Virus record (IMG/VR): IMGVR_UViG_3300037225_000166
Location: 1-54,893 of that record
DNA length: 54,893 bases
Direction: 5' to 3' (one strand)
Source of the DNA: a virus
A model generated the notes under the pieces. The model had not been told where the DNA came from. It saw only the letters and a program-made list of their open reading frames with translations, and did no database searches. The position numbers and the translations under genes are program-made. This document shows, piece after piece, positions 1 through 54,893 of the stretch (its first letter is position 1; each line of letters opens with the position of its first letter).

Positions 1-212
1 TTGTTATTCCTTTATTCAGGACTACGGGTATTGATACACTCACTTCTGATTTATATGTTACAACTTATGAAACTTATGGAACAGGTTCGAGTTTTGCTGA
101 TGCTGGTGCTTTAAGAAGCGGAGCTACTGCTTGGACTATTACTAATTTTACTGTACATATAACTAATGTAGCATTAACTTGTACACTTCCCACAGATATA
201 ATTATTACAGGT
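1..212. repeat. Terminal redundancy, left copy
   Basis: Bases 1-212 match 54682-54893 with one difference (A at 100, G at 54781; Asp versus Gly in the protein). The gene crossing the join stays in frame, so this is the overlap of a circular assembly or of a circularly permuted, terminally redundant phage genome. The sequence alone cannot tell these apart. Confidence 0.97.
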
Positions 213-1022
213 ACAACTACTCTTACAACTGATTCTACAACTGCTTTAACTACAAATATAAATGGATATTCATTAAATTTAAAAGGTAATATAACTACAG
301 TAGGTACTGGTGCTATATGGCAAGGAACAACTACTTTAACTCATACTGGAACAGGTACATTGACTACAGATGCTTGGAGTTTATTATCTAATCCACCTTG
401 TTATATTAAAACAGGTATAACAATAAATACAGCAGGAACTGTTACTTTTGGTGCTAATTGGGTTATAGGTGCTAATACTTGGACTTATACAGCAGGAACT
501 ATTGTAACTACTAATAATAATCTTTGGATTGTAGGTTCTATAACTTTAGATGTTCAGGTTATTACATGGAATAAGGTCCATTTTATTCCTCTAACAAGTG
601 CTGGTATTACTGTTACGCTTAGTGGCAATCTTAATGCTGACAGGTTTAATTTCTGGTATTATAAAACAACATTTGCAGGTGCTAAAGATTTAACTGGAAA
701 TTATCTTATGATGTGGGGAGGACAGACTGGTCGATGTGAAGCAAGTTTAGTAAGTGGTAGAACAATGACTATCAATACTGATATTGAATGTTTTGGTACT
801 GCTACATTTCATCCTAAAATTAGTGCTGTAACTCCGGGTAGTAAAGCAAAACTAACCTTTAATGGTGGCAATAATCAAAAGGTTATATACTGCGATGCTA
901 CAGATATTGATAGTAGTTTGGGGAATAAGATATGGTATCTTGGTGGTACAATAAGTAATAGTGATAATTGGGGGCAAAGTTTTAGTAGTATTGCTCCTGT
1001 GGCGATTGGAAACATAGGTTAA
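3..1022 (+). CDS. Beta-rich virion (tail appendage) protein, C-terminal part
   Basis: This is the rest of the gene that starts at 53961. The frame is open from base 3 and, across the circular join, gives about 580 residues. The protein is low in charge and rich in Thr, Gly, Asn, Ala and Ile. Short alternating-hydrophobic stretches separated by GTG- and TG-type turns are typical of beta-solenoid or fibre-like surface proteins. It lies after the fibre genes and before the lysis block, which fits a virion surface protein. No enzymatic motif was seen. Codons end in T much more often than in the neighbouring genes, which may mean it came from elsewhere. The specific function is not recognised. Confidence 0.8.
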   Translation, partial: VIPLFRTTGIDTLTSDLYVTTYETYGTGSSFADAGALRSGATAWTITNFTVHITNVALTCTLPTDIIITGTTTLTTDSTTALTTNINGYSLNLKGNITTVGTGAIWQGTTTLTHTGTGTLTTDAWSLLSNPPCYIKTGITINTAGTVTFGANWVIGANTWTYTAGTIVTTNNNLWIVGSITLDVQVITWNKVHFIPLTSAGITVTLSGNLNADRFNFWYYKTTFAGAKDLTGNYLMMWGGQTGRCEASLVSGRTMTINTDIECFGTATFHPKISAVTPGSKAKLTFNGGNNQKVIYCDATDIDSSLGNKIWYLGGTISNSDNWGQSFSSIAPVAIGNIG

Positions 1023-1066
1023 AGTAACTTTTAAATAAATAAAAATTAACAATTAAAACACAGATT

Positions 1067-1450
1067 ATGAAAACAAACACATTTCTAAAAGGATTGATTA
1101 TCACTATTGCAGCTCTTATCGGAGTTCAATTACAGACAGGTTTTCCGACTACTAATATTCAATGGATCATCTTTGGATTTACAATTCTTGGAACTATCTT
1201 AACCTATGCCGGTCAGCATGCCTGGTTCCCTTCTAATTCAAGCGCAGGTACTATCCATTGGCTTGACCTTATTTATGGTGCTTTTGTGGCTTTAGGTGCA
1301 GGGGTTTCCGATCTTCTTACTACTTTAGCAACTGCAACTGTTATAGATTGGACTGCTATTGGAAAGCTATTTTTATCCGTTCTGATTGGATATATTGTCA
1401 AGACATTTGCAACCAATACAGATGGTCAATTGATGCTACCGGATAAATAG
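1067..1450 (+). CDS. Holin-like membrane protein
   Basis: 127 residues with three or four hydrophobic segments (about 8-25, 32-47, 66-85 and 95-112) and a short charged C-terminus. Size, topology and position just ahead of a GH19 endolysin suggest a holin, the protein that makes inner-membrane holes and times lysis. The family itself is not recognised, so the call rests on topology and context. Confidence 0.6.
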   Translation: MKTNTFLKGLIITIAALIGVQLQTGFPTTNIQWIIFGFTILGTILTYAGQHAWFPSNSSAGTIHWLDLIYGAFVALGAGVSDLLTTLATATVIDWTAIGKLFLSVLIGYIVKTFATNTDGQLMLPDK

Positions 1451-1458
1451 AAAAACAA

Positions 1459-1881
1459 ATGCCAACAGAAGATAATGCACGTATCCGCTGGGAGCAGAAG
1501 GTAAATGATGCCTTAGAGCAACTTTCAAAGAATGTTTGTGATATTAAGAAAGATATGGCAGCATCAAGAAAGGAAACTATTGCGATCCTTGAAACAGTTA
1601 CCCGAAAAAATACTAAAAGAAATAATTGGATACTTGCTTCTTTTCTGTCTGCTATCATTGTCATGTTTGTTGCTATAATTAGTTATGTAAACACAGAACG
1701 ATCAAATGTTGCATCACATGAACAATTACAGGCTCAAATAGATAAAAAAGCAGCACGGAGCAAACTCAATTTTGCAGCCAGTTGGCAGTTGGCCTGCGAT
1801 AGTAATAAACAAAGGGCAAGCGCATATTATCAAATTATAATTGAACCTTCAGATATAACAAGGGGGGCAAAAGGAAACTAA
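1459..1881 (+). CDS. Single-span membrane protein with coiled coil, lysis block
   Basis: 140 residues. A charged helical N-terminus (1-53) is followed by one strong membrane segment (about 55-77, WILASFLSAIIVMFVAIISY) and a mostly polar tail. It follows the holin-like gene by 8 bases and precedes the endolysin by 2, so it is co-transcribed with them. A second holin component or a spanin-like helper is possible. The family is not recognised. Confidence 0.6.
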   Translation: MPTEDNARIRWEQKVNDALEQLSKNVCDIKKDMAASRKETIAILETVTRKNTKRNNWILASFLSAIIVMFVAIISYVNTERSNVASHEQLQAQIDKKAARSKLNFAASWQLACDSNKQRASAYYQIIIEPSDITRGAKGN

Positions 1882-1883
1882 TC

Positions 1884-2489
1884 ATGAATTTTGATTTATT
1901 AAAAAACATCATTCCGGATTCAGTATTAGCTCAATTACCTGATACTTGTCAAAAGTTTGAAATAAATTCAGGCTTACGATTAGCTCATTTCCTTTCTCAA
2001 TGTTCACATGAAAGCAATAATTTTAAATCAGTAGTTGAAAATCTTAATTATTCTGCAACTGCCTTAAATGCTATTTTTGGCAGGTATTTTCCTGATAACC
2101 TATCGTTGAAATATGCAAGGCAACCTGAAATGATCGGAAACAGGGTTTATGCCAACAGAATGGGCAATGGAGATGAGGTTTCTGGTGATGGCTTTCGTTT
2201 TCGTGGCCGTGGTTATATTCAATTAACAGGTAAAAACAATTATACAGGATTTGCTAATTATATCATTGATCCTGAAATTAAAACTAATCCTGATTTAGTT
2301 GCTACTAAATATCCGTTAAGTTCAGCAGCATTCTTTTTTTGGAAAAACAGCCTTTGGCAGATTTGTGATCAGGGATTCGATAATGAAACGATAACCAAGT
2401 TAACAAAGGCAATTAACGGCGGTTTTAACGGATTAAGTCAAAGAATTGATTTATTCCATAAATTCTACAATATATTACAAAACCTATGA
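1884..2489 (+). CDS. GH19 (chitinase-class) endolysin
   Basis: 201 residues with the glycoside hydrolase 19 signature. The first catalytic Glu is expected at E43 in HFLSQCSHESNNF, followed by ENLNYSA, the YARQPEMIGNRVYANRMGNG block and FRGRGYIQLTGKNNY. Phage GH19 enzymes cut the sugar backbone of peptidoglycan during lysis. There is no signal peptide, so export would depend on the upstream holin-like protein. Length fits a catalytic domain alone. Its end overlaps the next start by 4 bases. Confidence 0.9.
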   Translation: MNFDLLKNIIPDSVLAQLPDTCQKFEINSGLRLAHFLSQCSHESNNFKSVVENLNYSATALNAIFGRYFPDNLSLKYARQPEMIGNRVYANRMGNGDEVSGDGFRFRGRGYIQLTGKNNYTGFANYIIDPEIKTNPDLVATKYPLSSAAFFFWKNSLWQICDQGFDNETITKLTKAINGGFNGLSQRIDLFHKFYNILQNL

Positions 2490-3217
2490 AAAAATACGGA
2501 AAATTACCTGTAAGACACGATGAACGATCATTGATGTTTTCAACTTATTCAGCAGGATTACCAACTCCCCCTGTTTCAACTAATCATTTGCAAACAGTTT
2601 TTAACAATTTGAAAACAAATAATATTGCAAAACTATTCCCTATGTTAGGAAATGATCAATATGGAGATTGTACCATTGCGGGACTGGCACATCTGATAAC
2701 TCTCTATAATGGTCTTATTGGAGTTAAAAAAATACCTTCAAAATCAAGTGTTTTGACATTATATAAAAAATTAACCGGTGGACCTGATACAGGATTAAAT
2801 GAATTAGATGTTTTGAATTATATCTGTAAAAATTCATTTGATGGTGAAAAAACTCCTAATTATGTAACTATAAAAGATCATACAAACCATCTTGAAGTTA
2901 AGCAAGCTATTTCATTAGTTGGTGGCATTTATATCGGTATGAATGTTCAGGAAAATGCAGAAACCGATTTTGATGCACATAAGACGTGGACACCCGGAAA
3001 GCTAACCGGAGATGATCATTGTGTTGTTATTGTCGATTATGATGATACAACGCTTACAATTTTAACTTGGGGTGGCTTAATCTTGGGAACCTGGGATTGG
3101 TTTGATTGCACATGTGATGAAATACATCCTATTTTACCATTGGAAGCTAAAAACATTAAGTTTAATCCTCAATTCCCTTATGATCAATTAGTAAAAGATT
3201 TATCATTGATTAAATAA
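2486..3217 (+). CDS. Papain-like cysteine protease, lysis block
   Basis: 243 residues. NDQYGDCTIAGLAHLI holds a Gln-Gly-Asp-Cys nucleophile motif, and DDHCVVIVDYDD with the later LTWGG provide the expected His and Trp-Gly-Gly positions of a papain or C39-like fold. It overlaps the endolysin gene (ATGA), so the two are probably translated together. A role as peptidoglycan peptidase partner of the GH19 enzyme is inferred from position. A virion-associated protease is the alternative. Confidence 0.65.
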   Translation: MKKYGKLPVRHDERSLMFSTYSAGLPTPPVSTNHLQTVFNNLKTNNIAKLFPMLGNDQYGDCTIAGLAHLITLYNGLIGVKKIPSKSSVLTLYKKLTGGPDTGLNELDVLNYICKNSFDGEKTPNYVTIKDHTNHLEVKQAISLVGGIYIGMNVQENAETDFDAHKTWTPGKLTGDDHCVVIVDYDDTTLTILTWGGLILGTWDWFDCTCDEIHPILPLEAKNIKFNPQFPYDQLVKDLSLIK

Positions 3218-3225
3218 ACTTTATT

Positions 3226-3858
3226 ATGAATAGATTTAATGCTTATACTATTATTGCAGTTCTTATTTTGCTTGTAATTTTAATTTTCTCAATCCGGTCC
3301 TGCTCAAAAAACAAAAATCATGCAGGGGAGTTAAGCTATGAAAAATCTCAGCTTGTAATTGATACCGGAGTTTACAGGGATAACCTGGGTAAAGTTCACA
3401 GGGTTGTAAATAAAATTACAATTCAACGAAACACCTTACTAAGTAGTAACACAGAGTTATTGAGCAAAAATAAACTGCTTTTTGACATGGCGGAATATTA
3501 TAAAAGGTTATCAAAGAACAAAAATACAGGCACACTGATAGGAATAACAACCCAAACATCAAATACAGTTCCAATACCGGCACTTATAAAGATAAATGAT
3601 TCTTGTTTTTCAGGTCATCTGGACGATGGTTATTTGATTGGTGATTATATGCAGTGTACAAATACTCGTTATCTGGAATATAACATCTTTGATACTTTGG
3701 TGGGCTCAATCAATAACCGGATCAAAGAGCCTGTCTTCACATTTCATCCCTTTCATATCAAGCTATTCAATAGAACAGTGATTTACAAAGCTGATTTCAC
3801 TCTTAAGAATCCGAGATCGAAGATAAATTCGATTATTATAACGGATATTGTAAAATAA
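3226..3858 (+). CDS. Membrane-anchored spanin-like protein
   Basis: 210 residues. One N-terminal membrane segment (about 8-24) ends in RSCSKNKNH and is followed by a helical, coil-forming stretch (about 35-100) and a beta-rich C-terminus. Short N-terminal anchors with periplasmic coils are typical of inner-membrane spanins. It is the last gene of the lysis block. No separate lipoprotein partner was found. The call is structural and contextual. Confidence 0.55.
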   Translation: MNRFNAYTIIAVLILLVILIFSIRSCSKNKNHAGELSYEKSQLVIDTGVYRDNLGKVHRVVNKITIQRNTLLSSNTELLSKNKLLFDMAEYYKRLSKNKNTGTLIGITTQTSNTVPIPALIKINDSCFSGHLDDGYLIGDYMQCTNTRYLEYNIFDTLVGSINNRIKEPVFTFHPFHIKLFNRTVIYKADFTLKNPRSKINSIIITDIVK

Positions 3859-3861
3859 TAC

Positions 3862-3869
3862 TATCTTTG
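3862..3869 (+). promoter_or_regulatory. Promoter -7 box for the tmRNA
   Basis: TATCTTTG fits the Bacteroidota -7 consensus TAnnTTTG. The tmRNA helix strand begins 3 bases later, the same spacing seen between the box and the first structured base of the leaders at 4334, 6235 and 10148. Confidence 0.65.
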
Positions 3870-3871
3870 TG

Positions 3872-4124
3872 TTGTTATTTGAGTTTTTCTCTGGACGTGG
3901 GTTCGATTCCCACCATCTCCACAAGTATTGCCTACTTGGTTAACCAGTTACCTTAATACTGTAAGGCTTTGTCTGTTGAGCCCGAAATCAACAGTCTTTT
4001 TGGGGATGATTGGAATAGACAGGATAAGCGTTGATGATAACAAAGAATTGACACAGAATACAAAATGGCTGCTTAGTCAGTCATGAAACCCTCGATATAA
4101 GATATTGGGGGTTTTGCTTTTTAA
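3872..4124 (+). ncRNA. ssrA: Circularly permuted (two-piece) tmRNA
   Basis: tmRNA rescues stalled ribosomes and tags the unfinished peptide. The 3' half comes first. It has GGACG (3893-3897), a T arm with stem GTGGG/CCCAC (3897-3901/3909-3913) and loop TTCGATT, acceptor strand CATCTCC (3914-3920) and discriminator A3921. The 5' half follows 81 bases later: GGGGATG (4002-4008), then TTGGAATAGACAGG, like the tmRNA D region. GGGGATG pairs with CATCTCC over 7 bp, including G3.U70, the alanine identity pair. A second helix joins the halves (TTGTTATT 3872-3879 with GATAACAA 4036-4043), as expected for P2. The likely tag frame ends at TAG 4074 and reads QRIDTEYKMAA, with the usual Tyr-x-x-Ala-Ala end. 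CCA is not encoded. I see no room for pseudoknot PK1 before the tag. The resume codon is uncertain. Confidence 0.88.
4086..4122 (+). terminator. Rho-independent terminator of the tmRNA
   Basis: A 13-bp stem with G.U pairs (AAACCCTCGATAT 4086-4098 with ATATTGGGGGTTT 4102-4114) and a 3-base loop, followed by TGCTTTTT. It lies just after the tag stop codon. 4123-4298 holds nothing else I can identify. Confidence 0.8.
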
Positions 4125-4298
4125 GCTATTTTAAGCGTTTCTAAGCGTAGATAATTTCTGTCTATGTAAGTACTCAGTTCATAACTCAATCATTTAACCT
4201 TCATAACAGGGGTTTGTAAATTGATCTGTTTTCACTCCAAATAATATTCCCATTTTCAGGACAAAAATATTCCTGAATAAAAATAATTTGAAAATAAA

Positions 4299-4329
4299 TT
4301 TGTTTTTAACTACAAATGTAGTATATTTG
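4299..4329 (+). promoter_or_regulatory. Bacteroidota-type promoter (leader 1)
   Basis: TTTG (4299-4302), a 19-base spacer and TATATTTG (4322-4329) match the consensus -33/-7 pair of the primary Bacteroidota sigma factor. Transcription would start a few bases before the first leader arm at 4334. Confidence 0.75.
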
Positions 4330-4333
4330 CCAG

Positions 4334-4452
4334 TACCAAACTATTACAATTTCATGCGAAATCAAATCATTTTTCAAAAACATAGCACTCCCCGAAGCGA
4401 AATTCATTTCTCTGCATGGATTAGTTTGGTAACTTTTATCGTTAGGGGAGTG
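4334..4452 (+). promoter_or_regulatory. Structured 5' leader 1, A-B-A'-B' pseudoknot order
   Basis: Arm A TACCAAACTA (4334-4343) pairs with A' TAGTTTGGTA (4422-4431). Arm B CACTCCCC (4386-4393) pairs with B' GGGGAGTG (4445-4452), with a further GCGA/TCGT contact (4397-4400/4439-4442). The order A, B, A', B' means the two helices cross. B' is followed by TTTTATTA and ends 16 bases before the ATG at 4469, where a ribosome-binding site would normally lie. Confidence 0.75.
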
Positions 4453-4468
4453 TTTTATTATACTTATT

Positions 4469-4684
4469 ATGAAAGCTACAATCAATGAACAGTTTTTTAA
4501 ATCAAAGGTCAAAACCTGCAAGGAAGCAGGATTAACACATTATCGCATTATCGAGAATGGCCCTGAATGGGATGAAGCAATAGAATCCGGTTTTATGGAT
4601 TGGATGTTGAAAAACTACGAACATGAAACCCATCATTGTGGAACTGTATTTGTTTTTGACCTTTTAAATCCCATAAAGTTATGA
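4469..4684 (+). CDS. Small early protein behind leader 1
   Basis: 71 residues, acidic, with HETHHCG near the end. Not recognised. The ATG at 4469 is chosen because it follows the leader with the same spacing as in the other three leaders. The upstream in-frame region belongs to the leader. It overlaps the next start by 4 bases. Confidence 0.65.
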   Translation: MKATINEQFFKSKVKTCKEAGLTHYRIIENGPEWDEAIESGFMDWMLKNYEHETHHCGTVFVFDLLNPIKL

Positions 4685-4848
4685 ATTTAATGTTAGAAAT
4701 TATAGAAAAACAACAAAATAATCAAATTGATGTTTTGCAAAAGCAATTCCCTGATATCAAAAAATGTGATATTGAATTTATATTTTTAACAGGGCGTTAT
4801 TTTCAAAGTTTTACAGATTTAATAAAAATCTATGAAAAGTATCACTAA
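4681..4848 (+). CDS. Small hypothetical protein (55 aa)
   Basis: ATG overlaps the preceding stop (ATGA), suggesting translational coupling. The protein is helical, with a Lys/Gln-rich N-terminal half and an aromatic C-terminal half. Not recognised. Its coupling and its place in the early operon support it as a real gene. Confidence 0.55.
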   Translation: MNLMLEIIEKQQNNQIDVLQKQFPDIKKCDIEFIFLTGRYFQSFTDLIKIYEKYH

Positions 4849-4867
4849 TCAATAAACCTTAAACAAA

Positions 4868-5905
4868 ATGGAACAAAACTTAATTAAAATCGATCCGAAG
4901 GAATTTGGATTGGACGAAAATCAGGCTCAGGAAATTGAGCAACATTTCACCCCTGTAATTTCAGAACGTGAAAACCTTGCAATTATTTACAATGAACTTG
5001 TAAGCAAGGAAATGTCAAAAGAGCTGATTTTACAGGCTCATGATTTAAGAATGAAACTTGTAAAAGTAAGGACCAATACTGACAAAATCCATCAGGCACA
5101 AAAAGCCTTTTTTCTGGCTGGTGGCCGTTATGTAGATGCCTGGAAAAACAAAACAAAAATCGTTCTTGAATTGATGGAAGAAAAGCTATCAGGTATTGAA
5201 AATTATTTCATTAACATCGAAAAAGAAAAGCTCGAAAAACTCAAACAGGAAAGAATTAAAATACTTTCTGAATACATCGACACACCTGAAAGTTATCCAG
5301 TTGCCCAAATGTCAGAAGAAGCATTTAACAACCTGATTGAAGGTCAGAAGTTGATTAAAAAGCAAAGGATTGAAGAAGCTAAAAAGGCTGAAAAGGAACG
5401 AATTGAAAAAGAATTGAGAGATGCAAAGGAACGTGAAAGGATCCGTCTTGAAAATGAGCAACTGAGAAAGGAAAATGAATTGAAAGAACAACAGTTGCAA
5501 AAGGAACGAGATGAAACAGCAAGGTTGTTAAAAGAAGCACATGAAAAAGCCCATACTGAAAGTCTTAAATTAGCCTTAGAACAAGTCGAAAAGGATCGAA
5601 TTGCACAAATCGAAAGGGATAAAATTCAGGCTGAAAACGACAGGATTCAAAAGGAGTTGAAGGACAAGAAAGATGCTGAAATTGCAGAACAAAACAGGCT
5701 TGCTGAAATTGAAAGGCAGAAACAGATCGAACTTGAAAAGGCTTTAAAAGCTCCTGATAAAACCAAATTAACTGCATGGATTGATAATTTAATACTTCCT
5801 GAATTATCATTATCAAGTCCACAATCATTCGAAATAGCTCAAAACATTGATGCAAAATTCGAATCATTCAAGAAATGGGCAAAAGAACAAATTGAAACAA
5901 TTTAA
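4868..5905 (+). CDS. Coiled-coil protein of the recombination module (DUF1351-like)
   Basis: 345 residues. The N-terminal part (1-100) contains VRTNTDKIHQAQKAFFLAGG, and a long Glu/Lys/Arg coiled coil follows (about 110-310). Proteins of this type sit beside RecT/YqaJ recombinases in many phages, as here. The molecular role is unknown; binding to DNA or to the recombinase is only an inference. The coil has many KER-type heptads and no enzymatic motif. Confidence 0.65.
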   Translation: MEQNLIKIDPKEFGLDENQAQEIEQHFTPVISERENLAIIYNELVSKEMSKELILQAHDLRMKLVKVRTNTDKIHQAQKAFFLAGGRYVDAWKNKTKIVLELMEEKLSGIENYFINIEKEKLEKLKQERIKILSEYIDTPESYPVAQMSEEAFNNLIEGQKLIKKQRIEEAKKAEKERIEKELRDAKERERIRLENEQLRKENELKEQQLQKERDETARLLKEAHEKAHTESLKLALEQVEKDRIAQIERDKIQAENDRIQKELKDKKDAEIAEQNRLAEIERQKQIELEKALKAPDKTKLTAWIDNLILPELSLSSPQSFEIAQNIDAKFESFKKWAKEQIETI

Positions 5906-5978
5906 TTCACTCTAACTACTATTTAGAAATAATTGAAAAATAATTCATTATAGATAGTAATAATTGAAAATAATATAC

Positions 5979-5986
5979 TACATTTG
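5979..5986 (+). promoter_or_regulatory. Promoter -7 box
   Basis: TACATTTG within the longer shared string CTACATTTGTAAT, which recurs at 14554 and 31605 and nearly so at 24148. It drives the small gene at 6010. Confidence 0.65.
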
Positions 5987-6009
5987 TAATCATTTTAAAA
6001 GCTACAACA

Positions 6010-6195
6010 ATGAAAAAACCACCATTTCAAGATTGCGTTAATTGTAAAAAATATATTGATTGTCTGGATGCTGACACCGTTCATAGTTCTGGTTGTGATG
6101 AGTTTGAACCGGAACAAAGCGATGATTATTTAACCGAATTTCGGGAAATGCCTGATAGGTGGCACGAAATGCAGGAAAATGGAAATTTAATTTAA
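6010..6195 (+). CDS. Small cysteine-rich protein (61 aa)
   Basis: Contains CVNCKKYIDC followed by a third pair partner in SSGCDEF, a spacing that suggests a zinc site. The C-terminus is acidic. It has its own promoter. Not recognised. Confidence 0.6.
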   Translation: MKKPPFQDCVNCKKYIDCLDADTVHSSGCDEFEPEQSDDYLTEFREMPDRWHEMQENGNLI

Positions 6196-6224
6196 TTATT
6201 TAACCATATTTCAATAAAATTACC

Positions 6225-6232
6225 TATATTTG
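6225..6232 (+). promoter_or_regulatory. Promoter -7 box (leader 2)
   Basis: TATATTTG in the context CCTATATTTGTATTGTCTA, which is repeated almost exactly at 10138. The leader arm starts 3 bases downstream. Confidence 0.7.
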
Positions 6233-6234
6233 TA

Positions 6235-6342
6235 TTGTCTAAGTGTCTAAATCTATGATTCAAAACATTAAATTTAACGCCCCCAAATGCAGCAACCCAC
6301 TAATCATGGATTGTAAGACCTTAGACAAGTTGCATGAGGGGG
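6235..6342 (+). promoter_or_regulatory. Structured 5' leader 2, A-B-A'-B' order
   Basis: A TTGTCTAAG (6235-6243) pairs with A' CTTAGACAA (6320-6328). B has two parts: CCCCC (6280-6284) with GGGGG (6338-6342), and ATGCAGC (6287-6293) with GTTGCAT (6329-6335), separated by an AA/GA internal loop. A' and B' touch with no gap. TTTTATTA follows, and the start codon is 17 bases after B'. The frame through the leader is open, so an N-terminal extension from 6255 cannot be excluded, but leaders 1 and 4 argue against it. Confidence 0.8.
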
Positions 6343-6359
6343 TTTTATTATTTAATAGT

Positions 6360-7013
6360 ATGAAAGTTATTTTAGATTTAGGCTACTACCTTAAATCAGG
6401 AACTGTTTACAAAGACCATTACAAATTATATGAATGCCCTTTTTGTAGTAACCCATTTATAACTTCAGCGAATCGAATAAATTCAGGCAATACCAAATCT
6501 TGTGGATGCAACAAATCTAATGCAATAAGAAAGGCACAAATTAAGCATGGAATGGCTAGTGCTAGGATAAATAAGATATTTAGAGGAATGAAAGATCGCT
6601 GTTTTAATTCAAATAGCCCAAATTTTAAAGATTACGGAGGTCGCGGAATTACTATATGTAATGAATGGTTAAATGATTTTATGGCTTTTTATAATTGGGC
6701 TACAAATAATGGATATGATGAAAAATTAACCATTGACAGAATCAATAACGATGGTAATTATGAACCTAATAATTGTAAGTGGGCCACTAAATTAGAACAA
6801 TGCAATAATCAAAGGTTAATTAAGTCTACTAATACATCTGGATTTGCTGGCGTTTGTTTTTGTAAAGAACATAATAAATTTAGAGCTTCATTAGTATATG
6901 ATAAAAAACGATATTCAATAGGATATTTTATCACTCCACAAGAAGCTGCAATTGCAAGAAATATTTTTATAATTAAAAATAAATTTCCACATAAATTAAA
7001 TGAAATAACATGA
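6360..7013 (+). CDS. HNH endonuclease with AP2-type DNA-binding domain
   Basis: 217 residues from ATG 6360. A zinc-ribbon start (YECPFCSNPF, KSCGC) is followed by the HNH core (YGGRGITICNEW, LTIDRINNDGNYEPNNCKW) and a C-terminal AP2-like module (TSGFAGVCFCKEHNKFRASL). Free-standing enzymes of this family are mobile endonucleases that nick or cut DNA. A paralogue with a paralogous leader lies at 10272. The start after the leader is preferred over the upstream ATG at 6255. It overlaps the next gene by 4 bases. Confidence 0.85.
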   Translation: MKVILDLGYYLKSGTVYKDHYKLYECPFCSNPFITSANRINSGNTKSCGCNKSNAIRKAQIKHGMASARINKIFRGMKDRCFNSNSPNFKDYGGRGITICNEWLNDFMAFYNWATNNGYDEKLTIDRINNDGNYEPNNCKWATKLEQCNNQRLIKSTNTSGFAGVCFCKEHNKFRASLVYDKKRYSIGYFITPQEAAIARNIFIIKNKFPHKLNEIT

Positions 7014-7720
7014 ATGAGAAAATCAAAATTAGATGTTCTGCTATTGGCAAAATCATGACAGAACCCAGACTAAAATCCGACAAAGAATCTGGATTACTTG
7101 GAGAAACTGCAAAAACGTTTATCCGTGAAATATGGCTTAATAATAACTTTGGATATCGAGACGAGGTTGTTACTGATCCAATGCTAAAAGGGCATATTTG
7201 CGAGCAGGATTCTATGGCATTAGTTCAAAAAGTGTTGGGCGGACAGTTTAGGGTAAAATCTGACATAAATCTGGAAAATGAATATATTACGGGTCATTGT
7301 GATATTGATCAGGATAAGGAAGATTGCGTTGAGGACATTAAAACGAGCTGGGATATTCGTACATTTTACGAATCTGAAATGACAAAAGACAATGAATTCC
7401 AGCTAAGGGGATATTGCGGTATTCTTAAAAGGTCAAAAGGTCGCATTATTTACTGTCTCGTAGACTCCCCGACAGAAATAATTGTCGAACTTCAAAAAAG
7501 GGTATGGTTTAAATTTGGATGTGATGATCAGAATCCCGATTATCAAAGAATCTCACAACAAATAAAACTCAATCATACACCCTCTTTAATTCCTTTGGAT
7601 ATTCTTCCACTTGCAAAACGTATCAAAGTCTTTGAACTGACCAGGGATATTGAAATCGAAAATAAGATTTATGGTCAGGTTGAGAAAGCTCGTATTTATT
7701 ATGAATCATTAACAATTTAA
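7010..7720 (+). CDS. YqaJ-like exonuclease of the recombination module
   Basis: 236 residues with a PD-(D/E)XK nuclease pattern: KGHICEQD, then GHCDIDQDKEDCVEDIKTS (the Asp and the Asp-Ile-Lys core) and EFQLRGYCG. In the YqaJ family this enzyme chews one strand of duplex DNA to leave single strands for the annealing protein. The RecT gene follows directly. Role assigned from motif and neighbour. Confidence 0.78.
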   Translation: MNEKIKIRCSAIGKIMTEPRLKSDKESGLLGETAKTFIREIWLNNNFGYRDEVVTDPMLKGHICEQDSMALVQKVLGGQFRVKSDINLENEYITGHCDIDQDKEDCVEDIKTSWDIRTFYESEMTKDNEFQLRGYCGILKRSKGRIIYCLVDSPTEIIVELQKRVWFKFGCDDQNPDYQRISQQIKLNHTPSLIPLDILPLAKRIKVFELTRDIEIENKIYGQVEKARIYYESLTI

Positions 7721-7741
7721 TTCACTTCAAAAATAAATAAA

Positions 7742-8548
7742 ATGGAAAACGAAAAAAAAGAAACCGGAATAATGATATTGTCCGAGAAAGTTTCACAAGT
7801 AGCAGTAAAATTAAATAATTCTGTTATGTCAGTAATTGGACATGATAAGGTTGTTGGATTTGAAAAGGCTTATCTGGTATCAAATGCCATAGCTGAAATA
7901 AAGCAACTTCTTACACCTGAATACATGAAGCCAATAATGGAATTACAGGGAAATAAATTAGGCTTTAAATCTGATAAGGTTTATGACGAACCGACTGTCA
8001 AGAATTGCCTGATTGAAGCTGTATTATTTGGCTTACAACCAACCGGAAATCAGTTTAACATCATTGCTGGGAATATGTATGCAACGAAAGAGGGTTGTGG
8101 ATATTTACTTTCAAAAATCCCAGGGCTTCAATATGATATTATTCCTGAATTGCCACGAATTAAAGAAGGTTCCGGGGCTGTTGTGATGTCAATTGAATGG
8201 TCCATTAACGGGGTTACAAAGAGTAAAAAGATTGACATTCCCGTTAAGGTTAATAATTATATGGGAACTGATGCTGTATTAGGTAAGGCAACACGTAAGG
8301 CACGTAAATGGCTTTATGATACTATAACCGGAAATGAACTACCTGAAGGCGATGTTTTAGATGTTGACAGGGGGAATAGCAAAACTCTTGATTTGAATGC
8401 AATAAATGAAATGAAAGAACGTGAAAGAATCTCAGATGCAATCCTGACAGCAACAACCTCAATCGAGCTGGAAGCGATCAGAGAATTTGCTTACAAAGCC
8501 GGCTTAGATTCTGAATTTGAATCCAAAGAAAAGGAACTGAGCAAGTAA
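7742..8548 (+). CDS. recT: RecT-family single-strand annealing protein
   Basis: 268 residues. The central region has CLIEAVLFGLQPTGNQFNII and MYATKEGCGYLLSKIPGL, typical of RecT (conserved Gly-Leu-Pro area and tyrosine block), then GKATRKARKWLYDTITG. It binds single-stranded DNA and anneals complementary strands. It pairs functionally with the nuclease at 7010. Length is normal for the family. Confidence 0.85.
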   Translation: MENEKKETGIMILSEKVSQVAVKLNNSVMSVIGHDKVVGFEKAYLVSNAIAEIKQLLTPEYMKPIMELQGNKLGFKSDKVYDEPTVKNCLIEAVLFGLQPTGNQFNIIAGNMYATKEGCGYLLSKIPGLQYDIIPELPRIKEGSGAVVMSIEWSINGVTKSKKIDIPVKVNNYMGTDAVLGKATRKARKWLYDTITGNELPEGDVLDVDRGNSKTLDLNAINEMKERERISDAILTATTSIELEAIREFAYKAGLDSEFESKEKELSK

Positions 8549-8549
8549 A

Positions 8550-8684
8550 ATAACCTCCATCCAAAGGCAATACATAGAATATCGTAATGATCTTAAAGAA
8601 AGTTACGGTATTCATGAACTGCCGAAAGAGATAGAGGGAAAGGAATTTAAACGAATTTGGAATGAAATTGAATCTGAAAAATGA
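8550..8684 (+). CDS. Small protein with no standard start codon
   Basis: Open frame from 8541 to TGA 8682-8684, reading QRQYIEYRNDLKESYGIHEL and onward. It fills the gap between recT and the gene at 8681 and overlaps the latter by ATGA. There is no ATG, GTG or TTG; ATA at 8550 is the first candidate. A +1 shift at the recT stop would instead fuse it to RecT. The composition looks protein-coding. The function is not recognised. Confidence 0.5.
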   Translation: MTSIQRQYIEYRNDLKESYGIHELPKEIEGKEFKRIWNEIESEK

Positions 8685-8926
8685 GTAGATTAGACAAAGA
8701 CCGACAAACGAAGTTAGAACCCGAAAGGATGCAATTTGCTATTGAAGAAATAGAATCTTTAGGTTATGAAATTCTATACAAGGACAATACTAAAATTCAG
8801 TTCTTTTTCAAACATTCCGTAATTACATTCTTCCCTTATTCTGGGTGGGCTTCTGGTAAAAACATCAAAGATGGTCGGGGTATTGGAAATCTTTTAATAC
8901 AAATCAATAAAAAAGCTGCAAAATGA
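8681..8926 (+). CDS. Hypothetical early protein (81 aa)
   Basis: Basic small protein with a beta-rich middle (KIQFFFKHSVITFFPYSGW). It overlaps the genes on both sides by 4 bases (ATGA), so it is part of the recombination operon. Similar short phage proteins follow recT in related operons. The function is unknown. Confidence 0.65.
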   Translation: MSRLDKDRQTKLEPERMQFAIEEIESLGYEILYKDNTKIQFFFKHSVITFFPYSGWASGKNIKDGRGIGNLLIQINKKAAK

Positions 8927-9387
8927 AAGAACCTGAAATATGCCCTTGTTGTGGTGCAAAGTTAAAGAAGCATCCTCACAGACTTTCAAAAGGGCTTTGC
9001 AATTCATTGATTAAATTCAAAGCTGCAGTAATTGAAAAGCGGTCAAATTGTATTCATTTGCAATCAGAGGTTAAATTTTCAAAGAATGAGTATAACAATT
9101 TTCAAGCTCTTCGTTATTTCGGATTGGTTGCTAAATACATTGATCCTGAAAATAAAGTCCGAAAAGAGGGTTATTGGTTAATCACGCATCGTGGGGCATT
9201 ATTTACAAGAAATCAAATATCAATACCTGAACGAGTTATTACCTTTCGCAATAAGATAGATTCCAGATCGGAAACGCTGATTAAAATATCCGATATTCTC
9301 AATGACGAAACTGCTCCGTACTGGGATAAACTGGAAGATTTCAACATTCCTTTTGATGAAGATTTCGAACAAATGTCAATGTTTTAA
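8923..9387 (+). CDS. Zinc-ribbon hypothetical protein (154 aa)
   Basis: Starts with EICPCCGAKLKKHPHRLSKG, a CPCC half-site followed by His residues. The middle (KEGYWLITHRGALF) resembles a small winged or ribbon fold seen in phage proteins of unknown role. Coupled to the upstream gene by ATGA overlap. The function is not assigned. Confidence 0.65.
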   Translation: MKEPEICPCCGAKLKKHPHRLSKGLCNSLIKFKAAVIEKRSNCIHLQSEVKFSKNEYNNFQALRYFGLVAKYIDPENKVRKEGYWLITHRGALFTRNQISIPERVITFRNKIDSRSETLIKISDILNDETAPYWDKLEDFNIPFDEDFEQMSMF

Positions 9388-9409
9388 AACAATAAATAAA
9401 AACAAAATT

Positions 9410-9922
9410 ATGTCAAACTTAATTACAAAAACTATTGCAGAACAAGTTGCTGAAAAATTAGTATTAAAAGTTACTGAGAAAATAAAAGCAACCGAAATTG
9501 AATTCGCTGATTGTGCTGCTGAAATACATTTTTCACACATACCAGAAAATGACCTAAATCATATTCAAAAGATAGACAAAAACTATCTTAATAATCAAAT
9601 ATACTTAAGATTTAAACAGGGCGAATATTATCAAGACATAAGAATGCCAAAAAGTATTGTATGTAATGGTTCGATTCATTATGTAGTAATATCAGAAAGC
9701 GAAATGGAAGGATTAAAGAAGTATGAAAGCGAAATTTCAAAATTGAACCACAAAAAGAATGTATTAAGAGTTCAAATTGTAGCTCAATTATTAAAACTGC
9801 GATCATATACCAAAATAGAAAAGGATTTTCCAGAAGCATTTGTATTATTACCAGATAGAGAATCGGTTAATTTACCGGCTATTGATATTAAGAATATTTT
9901 AATGCAGATTGAAAACATCTAA
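9410..9922 (+). CDS. Hypothetical early protein (170 aa)
   Basis: ATG 9410 is chosen over an upstream in-frame start that would run deep into the preceding gene; it follows AAACAAAATT, a common leader here. The protein is helical at both ends with a charged middle. No domain recognised. Confidence 0.6.
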   Translation: MSNLITKTIAEQVAEKLVLKVTEKIKATEIEFADCAAEIHFSHIPENDLNHIQKIDKNYLNNQIYLRFKQGEYYQDIRMPKSIVCNGSIHYVVISESEMEGLKKYESEISKLNHKKNVLRVQIVAQLLKLRSYTKIEKDFPEAFVLLPDRESVNLPAIDIKNILMQIENI

Positions 9923-10086
9923 TGGAAACCTGCTCAACTTGTGCTAATTATTTCAAAACAAATATCGATTCCGGTAAATGCCAGATCAACATACTGAAGG
10001 TTTGGGATGTTCAAAGCCGTGTCTCAGTATCAATTTTAATGCCTGTTAAAAGTTATTATTTATGTGTGAAATGGATAAGAAAATAA
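9922..10086 (+). CDS. Small cysteine-rich protein (54 aa)
   Basis: METCSTCANYFKTN, KCQINILKV and later YLCVKW give four Cys in a zinc-ribbon-like spacing. It begins on the stop codon of the preceding gene (TAATG). Not recognised. Confidence 0.55.
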   Translation: METCSTCANYFKTNIDSGKCQINILKVWDVQSRVSVSILMPVKSYYLCVKWIRK

Positions 10087-10137
10087 AGCCATGAAAGAAA
10101 AATATTTATTATTTCATCTATTTTGATTTAAAATACC

Positions 10138-10145
10138 TATATTTG
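10138..10145 (+). promoter_or_regulatory. Promoter -7 box (leader 3)
   Basis: TATATTTG, in the same CCTATATTTGTATTGTCTA context as 6225. Confidence 0.7.
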
Positions 10146-10147
10146 TA

Positions 10148-10254
10148 TTGTCTAGAAATGCAAGTTATGATTAATCAAATTAAATTTAACACCCCCGAAT
10201 GCAACAACCCACTAATCATGGCTTGTAAAACTCTAGACAAGTTGCATGAGGGGG
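10148..10254 (+). promoter_or_regulatory. Structured 5' leader 3, A-B-A'-B' order
   Basis: A TTGTCTAGA (10148-10156) pairs with A' TCTAGACAA (10232-10240). B has CCCCC (10192-10196) with GGGGG (10250-10254) and ATGCAAC (10199-10205) with GTTGCAT (10241-10247), separated by a GA/GA internal loop that could form tandem sheared pairs. Compared with leader 2, the changes keep pairing in A and turn a G.U into A-U in B. The start codon is 17 bases after B'. Confidence 0.82.
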
Positions 10255-10271
10255 TTTTATTTTTTAATAAG

Positions 10272-10934
10272 ATGAAAATGATTCAGGATTTGGGGATGCA
10301 GTTTGCAAACGAACAAAGCAAACAAAAACAACATTATGCAATATATGAATGCCCATTTTGCGGTAAACATTTTAAATGCTTAATTAACAATATAAAAAGA
10401 GGTTTAGTAAAATCTTGTGGCTGTAATAGATTTATAGCAATTGCTAAAAGCAGAACAAAACATAATTTGTGTAAAACAACTATTTATTATAGCTGGACAA
10501 ATATGAAATCAAGATGCTATAATGTAGCTGGGAAAAGTTATAAAGATTATGGTGAGCGTGGGATAACGGTATGCGATGAATGGAAGAACAGTTTTATTAA
10601 TTTTTATAATTGGTCTATAAAAAATGGTTATAGAGAAGGATTAACAATTGATAGAGAAAATAATGATAAGGGATATACTCCAGAAAATTGCAGATGGGTT
10701 ACAATAATTATTCAAGCAAACAACAAAAGAGTGATCCAATCTAATAATACTTCTGGTTTTAGAGGTGTGCGTTTCTATAAACGAGATAATAATTTCAGAG
10801 CTTTATTATATAGTAATAATAAACAAATTCTTATTGGCACATTTTCAACTGCTATCAATGCTGCGATTGCACGAAATGAGTATATAATTAAAAATAAATT
10901 ACCTCATCCATTAAATATAATTCCAACTATATGA
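10272..10934 (+). CDS. HNH endonuclease with AP2-type domain, paralogue of 6360
   Basis: 220 residues from ATG 10272. Same domain order as 6360: zinc ribbon (YECPFCGKHFKC, KSCGC), HNH core (YGERGITVCDEW, LTIDRENNDKGYTPENCRW) and AP2-like end (TSGFRGVRFYKRDNNFRALL). Promoter, leader and gene are all paralogous to the 6.2 kb unit, so the whole unit appears to have been copied or to have moved together. It overlaps the next start by 4 bases. Confidence 0.85.
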   Translation: MKMIQDLGMQFANEQSKQKQHYAIYECPFCGKHFKCLINNIKRGLVKSCGCNRFIAIAKSRTKHNLCKTTIYYSWTNMKSRCYNVAGKSYKDYGERGITVCDEWKNSFINFYNWSIKNGYREGLTIDRENNDKGYTPENCRWVTIIIQANNKRVIQSNNTSGFRGVRFYKRDNNFRALLYSNNKQILIGTFSTAINAAIARNEYIIKNKLPHPLNIIPTI

Positions 10935-11224
10935 CTATCAAAAAAGATCAAATCTACAATGCCATAACCGGCCAGTGTATCAATGATTTGGCTGCTAACG
11001 AAGCTACCGAAGCAATATGGGAACTATTACATCCCAGGGCAAAGAAATCCGAAAAGATCGGGAAAATTCCATTATCTGAAATACCGATCAATACTAATTT
11101 CAGAATGATCCAGTTTGGCAAGGAATTTATTAAAATGTCTGAATCTACTTTTAAATGCTTTGTTAGCACAGGAAAGCGAAACCGCTGGCTTAGTGTTAAT
11201 CATTTGGTTTACCCTGTAAAATAA
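10931..11224 (+). CDS. Hypothetical early protein (97 aa)
   Basis: Mixed alpha/beta small protein, coupled to the HNH gene by ATGA overlap. Contains KKSEKIGKIPLSEIPINTNF. No recognised domain. Confidence 0.6.
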   Translation: MTIKKDQIYNAITGQCINDLAANEATEAIWELLHPRAKKSEKIGKIPLSEIPINTNFRMIQFGKEFIKMSESTFKCFVSTGKRNRWLSVNHLVYPVK

Positions 11225-11231
11225 CAAAATT

Positions 11232-11480
11232 ATGGATTTAGAAATATATACTAAGGCAATCAGAGTATTAACATCTGATAAATTTCATAAAGATGCTTAT
11301 CAAGATTCTAAGATTTGGAGAGGTTCATTTTTAGAATCTCTTTGGAGAAAAAAATTATTTGATAAAAAAATACATCCAAAAAAAGCAGCTCAAATCTTAG
11401 AACGGGCTTATTATCGTTACAGTTTTTGGACTACTTCTGAGGATTATATTGATAGGACAAACACTTATAAACAATTGTAA
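11232..11480 (+). CDS. Hypothetical early protein (82 aa)
   Basis: Basic helical protein rich in Tyr and Lys, with KKLFDKKIHPKKAAQILERA. It lies 7 bases after the preceding stop. Not recognised. Confidence 0.6.
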   Translation: MDLEIYTKAIRVLTSDKFHKDAYQDSKIWRGSFLESLWRKKLFDKKIHPKKAAQILERAYYRYSFWTTSEDYIDRTNTYKQL

Positions 11481-11484
11481 CATT

Positions 11485-11748
11485 ATGAAAACAATCCTAC
11501 ATCTCATCATCGGATTTGGAGCAGGAATGATGTTTTTTGGCTTTGTTCTAATGGCTTCAAATAAACATCAGGATCAAAAAGAAAAGTATCAGGTATTACA
11601 AACCTTCCAAGTATCAAGAATTGATACAGCCGATCATAAAAGGGTTATTTCTGCAATAAACAAAAATGGATGGTACCTTTATATTCAGGATGATTCGACT
11701 GATTTTATCATCAATTATTCAGAATTATTTATCGTTACAAAAAAATAA
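11485..11748 (+). CDS. Single-span membrane protein (87 aa)
   Basis: The N-terminus (about 4-24, LHLIIGFGAGMMFFGFVLMA) is a membrane anchor; the rest is a small soluble domain (residues 30-87). ATG 11485 follows CATT and is preferred to an upstream in-frame start inside the previous gene. The function is unknown. Confidence 0.6.
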   Translation: MKTILHLIIGFGAGMMFFGFVLMASNKHQDQKEKYQVLQTFQVSRIDTADHKRVISAINKNGWYLYIQDDSTDFIINYSELFIVTKK

Positions 11749-11760
11749 AAAACCAACATT

Positions 11761-11937
11761 ATGAAAACCTTTTATCTAATTTTAATGACTATCTTAATTG
11801 TAATTGCTATCTTATTTGTAGCAGGTGGTTTAGCTGAAGCAAACGGAGCACCTCAGGAAGCTGCAACCGCTGGAATCGGGTGTTTTATTGCAATCCTTGC
11901 AAGAATAGCACAGGCAGCAGCTCACAATAGAAAATAG
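11761..11937 (+). CDS. Small membrane protein (58 aa)
   Basis: Hydrophobic at 5-24, then EANGAPQEAATAGIGC and a second hydrophobic stretch. It follows the preceding gene by 12 bases with an A-rich gap and ATTATG start. A short early membrane protein of unknown role. Confidence 0.55.
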   Translation: MKTFYLILMTILIVIAILFVAGGLAEANGAPQEAATAGIGCFIAILARIAQAAAHNRK

Positions 11938-11988
11938 TCTATCGGAAAATAAATTTTGTGTTTTTGGTACAAATGGGAATTTTTTAGC

Positions 11989-11996
11989 TATATTTG
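11989..11996 (+). promoter_or_regulatory. Promoter -7 box (leader 4)
   Basis: TATATTTG, with TTTG-like sequence about 22 bases upstream. The first leader arm begins 6 bases later. Confidence 0.7.
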
Positions 11997-12001
11997 TATC
12001 A

Positions 12002-12215
12002 GCTTAAATTCATTATTATGATCAATTTGATTTTAATCTCTGTAAGGTCAATTCCTCGAAGCTTGCTTCGTTTCCGATTGGCTTGTGCGGAGGGTTTTCG
12101 ATACCTCGTAGCTGTGCTGCGAGGTTGTTCATTATTTTCCTCTAATAGCCTCAAAGGATTGTTATTCCCTCCTATTCGTAGTAGTGAATTTAAGCCACAA
12201 TTTGGAGAGGCTATT
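12002..12215 (+). promoter_or_regulatory. Structured 5' leader 4, A-B-A'-B' order, enlarged
   Basis: A GCTTAAATTCA (12002-12012) pairs with A' TGAATTTAAGC (12185-12195), 11 bp. B AATAGCCTC (12144-12152) pairs with B' GAGGCTATT (12207-12215), 9 bp. The loop between A and B is enlarged and holds two further hairpins: CGAAG/CTTCG (12057-12070) and a 9-bp stem (12104-12112/12116-12124). Sequence is unrelated to leaders 1-3. The start codon is 14 bases after B'. A short ORF in this stretch is not supported. Confidence 0.78.
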
Positions 12216-12229
12216 TATATTTTATAATC

Positions 12230-13066
12230 ATGAGTAAAGACTTTCCCTTCTTAAGATTTTATCCAGATGAATGGTTACAAGGAGATATTACTCTCCAATC
12301 TGATACAGCTCAAGCACTATTTGTTAAAATTTTTTGTTGGTATTGGAAAAAAGATTGCAACTTTTCTTTAGAAGAATTAGAAAAAAGGCTAATCAATAAC
12401 AAAGCAAGGCTTAAGCAAGGCTTAACCGACCTTATAAATGCAAACATTATTAAAATACATGATAATCAATTCATTAGTATAAATTTTTGTAATGAACAAT
12501 ATGAGCAATTAAGTGATATAAAACAAAAATTATCTGAGGCTGGTCGTAAGGGTGGCTTAAAGCCTCGCTTAAGCTATAAAGATAAAGATAAAGATAAAGA
12601 TAAAGATAAAGATAAAGATAAAGATAAAGATAAAGATGGAGATGGAGATATTACAATACCCTCAATAAATTTACCTGAATTTCAAAACATTTTTTCGGAT
12701 TTTATAATAAAATTTAATAGGTTATATAATACTGAAAATACATATAAAAATGCCAATACAAAAACAAAATACCATGAGTTATTGACAGCAGGATTTACTA
12801 CTGAAAAAATACTTAAGGCAATTGAAAACGCAAAAAAAGAAGGTTGGGTTATTAAAAATAATAAATTCAATCTTGATTATATGCTTACTGTTTCATTTAT
12901 TGATAAAATGCTAAATTATAAGCAGTCAGATACATCAATACTAAGCGAAAGAATAACAGTTCCCCAAAATCCTGATATATTTATCCCTCCAAAAAAAGAC
13001 AAACCAGAACCAACCGCAGAACAGGAAATAATAGAAATACTTAAAAAAGGGGCAGGTGTAAAATGA
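12230..13066 (+). CDS. Phage replication organiser protein
   Basis: 278 residues. The N-terminal winged-helix part (FPFLRFYPDEWLQGDITLQS, then ALFVKIFCWYW) is typical of replication initiators that open phage origins and recruit helicase. A (Lys-Asp)10 linker (12578-12637) leads to a C-terminal helical domain. It overlaps the DnaB gene by 4 bases, so a helicase-loader role is likely. Confidence 0.7.
   Translation: MSKDFPFLRFYPDEWLQGDITLQSDTAQALFVKIFCWYWKKDCNFSLEELEKRLINNKARLKQGLTDLINANIIKIHDNQFISINFCNEQYEQLSDIKQKLSEAGRKGGLKPRLSYKDKDKDKDKDKDKDKDKDKDGDGDITIPSINLPEFQNIFSDFIIKFNRLYNTENTYKNANTKTKYHELLTAGFTTEKILKAIENAKKEGWVIKNNKFNLDYMLTVSFIDKMLNYKQSDTSILSERITVPQNPDIFIPPKKDKPEPTAEQEIIEILKKGAGVK
12578..12637 (+). 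repeat. Ten tandem AAAGAT hexamers coding (KD)10
   Basis: A perfect hexamer tract, then two GGAGAT units coding (GD)2. The repeat keeps frame in any copy number and forms a charged linker between the two domains of the replication organiser. Copy number may vary by slippage. Confidence 0.95.
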
Positions 13067-14523
13067 ATAAAATATCAGAATCATTCAGTCATAAGTTAGA
13101 AAGCATCAGAAAAAATGCACCGGAGGTATATCCTGAATTTTTGGAACTTGGTAAAATGTCACCTCAATCATTATCTATTGAAGAAAGTGTATTAGGTGCT
13201 TTGATAATAGAAAACGATAGTAGAAAGGAAGTAATGAAGTTCTTAACTCCCGAAATATTCTACAAACAAGAAAACCAGCTAATTTTCAAAACAATTCAAG
13301 AACTATATGCAACCGGAAAGTCTATTGATATACTAATCCTGGTTAATGAACTGCGAAAAACAAACGAACTTGAAAACATTGGAGGAGCTTATTATCTAAC
13401 AGAATTAACAAACAAAGTAACCAATAGTTCAAACATTCTTGAGTGGTCTATTATTTTATTTGAGAAATACATTCTTAGAGAATTGATCCGGTTATCAGGC
13501 GAAATACAGGAAGATGCTTATTCAGATACTTGCGATTGTTTTGAAATCCTGGATAGATTTGAACAGCGAAAAAAGGAACTTGATTTATTTATCAACAAAC
13601 TTTCGAACAATAACGATCTACCAAGCCAAATAAAAGAGGCAATGGAAAGGATGATCCAAAGGCGGGCCGGGGAAGGTTATTTTAAATCACGCTGGGGAAT
13701 AGTTAATGACTTGACTATTGGATGGATGAAAGAAGAATTGATAATTATTGCTGCACGTCCAAGTATGGGTAAAACTGCTCTAATACTTGATGATATTGAA
13801 TACCAGATTATCAGGGGGAATAAATGCCTTGTTTTCTCAATTGAAATGTCAGCCTCAAAGCTACTTGAAAGAATGGCATCTATCAATACCGGAATATCAA
13901 GCTATGCAATGAATAAAGGCAGGATTAACGATACTGATATTCAGGATATAAACAACTACTTTATGAATCTGATCGGTAAGAACCTGATTATTGACGATAC
14001 TTCAAAAATAACAGTAAGCCAAATAGCAGCAAGTATTGAAAAACATAAGCCGGATATTGTTTATATTGATTATCTTCAGAAAATAGATACTGAAATACAA
14101 AAAGGCGGAACCAGGGATCAGGCAATTGGGAAAATAACAGGAGGTTTAAAAGCAGCCTGTAAAGCATTTAAAATACCTATCATAGCTATTAGTACACTGA
14201 ATAGGGATTGTGAAAAGAGATCTGATAAAAGACCTCATTTATCAGATATGAGAGAATCAGGATCAATTGAGTTTGATGCTGATGTAATAGCAACATTATG
14301 GCGACCTGCATTTTATAAGCTGGATATTGAAGGATTAACCAGCGATGAACTTCTAAAGCATACTGAATTAAATTTCCATAAAAACCGAAACGGAATTATA
14401 GGTTGTGTCATTCTTGAATGGAATGGAGACCGGCAATTATTTGGAGATAAAACAGAATATAATGAGACAGAATATCCTGATTCAAATCGTGAAAGTAATT
14501 CAGAAAATTTACAACCTTTTTAA
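13063..14523 (+). CDS. dnaB: Replicative DNA helicase (DnaB family)
   Basis: 486 residues. The N-terminal domain (IEESVLGALIIENDSR) leads to the RecA-like motor with Walker A AARPSMGKTALI near 230-240, a Walker B region (IVYIDYLQKI), and DMRESGSIEFDADVIATLWR. It unwinds DNA at the phage fork. It is translated with the organiser gene by 4-base overlap. Full family length. Confidence 0.93.
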   Translation: MNKISESFSHKLESIRKNAPEVYPEFLELGKMSPQSLSIEESVLGALIIENDSRKEVMKFLTPEIFYKQENQLIFKTIQELYATGKSIDILILVNELRKTNELENIGGAYYLTELTNKVTNSSNILEWSIILFEKYILRELIRLSGEIQEDAYSDTCDCFEILDRFEQRKKELDLFINKLSNNNDLPSQIKEAMERMIQRRAGEGYFKSRWGIVNDLTIGWMKEELIIIAARPSMGKTALILDDIEYQIIRGNKCLVFSIEMSASKLLERMASINTGISSYAMNKGRINDTDIQDINNYFMNLIGKNLIIDDTSKITVSQIAASIEKHKPDIVYIDYLQKIDTEIQKGGTRDQAIGKITGGLKAACKAFKIPIIAISTLNRDCEKRSDKRPHLSDMRESGSIEFDADVIATLWRPAFYKLDIEGLTSDELLKHTELNFHKNRNGIIGCVILEWNGDRQLFGDKTEYNETEYPDSNRESNSENLQPF

Positions 14524-14553
14524 AAAAACTAACCAAAACTAAAATATTTATAC

Positions 14554-14561
14554 TACATTTG
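14554..14561 (+). promoter_or_regulatory. Promoter -7 box
   Basis: TACATTTG in the shared TACTACATTTGTAATT context. The leader is short and unstructured, with AAAGCTACATTATG ahead of the gene at 14596. Confidence 0.65.
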
Positions 14562-14595
14562 TAATTATTATAACAATCACTAAAAAAGCTACATT

Positions 14596-15237
14596 ATGAA
14601 CACCTATTCAAAATTTATCCCAAATGTTTTTCTTGCTAAATGCAGCGAGCAACACGAAAAGGGTGAAACTATTGAGATTAAAACCAAATACGGCAATGAA
14701 CATGAGAATATTATTTTTAACCTGATCTATGAAAAAGATGGATTTTTCTTTTATTCGATAGTACGGGCTGATGGGTTTAATGTTCAGGAATGGGCAAAAC
14801 GTAAAGCTGAAAGACTTAGTAATGCTTCGTTAAATGCTGAAAAGAAAAGCAACCAATATTATGAAGCATCAAACGAGGGCAAAGACTTCTTATCACTTGG
14901 GGAGCCGATTAAGATAGGACACCACAGCGAAAAGCGACACAGAGCTTTAATAGAGCGAAATTCTAACAGGATGGATAAATGTGTAAGGTTTGGGAAAAAA
15001 GCCGAATCATACGAAAGTAGGGCGGAATATTGGTCTATAAAAGCCAACACAACAAACCTATCAATGCCTGATAGTGTAGAACTTTATGAGTTTGAACTTG
15101 AAAAAGCAAAAGCAAAGCATGAAGGATTAAAAAACGGAACTATCGAAAAGCGACATTCGTATTCTTTGGTGTATGCTAAGAAGGATCTGAATGAGATTAC
15201 AAAGAAGCTGGAAATTGCAAAAAGATTGTGGAAATAA
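14596..15237 (+). CDS. DUF3560-family protein
   Basis: 213 residues. The block EGKDFLSLGEPIKIGHHSEK followed by RHRALIERNSNRMDK is the conserved core of DUF3560, seen in phages and plasmids. The function is unknown. The rest is charged and helical. It has its own promoter and is followed by a terminator. Confidence 0.75.
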   Translation: MNTYSKFIPNVFLAKCSEQHEKGETIEIKTKYGNEHENIIFNLIYEKDGFFFYSIVRADGFNVQEWAKRKAERLSNASLNAEKKSNQYYEASNEGKDFLSLGEPIKIGHHSEKRHRALIERNSNRMDKCVRFGKKAESYESRAEYWSIKANTTNLSMPDSVELYEFELEKAKAKHEGLKNGTIEKRHSYSLVYAKKDLNEITKKLEIAKRLWK

Positions 15238-15274
15238 CACAACTAAACTTATTTGAATAATGAAACCCATAAAG

Positions 15275-15338
15275 AGGCATTCAGTACCACAATTAAAGTT
15301 CAGTAGCTTTTTCTTTAATAAAACCGAGTGCCTTTTTT
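15275..15338 (+). terminator. Compound stem-loop terminator
   Basis: AGGCATTC (15275-15282) pairs with GAGTGCCT (15326-15333), and inside it ATTAAAG (15292-15298) pairs with CTTTAAT (15313-15319). A run of T follows the outer stem. The helices are nested, unlike the four leaders. Confidence 0.6.
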
Positions 15339-15376
15339 ACTAAGTCAATTTTTTTAAAACTTTAAAATAAATAAAA

Positions 15377-15925
15377 ATGAAAAAACCAAAATTCAACTCC
15401 AAATTCTGGGAAATTTGCGGTGATGACGAACTAAAACCAAATATGCAATGTGTGTATTTTACAGGTGGCAAATTGTATGCTACTGATGGTAATGTTTTAC
15501 TAATGCAGGATAAGGGATTGCATAATTTCTCAGACGATGATATTGAAAATCTGGAAGGGCGAATGATCCATAAGGATGTTTTAAAATCGATTCATCTGCT
15601 TGACATTCCTTATCCTGAGTTAATTCAATTCCTGCCTGATATAATTGAAGTCCGGGCACCATCAGGGACAATCCATTATAGCTATTTTGAAACCAATCCG
15701 CTTGACTTTCAATCAGTCATTGACAATTACAACGATATTGATGCAGTTCCGATTGAAAAGATCAGTTTTAACACCAACCGAATAAAAAAACTTTCATCTG
15801 CAATGGTATCAACAGCCTTAATTTTCAACTTCAAAGGGCAAAACAAAATGATTAAAATAACCACAGATGGGTATGATGACAATGAACAAATAGCATACAT
15901 TATGCCTATGATTATTTCTGAATAA
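15377..15925 (+). CDS. Sliding-clamp-like protein, short form
   Basis: 182 residues. CVYFTGGKLYATDGNVLLMQ resembles the first beta-alpha unit of a DNA polymerase III beta clamp, and later IEKISFNTNRIKKLSSAM and TALIFNFKGQNKMIKIT resemble a second. It is about half the length of a bacterial clamp, as in some Bacteroidota phages. No phage DNA polymerase was found, so it may work with host polymerase. Tentative. Confidence 0.5.
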   Translation: MKKPKFNSKFWEICGDDELKPNMQCVYFTGGKLYATDGNVLLMQDKGLHNFSDDDIENLEGRMIHKDVLKSIHLLDIPYPELIQFLPDIIEVRAPSGTIHYSYFETNPLDFQSVIDNYNDIDAVPIEKISFNTNRIKKLSSAMVSTALIFNFKGQNKMIKITTDGYDDNEQIAYIMPMIISE

Positions 15926-15935
15926 AAACCCACAC

Positions 15936-15998
15936 AAACAGCCACACCAACGAATCTAAGTATCATGCAAAAACCTTCCTTTTGTTGGTTGGCTGTTT
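15936..15998 (+). promoter_or_regulatory. Long hairpin in front of the 16012 gene
   Basis: AAACAGCCA and CCAAC (15936-15951) pair with GTTGGTTGGCTGTTT (15984-15998). The stem ends 13 bases before ATG 16012, a spacing like that of B' in the four leaders. No crossing A/A' pair and no -7 box were found, so it is kept separate. It may be a terminator or a translation-control hairpin. Confidence 0.55.
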
Positions 15999-16011
15999 AA
16001 AAAAAAGTAAT

Positions 16012-16185
16012 ATGGATAAAGTTAAATTCGATCCTAAAACCGACACACCTTGCACTCGTTTAAAATGTAAGGGCGTATTTGTCGGATCAAGAATGTGTTT
16101 AGCTTGTTCCTATTGCTATGATGTAAACAGGGAAGAAAATTATATTAGTTGTTTAAAAAAAGTAAAAAATTTTGTTCAAAGGTAA
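16012..16185 (+). CDS. Small cysteine-rich protein (57 aa)
   Basis: TPCTRLKCKGVF, MCLACSYCYDV and YISC give seven Cys, pointing to a metal site. ATG 16012 is preferred over an upstream in-frame start inside the hairpin. It overlaps the radical SAM gene by 14 bases. Not recognised. Confidence 0.6.
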   Translation: MDKVKFDPKTDTPCTRLKCKGVFVGSRMCLACSYCYDVNREENYISCLKKVKNFVQR

Positions 16186-16987
16186 AGTAATTTATAATCC
16201 GTCCGGGAAAGCTGCTGAATATAGCTATTGGGCTTGTAACTTTTATATTGGTTGTTCGAACAATTGTTCATACTGTTATCTAAAAAAAGGAATAACAGCC
16301 AAAGTTTTAGGAGGGAATAAACCAAAATTAAAATCATGTTTCAAAGATGAAAAACATGCTATTGAAGTATTTGAAAAAGAATTGATACAAAACAAATCAG
16401 AACTTCAAAAACATGGTTTATTCTTTTCATTTACAACCGATCCGGCATTAAAAGAAACATATAGATTAACAATAAAAGCTATCCATATTTGTATGGTTTA
16501 TGATATTCCTGTAAAGATATTAACCAAAAGTAAAATAACAGGATTTACGATGCATAACTGGGTTAATTTGGCATATCATAATAAATATAAAAATCTTATT
16601 GCAATAGGCAATACATTGACCGGGCTTGATGATCTTGAACCAAATGCAGCAACGAATAAAGAAAGGATATCTGGTTTAAAATGGTTGCATGATGATGGGT
16701 TCAAAACCTTTGCTAGTATTGAACCGATTATTGACATTGAAAGCTCACAAAAAATGATTGAACAGTCTTTGGAATATGTGGATTTATTCAAAATCGGTCT
16801 GAATAGTGGGCAAAAATACAATTCAAGAGAGTTACAAGAATTTTGGTTATGGTGTATTACTAATATCAAAACTCATATTTATTTCAAAGATTCATTTTTA
16901 AAAGCGATTGGCGTTGATGACAGAAATCTTATGAATGGAATATATTCCAATTGTGTAAACAGGGATTTTAATTTATTTAAACCATGA
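16172..16987 (+). CDS. Radical SAM protein (photoproduct-lyase-like)
   Basis: 271 residues from TTG 16172, the only standard start near the conserved N-terminus. NFYIGCSNNCSYCYLKK carries the CxxxCxxC iron-sulphur motif (C28, C32, C35), and the SFTTDPALK and IEPIID stretches fit the radical SAM barrel. Such enzymes split S-adenosylmethionine to make a radical. The phage form belongs near the spore-photoproduct-lyase-like group, but the substrate is unknown. Next to a nuclease and the DNA module, a role on DNA is inferred. Confidence 0.75.
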   Translation: MFKGKVIYNPSGKAAEYSYWACNFYIGCSNNCSYCYLKKGITAKVLGGNKPKLKSCFKDEKHAIEVFEKELIQNKSELQKHGLFFSFTTDPALKETYRLTIKAIHICMVYDIPVKILTKSKITGFTMHNWVNLAYHNKYKNLIAIGNTLTGLDDLEPNAATNKERISGLKWLHDDGFKTFASIEPIIDIESSQKMIEQSLEYVDLFKIGLNSGQKYNSRELQEFWLWCITNIKTHIYFKDSFLKAIGVDDRNLMNGIYSNCVNRDFNLFKP

Positions 16988-17358
16988 AAAAACCAGAAGC
17001 ACACCTGCAAAAGCAAATTTGCACTTATTTAAAAATGCAATACCCCTCAGTGATCTTTCTTTCTGAATGTTCAGGGCTCAAAGTCAGTATCGGAGTAGCA
17101 ATGCAACTAAAAGCACTCAGATCAGGCAAGGCATTACCAGACTTAGTAATACTTGAGCCTTCTGGTAATTATCATGCTTTGTGCCTGGAACTGAAAGCTG
17201 AATCAATTTATCTCAAAGACGGATCCTTGTCAAAAGAAAAACATATTCAGGAACAGAACGAAATATTGAATAGATTGAATGAAAAGGGATTTAAGGCTCA
17301 ATTTTGTTGTGGATTTGATTATACAAAATCAATTATTGATAATTATTTACGAAAATAA
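16984..17358 (+). CDS. VRR-NUC domain nuclease
   Basis: 124 residues. PDLVILEPSGNYHALCLELK with an early Glu/His region and SLSKEKHIQEQNEILNRL match the VRR-NUC fold (Asp, then Glu-x-Lys), a family of structure-specific nucleases common in phage. It overlaps the radical SAM gene by 4 bases. A role in junction or flap processing is likely from the family. Confidence 0.85.
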   Translation: MKKPEAHLQKQICTYLKMQYPSVIFLSECSGLKVSIGVAMQLKALRSGKALPDLVILEPSGNYHALCLELKAESIYLKDGSLSKEKHIQEQNEILNRLNEKGFKAQFCCGFDYTKSIIDNYLRK

Positions 17359-17371
17359 CTACAAATTGACT

Positions 17372-17379
17372 TATATTTG
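17372..17379 (+). promoter_or_regulatory. Promoter -7 box for ferritin operon
   Basis: TATATTTG 24 bases before the ferritin start, so the gene has its own promoter. Confidence 0.65.
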
Positions 17380-17403
17380 AGCCTGAATTAAAAACAAAAT
17401 CAT

Positions 17404-17904
17404 ATGTCAGAAATTAAAATGAATCCCGATTTATTAGCACTGTTTAACCGAGAAGTTCAGCTTGAAACAGCATCAAGTCAAATATACAGGGCAATGGCAA
17501 CCGTAGCAACACAGTTCGGTTATCCTGGATTTGCTTCATGTCTTTTAAAACAGGCGAAGGAAGAGCAAACCCATTCAGCGAAGTTCTCAGCATTCATAGA
17601 GCTTCATGGTGATCAGGTTGGATATGATCCTATTGAGGGTTATGAACCTCCTCAAGACTTATTGAGTATGTTTGTTGCTATTGTAGAACGTGAAAAACTG
17701 ATCAAGGATGCAATAAATGAGATAATTGACAAGGCAATCGAAGTAAAAGACTACGGATGCCTGAAAATGTTAAATTATTTTGCAAACAACCAGATCAAAG
17801 AAATCAATTTTGCCGATCAGGTCCGTAAACAGATCGAACTTTGTAAAGGGGATCAGGCAGGATTATTACATATTGATCATCAATTAGCTAAAAAGGGCAA
17901 ATGA
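17404..17904 (+). CDS. Ferritin (bacterial FtnA type)
   Basis: 166 residues, full length for a bacterial ferritin. Against E. coli FtnA the ferroxidase ligands all appear kept: E21 in QLETASS, E54 and H57 in KEEQTHSAKF, the second Glu of VEREKLIKDAINE, and Gln/Glu in NQIKEINFADQV. The C-terminal GLLHIDHQL matches the FtnA ending. Ferritins store iron as a mineral in a 24-subunit cage and limit oxidative damage. It sits between the DNA module and terminase, under its own promoter, and overlaps a zinc-finger gene by 4 bases. Probably taken from a host. Confidence 0.9.
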   Translation: MSEIKMNPDLLALFNREVQLETASSQIYRAMATVATQFGYPGFASCLLKQAKEEQTHSAKFSAFIELHGDQVGYDPIEGYEPPQDLLSMFVAIVEREKLIKDAINEIIDKAIEVKDYGCLKMLNYFANNQIKEINFADQVRKQIELCKGDQAGLLHIDHQLAKKGK

Positions 17905-18101
17905 CAATAGAACGCTGTAAATATTGTAATTCAACCGAACTTGTAGAAATGCGAGATAATAACCTTTTTTGTTTAAGTTGCCAAAAGATCACAAAACCCG
18001 AAGCATTACCAATCATTACCCCGACAACAACCGATACTGATGGATATTTGTTTCAAATCTTATATCAAGAACCTAAAGAATCATTTGAAGCCACAATATA
18101 A
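17901..18101 (+). CDS. Zinc-ribbon protein (66 aa)
   Basis: ERCKYCNSTELVEMRD then LFCLSCQKI gives CxxC...CxxC, a zinc ribbon. The C-terminal half is Thr-rich and acidic. It overlaps ferritin by ATGA and the next gene by one base. Function unknown. Confidence 0.65.
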   Translation: MTIERCKYCNSTELVEMRDNNLFCLSCQKITKPEALPIITPTTTDTDGYLFQILYQEPKESFEATI

Positions 18102-18394
18102 TGACAGGGCAAAAGCTAAAATCAGCAACAAAGAACTTTCTTCAAGAATCATTTAAAGATGGTATTCACTCATGGATTGCCTGGGGATTCAGAATAGTTC
18201 TAACAGGTGCTACAATTTGGCTTTTTAATACTGTTAGGTTAATCCCTTCAACAATAAACAACGTTAAGACTATTCCACAACTTGAAAGCAGGATTAAGGC
18301 ACTCGAACAATTTAATCATGACAAAGCAATAATTGACAGCATGAGAAAGGCATTGAGGCAAAGAACAGAAGAAAATGAAAAAAGATTAAAATGA
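18101..18394 (+). CDS. Membrane-anchored coiled-coil protein (97 aa)
   Basis: A hydrophobic segment (about 24-46, SWIAWGFRIVLTGATIWLF) is followed by a helical coil (60-97). The topology recalls holin partners and spanins, but it is far from the lysis block. Not recognised. Confidence 0.55.
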   Translation: MTGQKLKSATKNFLQESFKDGIHSWIAWGFRIVLTGATIWLFNTVRLIPSTINNVKTIPQLESRIKALEQFNHDKAIIDSMRKALRQRTEENEKRLK

Positions 18395-18795
18395 AAATCT
18401 GGACTTCATATTTCGCAAACATGAAAGAAATCCATTCACAAGGGCTTATTTCTATTGCTATTGTTGCATTTGAACCGAAATTCTACACAGGATTAAGCTA
18501 CAAATTATTAGCTCCAAAGCCGGAATTGTTGAAAACAGATCAAAACCAATATAAACAGCTATTTGCAGAAATGTTGAACCTGATAAATCCTGATCAGGTT
18601 TTAAAGGATTTGCACTCAATCGGAGGCGGAAATGATATTGCACTTGTTTGTTATGAAAGCCCTGAAAAGTTTTGCCACAGACATTTAGTAGCACGCTGGT
18701 TAATGGATAAGACAGGATTAACAATAGAAGAACTGCCAAATAAGAAAGAAATTGCAGTTAAGGATTCAGGATATGTACAAACATCGTTATTTTAA
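18391..18795 (+). CDS. DUF488-family protein
   Basis: 134 residues. ALVCYESPEKFCHRHLVARW is the DUF488 signature, with the early IWTSYFANMKEI strand. Function of the family is unknown; many copies sit in phage and mobile DNA. It overlaps the upstream gene by 4 bases. Confidence 0.8.
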   Translation: MKIWTSYFANMKEIHSQGLISIAIVAFEPKFYTGLSYKLLAPKPELLKTDQNQYKQLFAEMLNLINPDQVLKDLHSIGGGNDIALVCYESPEKFCHRHLVARWLMDKTGLTIEELPNKKEIAVKDSGYVQTSLF

Positions 18796-18799
18796 GATT

Positions 18800-19369
18800 A
18801 TGGAAGAAAATAAACCTGAATTAAATGAGCTCACAGAAAAACAAAAGATATTTTGTCGAGAATATATTTTGGATTGGAACGGTACAAGAGCAGCAATTAA
18901 AGCAGGTTATAGCGAAAATACAGCAGCAGTAATTGCATGTGAAAACCTAATAAAACCTAATATCAAAGCCTACATTGAAGAAATTCAAAAAGACTTAGGT
19001 AAATTAGCAGGGATAAGCCGGTTAAAAGTCGTTAATGAATATGCTAAATTAGCATTTTCTTCCATCGCAAACCTTCATAATACTTGGATTGAAAGAAAGG
19101 ATTTTGAGGCTCTCACAGATGATCAGAAAGCAGCTATTGAAAGTATTGATACAAAGATCAGAACAGAGTTTGAGTTCGATCCTGAACATCCACAGGATAA
19201 AAAACCGATAACCGTTGAATATGTTAAGATTAAACTATTCGACAAACAAAAGGCTCTTGAATCAATTTGCAAGATGTTAGGATATAATGAAGCTGAAAAA
19301 CTTGATTTAACATCAGGCGGTAAAAAACTTGTATTTGGCTTACAGGTTGATCCTGAAGATAAAGAATAA
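18800..19369 (+). CDS. terS: Terminase small subunit
   Basis: 189 residues from ATG 18800; a longer in-frame start would overlap the DUF488 gene. EKQKIFCREYILDWNGTRAA and the following IKAGYSENTAAVIACENLI form the helix-turn-helix of the Terminase_2 family, which binds packaging sites. It precedes the large subunit with one gene between. Confidence 0.85.
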   Translation: MEENKPELNELTEKQKIFCREYILDWNGTRAAIKAGYSENTAAVIACENLIKPNIKAYIEEIQKDLGKLAGISRLKVVNEYAKLAFSSIANLHNTWIERKDFEALTDDQKAAIESIDTKIRTEFEFDPEHPQDKKPITVEYVKIKLFDKQKALESICKMLGYNEAEKLDLTSGGKKLVFGLQVDPEDKE

Positions 19370-19438
19370 AAACATCATTTAAACCCTAGAAATGCGGTTT
19401 GTTCAATTTTAGAGTTTTCATAAACAAAAGATTATCAA

Positions 19439-19801
19439 ATGAATAAGAAAAAAGTAACAAAGCCGATTCATGTCAAACCTTCTTTCTATGCTTATTTGTT
19501 TGAACCGTTAAAAACAATCGCTTTAAAATATGGGTACAATCTGGTATTACATGGCTCATTAAATCGTGATATGGATTTAATTGCTATTCCATGGATTGAT
19601 ATTCCTAAACCTGAATTTGAAATGATTCAAGAAATGCACGAATATTTAACAGGGTTTAAATGCGATCAACTTTCTCATTATTTGTTTTCAACACTTCCTG
19701 GAATGAGAAGAAATTATGTCATAAATCTTAATCGAAGCGGTGCATGGAATAATTATGTCGATGGTCAATATTATTTAGATATTTCAGTTACACCTCACTA
19801 A
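19439..19801 (+). CDS. Nucleotidyltransferase-like protein between terminase genes
   Basis: 120 residues. LVLHGSLNRDMDLIAIPW resembles the GS...D.D metal site of nucleotidyltransferase folds. It is short and lacks clear extra domains. Comparable small genes sit between terS and terL in some Bacteroidota phages. Activity is not certain. Confidence 0.5.
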   Translation: MNKKKVTKPIHVKPSFYAYLFEPLKTIALKYGYNLVLHGSLNRDMDLIAIPWIDIPKPEFEMIQEMHEYLTGFKCDQLSHYLFSTLPGMRRNYVINLNRSGAWNNYVDGQYYLDISVTPH

Positions 19802-19803
19802 AA

Positions 19804-21330
19804 ATGAATGAACAAATTCCGGTAATTACTGCCAGATCATTCAACCCTCTTTATTTTCATGTTAAAGCAGCCTTGAGGGATACTGCAATCAGGTATATTT
19901 TTTTAGAAGGTGGAGCATCCGGCTCAAAAACTTACGCAATTGCACAAGCTCTATCAGTCGATCAACTTGAGCATAATTACTCATCAGTAGTTTTCAGACG
20001 TCAGCACGTAGATTTAAAAGATTCTGTTTATAGTTCCTTCCAATTGGTTAATGAGAATCTGGGATTTACTAACTACTTTTGGACTTTTCAACAGGATTTA
20101 ATGAAATCCACTCAAAACAGTGCAATAGTCCGTTTCAGAGGTCTTGATAATGTTGAAAACATCAAAGGTATTGAAAAATTCAATGTTGTATGGAATAACG
20201 AATGGAGCCAGTTCCTTGAAGATCATTTTTCACAACAAAGAAAACGATTAAGAGGTAGACCAAACCAGAAGTTTATTTGTGACTGGAATCCTATCAGTGC
20301 TAAGTTATGGCAGTATGAAAACTGGTTAGATATGGATGTTTGGGAAGATTTACCACTAACTATTGACGGGACCGGTACAAAATACAACTCATTAGACCCG
20401 GAACATTCATTTAAACGGATCAATAAAAAAGGGAATTCGATTTGGATAAAAGTAACTTATAGAGATAACTATTGGATAGTCGGACATCCATCAGGCAAAG
20501 GTGGATTTGTGGATCAGAACATTCTTGATGACTTCGCTTATGATAAACAATATCATCCAAACTTATACCGTATTTATGCAGATGGTGAACGTGGAGTAAT
20601 GCGAACCGGATCAGAGTTCTTGCCACAATTCAATGAAATAAACCATGTCAGGCCGTTAGCCTATGATCCTGCAACTACTATTCATGTTTGTGTAGATAAC
20701 AACAATGATCCTTATTGTGCGGTTGCAGTTTGGCAAATTGATATACAAAAAAAAGAGCTTAAACAGATTCATGAAATACCGGCAAAGGCACCAGATAATA
20801 ATGCTCAAAAGGCTGCTTTATTAGTCGTTAAATACTTACAAAGACTGAATTATACCAACGTGCTTTATGTTTATGGCGATGCTTCAGCTACAAATCGAAG
20901 TACGGTAGATATTAACAATGCTTCATTCTTTCAAAAGTTCATTGAAACATTGCAGGTTAATAAATTCAGGGTACAAAATAAAGTAGGCCGGTCTAATCCT
21001 ATGGTTGCTTTGAGTGCTGATTTTATCAATGAAATATTTGAATTTACTTACAAAGGTTGGTCAATTGTGATTGGTGATAGTTGCAAAATCTCAATAGATG
21101 ATTATATCATGGCAAAGCAATTGCCAGACGGAACGATGGAAAAAAAGAAGGTCAAAAACCCACAAACAGGTATCAGTTATGAGCCAATAGGGCATTACAC
21201 AGACCTCATCCGCTACATGGTTACAACTATACTCCAAGCAGAATGGCAGGAATACAGTCAACGTAACAGCAGGGTTTTAGTTGGTGGAGTTTCTGTAATA
21301 ACCCGAACTAATCAGGGGAATATCGGGTAA
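19804..21330 (+). CDS. terL: Terminase large subunit
   Basis: 508 residues. Walker A LEGGASGSKTYAIAQAL (near 34-50), Walker B region VVWNNEWSQF (near 128), and a C-terminal RNase H-like nuclease (VCVDNNNDPYCAVAVWQ, YVYGDASATNRSTV). This motor translocates DNA into the head and cuts it. Length and motifs are complete. Confidence 0.93.
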   Translation: MNEQIPVITARSFNPLYFHVKAALRDTAIRYIFLEGGASGSKTYAIAQALSVDQLEHNYSSVVFRRQHVDLKDSVYSSFQLVNENLGFTNYFWTFQQDLMKSTQNSAIVRFRGLDNVENIKGIEKFNVVWNNEWSQFLEDHFSQQRKRLRGRPNQKFICDWNPISAKLWQYENWLDMDVWEDLPLTIDGTGTKYNSLDPEHSFKRINKKGNSIWIKVTYRDNYWIVGHPSGKGGFVDQNILDDFAYDKQYHPNLYRIYADGERGVMRTGSEFLPQFNEINHVRPLAYDPATTIHVCVDNNNDPYCAVAVWQIDIQKKELKQIHEIPAKAPDNNAQKAALLVVKYLQRLNYTNVLYVYGDASATNRSTVDINNASFFQKFIETLQVNKFRVQNKVGRSNPMVALSADFINEIFEFTYKGWSIVIGDSCKISIDDYIMAKQLPDGTMEKKKVKNPQTGISYEPIGHYTDLIRYMVTTILQAEWQEYSQRNSRVLVGGVSVITRTNQGNIG

Positions 21331-21376
21331 ATTCCAAACCTTTATAAATTTTTTATACATTTCGGATTTTTGATTG

Positions 21377-21384
21377 TATATTTG
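21377..21384 (+). promoter_or_regulatory. Promoter -7 box for head genes
   Basis: TATATTTG 15 bases before ATG 21399, giving a very short leader. Likely a late promoter for gp36-like, portal and gpF-like genes. Confidence 0.6.
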
Positions 21385-21398
21385 CCCAAAATCCTGTT

Positions 21399-21830
21399 AT
21401 GACAATTGACCAATTAAAAGTATTAAATCTCGGTTATTTAACCGGGAATGATATTTTGCAGTTTTGCCCTGGTCAATTATTAACTACTCAATACGATAGA
21501 GATAACAATTCATTACAACAAGGCGCCAACTTCGCTTATGATGAGTTTACAGGAGCTTTAAATTCCAAATATGATACAGCATCAGAACTAACTAAGACCG
21601 GAACAGCACGTGCAAATCTTTGTATTAAGCTCATTTCAATACTGGCAATCAGAAACATTTTGGCAGGAATTCAACATGACAGCGAAAAACTCAATGATTC
21701 TTTTACCTGGGCTGACAAATACATCCATGAGGTCAATATCGGTCAAAAATCTATTAAAGTAGAACAGGCACCCGAAGCTAAGTTATCAAGTTCAGGCCTC
21801 ATTGATTCATCATTTAATACACTCGGATAA
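21399..21830 (+). CDS. Head-tail connector protein (gp36/DUF1320-like)
   Basis: 143 residues, helical, with LGYLTGNDILQFCPGQ at the start and a mid helix (ANLCIKLISILAIRNIL). Position before a Mu-type portal and the helical profile suggest the gp36-like connector family. It shares one base with the portal start. Confidence 0.5.
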   Translation: MTIDQLKVLNLGYLTGNDILQFCPGQLLTTQYDRDNNSLQQGANFAYDEFTGALNSKYDTASELTKTGTARANLCIKLISILAIRNILAGIQHDSEKLNDSFTWADKYIHEVNIGQKSIKVEQAPEAKLSSSGLIDSSFNTLG

Positions 21831-23266
21831 TGGCAAAAAAACTAAAAACATTATCTGAAGATCAATATTTGACCGAAGTAGCTAAAGAATTAGTAAGGCT
21901 TAAAACACAAGGCGGAGGCTGGGGACTTGGTAATCCTCAATCAGTACCGGCAACCGGAGCAACTCAATCTGTATCTAACTGGGTACTTCCAAAGTCAGTT
22001 GGCTTGGATGTTATCAGTCAAATGTTCCCTTCCAACTACTTACAGGAATGGGACATAACGAAATGTAGACTAGCATCAGACCAGGTACTTAAACAGGGTT
22101 ATACTTTACAATGGGACACTTTGATTACATGGGTATTTCAATCATCACCATTTGTTCAATCAGTATTTGAGGCTATCGGAGCAGCAGTTGACAGGGTTGA
22201 ATTTTTTATGGTTCATAAATCAGGTGAAAAGGATGATGAGTGGACAAATGAGCTTTGTTCACAACCATATCAAAGGCAGTTAATACGTGAAATAGTATAT
22301 GCTTATTTTTGGGGATTTACCGGACTGAATTTTGATCCTTTAGGTGGTAAAATTTATAAATATCCTATTTCGGTGATTGATCCAATTAACAGAATGTTGA
22401 AAGAATCGACATTTGTATTTTCAACAGGTATGAATTTTGATGAAGCTGCAAATTTATTATTTATACAGCCTTCAACAAACACTGAGAACTTTCTGGGTTG
22501 GATGCAACCAATAGCAAGATCATTTATTCAGATCAATAATGCTTTAATGAACTGGGGTGCAGCGGGTCGAAAGGCTGCAATACCAATTATGCAGGTCGGT
22601 TATCCACAATCAGAAACAAAGATTGATGCAAATGGAAATGAGTTTAACCCTGCAAGATTGGAAGCTGAAAAACTGGCAGCAAACCCGGATCCTTCAAAGG
22701 GATTTGTATATCCTTATTCAGTAGATTATCAGGGCAATATCCAAAAGTCAGTAATTATAGACTTTACAGACAATAAGTCCAACATGAATATGCATAAGAT
22801 ATTCCAGGAACTGATCAAGGATTTCGAAGCCGGTATTTTACAAATGGTTTTAGGTGGCACCTTAACAGCAGAATCTGGTAAATTTGGCACAAAAGGACTT
22901 GGAGAAGTACAAGAACGTAAGTTTGATGCAGTTATTGAAAGCAAAATAGCTTATATTATTTCGGTTTTAAATACTGATTTCCTCCCAAAAATATCATTAT
23001 TTTACAGGAACCTTCCAAATGATCTGCAATACTCAACTGACAGGACAAAGAAGCTCACAATGGATGAAATAAAGCTATTGAGTGCTACAATGTTGGAGAA
23101 TGGCCGTAGATTGACAGACGAGTTCTTTATCAATAATGGCATCCTTCCATCGGATTTTGAAGAAATACCACCATCACAAATACCTGATATCATACCAGAA
23201 TTAGAATCAGAAACAAAAGCAGCTCACAAAAAGAGTTTCTTCAGTAGTTTAAAAAAAAAATTCTGA
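21830..23266 (+). CDS. Portal protein (Mu gp29/DUF935-like)
   Basis: 478 residues. The central region (IVYAYFWGFTGLNFDPLGGK) and AILQ/GTLTAESGKFGTKGLG block near 330 match the DUF935 portal family, the ring through which DNA enters the head. It ends in SSLKKKF over an A10 run, where a -1 shift would carry translation into the gpF-like frame. Confidence 0.85.
   Translation: MAKKLKTLSEDQYLTEVAKELVRLKTQGGGWGLGNPQSVPATGATQSVSNWVLPKSVGLDVISQMFPSNYLQEWDITKCRLASDQVLKQGYTLQWDTLITWVFQSSPFVQSVFEAIGAAVDRVEFFMVHKSGEKDDEWTNELCSQPYQRQLIREIVYAYFWGFTGLNFDPLGGKIYKYPISVIDPINRMLKESTFVFSTGMNFDEAANLLFIQPSTNTENFLGWMQPIARSFIQINNALMNWGAAGRKAAIPIMQVGYPQSETKIDANGNEFNPARLEAEKLAANPDPSKGFVYPYSVDYQGNIQKSVIIDFTDNKSNMNMHKIFQELIKDFEAGILQMVLGGTLTAESGKFGTKGLGEVQERKFDAVIESKIAYIISVLNTDFLPKISLFYRNLPNDLQYSTDRTKKLTMDEIKLLSATMLENGRRLTDEFFINNGILPSDFEEIPPSQIPDIIPELESETKAAHKKSFFSSLKKKF
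23249..23263 (+). other. Possible -1 frameshift site (A10) at portal end
   Basis: The portal ends in frame at TTA AAA AAA AAA TTC TGA, with ten A at 23251-23260. The -1 frame is open through this point and continues for 75 codons before its first ATG (23479). That makes either a programmed shift, a non-standard start or a homopolymer sequencing error likely. Confidence 0.55.
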
Positions 23267-24105
23267 TTAGTCCGGTCCATGACCATAATCATGATCATTT
23301 AAAATCAGATCAAAAGCCTTTAGGAGTTATCCCTGTAACCCTGACAGAACAGGAAACGCAATTCTTATACGATCACCCAAAAGCAAAACTGATTTACAAG
23401 CCGGTTTATGATGCCTATCGAAAAAAACTTATTGAACCATTATTAAATAATAAGAAATTCAAATCAAGGTTTGAAAAGATGGGAGATACTGCTTTAAATG
23501 AACGGTATTTATTAAATATTTCTCAATTTGCAGCAGCTAAAGCAAGAACGGAAGCAAGCCTTATTCAATCCAATATCTTTAATGAACAGAAAGAAATAAG
23601 GGGATTTAGTGAAGTTCTAAAGCTCTCAAAAGAAGCGACAGAAACGATAAATAATACCTGGTTAAGAACCGAGTATGATAATTGTGCTAATCAGGTCGTA
23701 CAAGGCGAAGCATTTCAGGATTTGATGGATAATAAAGACTTATATCCTTATTGGCAATTTGTAGAGGATGCAGATGAGAATGAATGTGCGGAATGTGCTG
23801 CATTAAATGGTCAAATTTTCAGGATTGGTGATCCAGAAGGGGATTCATGTTATCCAAGTATCCATTATAATTGCGGTTGCAGTGCCGATCCTATCGATGA
23901 TCAGGAAATATCAGAAAAGGGATATACTGTTTCTCAGGGATCTGATTATCTCGATAAAACAAACCCGGATACAGGCAAACCTTATGTTGCTGAAGATTTC
24001 AGATACAATCCTGCTATTCAGGGGCCGATGCCAAATGACAACACATATTTTCAATCACTTGGAACAGCTAATGATGCTGATTTCAGGATGTTTGGAATGG
24101 AGTAA
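23257..24105 (+). CDS. Head morphogenesis protein (Mu gpF-like), 5' end uncertain
   Basis: About 282 residues if read from the A10 site. The N-terminal stretch SPVHDHNHDHLKSDQKPLGV has no ATG, GTG or TTG until 23479. The C-terminal DADENECAECAALNGQIF and PSIHYNCGC are hallmarks of Mu gpF minor head proteins, which act in early head assembly. Portal-gpF fusions exist in other phages. CTG 23263 is the alternative start. Confidence 0.75.
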   Translation, partial: KILISPVHDHNHDHLKSDQKPLGVIPVTLTEQETQFLYDHPKAKLIYKPVYDAYRKKLIEPLLNNKKFKSRFEKMGDTALNERYLLNISQFAAAKARTEASLIQSNIFNEQKEIRGFSEVLKLSKEATETINNTWLRTEYDNCANQVVQGEAFQDLMDNKDLYPYWQFVEDADENECAECAALNGQIFRIGDPEGDSCYPSIHYNCGCSADPIDDQEISEKGYTVSQGSDYLDKTNPDTGKPYVAEDFRYNPAIQGPMPNDNTYFQSLGTANDADFRMFGME

Positions 24106-24147
24106 AAAATAATTTATCTTTTTTGGACTTTTTAATGATAATTATAT

Positions 24148-24155
24148 TACATTTG
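24148..24155 (+). promoter_or_regulatory. Promoter -7 box opening the accessory block
   Basis: TACATTTG followed by TAAT, the same extended box as at 5979, 14554 and 31605. It lies upstream of the large foldback at 24234-24389. Confidence 0.6.
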
Positions 24156-24233
24156 TAATGTTTATAAATCAATTATGGATAGTAGTAGATGTAATCATAA
24201 CCGATTTTGCAGAGGGGATGGGTGTTGGCTGTA

Positions 24234-24389
24234 ATGGGATCGAGGATAGGTGCGGTTCAGTGTGTACTCACACTGAAAGAGAGCACCTAACACACTATGC
24301 AGTACACAGTGTATCGCACCTATCCTTTGTTCGGGTTAGTGCGCTTCGTGTAAACGCTAACTTTATAAGTGTGTTATCCTCGATCCCAT
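24234..24389 (+). ncRNA. Foldback element E1 with two competing stems
   Basis: ATGGGATCGAGGATA (24234-24248) pairs with TATCCTCGATCCCAT (24375-24389), 15 bp. GGATAGGTGCG (24244-24254) pairs with CGCACCTATCC (24315-24325), 11 bp. The two stems share GGATA, so both cannot form in full. Inside is a perfect 9-bp hairpin TTCAGTGTG/CACACTGAA with a TACT loop (24256-24277). The element fills the gap 24106-24455, which has no convincing gene. An ORF over it is a by-product of the palindromes. Confidence 0.75.
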
Positions 24390-24405
24390 TCGGGTTAATC
24401 AGGAT

Positions 24406-24423
24406 GAAAGGAGAATGATTTTT
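24406..24423 (+). repeat. 18-base direct repeat with SD-like core
   Basis: GAAAGGAGAATGATTTTT, identical at 25474-25491. Each copy lies right after a foldback and before a small gene. GGAG sits 3 bases ahead of an ATG that opens only a very short frame. Confidence 0.8.
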
Positions 24424-24455
24424 CAATATTTAATGAACGTATAAATTACAAAATT

Positions 24456-24677
24456 ATGTTAAAGAGAATTATTAGTTATGTTGTTTTTTGCTTATTAGTA
24501 CTTCCTTACGGAATATATCTTTTCATAAAAGATGAGATATTTATTATTAAACTCAAAAAATCAGACGATTCATCCGTTAAGCGAGATGAGAATAAATGCG
24601 AATGTATACAAATACACAGGACTGAATTTCGAAATAGAATTGAAACCTGTACCTTCTGTAACAAACCTCTAAATTAA
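24456..24677 (+). CDS. Membrane-anchored zinc protein (73 aa)
   Basis: A hydrophobic N-terminus (about 6-23) and a C-terminal CECIQIHR...CTFCNKPL zinc site. First gene of the accessory block. Not recognised. Confidence 0.6.
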   Translation: MLKRIISYVVFCLLVLPYGIYLFIKDEIFIIKLKKSDDSSVKRDENKCECIQIHRTEFRNRIETCTFCNKPLN

Positions 24678-24771
24678 GCATTTATGAACACGAAGCGGAT
24701 TAACCCGAACGGTTACAGCCTTATTTAGTGCGGGCTTAATAGTACTAACTTACATTTAAAGACAAAAGTTT

Positions 24772-24990
24772 ATGGAAAGCACAAAAGTTGAAAACAGCAC
24801 AAACCCCGCATTGAATAAGGCTGATGTTATAAGAAGGCCGTTTGATGCAGAAATTGACAACGGGAGAATTATGATTTATACGAGCGAGTGGGATGAATTT
24901 GGAGAATTGAAGTGGACTGCGAATATAATATCACCTGAAAGATTTAAGGAGGTTGTAAAGAACTACGAGGCTCTTACGGCTTTCTTATAA
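24772..24990 (+). CDS. Hypothetical accessory protein (72 aa)
   Basis: Acidic small protein with DNGRIMIYTSEWDEFGELKW. Its stop codon is the TAA of the boundary motif TAACGGCC. The end of the gene also forms an 8-bp hairpin (GCTCTTAC 24970-24977 with GTAAGAGC 25001-25008). The function is unknown. Confidence 0.55.
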   Translation: MESTKVENSTNPALNKADVIRRPFDAEIDNGRIMIYTSEWDEFGELKWTANIISPERFKEVVKNYEALTAFL

Positions 24991-25005
24991 CGGCCTTCGG
25001 GTAAG
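24988..25005 (+). repeat. 18-bp inverted repeat, left arm
   Basis: TAACGGCCTTCGGGTAAG is the exact reverse complement of 25442-25459. The two arms enclose one 59-residue gene and foldback E3, as a foldback-type mobile unit would. It is also a copy of the TAACG boundary motif. Confidence 0.9.
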
Positions 25006-25090
25006 AGCAGGTTTGTGTTACGTTTTTAATGAATTTTATATGGATAAAAAATTGGAACAATTTTACTTTAACTGATTAAATAGAACGAAA

Positions 25091-25270
25091 ATGAAAGAAT
25101 TAACAGATCAATTTGAAATTGAAAAATACAAAGAAGAATTAGACGATCATAGAAAAATAGAACAGATGAAAAACAAGGACTATGATTATGACCACAAAGG
25201 GAATATTGAATATTGTTCATGTGGCAGACCGTTAAATTCTCATGGATGGTGTTTCAGATGTGATGGCTAA
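25091..25270 (+). CDS. Small zinc-finger-like protein (59 aa)
   Basis: ATG follows an A-rich leader. The N-terminal half is a charged helix; the C-terminus YCSCGRPLNSHGWCFRCDG has four Cys in zinc-ribbon spacing. It is the only gene between the 18-bp inverted repeats. Not recognised. Confidence 0.55.
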   Translation: MKELTDQFEIEKYKEELDDHRKIEQMKNKDYDYDHKGNIEYCSCGRPLNSHGWCFRCDG

Positions 25271-25293
25271 TGCCTAACAATTTTGAAAAAAAT

Positions 25294-25432
25294 TGGGTGC
25301 GGTGGGAAAATTCTTTAAAATAAGTAAAACAAAACTGATGTTAAGTTGCGATACTTTGAGTAACCTCAAACTTGCTTTTACCCGATGTTACAGCCTGCAC
25401 CCATCACGTGATAGGGGTAAAATCGCAACTTA
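25294..25432 (+). ncRNA. Foldback element E3 with a crossing stem
   Basis: TAAGTTGCGAT (25342-25352) pairs with ATCGCAACTTA (25422-25432). Inside are a side hairpin TTTGAG-TAAC-CTCAAA (25355-25370) and TTTTACCC with GGGTAAAA (25376-25383/25415-25422). TGGGTGC (25294-25300), outside all of these, pairs with GCACCCA (25397-25403) in the innermost loop, which makes a crossing helix. The 4-base loop hairpin resembles those of E1, E5 and E8. Confidence 0.65.
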
Positions 25433-25441
25433 TAGCGGTGG

Positions 25442-25459
25442 CTTACCCGAAGGCCGTTA
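25442..25459 (+). repeat. 18-bp inverted repeat, right arm
   Basis: CTTACCCGAAGGCCGTTA, the exact reverse complement of 24988-25005. It is followed by CAGTGCAA, part of the boundary motif. Confidence 0.9.
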
Positions 25460-25473
25460 CAGTGCAATAGTGT

Positions 25474-25491
25474 GAAAGGAGAATGATTTTT
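25474..25491 (+). repeat. 18-base direct repeat, second copy
   Basis: GAAAGGAGAATGATTTTT, identical to 24406-24423, again after a foldback and before a small gene. Confidence 0.8.
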
Positions 25492-25511
25492 TAACTTATA
25501 AAAACTAAAAT

Positions 25512-25796
25512 ATGAAAGAGATTGATAACTTGATTGAAAAATGGGAAAAAGAAGCTGCTAACTATGAGAAAAAATCGTATGAGGCATTTAGGGATTTCAA
25601 AGAACGCAGAACGTTATATGCTTGGACAAAGCAGCTTCGTAAATGTACTAAAGACCTTAAAAAATTAGGCGATTCACACGTAGAGCGTAATGTTTTAATT
25701 GATTTTATAAAAGAATTGAAGAAGGAATTTGCTGATGTCAATTTAGATTACTTAGACTTTGCAGCAGAACGATTCCTAAATCAATTAAAACCATGA
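25512..25796 (+). CDS. Charged coiled-coil protein (94 aa)
   Basis: Almost wholly helical and highly charged (IEKWEKEAANYEKKSYEAF, LRKCTKDLKKLGD). Its end runs into the boundary motif GAAGCGG at 25795. No domain recognised. Confidence 0.6.
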   Translation: MKEIDNLIEKWEKEAANYEKKSYEAFRDFKERRTLYAWTKQLRKCTKDLKKLGDSHVERNVLIDFIKELKKEFADVNLDYLDFAAERFLNQLKP

Positions 25797-25810
25797 AGCG
25801 GATTGCACTG

Positions 25811-25894
25811 TAACGATCAAGGGCAAGCACAGTACAAATGAGTAGTAGATAGATGATTGAAAGAGTTATTTTCAAAACTTTAGGAGGGATTTTT
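25811..25894 (+). repeat. Boundary motif plus leader module, copy 1
   Basis: Starts TAACGATCA, contains CAGTAC and ends TTTAGGAGGGATTTTT. About 80 bases are closely similar to 30031-30112. It includes a strong Shine-Dalgarno-like AGGAGG, rare in this genome. GAAGCGG lies just upstream (25795). Confidence 0.85.
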
Positions 25895-25917
25895 AACTTT
25901 AATAACAAATAAAAATT

Positions 25918-26148
25918 ATGAAAAACTTAACTTTTAAAAAACACCTGAATAGAATGGGGTATGATGATAACGATATTGCTATACTCAATAGTGATACGTT
26001 AATAGAAATGGGAGAAGAATATGCAAAACGAGCAGCAAAGGATTTTAAAGTATGGTGTTGTGAACAGGTTATTGCTGGCAGAAATGTCATGCAATTATGG
26101 GATGAATATGTAATGAGTAATGGAAGTTCTATTTCACATAAATTTTAA
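25918..26148 (+). CDS. Hypothetical accessory protein (76 aa)
   Basis: Starts after the shared leader module. Helical, with DTLIEMGEEYAKRAAKDFKV. No domain recognised. Confidence 0.6.
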   Translation: MKNLTFKKHLNRMGYDDNDIAILNSDTLIEMGEEYAKRAAKDFKVWCCEQVIAGRNVMQLWDEYVMSNGSSISHKF

Positions 26149-26160
26149 AAAAATAATAAA

Positions 26161-26454
26161 ATGGAAAAACAACACGGAATTATTCTAATTGCTAATGAAA
26201 GAGCAGAACAAATTGTAAAGCATAATCGAACTATCCTTTATGATTTAAAATTCAATTCTCAATGCGAATTGCGAGTAGCAGCAATGGCACTTATTAAACA
26301 CAAAGAAACATGTGATTATAAAGATTTCCCTCATCATTGGGATGATGAAATCTGTAAAAAAATGGCTGCAAAACCATATATTCAAAGATTGGCAATTGCA
26401 GGTGCTTTTTGTGCAGCTGAGATTGATCGAATATGGGCTGGCAATTATTATTAA
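26161..26454 (+). CDS. Hypothetical phage protein (97 aa)
   Basis: LIANERAEQIVKHNRTI, then ELRVAAMALI and FPHHWDDEICKKMA resemble a group of small phage proteins of unknown role that share the ERxEQxxKH start. It is 12 bases after the previous gene. Confidence 0.6.
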   Translation: MEKQHGIILIANERAEQIVKHNRTILYDLKFNSQCELRVAAMALIKHKETCDYKDFPHHWDDEICKKMAAKPYIQRLAIAGAFCAAEIDRIWAGNYY

Positions 26455-26488
26455 GTAACTTATTATAAACACTTTAAAATTTAAAATT

Positions 26489-26812
26489 ATGTATTTCGGA
26501 AGAGAAAAAAAACCAGAAGAAGGAATTATGATTATTTGCCGTTGTCCAAATTGGTGTGATTCTGGTTATCAAATAGCAAAATTTGAAGATGGTATATTTT
26601 GTTATGATGACCAACCGAATGATGCTTTTGACGAAAATGTGATTGCATGGACACCATTAGACGAAGATGGCGAACAAACAGAATCTATTCACAAACCAAA
26701 AGCTGACAAATGGGATGCGCTTGGGAAAGGATTATGTATGTGTACTAAAAAACACTGGGCAATAGAAATAAAAAATAACAGATGTCGTATTTGTGGATAC
26801 CCTTTAAAATAA
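26489..26812 (+). CDS. DUF551-like protein with zinc site (107 aa)
   Basis: ICRCPNWCDSGYQIAKFEDG, then NVIAWTPLDEDGEQTE (the W-x-P-L motif of DUF551-type phage proteins) and C-terminal CMCTKKHW...CRICGYPL. The function is unknown. A zinc ribbon at the end is likely. Confidence 0.55.
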   Translation: MYFGREKKPEEGIMIICRCPNWCDSGYQIAKFEDGIFCYDDQPNDAFDENVIAWTPLDEDGEQTESIHKPKADKWDALGKGLCMCTKKHWAIEIKNNRCRICGYPLK

Positions 26813-26816
26813 TTAT

Positions 26817-26999
26817 ATGGAAAAACTTAAAAGACAAGCAGGCTATTATTGGGTGTATTATGATAAAAAGTGGAGAATAGCAGAATACCATAATTTATCA
26901 GATTTTTGGAATATTGCTGGAATTGGAAAAATACTCTCTGATAAAGATATGGAAATTATTTATAAATACAGGCTAATTCCTCCCCAGCGAGAAGCGTAG
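26817..26999 (+). CDS. Small Trp/Tyr-rich protein (60 aa)
   Basis: AGYYWVYYDKKWRIAEYH is like the W-x-x-Y start of small phage proteins of unknown role (DUF551-like neighbours). It ends in -EA-stop inside the boundary motif GAAGCGTAGGG (26991-27001), so the motif codes its C-terminus. Confidence 0.55.
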   Translation: MEKLKRQAGYYWVYYDKKWRIAEYHNLSDFWNIAGIGKILSDKDMEIIYKYRLIPPQREA

Positions 27000-27049
27000 G
27001 GTTTCTTTTCGGTTTGTGTGCGTTGAGATAAACTTAAAAAAATAAAAAT

Positions 27050-27277
27050 ATGTGTGATTCAATAAGATTTGAAAAAGAACCTGATGTAATGAGCATAAAA
27101 CAATTTCAGGAACGATTTAAAGTTGATGCTAAATTATATGGATGGGATGGCAATGAAGAATTTATAAATTGCTGTATGTGTGAAATTGATTTGGAAAGGT
27201 TCTTTAAAGACCATCCTGAACACGAATTTTACTACGATTTGGGTGAGTGGTGGGAGGGAAAACAAACTGACGTATAA
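27050..27277 (+). CDS. Hypothetical accessory protein (75 aa)
   Basis: Acidic; contains FINCCMCEIDLERFFKDHP and DLGEWWEG. Its TAA stop lies in the boundary motif TAACGATCAAGGG at 27275. Not recognised. Confidence 0.55.
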   Translation: MCDSIRFEKEPDVMSIKQFQERFKVDAKLYGWDGNEEFINCCMCEIDLERFFKDHPEHEFYYDLGEWWEGKQTDV

Positions 27278-27299
27278 CGATCAAGGGCATGAACAGTGC
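27275..27299 (+). repeat. TAACG...CAGTRC boundary motif
   Basis: TAACGATCAAGGGCATGA then ACAGTGC; nearly the same as 25811-25835. 27300-27373 holds only an A/T-rich leader. Confidence 0.75.
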
Positions 27300-27373
27300 A
27301 AATAGAACTATGGTATGAAAACGAATAGGATTTTAATAATTTTTTAAGCAAGGATTTTTAACAATTTCTAATT

Positions 27374-27583
27374 ATGGCGAATTTGCCACAAATAAAAAAC
27401 AAAGTTATGAAAGTACACAAAATGACAGCATATCAGGCATTATCATTTGCTGAATATGTACAAAGGAATTTTGAAGAAATGATGAACAGGTTTATTTATA
27501 TTGACGAACCTGAACGTGGGAATTTTTCAGAGGACGATTTGTTCCAATTATGGTTAAAGGATGATTCTTTTACTAACGAATAA
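27374..27583 (+). CDS. Hypothetical accessory protein (69 aa)
   Basis: Helical, with MTAYQALSFAEYVQRNFEEM. No domain recognised. The next gene follows by 11 bases. Confidence 0.55.
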   Translation: MANLPQIKNKVMKVHKMTAYQALSFAEYVQRNFEEMMNRFIYIDEPERGNFSEDDLFQLWLKDDSFTNE

Positions 27584-27594
27584 ATATAAAAACC

Positions 27595-28020
27595 ATGAAA
27601 TTAAAATTTAAACTTTGGGATGTAGTACAAAAACAAATGTATGGCGTATCCTGTATTCGATTTGGTGATGATGGCAGTGCTTTGACGATAACCGTAGAAA
27701 GAGCACCAAAGGAGAAATATTTTTCGCTTTATGTGGATGGTGAAAATGGTATTTTGAGGCAATTTACTGGATTAAGGGATAAGAACGGGAGAGATATGTA
27801 TTCGCAAGATTTATTTGAGGACGATAATGGAAATATTTACCGTTGCTATCCCGTTAGTGGTGGTTTTGCAATGTCTATTCCTGCTTTTCCATCAACCCTA
27901 AAAGCAGAACATCCTTATCCGCTTGAATCTTTATCAGACGAACAAAATGTTAGTTGGTTTGAATCAAATTGTATTATTATTGGCAATGCTTTTGAAAACC
28001 CTGAACTCTTAGAAGCGTAG
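27595..28020 (+). CDS. YopX-family protein
   Basis: 141 residues. KFKLWDVVQKQMYGV, LRQFTGLRDKNGRDMYSQDL and the later beta-rich FESNCIIIGNAFENPELL are typical of YopX, a common small phage protein of unknown function. It ends -EA-stop within the boundary motif GAAGCGTAGGG (28012-28022), like the gene at 26817. Confidence 0.85.
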   Translation: MKLKFKLWDVVQKQMYGVSCIRFGDDGSALTITVERAPKEKYFSLYVDGENGILRQFTGLRDKNGRDMYSQDLFEDDNGNIYRCYPVSGGFAMSIPAFPSTLKAEHPYPLESLSDEQNVSWFESNCIIIGNAFENPELLEA

Positions 28021-28092
28021 GGAAAAATTAAAGAAAAAATGATTAACCCACAGACCGAAAATAGATGCTCTGCAAAATGCTTTATGCCCTGT

Positions 28093-28214
28093 GTTATATG
28101 GGGCGTAATCGCCCGAACCGTTGCAGGGGTTTTTGCCCTATGGTGTAAGCGATTGGCTTGCACCGTTGCGAGGGCAAAAACTGAAGCGAGGGATTGTGTG
28201 CAATGGCATATAAC
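28093..28214 (+). ncRNA. Foldback element E5 (122 nt)
   Basis: P1 GTTATATG/CATATAAC (28093-28100/28207-28214); P2 hairpin GGGCG-TAAT-CGCCC (28101-28114); P3 CCGTTGCA/TGCAATGG (28118-28125/28199-28206); P4 GTTTTTGCCCT/AGGGCAAAAAC (28129-28139/28171-28181); P5 GGTGTAAGC/GCTTGCACC (28142-28150/28156-28164). The same order and length recur in E8, with compensating base changes. An 80-residue ORF across it is not supported. Confidence 0.82.
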
Positions 28215-28235
28215 GGATGGTGCTATGAGCAGTAG
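28211..28235 (+). repeat. TAACG...CAGTRG boundary motif
   Basis: TAACGGATGGTGCTATGAGC then AGTAG, at the right edge of E5. It leads into the methyltransferase gene. Confidence 0.65.
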
Positions 28236-28270
28236 CGGATTACGAGTGATAAACTTTCAAAATAGAACAA

Positions 28271-29296
28271 ATGATTGAACGAGATACAGAACTTCAAATA
28301 ACCAGCGAACCCGCTATTGATTATAGCACGTGTTATACACTGGCGGATTGTACCGATAAAACTACCAACGAAGCACAAAAAATAAAAAATGCGAAGCGTG
28401 GGGCTTTTTTAATTGATGTTATTGACGGATTAAAACAAATAACAGATAAAAGCCAAGATTTGATAATTGCAGACCCACCATATTACAAAGCAATAAATGA
28501 AAATTGGGATAAGCAATGGAAAACAGAAGATAACTATTTAAACTGGTGTAAACTATGGTTTAATGAGTGCGTAAGAGTTTTAAAAGATACTGGCTCTTTT
28601 TATTGCTATGGAAACTTTGATATTTTGAGCAAACAAAAAGTATTGATATTTGATAAGCAATTGAATTTTAGACAAAATATAACACTTGATAAAGGAATAA
28701 AAAGTATAGCTGGCAGAACAAGCGATAAATTACAAATGTTTCCATCTGCAAGTGAATATTTATTGTTTTATAATAAACAATCTACAAACGGAAACCATAA
28801 AACAGGCGAATATTTGAGGGCAGAATGGAAGAAATGCAAAGCTAAAGGAATAACGGATAAATCATTAAGAGCAGAGATGGGATTGAGTATTAAGGGGGGT
28901 GGGTTACTTTGTCATTTTTGGGGATTTGCACAATGGCAGATGCCAACAAAAGAGCATTACTCAAAACTACAAAGTATAACTGGACAATTCCAAATGGATT
29001 ATGAGGACGTTGCTTTTAAATTTAACCTACCAATGGCAACAACAGATGTTTGGGGCTTTACTCCCGATAAAATCAGATACGGACACCCGACACAAAAACC
29101 GCAAGACATTTGCCATAGGATAATAAAAGCAAGTAGTAATGAAAACGATAATGTGTTGATACCATTTGCAGGTAGTGGAAGTGAATGTATTGCTTGTGAA
29201 ATATTAAACAGAAATTGGATTTCTTTTGAAAATGAACCTAAAAATTTAGATATAACTATGAATAGAATTAGAGAGTTAAAACACAAACTGTTTTGA
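28271..29296 (+). CDS. DNA N6/N4 methyltransferase (site-specific)
   Basis: 341 residues. DLIIADPPYYKAINENW holds the DPPY catalytic motif (68-71), and the C-terminal VLIPFAGSGSECIACEILNR holds the AdoMet-binding motif. DPPY before the AdoMet motif is beta-class order. Target adenine or cytosine-N4 is not certain. No restriction enzyme is nearby, so it probably protects phage DNA. The first 42 residues come from cassette-like DNA (GTGTTATAC, GAAGCGTGGGG) and look like an added extension. Confidence 0.85.
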   Translation: MIERDTELQITSEPAIDYSTCYTLADCTDKTTNEAQKIKNAKRGAFLIDVIDGLKQITDKSQDLIIADPPYYKAINENWDKQWKTEDNYLNWCKLWFNECVRVLKDTGSFYCYGNFDILSKQKVLIFDKQLNFRQNITLDKGIKSIAGRTSDKLQMFPSASEYLLFYNKQSTNGNHKTGEYLRAEWKKCKAKGITDKSLRAEMGLSIKGGGLLCHFWGFAQWQMPTKEHYSKLQSITGQFQMDYEDVAFKFNLPMATTDVWGFTPDKIRYGHPTQKPQDICHRIIKASSNENDNVLIPFAGSGSECIACEILNRNWISFENEPKNLDITMNRIRELKHKLF

Positions 29297-29379
29297 AAAA
29301 ACAGAAGCGGGAGGGGCATTTTTTATTTTTCATCAAATTACCGATGAACTTAAATAGAAGCTACTCCACCGCTTGTTTA

Positions 29380-29405
29380 TAACGGTATCCGAACATGAAT
29401 AGTAC
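29380..29405 (+). repeat. TAACG...AGTAC boundary motif
   Basis: TAACGGTATCCGAACATGAA then TAGTAC. GAAGCGGGAGGGG (29304 on) and CCGCTTGTTTA just before the motif form an imperfect stem around the terminator-like gap 29297-29379. Confidence 0.65.
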
Positions 29406-29436
29406 GACTAATTAAGAATATAACTTGATAAATGAT

Positions 29437-29649
29437 ATGAGAATAAAAAATTTAAAGCAAGGGTATTATCTCCTAATTTGTAGATTATTAGGACATATTT
29501 ACATTCTAAAACCCAAACCTGATATACTCAGTAATAAACGAGAATGTAAACGATGCGGACACAGACAAATCAGGATGCAAAAAAAATTCCCTGAATTTTA
29601 TTGGATAGATGATCCAGTTGAAAAGTTTATTAACACTAAAATACCATAA
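29437..29649 (+). CDS. Zinc-finger-like small protein (70 aa)
   Basis: From ATG 29437. LLICRLLGHIY and ECKRCGHRQIRMQKKFPEFY resemble a short zinc ribbon found in phage proteins (two Cys pairs, spacing partly lost). Function unknown. Confidence 0.55.
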   Translation: MRIKNLKQGYYLLICRLLGHIYILKPKPDILSNKRECKRCGHRQIRMQKKFPEFYWIDDPVEKFINTKIP

Positions 29650-29651
29650 TC

Positions 29652-29852
29652 ATGAAAAAAGTAAATTTTACAGTAATAATTTCAAAAGAAGTGCCAGTTG
29701 AAATAGAGTATATCGAAGGAGATACAAACGAGATTATAAACGATAAATGTGTTAAACAAGCATTGAGTAAGGTTAATGAAGATAGTTTTGATTGGAAGGC
29801 TAATGTTGTAATAAATACAATGGATTTTATTAAAAACAAACTCCGATCTTAA
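29652..29852 (+). CDS. Hypothetical accessory protein (66 aa)
   Basis: Starts MKKVNFTVIISKEVPVEIEY, beta then helix. It is 2 bases after the preceding stop. Not recognised. Confidence 0.6.
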   Translation: MKKVNFTVIISKEVPVEIEYIEGDTNEIINDKCVKQALSKVNEDSFDWKANVVINTMDFIKNKLRS

Positions 29853-29926
29853 TGAAGCAAGGGTAAATTTTTTATTAAACCTGAATAAGCATAGAAGCTA
29901 TGAACAGAGTATTATTTATGTTTGGT

Positions 29927-30034
29927 GTTATAAACTGGCTGAATTATGCAGCCAATAGCATATACATGGGCGTGTATATGATGTTTGCAGGGCTGCATAA
30001 TAAGGGATTGAAGCAGGGGCAGCTTGTTTATAAC
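29927..30034 (+). ncRNA. Foldback element E6 (108 nt)
   Basis: Outer GTTATAAAC/GTTTATAAC (29927-29935/30026-30034), hairpin TGGCTG/CAGCCA (29936-29954) and hairpin CATATACA/TGTATATG (29959-29980). An alternative stem is ATTATGCAGCC/GGCTGCATAAT. A 58-codon ORF (29900-30076) runs through it; it is weak evidence for a gene. Confidence 0.7.
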
Positions 30035-30112
30035 GATCACGTACATACACAGTACAAACGAGCAGAAGATAGATGAAAGAAAGAGTTATTTTTAAAACTT
30101 TAGGAGGGATTT
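30031..30112 (+). repeat. Boundary motif plus leader module, copy 2
   Basis: Begins TAACGATCACG, contains CAGTAC and ends TTTAGGAGGGATTTTA just before the methyltransferase start. Close match to 25811-25894. Confidence 0.85.
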
Positions 30113-30113
30113 T

Positions 30114-31178
30114 ATGATTCATATTGGTTTATTTTCTGGTATTGGTGGTTTTGAACTTGCCGCATCATGGAAAGGATGGAACACCATTGTAACCTGCGAA
30201 ATAAACGACTTTTGCAATACCGTATTAAATTATTACTTTCCAGATGCTTACCATCATGGAGATATAAAAACACTTACTTATGACACAATTAACATTGAAC
30301 TTTCAAAACGATTCGGAAAAGGCTGGAGAAACGAACCAATCATCCTTACAGGTGGATTCCCATGCCAACCGTATAGCATATCCGGAAAAAGAGAAGGCAA
30401 AGAAGATCCTCGCCATCTCTGGCCGGAAATGCTTAGAACAATACGAGAAATTCAACCAATGTTCGTTGTGGGGGAAAATGTTTATGGACTTGTTAATTGG
30501 AATGGAGGTATGGTATTCAACCAAGTGCAAGTTGATTTGGAAAATGAGGGCTACCAAGTACAACCGGTTATTCTTCCAGCTTGTGCCATTGATGCGCCAC
30601 ACAAACGAGAAAGAGTTTGGTTTGTTGCCTACAATACAAACTCAGGGATTGAAGGTATGCAACAATGGAAAAACCGGATTTATGAAAACAGATTTACTTC
30701 CAACACCAACATCACACCAACAAGGAACACAATTCAAACAGGGAGGAACTTGCCTACAAGCAAAATTATTACCGACACCGAAAAAACAAAACTCAAACAG
30801 TCCAGGAATACACGGACAGGGAGGAATGGATTTACAGACCTACATAATGACAAATATGTTACCGACACCAGATGCAGCATCAGGAAAAACAGGATATATG
30901 GGAAAGAATCGGAACGGAAAGCAGGAGAATTTAGAAACGGTAATTCGGAACAAGATAGATGGTCAAACTTCCCTACTCAATCCCCGATTTGTAGCCGAAA
31001 TGATGGGATTTCCTCCAAACTGGTTGGAATTACCTTTTCAAAGCATAGAAACGAATCAATTAAAGGATACGGAAATGCAATAGTACCCGAACTGGCTTAC
31101 ATTATCTATGATGCAATCGATCAGTTTTGTAAAAAACTGCAAGAAGCGAGGGAAAGTTTTAAAAATAACGAGAAATAA
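30114..31178 (+). CDS. DNA cytosine-5 methyltransferase
   Basis: 354 residues. Motif I LFSGIGGFELA, motif IV GGFPCQPYS with catalytic C84, motif VI GENVYGL (E121) and C-terminal GYGNAIVPEL are all present. The enzyme methylates cytosine at carbon 5, probably to protect phage DNA. Between about 180 and 300 the protein is a variable, Asn/Thr/Arg-rich region with DTN-like repeats. The +1 frame is open over the same DNA for 804 bases. Confidence 0.9.
   Translation: MIHIGLFSGIGGFELAASWKGWNTIVTCEINDFCNTVLNYYFPDAYHHGDIKTLTYDTINIELSKRFGKGWRNEPIILTGGFPCQPYSISGKREGKEDPRHLWPEMLRTIREIQPMFVVGENVYGLVNWNGGMVFNQVQVDLENEGYQVQPVILPACAIDAPHKRERVWFVAYNTNSGIEGMQQWKNRIYENRFTSNTNITPTRNTIQTGRNLPTSKIITDTEKTKLKQSRNTRTGRNGFTDLHNDKYVTDTRCSIRKNRIYGKESERKAGEFRNGNSEQDRWSNFPTQSPICSRNDGISSKLVGITFSKHRNESIKGYGNAIVPELAYIIYDAIDQFCKKLQEARESFKNNEK
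30280..31083 (+). CDS. Overlapping ORF inside the cytosine methyltransferase gene
   Basis: 267 codons in the +1 frame of the gene at 30114, starting ATG and ending TAG. It repeats LLPTP three times (LLPTIQ variant as well) and ends LNPRFVAEMMGFPPNWLELP, a string familiar from phage methyltransferase-associated proteins. So both frames carry family-like sequence. It may be a true second product or an exchanged end of the same family. Translation is not shown. Confidence 0.45.
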   Translation: MTQLTLNFQNDSEKAGETNQSSLQVDSHANRIAYPEKEKAKKILAISGRKCLEQYEKFNQCSLWGKMFMDLLIGMEVWYSTKCKLIWKMRATKYNRLFFQLVPLMRHTNEKEFGLLPTIQTQGLKVCNNGKTGFMKTDLLPTPTSHQQGTQFKQGGTCLQAKLLPTPKKQNSNSPGIHGQGGMDLQTYIMTNMLPTPDAASGKTGYMGKNRNGKQENLETVIRNKIDGQTSLLNPRFVAEMMGFPPNWLELPFQSIETNQLKDTEMQ

Positions 31179-31225
31179 CCTACAAAATGAACTACGAAGA
31201 TATGAAGGTATTGTGTATGTACGGT

Positions 31226-31345
31226 GTTATGCAGCCTGTACTCAGGCGGACTGTTGCAGGGGCTTTGCGATATGGTGTAAACACTCTGTTTGCACCGTTG
31301 AGAGAGCAAAGTGTGTGTGGGATTTCGTGTGCAATAGTGCATAAT
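31226..31345 (+). ncRNA. Foldback element E8 (120 nt), homologue of E5
   Basis: P1 GTTATGCA/TGCATAAT; P2 GCCTG-TACT-CAGGC (31234-31247); P3 CTGTTGCA/TGCAATAG (31251-31258/31330-31337); P4 CTTTGC/GCAAAG; P5 GGTGTAAAC/GTTTGCACC (31274-31282/31288-31296). Against E5, C-G becomes T-A in P3 and G-C becomes A-T in P5, so pairing is kept. Overlapping ORFs are by-products. Confidence 0.82.
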
Positions 31346-31374
31346 CTTGTATATATACGACTTAATTAAATAAT

Positions 31375-31581
31375 ATGGACTACCAAAGACTTAGACTCGA
31401 ATACGATGCGAACTTTTTTACGCAAATTCAGGTACTTATGAAAATCCGTAAGCAAAAATTTACGCAGTCAGAAATGGCTAAGTTTTGTAACTGTTCATTA
31501 AAAACAATACAGAACTTCGAAAGCTATGAATGTCAGGATGGGTTTATTATGTTTGTGTACAATAAAATTTTATTAAAATAA
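31375..31581 (+). CDS. Helix-turn-helix regulator (68 aa)
   Basis: MKIRKQKFTQSEMAKFCNCS then LKTIQNFESYE is an XRE-type helix-turn-helix. It is at the right edge of the accessory block, just after E8. Probably represses nearby promoters; target unknown. Confidence 0.6.
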   Translation: MDYQRLRLEYDANFFTQIQVLMKIRKQKFTQSEMAKFCNCSLKTIQNFESYECQDGFIMFVYNKILLK

Positions 31582-31604
31582 GATCAAATTCGATATTTTT
31601 ATAC

Positions 31605-31612
31605 TACATTTG
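31605..31612 (+). promoter_or_regulatory. Promoter -7 box
   Basis: TACATTTG in the context ATACTACATTTGTAATT, like 14554. Drives the gene pair at 31637/31798. Confidence 0.65.
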
Positions 31613-31636
31613 TAATTGAATAAAATAAACAAAACT

Positions 31637-31801
31637 ATGCCAAAACAAGAAGATGTACACAGTATCAGAATCCCGAAAGAAGAAAGGGAGTTGTTAGAAA
31701 AACTTATGCCGGTTAAAAGGGTTAAATTCCTTTCAGGTATCGTATTACTGGCAATCAAAGAGTTCAATGACCGAAATATGAATTTAATTCCAAAACAATG
31801 A
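31637..31801 (+). CDS. Ribbon-helix-helix-like protein (54 aa)
   Basis: HSIRIPKEERELLEKL is a beta strand then helix typical of small ribbon-helix-helix DNA-binding proteins. ATG 31637 preferred over an upstream TTG. It overlaps the PBECR2-like gene by 4 bases, an arrangement like antitoxin then toxin. Confidence 0.55.
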   Translation: MPKQEDVHSIRIPKEERELLEKLMPVKRVKFLSGIVLLAIKEFNDRNMNLIPKQ

Positions 31802-32190
31802 TCAAGAAATCACAGATCGATCCGACACGTTCCCATACTCAATTACTTGAGTTGGTTCATGTTTGGAAAGACCGATATACAGTCAATAATGAAGGAGATA
31901 CGATCATCCAGAACAATCGAACTATGACCAATGTCCGGTTTACTGATAATGGATTTCACGAGATACAAAAGCATCCCAGGGGATTTGAACTAATACCCGA
32001 AGCAATTCATAATCCGGATGAGATTTGGTCCGGTTGGGGAGATAAAAAGCAAAGAATAGTTTTAAGAAATTACATTCTTTTTGGTGATCTTTGTTATGTT
32101 GTTCAAACCAAAGACGGACAAATCACAGATGCTTTTCTGGTTACAAAAACGCAAGCTAATAAATATAGGGTGGGGGTGCCTTTGATATGA
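31798..32190 (+). CDS. PBECR2-like nuclease domain protein
   Basis: 130 residues. RGFELIPEAIHNPDEIWSGW, ILFGDLCYVVQTKDGQITDA and NKYRVGVPLI match the phage Barnase-EndoU-ColicinE5/D-RelE-like group 2 domain. This is usually the C-terminal part of a gpF-like protein, which here lies 7.7 kb upstream without such a domain. Stand-alone RNase or toxin-like role is inferred. Confidence 0.7.
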   Translation: MIKKSQIDPTRSHTQLLELVHVWKDRYTVNNEGDTIIQNNRTMTNVRFTDNGFHEIQKHPRGFELIPEAIHNPDEIWSGWGDKKQRIVLRNYILFGDLCYVVQTKDGQITDAFLVTKTQANKYRVGVPLI

Positions 32191-32468
32191 CAATAAAAAC
32201 ACCGCATATATTAAAACTCCAACAACCTTTTTTTGAGCAAGTTAAAATCGGAATGAAACAATTTGAGTTAAGAAGGAATGATAGAGATTATCAGGTTGGA
32301 GATACTTGTTTTTTGAGGGAATATGATGCACTTCATAATTCATATTCAGGTGATGCTTTGGTTATTACAATTACTTATATTTTAGAAGACCGACCCGGAC
32401 TGCTTGATTATTATTGTATCTTTGGATTTAATAAACCTCAATTAGTTCATAATTTCAAAGCAGTATGA
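32187..32468 (+). CDS. DUF3850 (ASCH-like) protein
   Basis: 93 residues. HILKLQQPFFEQVKIGMKQF, FELRRNDRDYQVGDTCFLRE and VITITYILED are the DUF3850 fold, related to ASCH/PUA RNA-binding domains. Function unknown. Overlaps both neighbours by 4 bases. Confidence 0.85.
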   Translation: MTIKTPHILKLQQPFFEQVKIGMKQFELRRNDRDYQVGDTCFLREYDALHNSYSGDALVITITYILEDRPGLLDYYCIFGFNKPQLVHNFKAV

Positions 32469-33079
32469 AATCCCTCCAACAATTTCAACGAGATTTTGCA
32501 GCCTCAACAAAAGAGGTTCAAAAGGCTATTAAAAAAGACTTACCTCGTTTGATCGGTATTGAATCAGTTAAGTTGGTTAAAAATAACTTCGAAACTCAGT
32601 CTTATTTTGGCTTTGGGCATTGGAAGAAACGCAAGCCCACAACAAATAAGGCTTACATGGCAGGTCGTGGCAAAGGCGAATCAGGTCGTTATAAGGGAAG
32701 CAGGTTTAATGCAAATCACCCATTATTACTACAAACAAGGCGGTTATTTAGGTCTATCAGATTTAAAGTTGAAGGAAACGGAGTATTTATTGGATCAGAT
32801 ACGACTTTAGTACCTTATGCCAGAACTCATAATGAAGGCTTAACGATTCATCAAAATGCAAGAAAGGGAGTAAAATTGTTTTTTAATGGCAAAAGATTCT
32901 CAAGTGAAGCAAAAGCAACTCACGGGCAAAAAGTTAATATCGGAGCTCATGATATTAAGATGCCTAAAAGGCAGTTTATCCCAGCCGGTAACGATCCAAT
33001 GCCTGTGAAAATCAGAACAATGATCGTAAAAGAATTTAATCAGGAATTTGATAAAGCTTTGAAAATGTTTAAAAAATAG
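32465..33079 (+). CDS. Virion morphogenesis protein (Mu gpG-like)
   Basis: 204 residues. SYFGFGHWKKRKPTTN, LLQTRRLFRSIRF and VPYARTHNEG are typical of the gpG/HK97-gp10-like tail completion family. It resumes the head-tail module after the accessory block. Confidence 0.75.
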   Translation: MKSLQQFQRDFAASTKEVQKAIKKDLPRLIGIESVKLVKNNFETQSYFGFGHWKKRKPTTNKAYMAGRGKGESGRYKGSRFNANHPLLLQTRRLFRSIRFKVEGNGVFIGSDTTLVPYARTHNEGLTIHQNARKGVKLFFNGKRFSSEAKATHGQKVNIGAHDIKMPKRQFIPAGNDPMPVKIRTMIVKEFNQEFDKALKMFKK

Positions 33080-33083
33080 TGAG

Positions 33084-33440
33084 ATGAAAGATTTTTTTAA
33101 TAATCCTGCTCTTTGGCTTTTAATTGCAACACTTGAATTTGTTTTCTTTTTTATTGTCGTTTGGTTATTAACCAGATCAGAAATAGCAAAAGAAAAAAGA
33201 GCAAGATTAAAATATATGTTAAATCATACAACGGTTAAAAAAATACCGGCTACTTATGGAGCTCCTAATGTTAATGATTATATTGAACAAAAAAAAAGAG
33301 AAAATGAACCTAAAACCATTAACATATATTTCAATAAACTCTCAGATATTAAATTTAAAGAGGAATCGGAAGATATTAAAGAAATGGGAGATAAGGCAGT
33401 TAAATTATTGCTTGAGATGTTAAAGAAATTAGAAAAATGA
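33084..33440 (+). CDS. Membrane-anchored hypothetical protein (118 aa)
   Basis: N-terminal membrane segment (about 10-30, LWLLIATLEFVFFFIVVWLL), then charged helices. Not recognised. Sits in the late operon. Confidence 0.6.
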   Translation: MKDFFNNPALWLLIATLEFVFFFIVVWLLTRSEIAKEKRARLKYMLNHTTVKKIPATYGAPNVNDYIEQKKRENEPKTINIYFNKLSDIKFKEESEDIKEMGDKAVKLLLEMLKKLEK

Positions 33441-33441
33441 A

Positions 33442-33597
33442 ATGTGTACCGATACTGAATTATGGGTAGATTGTCCTTGTACTCGAATGGATGCAAACGA
33501 ATTAAAAGGAGTTTGTCCACAATGTAATGGTACTTTGAAGATAAGAAAGTTGGTAAATTTGGAATTGGAAAGGGAAATTAAAAAGGAAACAATATAA
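33442..33597 (+). CDS. Zinc-ribbon protein (51 aa)
   Basis: VDCPCTRMDANELKGVCPQC gives a CPC...CPQC zinc site, and the C-terminal half is a charged helix. ATG 33442 lies 1 base after the previous stop; the next gene starts 2 bases on. Not recognised. Confidence 0.6.
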   Translation: MCTDTELWVDCPCTRMDANELKGVCPQCNGTLKIRKLVNLELEREIKKETI

Positions 33598-33599
33598 TC

Positions 33600-34142
33600 A
33601 TGGAACTCTTACACGAAGTCAAACCAGGTGATTCAATGACCGCTGAAATCATTACAGCAGTAGTCAAGGAATGTTCCGCACTGCTCAAATCAGATCAGGG
33701 AACGATCATATTTAAGACTGATTACAAGTCAGCAGATATATTAAGCTATGCCATGCCGTTAATCATAGTCGATATTCAGGACGGACAAGACTCAGGTCAG
33801 GTTATCGGTGGTGTTACCCGTATGGAATGGCTTATCTCATTAAATAGCTACTATTATTCCGAAACAACTGAGATAGATTCATTCTCTTTGCAGTTTCCGA
33901 TTGACAAAATCCGCAAGCATTTTACTATTGGCAAATGGAAAACAAAGGAAATGTCGCAGATCAGAATTGATTATGGGTTTAAATTCACCCTCAGTTCAAT
34001 TACACAACCGGATGCATTGGACGAAGATGGAATGATAAAAGGCTATAGAATCAATTTGGATTCAATTGCTTTTGACCTCAGTACTTCAAATGTTCAGGAA
34101 ACAAAGGAAGTTTTGAAAGGGATTAATGATATAACAAAATAA
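33600..34142 (+). CDS. Tail terminator-like protein (180 aa)
   Basis: Mixed alpha/beta with LIIVDIQDGQDSGQVIGGVT and a beta-rich middle. The position after the gpG-like gene fits a tail completion or terminator protein; the family is not recognised. Confidence 0.5.
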   Translation: MELLHEVKPGDSMTAEIITAVVKECSALLKSDQGTIIFKTDYKSADILSYAMPLIIVDIQDGQDSGQVIGGVTRMEWLISLNSYYYSETTEIDSFSLQFPIDKIRKHFTIGKWKTKEMSQIRIDYGFKFTLSSITQPDALDEDGMIKGYRINLDSIAFDLSTSNVQETKEVLKGINDITK

Positions 34143-34146
34143 AGCT

Positions 34147-34347
34147 ATGAAAATTAAAATTATCTCCGATGGTACAAGTTTAGGAACAAAGATCATCGAT
34201 GAAGCAACCGGAACACAAATAATGAACTGTTCTGATTTAATAATTAAAGTAAGCGCTAAAACGCAATTAGTTGAATGCACAATGACTTTAATAAAAGTAC
34301 CATTTGAATATAAAGGGGTGGCTGAAACAAACCAAGTAATAATTTAA
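34147..34347 (+). CDS. Small hypothetical protein (66 aa)
   Basis: A beta-rich protein (IKIISDGTSLGTKIIDE). It shares 4 bases with the convergent HTH gene end. Function unknown. Confidence 0.55.
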   Translation: MKIKIISDGTSLGTKIIDEATGTQIMNCSDLIIKVSAKTQLVECTMTLIKVPFEYKGVAETNQVII

Positions 34348-34583
34348 TTAACCCTCGCTTTATTCCAAACTCTCTTATTTTCGTATTGCCTCAAAGATTC
34401 TGTATAGATTATTTCAGAATCAACAGACCATCCCTCACAACCGGATTCAATTCTATTGATTATCGGATAGCTTAAGCCTGACAATTGGATTAACTTCTTT
34501 TTAGTTATATCCAAATTCTCACGCAACCGCCTTAATGATTTTGATCTTTCTTCCCTGAATGATTGGAGTTGATTTGGAGTCAT
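34344..34583 (-). CDS. HTH regulator, the only convincing minus-strand gene
   Basis: 79 residues. RLRENLDITKKKLIQLSGLS followed by YPIINRIESGCEGWSV is an XRE-type helix-turn-helix. Short, with no dimerisation domain. It converges on the gene at 34147 and has repeated operator-like boxes at its start, so it may control itself and the late region. Confidence 0.75.
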   Translation of the reverse strand: MTPNQLQSFREERSKSLRRLRENLDITKKKLIQLSGLSYPIINRIESGCEGWSVDSEIIYTESLRQYENKRVWNKARVN

Positions 34584-34585
34584 TC

Positions 34586-34628
34586 TATGAATATAACAGA
34601 ATTGTATATTTTATTCATAATATTCATA
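34586..34628. promoter_or_regulatory. Three operator-like TATTCATA boxes
   Basis: TATGAATA (34586-34593) is the inverted form; TATTCATA occurs at 34612-34619 and 34621-34628. They begin 3 bases from the HTH gene's start codon, as expected for an autoregulated repressor. The last two are 9 bases apart. Confidence 0.55.
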
Positions 34629-34712
34629 TTGAAAAGTCAGCAAATATAATAATTTATTAAACGATTTAATTCATTTTATGAAATTAGTAATTCACAGTCG
34701 GTAAATTTGTAC

Positions 34713-34786
34713 CCGAAGTTTTGTACATTTTGTTTATTTATTAAGGTTCAGTTAAGCCTGTTTGAGCAATCAGACGGGCTTTTCTG
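34713..34786 (+). ncRNA. Candidate small RNA (about 74 nt)
   Basis: A -7 box TAAATTTG (34702-34709) and the terminator at 34754-34784 would give a short transcript with no ORF. The -33 element is weak. The gap 34584-34883 otherwise holds operator boxes and the capsid promoter. Confidence 0.4.
34754..34784 (+). terminator. Rho-independent terminator
   Basis: A 12-bp stem (AAGCCTGTTTGA with TCAGACGGGCTT, two G.U) and loop GCAA, then TTCTGTTT. Confidence 0.75.
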
Positions 34787-34852
34787 TTTATAGGATATTT
34801 AAATAATTTAAACGATTTCGTTCAATTTTCAAAAGCAAGCAATATTCATACA

Positions 34853-34860
34853 TAAATTTG
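34853..34860 (+). promoter_or_regulatory. Promoter -7 box for the capsid gene
   Basis: TAAATTTG 24 bases before ATG 34884. Likely late promoter for capsid and tail genes. Confidence 0.6.
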
Positions 34861-34883
34861 AAGCGATTATTACACTAAATTAA

Positions 34884-37241
34884 ATGACTGAAAGAGCAAA
34901 ATACGCAAGTGGTGGAAGGAACGATCAAGGATCAGTTATCCCTCTCAGCGTTATTGATTACAGTCGTTTTGATTCCAATCCAGTTTTATTAGACAACCAT
35001 AACTGGGATGCAGCACCTCTCGGAAAACTTACCGATTTAAATAAATCAGATGGTACAGGAATGCCACAGTTTCACAGGATCACAAAAGAATCATGCGAAA
35101 AGGGCGAAATGTACGAATCAGGTTATTTAAATGGTTTGTCAATCGGTGGAGTTGCTACCTATAAAACTACCGGACAATTCACAACCGACAAGGACGGAAA
35201 GAAAGTACCTGTTTATGAATTAGATTCAGCAGGTAATAAAATATGTACTTATTTCGGTTTGTACGAGGTTTCGCTGGTAACATTACCATCCGATCCGAAA
35301 GCATTAAAATCAAATGCTTATTTGTCGGTTAAGGTTTATGATAGTGAGGATGAAATCAACAATTTAGTAAAACTTAGTTCAAAATTTAATGATTTAAATA
35401 AAAATCAAATGGAAAATTTAACTCCTGATCAAATTACACAGATTCAAACTTTAGTTTCTGAGGCTCTTAAAGTAGAAAAAACAACCTTAACAGCTGAAAA
35501 TACAGAAGCTATTCAAAAATTAACAGCTGAAATTCTTGAAAAAGAAAAGGCAACTTTGAAAGCTGAAAACGAAACCGAAGTAAATAAACTCATCACTGAG
35601 TATATTGAAAAAAGTAAATTGTCAGCAGTCGAACTGGCAGCAAAAGAAAAGGCTGAAAAGATCGAAGCAGCAACCCTGAAAGCTCAGGAACTGGCAGAAG
35701 GCTTGACAGAACTAAAAGCAGCAGCCGAAATGGAAAATGCCACAGACGAAGCTAAGACAGCTTATCTGGAAGCCTTCAAAGCATCAGAATCAGCAATTCT
35801 GGAAGTAGAAATACTGACAGCCGATCCGAAAAAGCCACAGCTCAAAACACTGGCAGAAATCAAATCGCTTACATTGGCAGCAAAGCCGGAAAATATAAAA
35901 GTCAAAACTATGCCTACATTAAGGTTTGAAAAACTTGCAGCTGACAAAGAAGGTGCAAAAATCATCGAAATGGTGAAAATGGGAGTTGCACCTGACCTGC
36001 AGCATTATGCAACAATAGCAGCAGCATTGTGGGAAGAACCACGATACAGGGCTTTGATGCAGAAACTGAGGGCAATTCCAAACGTAAACGGAAACATGAT
36101 CGAACAATTCCGATCTGATCCAATGCAAAAAACATCCGGCGGTCATGGCTTTTATGACATCCTTCAAAGGCTTTCATCTGAAAGAGTTGAAATGATGACC
36201 AAGGACAATACCATGAAAACAATAACCATGTTAGGAACCAGCGCAGATGCACTTGCAACTCCTGACTTATTGGTTATTCAATGGATTGTCGGCATGGCAA
36301 TACCGGCCCTGTTCCCTTCAGGCGACTGGAAGAATGATATTACTCTTTTCCCGGCTGATATGGTCAATAAATCACTGGGTTTGATCTTTTCAAACGTAGG
36401 AGCTGATCCAACGATTTATGAAAGTTATGCAGCAGCAGCAGCAGCCAACGCATCCGCACCTTATACCTATGATGATACAACCGTAGCATTAAAGATGTTG
36501 GAATACTACTTACCTGCAATGCTTTGGAATCCTATCAAAATTCATCAATATGCTACCGACCCGATGGCAACAGGCTGGGCACAGGCATTCAATAAGCTCA
36601 ATGCAACAATGGATGATGAAATGATTTACACTCTTTTATCATTACTTACAACAGCTTCAAAGATTGCTACATCAGGGAGCCAGTTCACACTTGCCGGTGC
36701 ATCTGATCCTTTAGCATTCATATTTAATACAGCATTTACCGGAGCATTAGCCGGAGCAGCTTATAAAGATGTTCTAAGGTTGGAACAACTTTACAGAAAA
36801 CAAAACTTTGAACTTGACAAAACCGGAGCAATCCTGATCACTGATCCAACCGCTTATCTGCAAATCCAAAATGATCCTGATACCAAATCATTATTAACCA
36901 GGTTCATCAATTCTGATAATGATCCAAACAGATTGAGTATTTCAAACACCAAGATTGTATCAAGATCAAAAGTTGGAATCATTGACACAGCAACTGAATC
37001 AAGTTCTGTAACAGGTGTTAAAGACCCGGCAGGAACAATTCCATCAACCTCAGTCAGTGCAATGTTAGGTTTGTTACCTTCACAAGTTGGTAGAGGCTTG
37101 GCACAGTTTGATATTTTCATGATTCAGGATCCTTCTAACTACGGTTATAAGATGAGTGCTGACATCAGGCAGGGTATCGTTCCTTTGAGAAAGAACTTAA
37201 ACGGACTTGCAATTCTTTCTTACGGTTCACCAACAGTTTAA
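34884..37241 (+). CDS. Fused prohead protease, scaffold and major capsid protein
   Basis: 785 residues in three parts. Residues 1-165: S78 (HK97-type) protease with H39 in LLDNHNW and S86 in LNGLSIGG. Residues 176-342: Glu/Lys/Ala-rich coiled coil, the scaffold; it starts with an internal MENLTPDQIT (ATG 35409) that could also be used on its own. Residues 343-785 (ATG 35910, MPTLRFEKL): major capsid protein. The protease would release the capsid part during maturation. Separate genes are the usual layout. Confidence 0.85.
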   Translation: MTERAKYASGGRNDQGSVIPLSVIDYSRFDSNPVLLDNHNWDAAPLGKLTDLNKSDGTGMPQFHRITKESCEKGEMYESGYLNGLSIGGVATYKTTGQFTTDKDGKKVPVYELDSAGNKICTYFGLYEVSLVTLPSDPKALKSNAYLSVKVYDSEDEINNLVKLSSKFNDLNKNQMENLTPDQITQIQTLVSEALKVEKTTLTAENTEAIQKLTAEILEKEKATLKAENETEVNKLITEYIEKSKLSAVELAAKEKAEKIEAATLKAQELAEGLTELKAAAEMENATDEAKTAYLEAFKASESAILEVEILTADPKKPQLKTLAEIKSLTLAAKPENIKVKTMPTLRFEKLAADKEGAKIIEMVKMGVAPDLQHYATIAAALWEEPRYRALMQKLRAIPNVNGNMIEQFRSDPMQKTSGGHGFYDILQRLSSERVEMMTKDNTMKTITMLGTSADALATPDLLVIQWIVGMAIPALFPSGDWKNDITLFPADMVNKSLGLIFSNVGADPTIYESYAAAAAANASAPYTYDDTTVALKMLEYYLPAMLWNPIKIHQYATDPMATGWAQAFNKLNATMDDEMIYTLLSLLTTASKIATSGSQFTLAGASDPLAFIFNTAFTGALAGAAYKDVLRLEQLYRKQNFELDKTGAILITDPTAYLQIQNDPDTKSLLTRFINSDNDPNRLSISNTKIVSRSKVGIIDTATESSSVTGVKDPAGTIPSTSVSAMLGLLPSQVGRGLAQFDIFMIQDPSNYGYKMSADIRQGIVPLRKNLNGLAILSYGSPTV

Positions 37242-37255
37242 TTAAACAATTGACT

Positions 37256-37291
37256 TAAGCCGTTATGACTAACTATCAGACGGCTTATTTT
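37256..37291 (+). terminator. Terminator after the capsid gene
   Basis: TAAGCCGT (37256-37263) pairs with ACGGCTTA (37280-37287), then TTTTC. Confidence 0.7.
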
Positions 37292-37329
37292 CAACATAAA
37301 AAGTTATTTAAAATCTAAATTTCAGAATC

Positions 37330-37848
37330 ATGAAAAAGTTACTTTCAATTTTTATCTTACTTTCGATTTTCTCTTTTGTTTCATTCTCACAAGGTTACGG
37401 ATTAAGGGCGAAAGGCTATCAAACGATCCGAAATATCAATCAGGGCGAATACATCCAGTTTGCCGGAAATGCAGTTGATTCACTTTGTGTATCTGATTCA
37501 GCTTTTTATATTTTCCCGGTTACCCACATAAATCAGATTGCCCCTTACATGCAATTATACTGGAACAAAAGACTTTCCGGTACTGCAACAATTACAATAT
37601 CATTTTACCAGGCAAACAATCTACCTACAACCTTAACAAGCTCTGAATGGGTAACAGTTAAGCAAAAATATACTAACGCAGCATTTACAAAGGCATTAAC
37701 TTGTAGCGCAACAGGTTGGCAGGTATTTTGGGATAAGGCTGATTCTGCAATACTGGAAGGCCGATATTTAAAAATACAGATGGTAACAAGTTCAACAAGT
37801 ACCGTATCAGGGAAGATAACATGCAGGGCAAAATTTAATATTAAATAA
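37330..37848 (+). CDS. Secreted-type structural protein (172 aa)
   Basis: Classic Sec signal peptide: MKK, hydrophobic core LLSIFILLSIFSFVSF, then SQG. The mature part is beta-rich, Thr/Ser-rich and ends in ITCRAKFNIK. Export of a phage product encoded between capsid and tail genes is unusual. Two further signal-peptide proteins lie at 48116 and 49485. Function unknown. Confidence 0.65.
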   Translation: MKKLLSIFILLSIFSFVSFSQGYGLRAKGYQTIRNINQGEYIQFAGNAVDSLCVSDSAFYIFPVTHINQIAPYMQLYWNKRLSGTATITISFYQANNLPTTLTSSEWVTVKQKYTNAAFTKALTCSATGWQVFWDKADSAILEGRYLKIQMVTSSTSTVSGKITCRAKFNIK

Positions 37849-37899
37849 AAAATAAATAACCTTAAACCTTTTTAATAAACAAAATAAATAACAAAAATC

Positions 37900-38502
37900 A
37901 TGTTTGATCAATTACATCTAAACCATCTGAAACAAATCGCATTCTTAGCAAAAACTAAGGGTGATGTTTATGTTCATGGGGATGGCAATCTTTATACCGA
38001 TACAGTAGTAAATGGTAGGACAAAAACAGCATTAGAAAGCAGCGACAGACGACTGGAACGTGCTTCATATTCGCTTGAAGATGCTCAATTCAGGGTTTTG
38101 ATAACAAAAAACAATGTTCCTAAAACAATAGAAGACCTTATTGATATGTTCTATGCAGCAAAGCAGAAAGAAGATAAGGCAAAAGGAGCAAATGCAAGCC
38201 TAAACAAAACCGATATTTTTGAAATGCCAAAGGATGAAGATGAAGAAATCAAATCAGATGAACCCAAAACAGATTCACCTGAATTAGCAGAATTGAAACT
38301 CAGGGCTGATACTTTGGGAATTGATTATTCTGATAAAATTGGTGTTTCAGGGCTTACGAAAAAGATCATTGAATTTGAAGCAGATCAAAAAGAGTTTGAC
38401 GATCTGAAACTGGAAGCTATCGGACTTGAAATCGAATTCCCTGAAACCACCACAAAACCGGAATTGATTGACCTGATTGAAGCAGCAAAGAAAACGGAAT
38501 AA
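37900..38502 (+). CDS. Protein with two HeH/LEM-like repeats (200 aa)
   Basis: An N-terminal domain (1-80), an acidic linker (100-130) and two C-terminal helix-extended-helix repeats (ELKLRADTLGIDYSDKIG and DLKLEAIGLEIEFPETT), which in phages often bind DNA. Between capsid and sheath, a head-completion role is possible. Confidence 0.6.
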   Translation: MFDQLHLNHLKQIAFLAKTKGDVYVHGDGNLYTDTVVNGRTKTALESSDRRLERASYSLEDAQFRVLITKNNVPKTIEDLIDMFYAAKQKEDKAKGANASLNKTDIFEMPKDEDEEIKSDEPKTDSPELAELKLRADTLGIDYSDKIGVSGLTKKIIEFEADQKEFDDLKLEAIGLEIEFPETTTKPELIDLIEAAKKTE

Positions 38503-38513
38503 AAAAACAAGTC

Positions 38514-39971
38514 ATGAGACATACAGTTAATACAACCATAGTTAACCAGGTGACCGGAGTTCCATTAAGTTCAGACGGTGTTATGGGTTTGTTTTGTCAG
38601 GGTATTGCAGTCGGAGCTTCTTCGGGGGTTACTGGGACAATACTTGATAAACTATACCTACTCACTTCGGTTGATGATCTGGCAGTTATGGGTATTACTG
38701 ATGCTTATGATAAGACTAATGGTCTGGCAGTTTACCAGCAAGTTTCAGAATTCTATGCTGAAGCAGGGGACGGGGCCTTACTTTGGTTAGTAGTTACAGC
38801 AACAGCATATAGTACTTATGTAGCTTCATCGACCTTTGCAAACCTGTTAAAAGGCTCTGCAACGGCTGATTATGCAAACAAAATTAAGATGCTTGGTCTT
38901 TGCTTTGGACTTACAGCAACGTTAAATAATTCAACTACTGCTTATTTACCGGCAGTTTGTACTGATACAATTACACCACTCCAAACTCAGTTAGATGCTT
39001 TGTTTTTAGCAGGCTATCAAATGTCAGCAATCATTGACGGTGCAAATGCTTCACAGAATGCAGCTTATGCAACTATAGCAGCTATTGAAACAGTTGCAAC
39101 ACTGGCCAAACCTTCGGTATCAGTTTGTTTAACAGGTTCCAGGGGTAACGGTGTTTCAGGCGTTGGAGCAGCATTAGGCAGATTTGCAAAAATCTCAATA
39201 GGTCATGGCTTTAATTGTGTAGAAGATGGTAGTGTTTACGGAACAAGATCATTTATGACAAACGGATTTGCTAAATACTCACCTGATACGATTACAACCG
39301 GAGGAGTTAAATTAAGTACATTATCGCTGACTATTCCGATCACAACTCTTGTAAATGCTCATAATTATGTGGTTGTGGGTGATGGAGCTGTTTATAATGG
39401 AGTTACTTATTACAACGGACAAACTATCGCTGTAACTACTGCTAACGGTCTTGCTTATACTCTTTCAAGTGCTTTAAATACTGTTTACCTGATTGAAAAA
39501 TCAACAGATGTTCAAAGCCTGATTGACAGTGAATTTAACTCACTCGGAGATAAGCAATATATGTTCCACAGAACATGGCCACGACATTCAGGCTTTTTCT
39601 GGAACGATGCTGCAACTTGTGAAGATCAAATCAAGATGTTAAGCACTCAGGAATATAACCGGGTTGCTAACTACCTGGCAGATGCTTGCCAGTATTTCTT
39701 CACAAACCAGATCGGTAAAAACCTTCCTATGGATTTGGGAACAGGTGCAATTGATCCTGGTTATATCGAAGCAAAGCAAACCGAGTTCAAAAAGACTTAT
39801 ATCGAACCAAAAGCAGTAAATACCGGAACAGGCGATCTCTCAGGCGGTTCATTGGTTATTGATGGTACTGGTTTCTTTTCAACAAAAACAATGGGTTTTG
39901 CATTAACGATTGTTCCTACTGTGATTATGGGCGGTGCAACCGGTGAAATAAAATTCAGTTCAACATTATAA
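38514..39971 (+). CDS. Tail sheath protein (DUF2586-like)
   Basis: 485 residues. MRHTVNTTIVNQVTGVPLSS, then the DGVMGLFCQGIAVGASSG region, and the late block GDKQYMFHRTWPRHSGFFWN, fit the DUF2586 sheath family of Bacteroidota phages. The sheath contracts at infection. It fixes this phage as a contractile-tail type. Confidence 0.8.
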   Translation: MRHTVNTTIVNQVTGVPLSSDGVMGLFCQGIAVGASSGVTGTILDKLYLLTSVDDLAVMGITDAYDKTNGLAVYQQVSEFYAEAGDGALLWLVVTATAYSTYVASSTFANLLKGSATADYANKIKMLGLCFGLTATLNNSTTAYLPAVCTDTITPLQTQLDALFLAGYQMSAIIDGANASQNAAYATIAAIETVATLAKPSVSVCLTGSRGNGVSGVGAALGRFAKISIGHGFNCVEDGSVYGTRSFMTNGFAKYSPDTITTGGVKLSTLSLTIPITTLVNAHNYVVVGDGAVYNGVTYYNGQTIAVTTANGLAYTLSSALNTVYLIEKSTDVQSLIDSEFNSLGDKQYMFHRTWPRHSGFFWNDAATCEDQIKMLSTQEYNRVANYLADACQYFFTNQIGKNLPMDLGTGAIDPGYIEAKQTEFKKTYIEPKAVNTGTGDLSGGSLVIDGTGFFSTKTMGFALTIVPTVIMGGATGEIKFSSTL

Positions 39972-39975
39972 GATT

Positions 39976-40386
39976 ATGGATTTATCGAACTTAGTACTTA
40001 CGGGGGCAGATTATAAGATTCTTTGGATCATTGGTACAAAGACTTTTCCTATTCTGACGGCTGACAACATTTCTTATAATGATACTATCGAATCAGAACA
40101 GCATTATGCAGTAGGTGAAACAAAACCGATAGCATTAAAGCGAAATGGTGAAAAGACAGACGGTAAATTAAGTATTCAGAACGGAGAAATGGCAGACATA
40201 CTCTCAACTCTCGGATATGTAAAGGCAACCCAGATCGAAAACTCCATACTTACGATTGTAGCAACCGCAGGGCCGTTAAAAAGAACCCATGTTCATCTGA
40301 ATATCAATGGCGGATCTGTTGATATTAAGGCAAAAGATAAAGCTACTCTTATTTCACTTGATTGGGAATGCTTAGAAGTTGTATAA
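39976..40386 (+). CDS. Tail tube protein
   Basis: 136 residues, beta-rich, with YKILWIIGTKTFPILTADNI and HVHLNINGGSVDIKAKD. Size and place directly after the sheath fit a tube protein. It shares one base with the next start. Confidence 0.65.
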   Translation: MDLSNLVLTGADYKILWIIGTKTFPILTADNISYNDTIESEQHYAVGETKPIALKRNGEKTDGKLSIQNGEMADILSTLGYVKATQIENSILTIVATAGPLKRTHVHLNINGGSVDIKAKDKATLISLDWECLEVV

Positions 40387-40766
40387 TGGAAACCTTCGAT
40401 AAAGAAATCACATTCTTAGAAAAAACATTTGATCCTGAAAAAATCAAAGAAGGTAAAGAATGGGAATTACAACCAACAACTAAAACGGTTAAATTTATTG
40501 AACTTTCACGAACCGATCCAGATCAGCGTGAAATATCATGGCTTGTAATGGATGTTTTTAAATCTGAAGGTAAGAATACTAAAATTGACTGGAAAACAAT
40601 CAGAGAATTAACTGATTTGTATATTGAAAAGATGCTTATTATTGATGATAATTTTACTCCAACGAATAAAACTGAATTTCTAAATGATAACGGGGCAGTA
40701 ATAAGTTTTGGATTGTGGTTAGCACATGAAAAGATACTACCTTTTTTTTTCAAATTGATGAGTTAA
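40386..40766 (+). CDS. Tail assembly chaperone, short form
   Basis: 126 residues from ATG 40386. An acidic, helical protein ending LPFFFKLMS over a T9 run. It sits between tube and tape measure, the standard place for chaperones that make a -1 frameshift product (G and GT). Confidence 0.75.
   Translation: METFDKEITFLEKTFDPEKIKEGKEWELQPTTKTVKFIELSRTDPDQREISWLVMDVFKSEGKNTKIDWKTIRELTDLYIEKMLIIDDNFTPTNKTEFLNDNGAVISFGLWLAHEKILPFFFKLMS
40742..40750 (+). other. -1 frameshift slippery site T9
   Basis: CCT TTT TTT TTC at the end of the chaperone gene. A -1 shift replaces the stop at 40764 with an open frame to 40975. Confidence 0.7.
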
Positions 40767-40975
40767 TAAATGAAATCAATACTGATTTAGAAAAGGCATT
40801 TAATACATTATTGACCCGGGACTTTGTTAAAGTAAAAAAAACAATGTTTCGGGTTTTTTTAAATAGGACAAAAGAGGAAGTTGAAAATCAAACCGTTAAT
40901 GAGTATTTAGACGATTATATTATGTTAGAACATGTGCTGAGATTATACTCCAATTTAATGATCCCTAAAATGTAG
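40748..40975 (+). CDS. Tail assembly chaperone, frameshift extension (T part)
   Basis: 75 codons, reading FQIDELINEINTDLEKAF and ending LYSNLMIPKM. There is no useful ATG at its start, so it is made by -1 frameshift at the T9 run. Joint G/GT products help tail length control with the tape measure. Confidence 0.75.
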   Translation, partial: FQIDELINEINTDLEKAFNTLLTRDFVKVKKTMFRVFLNRTKEEVENQTVNEYLDDYIMLEHVLRLYSNLMIPKM

Positions 40976-40978
40976 GTT

Positions 40979-42490
40979 ATGTCTGACTATGGATTTGCAA
41001 TAAATTTGACAGGGGATGCAGCTAAAAAGATGCAGGGATTGACTAATATGTCATCTGTATCAGTTAAGTCAATGAAAGAACTGCAAAAGGCTACAGGATT
41101 AAGCAGTCAGAAATTAAATGAATTTGGTGCAAGTGGAAAACGAACATCCGGATTATTGAATACGATGGTCGGAGATACTAATAAATTAAGTAGCGGATTC
41201 AGGGATATGTTTGCAGCATTTTCTTTAAGTTCACTTGCTTTACAGGGAATTGGAATGATAAAAGATGGTATTGTAAATGAAATAAAAGAAACAGAGAAAG
41301 CAGGTATTGAGTTTGAAAAAAGCAGAATGATGATTAAATTATTTATTCAAGATGTAGCAGGGGGAGGGGAAGCAACAATAAAGGCAATGGATAGGGTAAG
41401 CGAATCAAGTAAATTATTTACAGCAACTCAAATAAACAATGCATCTCAGATATTGATGGGAATGGGCATATCGGCATCAGGTATTATGAAGTTATTACCG
41501 GCTTTAGAAAATTATGCTATTTCATCATATAAATACATGGGTGATCTGGAAGCAGCAGCTACTGGAGTTGGAAGGTCTATCAAAACAGGTATGACACGAG
41601 GGGTTATTGATTTAAATGTGGAATTGTCAAAAAGCGATCCTGCCGGTAATTTTGCCTTGGTTTTAGAATCAATGGGAAAACGTGCAAATGCTTCAGCAGA
41701 ATATATGAAAACATTATCAGGTCATATAAAAGAAGTAAATACAGAAATAGAGAAAATACGAGTAGAAGCAGGAGCTGGATTTTGGACAAAGTTAGGATTG
41801 AATATAAAAGAATCATGGGTCGAAATGCTCCATCCGGTTGCTACTGTTCAGGTTCAGTTTAAAGAAAATATGCAAAATCAATATGATGAATTAACTAAAG
41901 GTAAAACAGGATTAGATACCGTCAAATCAATTCAATCTCAATATAAAATGTGGGGTGAGCAATATAAAAAAGCAATTGAAAGAGGGGATAGTCAGATACA
42001 GATTAGCAATATTAAGCGATATTTTGATTTTTATATTGATAAATTAAAGGAAGTTGTAGGATTAAAAAATCAGGAAAAAAATATCAATGATAGATTAAAA
42101 GAGGATGCACCAGAGGGAGGTTATTCCGAACTTAGTGAAAAAATCACAAATGCAAAAAGCGCATTGATGGATAAATTTGCTGATTTTTATAATGGCAAAG
42201 GTAAGGCTCCATCATCGAAAGAAATAGCTAATTATACTAAATTACTGACTTTGCAACATAAAATAGAGGATAAATTTAAAGGGTTAGAAAGTAATAGCAA
42301 CAATACTACAGATATAACAGGTGCATCAGGTGGATTAGGGCAAGCAAAAGTAATTAATATAAGAATGGATGCAGTTCAAAAGATTTATAGTTCTGATAAC
42401 AAGGATTTAAAACAATATGGACAGGATGCAGTCGAAGTTATAATAAGATTGTTTCAAAATATGGCTCAAAATGCCTCATCAGTAGTATAA
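40979..42490 (+). CDS. Tape measure protein (short)
   Basis: 503 residues, largely helical, with SGFRDMFAAFSLSSLALQGI and repeated hydrophobic helices in 60-220. Position right after the chaperone defines it. Short length points to a short tail. Confidence 0.75.
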   Translation: MSDYGFAINLTGDAAKKMQGLTNMSSVSVKSMKELQKATGLSSQKLNEFGASGKRTSGLLNTMVGDTNKLSSGFRDMFAAFSLSSLALQGIGMIKDGIVNEIKETEKAGIEFEKSRMMIKLFIQDVAGGGEATIKAMDRVSESSKLFTATQINNASQILMGMGISASGIMKLLPALENYAISSYKYMGDLEAAATGVGRSIKTGMTRGVIDLNVELSKSDPAGNFALVLESMGKRANASAEYMKTLSGHIKEVNTEIEKIRVEAGAGFWTKLGLNIKESWVEMLHPVATVQVQFKENMQNQYDELTKGKTGLDTVKSIQSQYKMWGEQYKKAIERGDSQIQISNIKRYFDFYIDKLKEVVGLKNQEKNINDRLKEDAPEGGYSELSEKITNAKSALMDKFADFYNGKGKAPSSKEIANYTKLLTLQHKIEDKFKGLESNSNNTTDITGASGGLGQAKVINIRMDAVQKIYSSDNKDLKQYGQDAVEVIIRLFQNMAQNASSVV

Positions 42491-42993
42491 TGAATATTGA
42501 CTTTCAAGATATTGACTATTCAAACCTTCCAAGTACTTTGTATTTAGGCTATCTAAATGCAAAAACAGGCTTGATAGACTGGTTATTGATGCCAAAAGAT
42601 GTGAGAATTTACCCTCCATTTGAAAAGTCATTAGTAGAAAGTAAAATACTGGATGGTCCTTCTATTGTTGAAAGAGTTGGCCGGTTGGCTTATCATATCG
42701 AAATTGAATGCACATTGACAGCACAACAGAATAAAGACGGGGATGTTATAAATGGATTCAGTTCAACTCAGGGTTATTATGATGTTTTCCCACAACAGTA
42801 TTTAAATGAGATATTTTCAAAGATCATAGAGCCTGATAGTGTTATCCAGGTAGATAATACCTTTCTCAATTCCCTGGGAGTGAAAGAAATCATAATCCAA
42901 AAGGCAGAACCGACACCACAGGCAGGATCAATGAAAATAGCATTACGAATAAGTTGTATTGAGAATGTAGAAGGAAATAGTTTAATAATTTAA
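42490..42993 (+). CDS. Baseplate-region protein (DUF6046-like)
   Basis: 167 residues. RIYPPFEKSLVESKILDGPS and VERVGRLAYHIEIECTL resemble the DUF6046 protein that follows the tape measure in Bacteroidota phages. Probably links tail tip and hub. Confidence 0.65.
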   Translation: MNIDFQDIDYSNLPSTLYLGYLNAKTGLIDWLLMPKDVRIYPPFEKSLVESKILDGPSIVERVGRLAYHIEIECTLTAQQNKDGDVINGFSSTQGYYDVFPQQYLNEIFSKIIEPDSVIQVDNTFLNSLGVKEIIIQKAEPTPQAGSMKIALRISCIENVEGNSLII

Positions 42994-42994
42994 G

Positions 42995-44077
42995 ATGTAT
43001 TTTAACGATAAAATAGAGATCGTAGTAACTAACAAGCAACGGGGCACGGAGCCGGTTGTTAGTAAGTACCTGAAATCTGTTATATCTATTCATACATCTA
43101 ATGATTCAGCACATCTGGGAGCAGATTGCGAGCTTATTGTTCCTTTGAATGCAAGGATAATGTACAAAGATGGAAAGAATGACTATTTAACAGCTAAATC
43201 TACTATACTATTTCAATCAGGGGATCAGATCGAAATAAATACCTGGTTAGAAGGTGATATTTTCACAGGTTATAATCGAATAAATAAGTTCAAAGGATGG
43301 ATAGTTGATGTAACCGAAGGCAATCCGACAAGGATTAAATGTGTAGATTATATTTACAAATTAAATACCGAACCAATAAGCATACATTATCCCTCAATTA
43401 CAATCAAATCATTGTTAGAATTCCTGATAAAAGATACCGGAATAACACTTTCTAAGGATGTTTTTGATTTTACTTTAAAAGATATTACATTCAGCATGAT
43501 GTCAAGGGCTGCAATTCTTGAAAGCATTAAAAAGGATATGGGGATTAACATATCATTAAACGGATCGGAACTCTATTGTAATGTAGCCTCTAACACTACT
43601 CAGGTTGTACGATTACAATCAGACCGTAATATCCGTAGTGATGTAGGTGGTTCATCAGGCTGTGATCTTCAAAAAGAAAATATGACCTATCAACAAATAA
43701 GGGTTAAGGCTTGGTTTGAAAATGAGGATGGAACAAAAACATCATTAGAAGTTGGAGCAGATAAGGGACAAATACGTGAAATGTATTGGTATAAAATACC
43801 GAAGGATACTAAACTTTATAAGAAATTAGCTACCGAGGCATACAATAAATGCTTACTTGGAACTTACAAAGGATCCGTAACAAAGTATTTATATCCATTT
43901 ATTGATCTGTTTTATAAAGTTGAGTATATTGATATTCGTTTTCCTGACCGATCAGGTAATTATGTTTGTACCGGAATTGATTTTGATTTTGATCAGAACG
44001 GGATGAAAGAAGTTTGTAAATTAGCTTTTTTGGATGATGTGATATTAAGTCAAGAATTAACAGTTAGGTATGAGTAA
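42995..44077 (+). CDS. Baseplate hub (gpD/late control D-like)
   Basis: 360 residues with IEINTWLEGDIFTGYNR at the front and SIKSLLEF/KDMGINISLNGSELYC in the middle, then a C-terminal beta domain with RFPDRSGNYVCTGIDF. Fits the hub that joins tube and spike. Confidence 0.65.
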   Translation: MYFNDKIEIVVTNKQRGTEPVVSKYLKSVISIHTSNDSAHLGADCELIVPLNARIMYKDGKNDYLTAKSTILFQSGDQIEINTWLEGDIFTGYNRINKFKGWIVDVTEGNPTRIKCVDYIYKLNTEPISIHYPSITIKSLLEFLIKDTGITLSKDVFDFTLKDITFSMMSRAAILESIKKDMGINISLNGSELYCNVASNTTQVVRLQSDRNIRSDVGGSSGCDLQKENMTYQQIRVKAWFENEDGTKTSLEVGADKGQIREMYWYKIPKDTKLYKKLATEAYNKCLLGTYKGSVTKYLYPFIDLFYKVEYIDIRFPDRSGNYVCTGIDFDFDQNGMKEVCKLAFLDDVILSQELTVRYE

Positions 44078-44387
44078 ATTACATAAATTATATACCCAAA
44101 GTGATGAATTTGCAGCCTATTCATTTTATTGCCCGGGTTGTGAATGTCATCATCAAATTTGGTATAAAGAATGTCAATGTAACCGGTCATTTGCTTGGGA
44201 ATTTAATGGGAATATAGATAAACCTACTTTTGCTCCTTCATTATTGATAAAATATCCGGTTTGGATAAATGATGTAAAATCGGAAAGGGTTTGTCATTCA
44301 TTTATAAAGGATGGAATGATTCAATATTTATCAGATTGTACTCATAAATTAGCAAATCAAACAATCGAAATACCAGAATATGAGTAA
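44070..44387 (+). CDS. DUF6527-like zinc protein (105 aa)
   Basis: FYCPGCECHHQIWYKECQC, FNGNIDKPTFAPSLL and CHSFIKDGMIQYLSDCTHKL match DUF6527, a small zinc-binding phage protein of unknown role in the tail block. Overlaps the hub gene by 8 bases. Confidence 0.75.
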   Translation: MSKLHKLYTQSDEFAAYSFYCPGCECHHQIWYKECQCNRSFAWEFNGNIDKPTFAPSLLIKYPVWINDVKSERVCHSFIKDGMIQYLSDCTHKLANQTIEIPEYE

Positions 44388-44907
44388 CGATACAGACTTT
44401 CAACGAGCTTTAGAAACTATCATAAAAGGAATAGTAAAGGGGGCTATTTGCTTTGAGGGAACAATCCAAAAGGTTAACACTGATTATACTTGCGATGTTA
44501 TTGTTAGTAAAACTGTCTATCATAACGTACCTGTTGATGTTTTAAAAGGCAAAAGGGCAAGTTTATATTTACAACCAAAAGTAGGCACTAATTGTAACTT
44601 GACATTCAGAGATGGAAACATCCAAAGACCTGTTATAACTAAGATTCATGAAGCAGATAAATTGTTAATTGATATTCCCGAAACGGTATTTAATGGCGGT
44701 GCTCATGGAATGGTAAAAGCAGAATCAAATGTTGAAAGGCTTAATAAGATTGAAAAAAAGGTTAATAACATTTTAGATTCATTAAAACAAATTTCAATAC
44801 CTTTGGCACCATCGGGATCATATCCCTTTGCACCTTTATTTGCAACCGAAATGAGTTTAACAGAAACAAAAGAATCTGATATAACGAATGATAAGATTAA
44901 ACAATAA
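44380..44907 (+). CDS. Baseplate spike / gpV-like OB-fold protein
   Basis: 175 residues. FEGTIQKVNTDYTCDVIV and KVGTNCNLTFRDGNIQRPVI form an OB-fold as in gpV/gp5-type spikes, followed by a helical region. It precedes a gp25-like gene. Confidence 0.65.
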   Translation: MSNDTDFQRALETIIKGIVKGAICFEGTIQKVNTDYTCDVIVSKTVYHNVPVDVLKGKRASLYLQPKVGTNCNLTFRDGNIQRPVITKIHEADKLLIDIPETVFNGGAHGMVKAESNVERLNKIEKKVNNILDSLKQISIPLAPSGSYPFAPLFATEMSLTETKESDITNDKIKQ

Positions 44908-45209
44908 TGAAAGAACTGAAATATGATATTGAAAATAGGGATTTAGTAATTGAAAATGGAACTTTTGTATTTGAAGAGCATCCATCAGTTCAAAATGGTG
45001 GGATTTTATTATATGGTCGTGTTTTTAGTCTTAAAAATGCTTTGTTCGGAGTTGGCATGGAGCAAATAGTAGGCTCTCCTAGTTCTTTAGTTGCTTATGA
45101 ATTAAATCGATGGAAGTCTCAGGTAATTAAAGACGGTGGCCGGGCTTTATGGTCAGTTATTAACAATAATGGAATTGCACAACTAAAAACGGAGGTAAAT
45201 TATGAGTAG
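44907..45209 (+). CDS. Baseplate wedge protein (gp25-like)
   Basis: 100 residues. SVQNGGILLYGRVFSLKNAL and the end SVINNNGIAQLKTEVNY show the gp25/GpW-type wedge fold. It shares one base with the upstream gene. Confidence 0.65.
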   Translation: MKELKYDIENRDLVIENGTFVFEEHPSVQNGGILLYGRVFSLKNALFGVGMEQIVGSPSSLVAYELNRWKSQVIKDGGRALWSVINNNGIAQLKTEVNYE

Positions 45210-45543
45210 TTATACCGTTAAAGCAGGGGAATGTTTCAGCGATGTTGTACTGAATTCCACAGGCTTATTATTAAACTGGGACAGTATTTTAGAGGCAAAT
45301 TCCATATCAGACTGGACTCCAATATTAACACCCGGGCAAGTTCTGATAATTCCTGATGGCTTACAAACCGATGTAAATACAATTAGGGGACTTTCGATTT
45401 ATCCGGCTGTTAATAATTCAATAGCTAATATATACACAAAGATATTAAATGTTGTAACTTCGATGCTTGATAATTGGATTTTGAAAACAGGTTATTGGAA
45501 TAATGAAGGAATTTGGAAGGATGATAGTTTATGGATACCGTAA
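45202..45543 (+). CDS. LysM-like baseplate protein
   Basis: 113 residues. YTVKAGECFSDVVLNSTG and ILTPGQVLIIPDG fit a single LysM-type domain; LysM proteins in this position join the wedge and the tube. Overlaps the gp25-like gene by 8 bases. Confidence 0.7.
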   Translation: MSSYTVKAGECFSDVVLNSTGLLLNWDSILEANSISDWTPILTPGQVLIIPDGLQTDVNTIRGLSIYPAVNNSIANIYTKILNVVTSMLDNWILKTGYWNNEGIWKDDSLWIP

Positions 45544-45546
45544 AAA

Positions 45547-46350
45547 ATGGCAACTAAGGACGAAATATTAAACAATTTAGCATCATTACAATTCGATAAT
45601 GATTCTGTAACAGCTCCACACTTAAAGATAGCTGAAGGGGTTGGAATTTGTATTGACAACACTATTACAGAATTCTCAAATACTGAAGCCAATATAACTG
45701 AGATTATCAATTCACAGCGATACGGAAAAGCAGGATATTACATAGAAAAGGCTTTGAACTATCAGGAAGGAGATAGTTTGGTAATTGATCCTGTTACATT
45801 GGATTCTGTTTATGCTGATATTGATCCAACAAAACGAATTATAAAACAGGCTGCATTCGAAGAAACGCCACAAGTATTATTTCTTAAGGTTGCTATTGAA
45901 AATTTAGTTGGTGAAATGGTTGCTTTAGCCGGATCCAGATTTGATGCTTTTTGTGCTGTTTATAAATCTTGCGAAGTTGCTGGAATTCCTGTCATTATTA
46001 TTTCGCTTGATCCAAATCAAATTAACTTCTCAGCAAAGGTTGGGGTTTATTCAACTTACGATCTTGCAACGGTAAAAACTGGAATTAAGGCAGCAATGAC
46101 AGCATTTAAAAAGACTTTTCCTTTTGATGGTATATTTTATTCAGGCGATTTGGAGGCCTATATTAAATCAATTGTTCCGGGGATCAGGGATTTTCACATT
46201 TACGGTTGTCAGATTTACGATACCAATACCGGATTATTTATTGATTTTGAAGGTGAACAAGCTCTAATTGCCGGTTATTTTGTTTATAATTTATCCGGTC
46301 ATGATTCTGATTATTTTGTAGATAATTTATTAACTTATGAAACTGTTTAA
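45547..46350 (+). CDS. Baseplate J-like protein
   Basis: 267 residues. EIINSQRYGKAGYYIEKALN and later KVAIENLVGEMVAL, beta-rich, at the place of the gpJ-like baseplate protein. The family call is by position and size. Confidence 0.55.
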   Translation: MATKDEILNNLASLQFDNDSVTAPHLKIAEGVGICIDNTITEFSNTEANITEIINSQRYGKAGYYIEKALNYQEGDSLVIDPVTLDSVYADIDPTKRIIKQAAFEETPQVLFLKVAIENLVGEMVALAGSRFDAFCAVYKSCEVAGIPVIIISLDPNQINFSAKVGVYSTYDLATVKTGIKAAMTAFKKTFPFDGIFYSGDLEAYIKSIVPGIRDFHIYGCQIYDTNTGLFIDFEGEQALIAGYFVYNLSGHDSDYFVDNLLTYETV

Positions 46351-46828
46351 AACCATATCATACTCAAAGATGCTGTTAGAAACCTTAAGAGGGTTTTTCA
46401 CGGTAAATAAAGACGGTGATATTACATGGCTTTATAAGTTTTGTTTAGCTTGTATTTACCCTTTGCAAACTCGATTTGATGCTTTTGTAATAAGCCGTGA
46501 CCGGTCAAAAATCATAGCACAATGTAAATGGACTATCGGTCAATTAACAAACACTTTAAATTATCTTTTTGATCCAACTTCAAAGCGAATAACGATAACT
46601 CAATCGGTTATATCTATCTTTTCAGCTCCTGATCTTAACCAAACTGCTACAAAGTTTGTTCCTGATTTCGGATTGGCAGCTACGGTATTCGCACCTGATT
46701 GGCATGCACCATTACAAAGAACGGATTTAATAATTTCAATACCAACTGCAATTTATACAACTGAAATAGATTCAGTTATTGAACAAATAAGATTAGCCGG
46801 TACAACTTATTCAATAGTATTAACATGA
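46337..46828 (+). CDS. Baseplate/tail protein (163 aa)
   Basis: Contains WLYKFCLACIYPLQTRFDAF and TIGQLTNTLNYLFDPTSKRI. Position after the J-like gene suggests a gpI-like protein linking baseplate and fibre. Family not recognised. Confidence 0.55.
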   Translation: MKLFKTISYSKMLLETLRGFFTVNKDGDITWLYKFCLACIYPLQTRFDAFVISRDRSKIIAQCKWTIGQLTNTLNYLFDPTSKRITITQSVISIFSAPDLNQTATKFVPDFGLAATVFAPDWHAPLQRTDLIISIPTAIYTTEIDSVIEQIRLAGTTYSIVLT

Positions 46829-47727
46829 GTGATTTAATAAAATTCCCATTTGTCCGTAAAACATACGGAATGACCGAAGAACCAATATCAGTTGGCGATA
46901 TAAAAGCTGCAAATCAAATCCTTTTGTCAGGGTTAATCAATTTAGCTGGCTTTATTGAGGGTGATTATACTTTTGTTATTCTATCAGGATTGAATTTGAA
47001 TAGATTTGGTAATTATAGTGCCGGAGTTGCTATGCTTTATAGTAAATTGGTTTATTGTACCGGAATTATAGGGGGAGGTGGTCATTATATGGTTAACCAG
47101 GATACCGATATAGAACCTCAGTTATTTGGAGATTCAGTAACCAGAAATACATATACACTAAACCAGGGGATCGATACAACTGATAGTTCATCGGCATCTC
47201 CTGAGTTTATAGGGGATATGAATGTTTACAGGATCGGAAACTCTTTTATTAAGAATCAATTATTAACTGATGAAGGTTTGCTTTCTGATTTATCTTCAGA
47301 TGTTCTTCATTTGTCAGGTGCAACTCTTCAAGAACAACCAGCCAGACTAAGGGAATTTACAACACCTAACAATCTGGGCGATGCAGATTCTCCGCTAAAT
47401 GTTAGTTGGAGTGGTACTATTAAAGATAATATCTATTGGAAAGATCAATTCGGTAGGGTGAGGGTTCAAGGTCGTTTAAAATGGAATTCCCCTACACAAA
47501 CATTTGCTTGGCCATGGGCTGTAGAAATATTTACATTCAGTGCAAATTATATCTGGAACAGGCCAGAAGATATGGATTATTTATTTTTCTGGATGTTTGA
47601 TTATAACAATGGAAATGTAATTAAATGTAGGATGAGAAAAAGTACCGGTAGGGTTCAGGTAGAAGAGGGCACTTTAACAGAAAATAATTATTATTATTTT
47701 GAATTTGCATTTACAAAAGATAATTAA
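46825..47727 (+). CDS. Fibre-attachment protein (300 aa)
   Basis: N-terminal FVRKTYGMTEEPISVGDIKA resembles a baseplate-binding start of fibre adaptors; the rest is beta-rich with VRVQGRLKWNSPTQTFAWPW. Probably part of the host-recognition apparatus. Not recognised. Confidence 0.55.
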   Translation: MSDLIKFPFVRKTYGMTEEPISVGDIKAANQILLSGLINLAGFIEGDYTFVILSGLNLNRFGNYSAGVAMLYSKLVYCTGIIGGGGHYMVNQDTDIEPQLFGDSVTRNTYTLNQGIDTTDSSSASPEFIGDMNVYRIGNSFIKNQLLTDEGLLSDLSSDVLHLSGATLQEQPARLREFTTPNNLGDADSPLNVSWSGTIKDNIYWKDQFGRVRVQGRLKWNSPTQTFAWPWAVEIFTFSANYIWNRPEDMDYLFFWMFDYNNGNVIKCRMRKSTGRVQVEEGTLTENNYYYFEFAFTKDN

Positions 47728-47729
47728 CC

Positions 47730-48119
47730 ATGGCACGAATAATATTAGTTGATGGAATATCAGACCCGACAAACGGGAAAGGAAGTGTTATTTTGGCAGC
47801 TCTAAACTCAATGTTTGCTGATCTTTATAGTGCATCCAGTGTTCCAACAAAAGCAGCCGGCGCAAGCACAGATCAGGTGATTGCAATAGCAGCAGATACG
47901 CTGATTTTAAGTGCTTTTGTTAATAAAGTTTCTGGCACTCCGATAATTAAGATCGGAACCACAAATGGAGGTGAAGAAATACTTGCAGCTACAACCATAA
48001 CAGGTTGGCAAAAAATATTGATTGATTATTATTATTCCGGTGCTGGGAATTTATATATCGCGTTGTCAGGCGGTGTAGTTGATCTTAGAATTGACAAACT
48101 TTTAAATTATATGGCATGA
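47730..48119 (+). CDS. Beta-rich tail protein, paralogue of 49205
   Basis: 129 residues. Its C-terminal domain, from GTPIIKIGTTNGGEEILAAT on, matches the gene at 49205 (GTPAIKIGTTAGGDEILASA). A fibre-tip or accessory domain, function unknown. Confidence 0.6.
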   Translation: MARIILVDGISDPTNGKGSVILAALNSMFADLYSASSVPTKAAGASTDQVIAIAADTLILSAFVNKVSGTPIIKIGTTNGGEEILAATTITGWQKILIDYYYSGAGNLYIALSGGVVDLRIDKLLNYMA

Positions 48120-49177
48120 AAAAGCTAATTACAATAATAATCTTAATTCTTTCTTTGAATGTTTTTGCACAAGGGCCATTGATTATAACAAGGCCTTATT
48201 CATTTACGACTTATTTAACGGCCAAATATGGGCTTGTGGGATTAAACACATGGCTTTTACCAACTGATACAATAGCTGGCAGGGCTTGGGTTACTGCTCA
48301 TTTCACAACCGGAGGCTCTGCTTATTATGCAGCCGGAACAGGGATAACATTAACATCTCAGACTTTCTCACATACTGCACATACCGGAGATGCTACCGGA
48401 ATAACAAGCCTTACGGTAGTTTCTTTGCGTGGCCGTAGTCTATCTACTACAATACCCACATCCGGGAATGTATTGAGTTATGATGGTACAAGCTGGACGC
48501 CTTCGGTTGCAACCGGAACAACTTATGCAGCAGGAACAGGATTAACTTTGTCGAGTAATACATTTTCAGCAAATACTACAGTTGCAAATTGGAATGCAAA
48601 TAAATTACAAGGCTTTTCAATCAGTTCGGCAACTCCAAATCCGGCTCAAATAATGAAATATACAAGTTCGACATGGACTCCTACTGATGAAGTTTCTTAT
48701 GTTGCAGGCACCGGATTAACCCTATCATCAGGTACATTTTCACAGATTGCGCATTCAGGCGATGTTTCAGGAACAAATACACTTACAATTGTTTCTTTAG
48801 CAGGTACAGGATTGGATGCAACCATTCCAAGTTTAGGTCAGGTTTTGGGTTTTGATGGATCAAAATGGATTCCCCGAAATACATATATTGCAAAGGTATC
48901 AAGCACAACTACATTAACTCCCATTGCATTAACGACTGAATATTTTCTGATGGTTACAAACGGATCAACGGCAATTATATTAAATCTACCTACAGCAATA
49001 GGTATAAAAGGCACAATGTATATAATTAAGAAATGTGATGCAGAAGGATCTGGAACTATCACAATTTATCCAGTAGGAGGTCAATATATAGATCAGCAAG
49101 CTAACATTCAATTGGCAGGTTCATCCAGGGGCATTTATAGGCTTATTTCAGACGGAGTTAATTGGTTCACTTGGTAA
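48116..49177 (+). CDS. Exported repeat protein in the fibre block (353 aa)
   Basis: MKKLITIIILILSLNVFAQG is a Sec signal peptide. The mature part has repeats of YVAGTGLTLSSGTFSQIAHS and TIPTSGNVLSYDGTSWTP, a surface-lectin-like repeat pattern also seen at 49485. The end (from 260) is a separate beta domain. Export of a fibre-block protein is unexpected. Confidence 0.65.
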   Translation: MKKLITIIILILSLNVFAQGPLIITRPYSFTTYLTAKYGLVGLNTWLLPTDTIAGRAWVTAHFTTGGSAYYAAGTGITLTSQTFSHTAHTGDATGITSLTVVSLRGRSLSTTIPTSGNVLSYDGTSWTPSVATGTTYAAGTGLTLSSNTFSANTTVANWNANKLQGFSISSATPNPAQIMKYTSSTWTPTDEVSYVAGTGLTLSSGTFSQIAHSGDVSGTNTLTIVSLAGTGLDATIPSLGQVLGFDGSKWIPRNTYIAKVSSTTTLTPIALTTEYFLMVTNGSTAIILNLPTAIGIKGTMYIIKKCDAEGSGTITIYPVGGQYIDQQANIQLAGSSRGIYRLISDGVNWFTW

Positions 49178-49204
49178 AAATTTAAATTAAAAATAACGAT
49201 TATT

Positions 49205-49480
49205 ATGAAAAGAATAACATTAAAATCACTTACAAAAAGCCAAAAAATAAATATACTGGGTAACTCGTTTATTTATAATTTGCTGATAAATGTAAAAACC
49301 GGAACACCGGCAATTAAAATCGGTACAACAGCAGGAGGGGATGAGATACTCGCTTCTGCCAGTTATACAGGATTTAACTTTTTACATCTGGAAAAATACT
49401 TCTCAACTCTCACAATCATATATATCACGATTACGGGAGTTTCAACAACTGATATTCAGGTTCAATTTGATAATTTCTAA
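49205..49480 (+). CDS. Beta-rich tail protein, paralogue of 47730
   Basis: 91 residues, sharing the domain GTPAIKIGTTAGGDEILASA with 47730. It lies between the two signal-peptide proteins. Confidence 0.6.
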   Translation: MKRITLKSLTKSQKINILGNSFIYNLLINVKTGTPAIKIGTTAGGDEILASASYTGFNFLHLEKYFSTLTIIYITITGVSTTDIQVQFDNF

Positions 49481-49484
49481 GATT

Positions 49485-50084
49485 ATGAAAAAATTACTAT
49501 TTATTATTGCTGTATTACTTTATAGTATAGCATTACAGGCGCAATCAGAGGTTAAGATTAACCAGCCTTATCGATTCTTGAAAAGTCCGTATGTATTACT
49601 AAATACTGATACAGCAGCTACAAAGGATTATGTCAGAACTCAATCAACACATACGGGGGATGCAACCGGAGGCATAAGATTAACTGTTGTAAAACTACAA
49701 GGCCAGTCAATTGCAACCACTATACCGACTTCTGGTAATGCTTTAGGTTGGGATGGATCGGCATGGACTCCGGCAGTTGCTACACTTTCAACTTATTGGG
49801 CTGGAAACGGTATTTCATTATCAGGCACAACATTTTCAGGCAATTATGTTGCTGGTACTGGATTAAGCCTTTCAACAAATACATTTAATATTTTATATGT
49901 TGCAGGGACCGGGCTTTCTATAACTTCTAATAGCTTTGTACATAATGCTCACACCGGAGATTGTACGGGGATAACATCATTAACAGTAGTGAAGTTGTTA
50001 GGTAGATCGCTTTCAACAACCGTTCCCACAACCGGAAATGTTTTGAAATGGGACGGTACTTATTGGACACCATCAGCACCTTAA
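49485..50084 (+). CDS. Exported repeat protein in the fibre block (199 aa)
   Basis: From ATG 49485. A Sec signal peptide (KKLLFIIAVLLYSIALQAQ), then repeats TYWAGNGISLSGTTFSG and VAGTGLSLSTNTF, homologous to those of 48116. This smaller copy lacks the final beta domain. Confidence 0.65.
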   Translation: MKKLLFIIAVLLYSIALQAQSEVKINQPYRFLKSPYVLLNTDTAATKDYVRTQSTHTGDATGGIRLTVVKLQGQSIATTIPTSGNALGWDGSAWTPAVATLSTYWAGNGISLSGTTFSGNYVAGTGLSLSTNTFNILYVAGTGLSITSNSFVHNAHTGDCTGITSLTVVKLLGRSLSTTVPTTGNVLKWDGTYWTPSAP

Positions 50085-50088
50085 TATT

Positions 50089-50457
50089 ATGAATAATTCA
50101 AACGATATAGTTTTTCTCGAAGGGGCAAACCATACGGTTAACATAACAGTTAGTGATGCTATCAATATGGCTATAAAGAATGCAAAGATTCAGGTTAGAA
50201 AAGTACCTGGATCAAACCTATTATTTGAGTTTTCAAGCGAAGCAGGATCAGACAACCTACTTACTATTGTTGATCAGGTTGTAACTATGAACATATTACC
50301 TGCTTTGACAATCGGTAAATCAGGTGATTATAACTGGCAATTAGAAATCTGGTCAGATACAACTGATTCAATAATTTTACCCTTTGATCCTGATGATCCT
50401 GATTATATCCCTCAATTTGTTATTAAACCCTCAGTAATTGCTCCAATACCAGCCTAA
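50089..50457 (+). CDS. Tail/fibre-region protein (122 aa)
   Basis: A beta sandwich-like protein with IVFLEGANHTVNITVSD and YNWQLEIWSD, like the N-terminal BppU-type domains that join fibres to the baseplate. It shares one base with the fibre gene. Confidence 0.5.
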   Translation: MNNSNDIVFLEGANHTVNITVSDAINMAIKNAKIQVRKVPGSNLLFEFSSEAGSDNLLTIVDQVVTMNILPALTIGKSGDYNWQLEIWSDTTDSIILPFDPDDPDYIPQFVIKPSVIAPIPA

Positions 50458-53204
50458 TGAGTGAACAGAATATAAATATCGAAATCACACAAACACAACC
50501 AAGCACGATAACAACTGAACAATATAAACTATTATCAGGCGTTGTCGGTGGAGGGTTACCCTTTTTATTCGATATTGATCCTGGCAACTTCACAGCTCCT
50601 TTGGATGGTACTTTTGTTTTGAATAATGTAAACCCATTAACAGCCACAAAAATAGCAATTAGTTATAATACTAAAGATGGAGTTGATTGTTCTGAATGGA
50701 TAAAATTAGTAACTTCATCGGGCCGATTATTTATAAATCGTTATTCCGATCCTGTTTGTTATGCAGCTTTTTCAATTTCAAATATTACAGATAAAACCAC
50801 TTGGATTGAATTTGATATTTCAAATCTTGTTTTATTAGGTTGGACAAAATTACAAGATCAGAATACTTGCTATATAACCTTATTAAGCGGTGCTGATTCT
50901 GGAAATACATTGATCGGTTATACCGGAGTTGCTGATCATTTGAACTTTTTAGGTGATCGGGCCGGTGATAATTCTGATGGTTCAGGGGATTCTAATTTCA
51001 TAGGTACGGCAGCCGGAGAAGGTGCAAAAAGATCAATTAACTGCAATTATTTCGGAGACGAAGCGGGCAGGTTTCTTGAGGATGGATATGATTGTATTGG
51101 AATAGGTGATGCTGCGTTTTGGGGTTCATTGGGAATTGAGGGGTCAGTAGCATTAGGAAATTTTATTGCTGGATTATGTGATAATATCAATTATTCTGTT
51201 TTCATTGGTCGTTATGCTGCTGCTAATGCTTTTTTTGCTGAAAAGGCTGTATTTATCGGTGAACATGCAGGCGAAAATGCCAGAAATGCAGCTAAAGCAA
51301 TATTTATAGGTTATAATGCAGGCAACCAAATAGCAGATTATGATGTAAATAACCGGCAAATTGATGTAAAATATATAAGTCCAAAAATCAGGTTCAATGG
51401 ATGTTATCCAAACAATCCAGGCAATTTAAATGATTTGCATTTAGGGACTTCCGAATATTCAGGTGTATATCCAGAGGTCATATATACAATTACTATTTAT
51501 ACTGTTGGCGATATTGATACTTTTGTTTGGGCAGATAATCAGGGAAATAGTTATGATCCTGATATTTCGGGACTTCTTTATATAACAGGAGAGGATCAGT
51601 TAATTGCAGAAGGGGTTTATATAAAATTCAATAACCTTACCGGTCATATGGTTAGTGATCAATGGGTTATTAAGGCTTTTGATGCGCATATGGAAGGGGG
51701 TGCACCAATTTGTATAGGTATTGATTCAAGTAGTGGGGGCTTTTTGGGTTCGATAGTAATGGGAGAGAATGCAGTTAATACTAAAGCTTTACAATTCTTA
51801 ATAGGTAGTCAATATAAATACATACAACTCAGGGGAGTTGATTATGAATTACCTTCAGAACTCGGAAATGTCGGAGATGTTTTGACAATTGACGATATTT
51901 CAGGTAAATTAGTTTGGGCTGCCGGTGGTGGGTCAGGTGGTCATGTAATTCAGGATAACGGTACACCAATGGCTGCACAGCCAAATCTTGATTTTATAGG
52001 ATTTACGGTTGAAAATGATGTACCAAATACCAGAACTAAAATAACTCATATTCCTACTGATATTTCATCGAAACAAGATACAGCCAATCTATCCACAAAC
52101 GTAGTTACAGATGCAGCCTCAAACACTAAATATCCAAGCGTAAAAGCGATAAAAGATTATGCTGATGGTTTAGTAGTTGGATTGATTGATGATCGTGGAA
52201 ATTATGATGCTTCGGTTAATACATTTCCTGCAAGCGGAGGAAGCGGAACTGCAGGCGCAATACTTAAAGGCGATTTGTGGTATATTTCAGTAGCCGGAAC
52301 TTTGGGAGGTGTGGCTGTAACGGTTGGTAGTTCTTTAAGAGCTTTAGTTGATACACCCGCACAAACAGCAACTAACTGGGATATACTTAATGTTGGGTTA
52401 GGTTATGTGCCAGCTAATGATACAGCAGTAATTCACAAAGCCACAGCAGCAGAAATATCAGCAATGACAGACAAAGCAACTCCGGTAGATGCTGATGTGT
52501 TAATGATTGAAGATTCTGCAACCACCCCGACTGCTTTCGGAAAGAAAAAATTAACTTGGTCAAATTTAAAGACTACTTTAGGCAGTTTATTTGTTTCAAA
52601 AGTTGCAGGTTCATCATTAACCCCTGATACAGAAATTTCAAAAATACATTCTCAAAATACCGACACAGGAACGACACAACAAACTTTCTCTTTATTTTCG
52701 GGAAGCATATTAGGCAGATGGCTGTTCTCGATTGTTACAGGAGCAGGTAATTTCCTATTAACACTACAAAATGCAGTATTAACAGCAAACCGAACCCAAA
52801 CCTATCAGAATGATGACGGAACTATTGCATTGACGAAAAATATACCTTTAGCAGTTGATATTAAACTGACAATAAACGGTCAGAATAATATAATTCTCGC
52901 AGGGAACTATGGCGGATATTATAAAATACCATATGCCGGAACTATTACAGGTTGGGTATTATATGAAGGCAGTTCAACACCAATAGCAACTACTACGGTT
53001 CTGGATGTTTGGAAAAAATCTTCATTCTATCCGACTGTTGCTGATACTATATTTGGAACTAAGCCAAGCCTTACAGCAGCAACTAATAATAGTGCTACAG
53101 GATTAAATATTGCAGTGGCAGCAGGAGATATATTCGCTTTCAATGTTGATTCAAACTCAGCAGGTAAGATTCTTAATTTTATGCTTTTAATAACGAAATC
53201 GTAA
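50457..53204 (+). CDS. Large tail fibre with YadA-like beta-roll repeats
   Basis: 915 residues. Residues 160-300 carry a repeat, NFIGTAAGE, YFGDEAGRF, GIGDAAFW, VFIGRYAAAN, VFIGEHAG, IFIGYNAG, spaced 14 to 28 residues, like the head of trimeric adhesins. The rest is beta-rich with a C-terminal receptor-type domain (KLTINGQNNIILAGNYGGYY). Main candidate for host binding. Confidence 0.75.
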   Translation: MSEQNINIEITQTQPSTITTEQYKLLSGVVGGGLPFLFDIDPGNFTAPLDGTFVLNNVNPLTATKIAISYNTKDGVDCSEWIKLVTSSGRLFINRYSDPVCYAAFSISNITDKTTWIEFDISNLVLLGWTKLQDQNTCYITLLSGADSGNTLIGYTGVADHLNFLGDRAGDNSDGSGDSNFIGTAAGEGAKRSINCNYFGDEAGRFLEDGYDCIGIGDAAFWGSLGIEGSVALGNFIAGLCDNINYSVFIGRYAAANAFFAEKAVFIGEHAGENARNAAKAIFIGYNAGNQIADYDVNNRQIDVKYISPKIRFNGCYPNNPGNLNDLHLGTSEYSGVYPEVIYTITIYTVGDIDTFVWADNQGNSYDPDISGLLYITGEDQLIAEGVYIKFNNLTGHMVSDQWVIKAFDAHMEGGAPICIGIDSSSGGFLGSIVMGENAVNTKALQFLIGSQYKYIQLRGVDYELPSELGNVGDVLTIDDISGKLVWAAGGGSGGHVIQDNGTPMAAQPNLDFIGFTVENDVPNTRTKITHIPTDISSKQDTANLSTNVVTDAASNTKYPSVKAIKDYADGLVVGLIDDRGNYDASVNTFPASGGSGTAGAILKGDLWYISVAGTLGGVAVTVGSSLRALVDTPAQTATNWDILNVGLGYVPANDTAVIHKATAAEISAMTDKATPVDADVLMIEDSATTPTAFGKKKLTWSNLKTTLGSLFVSKVAGSSLTPDTEISKIHSQNTDTGTTQQTFSLFSGSILGRWLFSIVTGAGNFLLTLQNAVLTANRTQTYQNDDGTIALTKNIPLAVDIKLTINGQNNIILAGNYGGYYKIPYAGTITGWVLYEGSSTPIATTTVLDVWKKSSFYPTVADTIFGTKPSLTAATNNSATGLNIAVAAGDIFAFNVDSNSAGKILNFMLLITKS

Positions 53205-53392
53205 TGGAAATTAAAGAACTTAATAGGTTTAGCCAAACAACAGTACGTACTATAATTGAATTTACATTTGATTGTGGTTGTAAAATTGATGTTGAAATAC
53301 CTCATTATATGCCTAAAGATGAAGCTGAGATTCAACTTGGTATTCATAATAGATTTATAACTGAGTCAGAAGCTCATAAATGTAGTGAATAA
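53204..53392 (+). CDS. Small hypothetical protein (62 aa)
   Basis: Contains FDCGCKIDVEI and a C-terminal HKC. Between fibre and HNH gene, sharing one base with each neighbour. Not recognised. Confidence 0.55.
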   Translation: MEIKELNRFSQTTVRTIIEFTFDCGCKIDVEIPHYMPKDEAEIQLGIHNRFITESEAHKCSE

Positions 53393-53964
53393 TGGCAACA
53401 AGAGATTCTAAAGGAAGATTCTTGAAAGGTGTAAAATCACATAATGCTGGTACTGCAACATATCATTTGTGCGAATACTGTAAAAAAGAATTTAGGTATT
53501 GGGAATCAAAGAAACAGCGGTTTTGTTCTCATATCTGTCAAGGGAAATCTAAGGAGGTAACAGATAAGATAAGCAAATCTAATACTGGTAATCCAAATCA
53601 TAAACATTGGCTTGGTAAAATTAGAGAAGATATGCGAGGTGTAAATAATTCGTGCTGGAAAGGTGGAACAGGAACGATTCGTCATCAGGATATGGGAAAA
53701 CTTGAATATAAGGAATGGAGAAGCAAGGTATTCGAGAGGGATAATTATACTTGTCAAAAATGTGGAATTAAAGATGCTTATCTTCATGCTGACCACATTA
53801 TAGAATGGACTGAATCAGAAGAATTGAGATACAATTTAGCAAACGGAACAACCCTATGTTTTGAGTGTCATTATAAGAAAACATTTCCTAACAAACCATA
53901 TATTAAAGAAAATGCAATTAAATGGGGAATACCATTAAAATATAGAAAGGAGGTGGTGTTTTGA
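53392..53964 (+). CDS. HNH endonuclease, late region
   Basis: 190 residues. Zinc ribbon HLCEYCKKEFRYWESKKQRF, then the HNH core FERDNYTCQKCGIKDAYLHA, followed by DHIIEW and CFECHYKK. A free-standing HNH gene between fibre genes is often mobile. Together with the next gene it uses codons unlike its neighbours. Confidence 0.85.
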   Translation: MATRDSKGRFLKGVKSHNAGTATYHLCEYCKKEFRYWESKKQRFCSHICQGKSKEVTDKISKSNTGNPNHKHWLGKIREDMRGVNNSCWKGGTGTIRHQDMGKLEYKEWRSKVFERDNYTCQKCGIKDAYLHADHIIEWTESEELRYNLANGTTLCFECHYKKTFPNKPYIKENAIKWGIPLKYRKEVVF

Positions 53965-54893
53965 GTTCATATTACTTTAGAAATGTTGGTACTGATTGGG
54001 CTACTGCAACTAATTGGAGTGCTACAGATGGTGGTGGTGCTACAGGTGCAGTACCTTTAATTACTGATGATGCTTTCTTTTCTAATAATAGTGGTAACTG
54101 TGTTATTAACTCAGGTGCTAAAGTTTGTAAGACTTTAGATTTTACTAAAGGTACTGGATTTACTGGTACTTTTACTCATAATGGAACTACGCTTACGGTA
54201 AGTGGTAGCGTTACCTTAAATGCTGCTATGACTATTGCTGGTACTGGGCCATTAACAATAAATGCTGCTGCAACTTTAAAAGCTAATGGTGTTACATGGC
54301 CTAATGCACTTAATTTTGCTGCCGTTACAATGACTATAGTTTTACTTGGTAATTGGGTTAATACAGGATTGGTTTCACAAAGTAGTGCTGCTGTTACTCT
54401 TAATTGGACTACCAATGAAACATTAACTTGTAATGGTGGATTATCGGTAGCTAATTTTAATCTACTTGGAACAGCAAAAGTTATATTAGGTGGCGGAACA
54501 TGGCAATCTACCAGTGTTGGTATAGTTACAAATAATCTTGATTTAGCAGGGAATATTACTTTTGGTGCTACAATACGTTATCAAACAGGAACTCTTAAAT
54601 ATGTTTCAGGAACGATAGATGCTACAGCTTGTACTTTGTTTTCTTGTCTTGCTGCTACTACTTTTGATTTAGGTTCTAATGTTGTTATTCCTTTATTCAG
54701 GACTACGGGTATTGATACACTCACTTCTGATTTATATGTTACAACTTATGAAACTTATGGAACAGGTTCGAGTTTTGCTGGTGCTGGTGCTTTAAGAAGC
54801 GGAGCTACTGCTTGGACTATTACTAATTTTACTGTACATATAACTAATGTAGCATTAACTTGTACACTTCCCACAGATATAATTATTACAGGT
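53961..54893 (+). CDS. Beta-rich virion (tail appendage) protein, N-terminal part
   Basis: TTG start at 53961 overlaps the HNH stop, with AAAGGAGG nearby, the clearest SD in the late region. Runs off the right end and continues at 3-1022 (about 580 residues in all). Starts MSSYYFRNVGTDWATATNW and carries many TG/GT turns. Function unknown; probably a surface protein. Confidence 0.8.
   Translation, partial: MSSYYFRNVGTDWATATNWSATDGGGATGAVPLITDDAFFSNNSGNCVINSGAKVCKTLDFTKGTGFTGTFTHNGTTLTVSGSVTLNAAMTIAGTGPLTINAAATLKANGVTWPNALNFAAVTMTIVLLGNWVNTGLVSQSSAAVTLNWTTNETLTCNGGLSVANFNLLGTAKVILGGGTWQSTSVGIVTNNLDLAGNITFGATIRYQTGTLKYVSGTIDATACTLFSCLAATTFDLGSNVVIPLFRTTGIDTLTSDLYVTTYETYGTGSSFAGAGALRSGATAWTITNFTVHITNVALTCTLPTDIIITG
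54682..54893. repeat. Terminal redundancy, right copy
   Basis: Second copy of bases 1-212, with the single mismatch at 54781. Unit length is therefore about 54,681 bp. Confidence 0.97.

Follow-up and report, generated by a model that had tools for sequence, protein, structure and literature searches.

A Circularly Permuted tmRNA Gene in the Window

The stretch of phage DNA that was analysed (54,893 nucleotides, called the window throughout) contains a circularly permuted tmRNA gene at positions 3862–4122. The 3′ half comes first and is followed by an 80-nt spacer, the 5′ half, the tag, a stop-codon hairpin and a terminator. The P2 helix ends at the tag, and therefore a PK1 is impossible in the window. 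The explanation that we regard as probable is that the phage carries a gene for a two-piece, PK1-less tmRNA, which would act in ribosome rescue and tagging with the SmpB of the host during infection. The parts of the gene are listed here together with the evidence for them.

3862–3869, plus strand: −7 promoter box TATCTTTG (TAnnTTTG), from the sequence; the same box occurs in relatives
3870–3893, plus strand: 5′ strand of P2 (distal 3870–3879, proximal 3883–3893, bulge U3890), 19 pairs with 4020–4042
3897–3913, plus strand: T arm GTGGG-TTCGATT-CCCAC (sequence, RF04321, R1, fold)
3914–3921, plus strand: 3′ strand of the acceptor CATCTCC and discriminator A3921, 7/7 pairs with 4002–4008
3922–4001, plus strand: 80-nt intervening sequence between both acceptor strands (RF04321, R1), presumably excised
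4002–4020, plus strand: 5′ strand of the acceptor GGGGATG and D-loop-like ATTGGAATAGAC (RF04321, R1)
4020–4042, plus strand: 3′ strand of P2, leading straight into the tag (fold, pairing energy)
4041–4076, plus strand: tag frame QRIDTEYKMAA-TAG (sequence), with an in-frame TAA at 4038 before it and a Met-Ala-Ala end like that of relatives
4065–4084, plus strand: H5-type hairpin AUGGCUG-CUUAGU-CAGUCAU, whose loop holds the UAG stop (MFE and centroid structures)
4084–4122, plus strand: intrinsic terminator, a 15-bp stem followed by CTTTTT (terminator scan)

An earlier note, made from the sequence alone, had proposed the permuted order and a seven-base acceptor with G3.U70, and both were verified. 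The acceptor forms between CATCTCC (3914–3920) and GGGGATG (4002–4008), and the T arm is present. Also typical of a tmRNA are the tag frame ending in Ala-Ala and the stop within H5. CCA is not encoded, and A3921 is followed by CAA. The D-loop without a D stem follows the TGG..T.GAC pattern with TGGAATAGAC at 4011–4020. Its spacing is one nucleotide shorter, as in many relatives, and it is two bases off the class consensus (TTTGAC in the relatives for the ATTGGAATAGAC part).

Searches with covariance models supported the permuted order. The Rfam family RF04321 (tmRNA_permuted) matched 3890–4023 with 47.4 bits (threshold 47; E 2.7e-6 over the window) and was the sole Rfam family above threshold in the whole window. 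The model R1, which was built from 44 aligned members of the compact class described below with the window excluded, matched 3877–4034 with 64.3 bits (E 5.9e-16), its sole match in the window. The standard-order model RF00023 reached 25 bits on the 3′ half only, under its cut-off of 47. The beta_tmRNA model RF01850 scored 44.2 bits and did not reach its cut-off of 84. The minimum free energy structure of 3873–4122, folded in gene order, contains the tRNA-like domain (TLD), P2, the H5-type hairpin and the terminator (z −2.6). The predicted mature RNA of about 170 nt is the shortest member of the compact class. A near-identical contig (L156/L271; 99.98% over 10.3 kb) has the same tmRNA gene, unchanged. 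ARAGORN also called a permuted gene, at 3829–4288, with the tag VDNFCLCKYSVHNSII; this tag was rejected because it is located past the terminator at 4084–4122.

Phages insert into tmRNA genes and can bear pieces of their 3′ ends, and the weak RF00023 match on the 3′ half would fit a sequence that merely resembles a permuted gene, either by chance or as the captured end of a tRNA or tmRNA (attP). However, both halves, both P2 arms, the tag, the stop hairpin and the terminator are present, and R1 matched with the E value given above while RF00023 stayed at 25 bits. The covariation among relatives and the R1 match already refute such a chance resemblance or fragment, which is thus extremely improbable.

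Terminator-like sites were more frequent than expected (two found vs 0.2 in shuffles). A terminator-like hairpin with TCTTTTT is situated in the spacer at 3973–3994, just 5′ of the coding piece, and it might reduce read-through or aid processing. Among the relatives such spacer sites were weakly above chance (9 vs 3.7), and they are not a class feature.

P2 Runs Into the Tag and Leaves No Space for PK1

The P2 of the window has 19 bp and a pairing energy of −16.0 kcal/mol and lies in the register of the relatives. This shared register, which was also chosen by the minimum free energy fold, pairs 3870–3879 with 4033–4042 and, proximally, 3883–3893 with 4020–4029. An 8-bp helix between 3872–3879 and 4036–4043 had been proposed to join the halves. 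The complement does exist, but the shared register differs from it, and the proposed helix results when the same P2 arms pair in another register. It had also been noted that the tag starts almost directly after the joining helix and that there is no space for PK1. Both observations held, because only 0–4 nt separate P2 from the tag and the distance from GAC to the tag is 21–24 nt.

The usual PK1 takes about 30 nt. In the relatives the gap between P2 and the resume codon has a median of 9 nt and a maximum of 20, and therefore PK1 does not fit there either. The median distance from GAC to the resume codon is 42 nt in the compact relatives and 66 nt in alpha-like phage copies. When the P2 partners of the relatives were swapped, their own partners paired better, both in the proximal part beside the TLD (z −7.9) and in the distal part beside the resume codon (z −5.6). 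When the arms of the window were tested alone and in free register, 23 of 76 unrelated arms paired equally well, which is not significant, and what supports its P2 is therefore the register together with the shared model. The promoter box of the window is closer as well, 26 nt upstream of GGAC vs 33–45 nt in relatives. Across the relatives, promoter distance and resume distance were not significantly correlated.

PK1 has been listed for all bacterial groups, while in Oenococcus oeni it is devoid of one of its two helices and in mitochondria the whole PK1 is absent (PMC1168896). An engineered hairpin can take the place of PK1 (PMC3968760). PK1 is thus usual in tmRNA, not strictly universal.

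A Compact Class of Permuted tmRNA Genes

A set of 2.9 million viral contigs was scanned with degenerate patterns in which the acceptor, the T loop and the D-loop were only partly specified. Two groups were found. The well-known alpha-type group, to which the majority of the 107 stretches from the first scan belonged, has an encoded CCA and 'ANDE'-like tags. The compact group has TGGNTTTGAC D-loops, and CCA is encoded in 10% of it, vs 93% of the alpha-like group. Its tags include GKVIQMFxxPLRAVA, GEQVELAMAA and DNVINLNNATLRMAV and generally resemble GKVIxMF...AVA/MAA, its P2 extends almost to the resume codon, and PK1 is absent. After removal of redundancy 62 compact members were kept, so that the class comprises about 60.

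The patterns had fixed GGGG, CTCCA and letters of the T loop, and therefore these columns prove nothing, while P2, acceptor pairs 5 and 6, tags and promoters were unselected. In the 44 aligned relatives, pairing across the permutation was found in 91.3% of cells (74.7% in shuffles), and 141 cells had two-sided changes (42 in shuffles). The two pattern-free acceptor positions were 100% paired with 41 two-sided changes, and two-sided changes also occurred at 6 of 7 P2 pairs. Sliding the partner by one column reduced pairing to about 50%. With its R1 score and a P2 in register, the window belongs to this class.

A pattern scan of genome contigs yielded three matches, two by chance in coding DNA and one a standard tmRNA (L161, Gastranaerophilales), and no compact permuted gene. 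R1 had no match on L157 and L158, two contigs that carry relatives of the ORF lying downstream of the tmRNA gene; the tmRNA gene is therefore optional and not fixed even in related phages.

Intact tRNA genes were observed within the spacers of permuted phage tmRNA genes in L211 (3674–3748), L256 (4786–4860), L264 (4462–4536) and L277 (665–737), three times tRNA-Ala and once tRNA-His. Likewise, the cyanophage-type contigs L166 and L179 (Asn) and L180 (Tyr) have tRNA genes within spacers. One case of a tRNA-Ala in a spacer had been described as unique (PMC11915505). These spacer tRNAs fit an excision by tRNA-processing enzymes.

The Resume Codon and Possible Functions

The resume codon is the weakest step of the proposed mechanism, and the exact codon is uncertain. 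Candidates are CAA at 4041 and AGA at 4044, both in frame, and AAG at 4043, out of frame. In relatives the resume context is UA-NNN|codon. Applied to UAACA|AAG of the window, the U(−5)A(−4) rule would select AAG AAT TGA (tag KN), in a frame shifted by one base from that of MAA, while A(−4) fits both in-frame starts. A start at CAA would yield QRIDTEYKMAA, and a start at AGA RIDTEYKMAA, with 10 codons like the GEQVEMAMAA group.

Gene order, TLD, P2, tag frame, H5, terminator and the conservation as a class are established by the analysis, and from them transcription, processing, charging and tagging of the two-piece tmRNA of the window are inferred as follows. The host RNA polymerase would start at the TAnnTTTG promoter near 3873 (the start is expected at about 3873–3876) and stop at 4122. 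RNase P and RNase Z of the host would excise the spacer, CCA would be added, and an acceptor piece of about 52 nt and a coding piece of about 121 nt would be held together by the acceptor stem and P2. The RNA could be charged by AlaRS through G3.U70 and enter stalled ribosomes with EF-Tu and SmpB, which is assumed to come from the host. Translation would resume at about 4041–4046 and add a short tag ending in MAA, so that the tagged protein would undergo proteolysis and ribosomes would be freed during infection. Several observations count against this explanation, namely the D-loop TGGAATAGAC, which departs from TGGNTTTGAC, the RF04321 score just 0.4 bits above threshold, the off-frame resume rule, the non-significant test of the free P2 arms and the terminator-like hairpin in the spacer.

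The off-frame resume consensus and the divergent D-loop would also suit a decoy or inhibitor. In this case the charged RNA would occupy SmpB or stalled ribosomes, tag poorly because of its missing PK1 and poor resume site, and blunt trans-translation of the host. In E. coli, a CDS-less tmRNA form from phage DS6A acts as an inhibitor of the endogenous tmRNA (PMC11915505). In contrast, the tag frames of the relatives have stayed long, and their G/D-K/N-V-I start, Ala-rich end and resume context are conserved; the tag of the window ends in MAA, followed by a stop inside the H5 loop. A decoy is judged unlikely. It is still less likely that a formerly active tmRNA is drifting, with short arms, an altered D-loop and a one-base resume offset as signs of decay. 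The gene is indeed the shortest of its class and its RF04321 score is marginal, but all TLD pairs, the 19-bp P2, H5 and the terminator are intact, and both P2 arms have been shortened together with the promoter distance.

Comparison With Known Systems

Two-piece tmRNAs are known from alpha, some beta, cyanobacteria and phages (PMC9004378; PMC11915505; PMC3968760). With the permuted tmRNAs of RF04321 (alpha, beta, cyano) the window shares the gene order, the 7-bp acceptor with G3.U70, the T arm, P2 and the Ala-Ala end of the tag. Unlike them, it lacks PK1 and an encoded CCA, and its GAC-to-tag distance is 21–24 nt vs a median of 66 nt in alpha-like phage copies. The two-piece tmRNA of Melnitz and pelagimyophages (PMC9004378) is likewise permuted and phage-borne, but it is of the alphaproteobacterial type, has a glutamine riboswitch nearby and belongs to another host phylum. 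Mitochondrial tmRNA and the CDS-less DS6A tmRNA are reduced and poor in pseudoknots like that of the window; in contrast to it they have no tag frame. Lengths of 230–400 nt have been given for tmRNA (PMC3968760), and the shortest tag-bearing tmRNA in 2005 had 250 nt (PMC1168896).

Compact permuted genes were also found in an isolate, Chryseobacterium phage MA9V-3 (PV245944; R1 65.9 bits, tag GNVIDINKYVAKLEVAA), and in the Crassvirales cr7_1, cr10_1, cr50_1, cr53_1, cr114_1 and cr272_1 (R1 scores of all seven 35.7–65.9 bits). These phages infect Bacteroidota and share the compact form with the window, while their P2 is longer and their tags are of the kind of GNVIDINKYVAKLEVAA. Six of the seven genes are annotated as SsrA only, and that of cr53_1 is not annotated. 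The published text on MA9V-3 says only 'tmRNA'; ORF 62 of this phage is annotated as ClpX, which unfolds proteins bearing the SsrA tag (PMC13120357). In Cellulophaga phages Calle and phi38:1 the tmRNA is of standard order.

The earlier note had held that the gene may be new. It is not new in kind, because permuted phage tmRNAs are known (PMC9004378) and copies annotated as SsrA exist in Crassvirales and a Chryseobacterium phage. In the literature searched, neither the PK1-less compact class nor permuted tmRNAs from Bacteroidota or from crAss-like phages were found described; the supplementary tables of PMC11915505 may list some of the latter. The compact form is likely under-annotated, because ARAGORN misplaces the tag and Rfam barely scores the gene.

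It is conceivable, if somewhat doubtful, that Bacteroidota phages harbour a separate permuted lineage in which P2 runs into the tag, all pseudoknots are gone and the TLD, P2, tag and stop hairpin are enough for natural trans-translation; the form in the window, with its approximately 170 nt, would then be smaller than any other tag-bearing tmRNA seen. Among the pseudoknots of tmRNA, PK1 has long been regarded as nearly essential and is treated as the only one required. With a natural class devoid of it and widespread in phages of Bacteroidota, crAss-like gut phages among them, this requirement would become directly testable and structural studies would gain a minimal tmRNA. It would also raise the question why these phages bring their own tag into hosts that are expected to have a standard one-piece tmRNA.

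Phage and Host Context

The window was verified to be a phage by genes for terminase, portal, baseplate hub and endolysin. The best named matches of terminase and hub were to Flavobacterium and Winogradskyella phages, which bears out the earlier assignment to a Bacteroidota phage. Helicase matches were too broad to name a host. TAnnTTTG, the −7 box of Bacteroidota, was present at a distance of 33–45 nt from the downstream GGAC in some 20 of the 62 relatives, compared with an expectation of 4.3 matches at any position of the upstream stretch, and the promoter of the window has no −33 TTG at the usual spacing. The promoter box and the isolates, rather than host-by-host assignment, point to Bacteroidota for most of the 62 contigs. 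Neither SmpB nor ClpP was found in the window, and therefore host factors are needed.

Upstream of the tmRNA gene lie a predicted endolysin and then a 210-aa ORF (ORFs 1884–2489 and 3226–3858). An 801-bp region of the window had no similar DNA in annotated phages. A full Bacteroidota promoter, TTG-N19-TATATTTG, is located at 4300–4329, just upstream of the next genes. The stretches 6190–6365 and 10104–10277 are 83% identical and overlap the beginnings of two ORFs, one for an HNH endonuclease and one with an AP2 domain, which are probably related homing-type genes. Further ORFs are ferritin-like (17404–17904), radical-SAM-like (16172–16987, below the Pfam cut-off) and DUF3560 (14596–15237).
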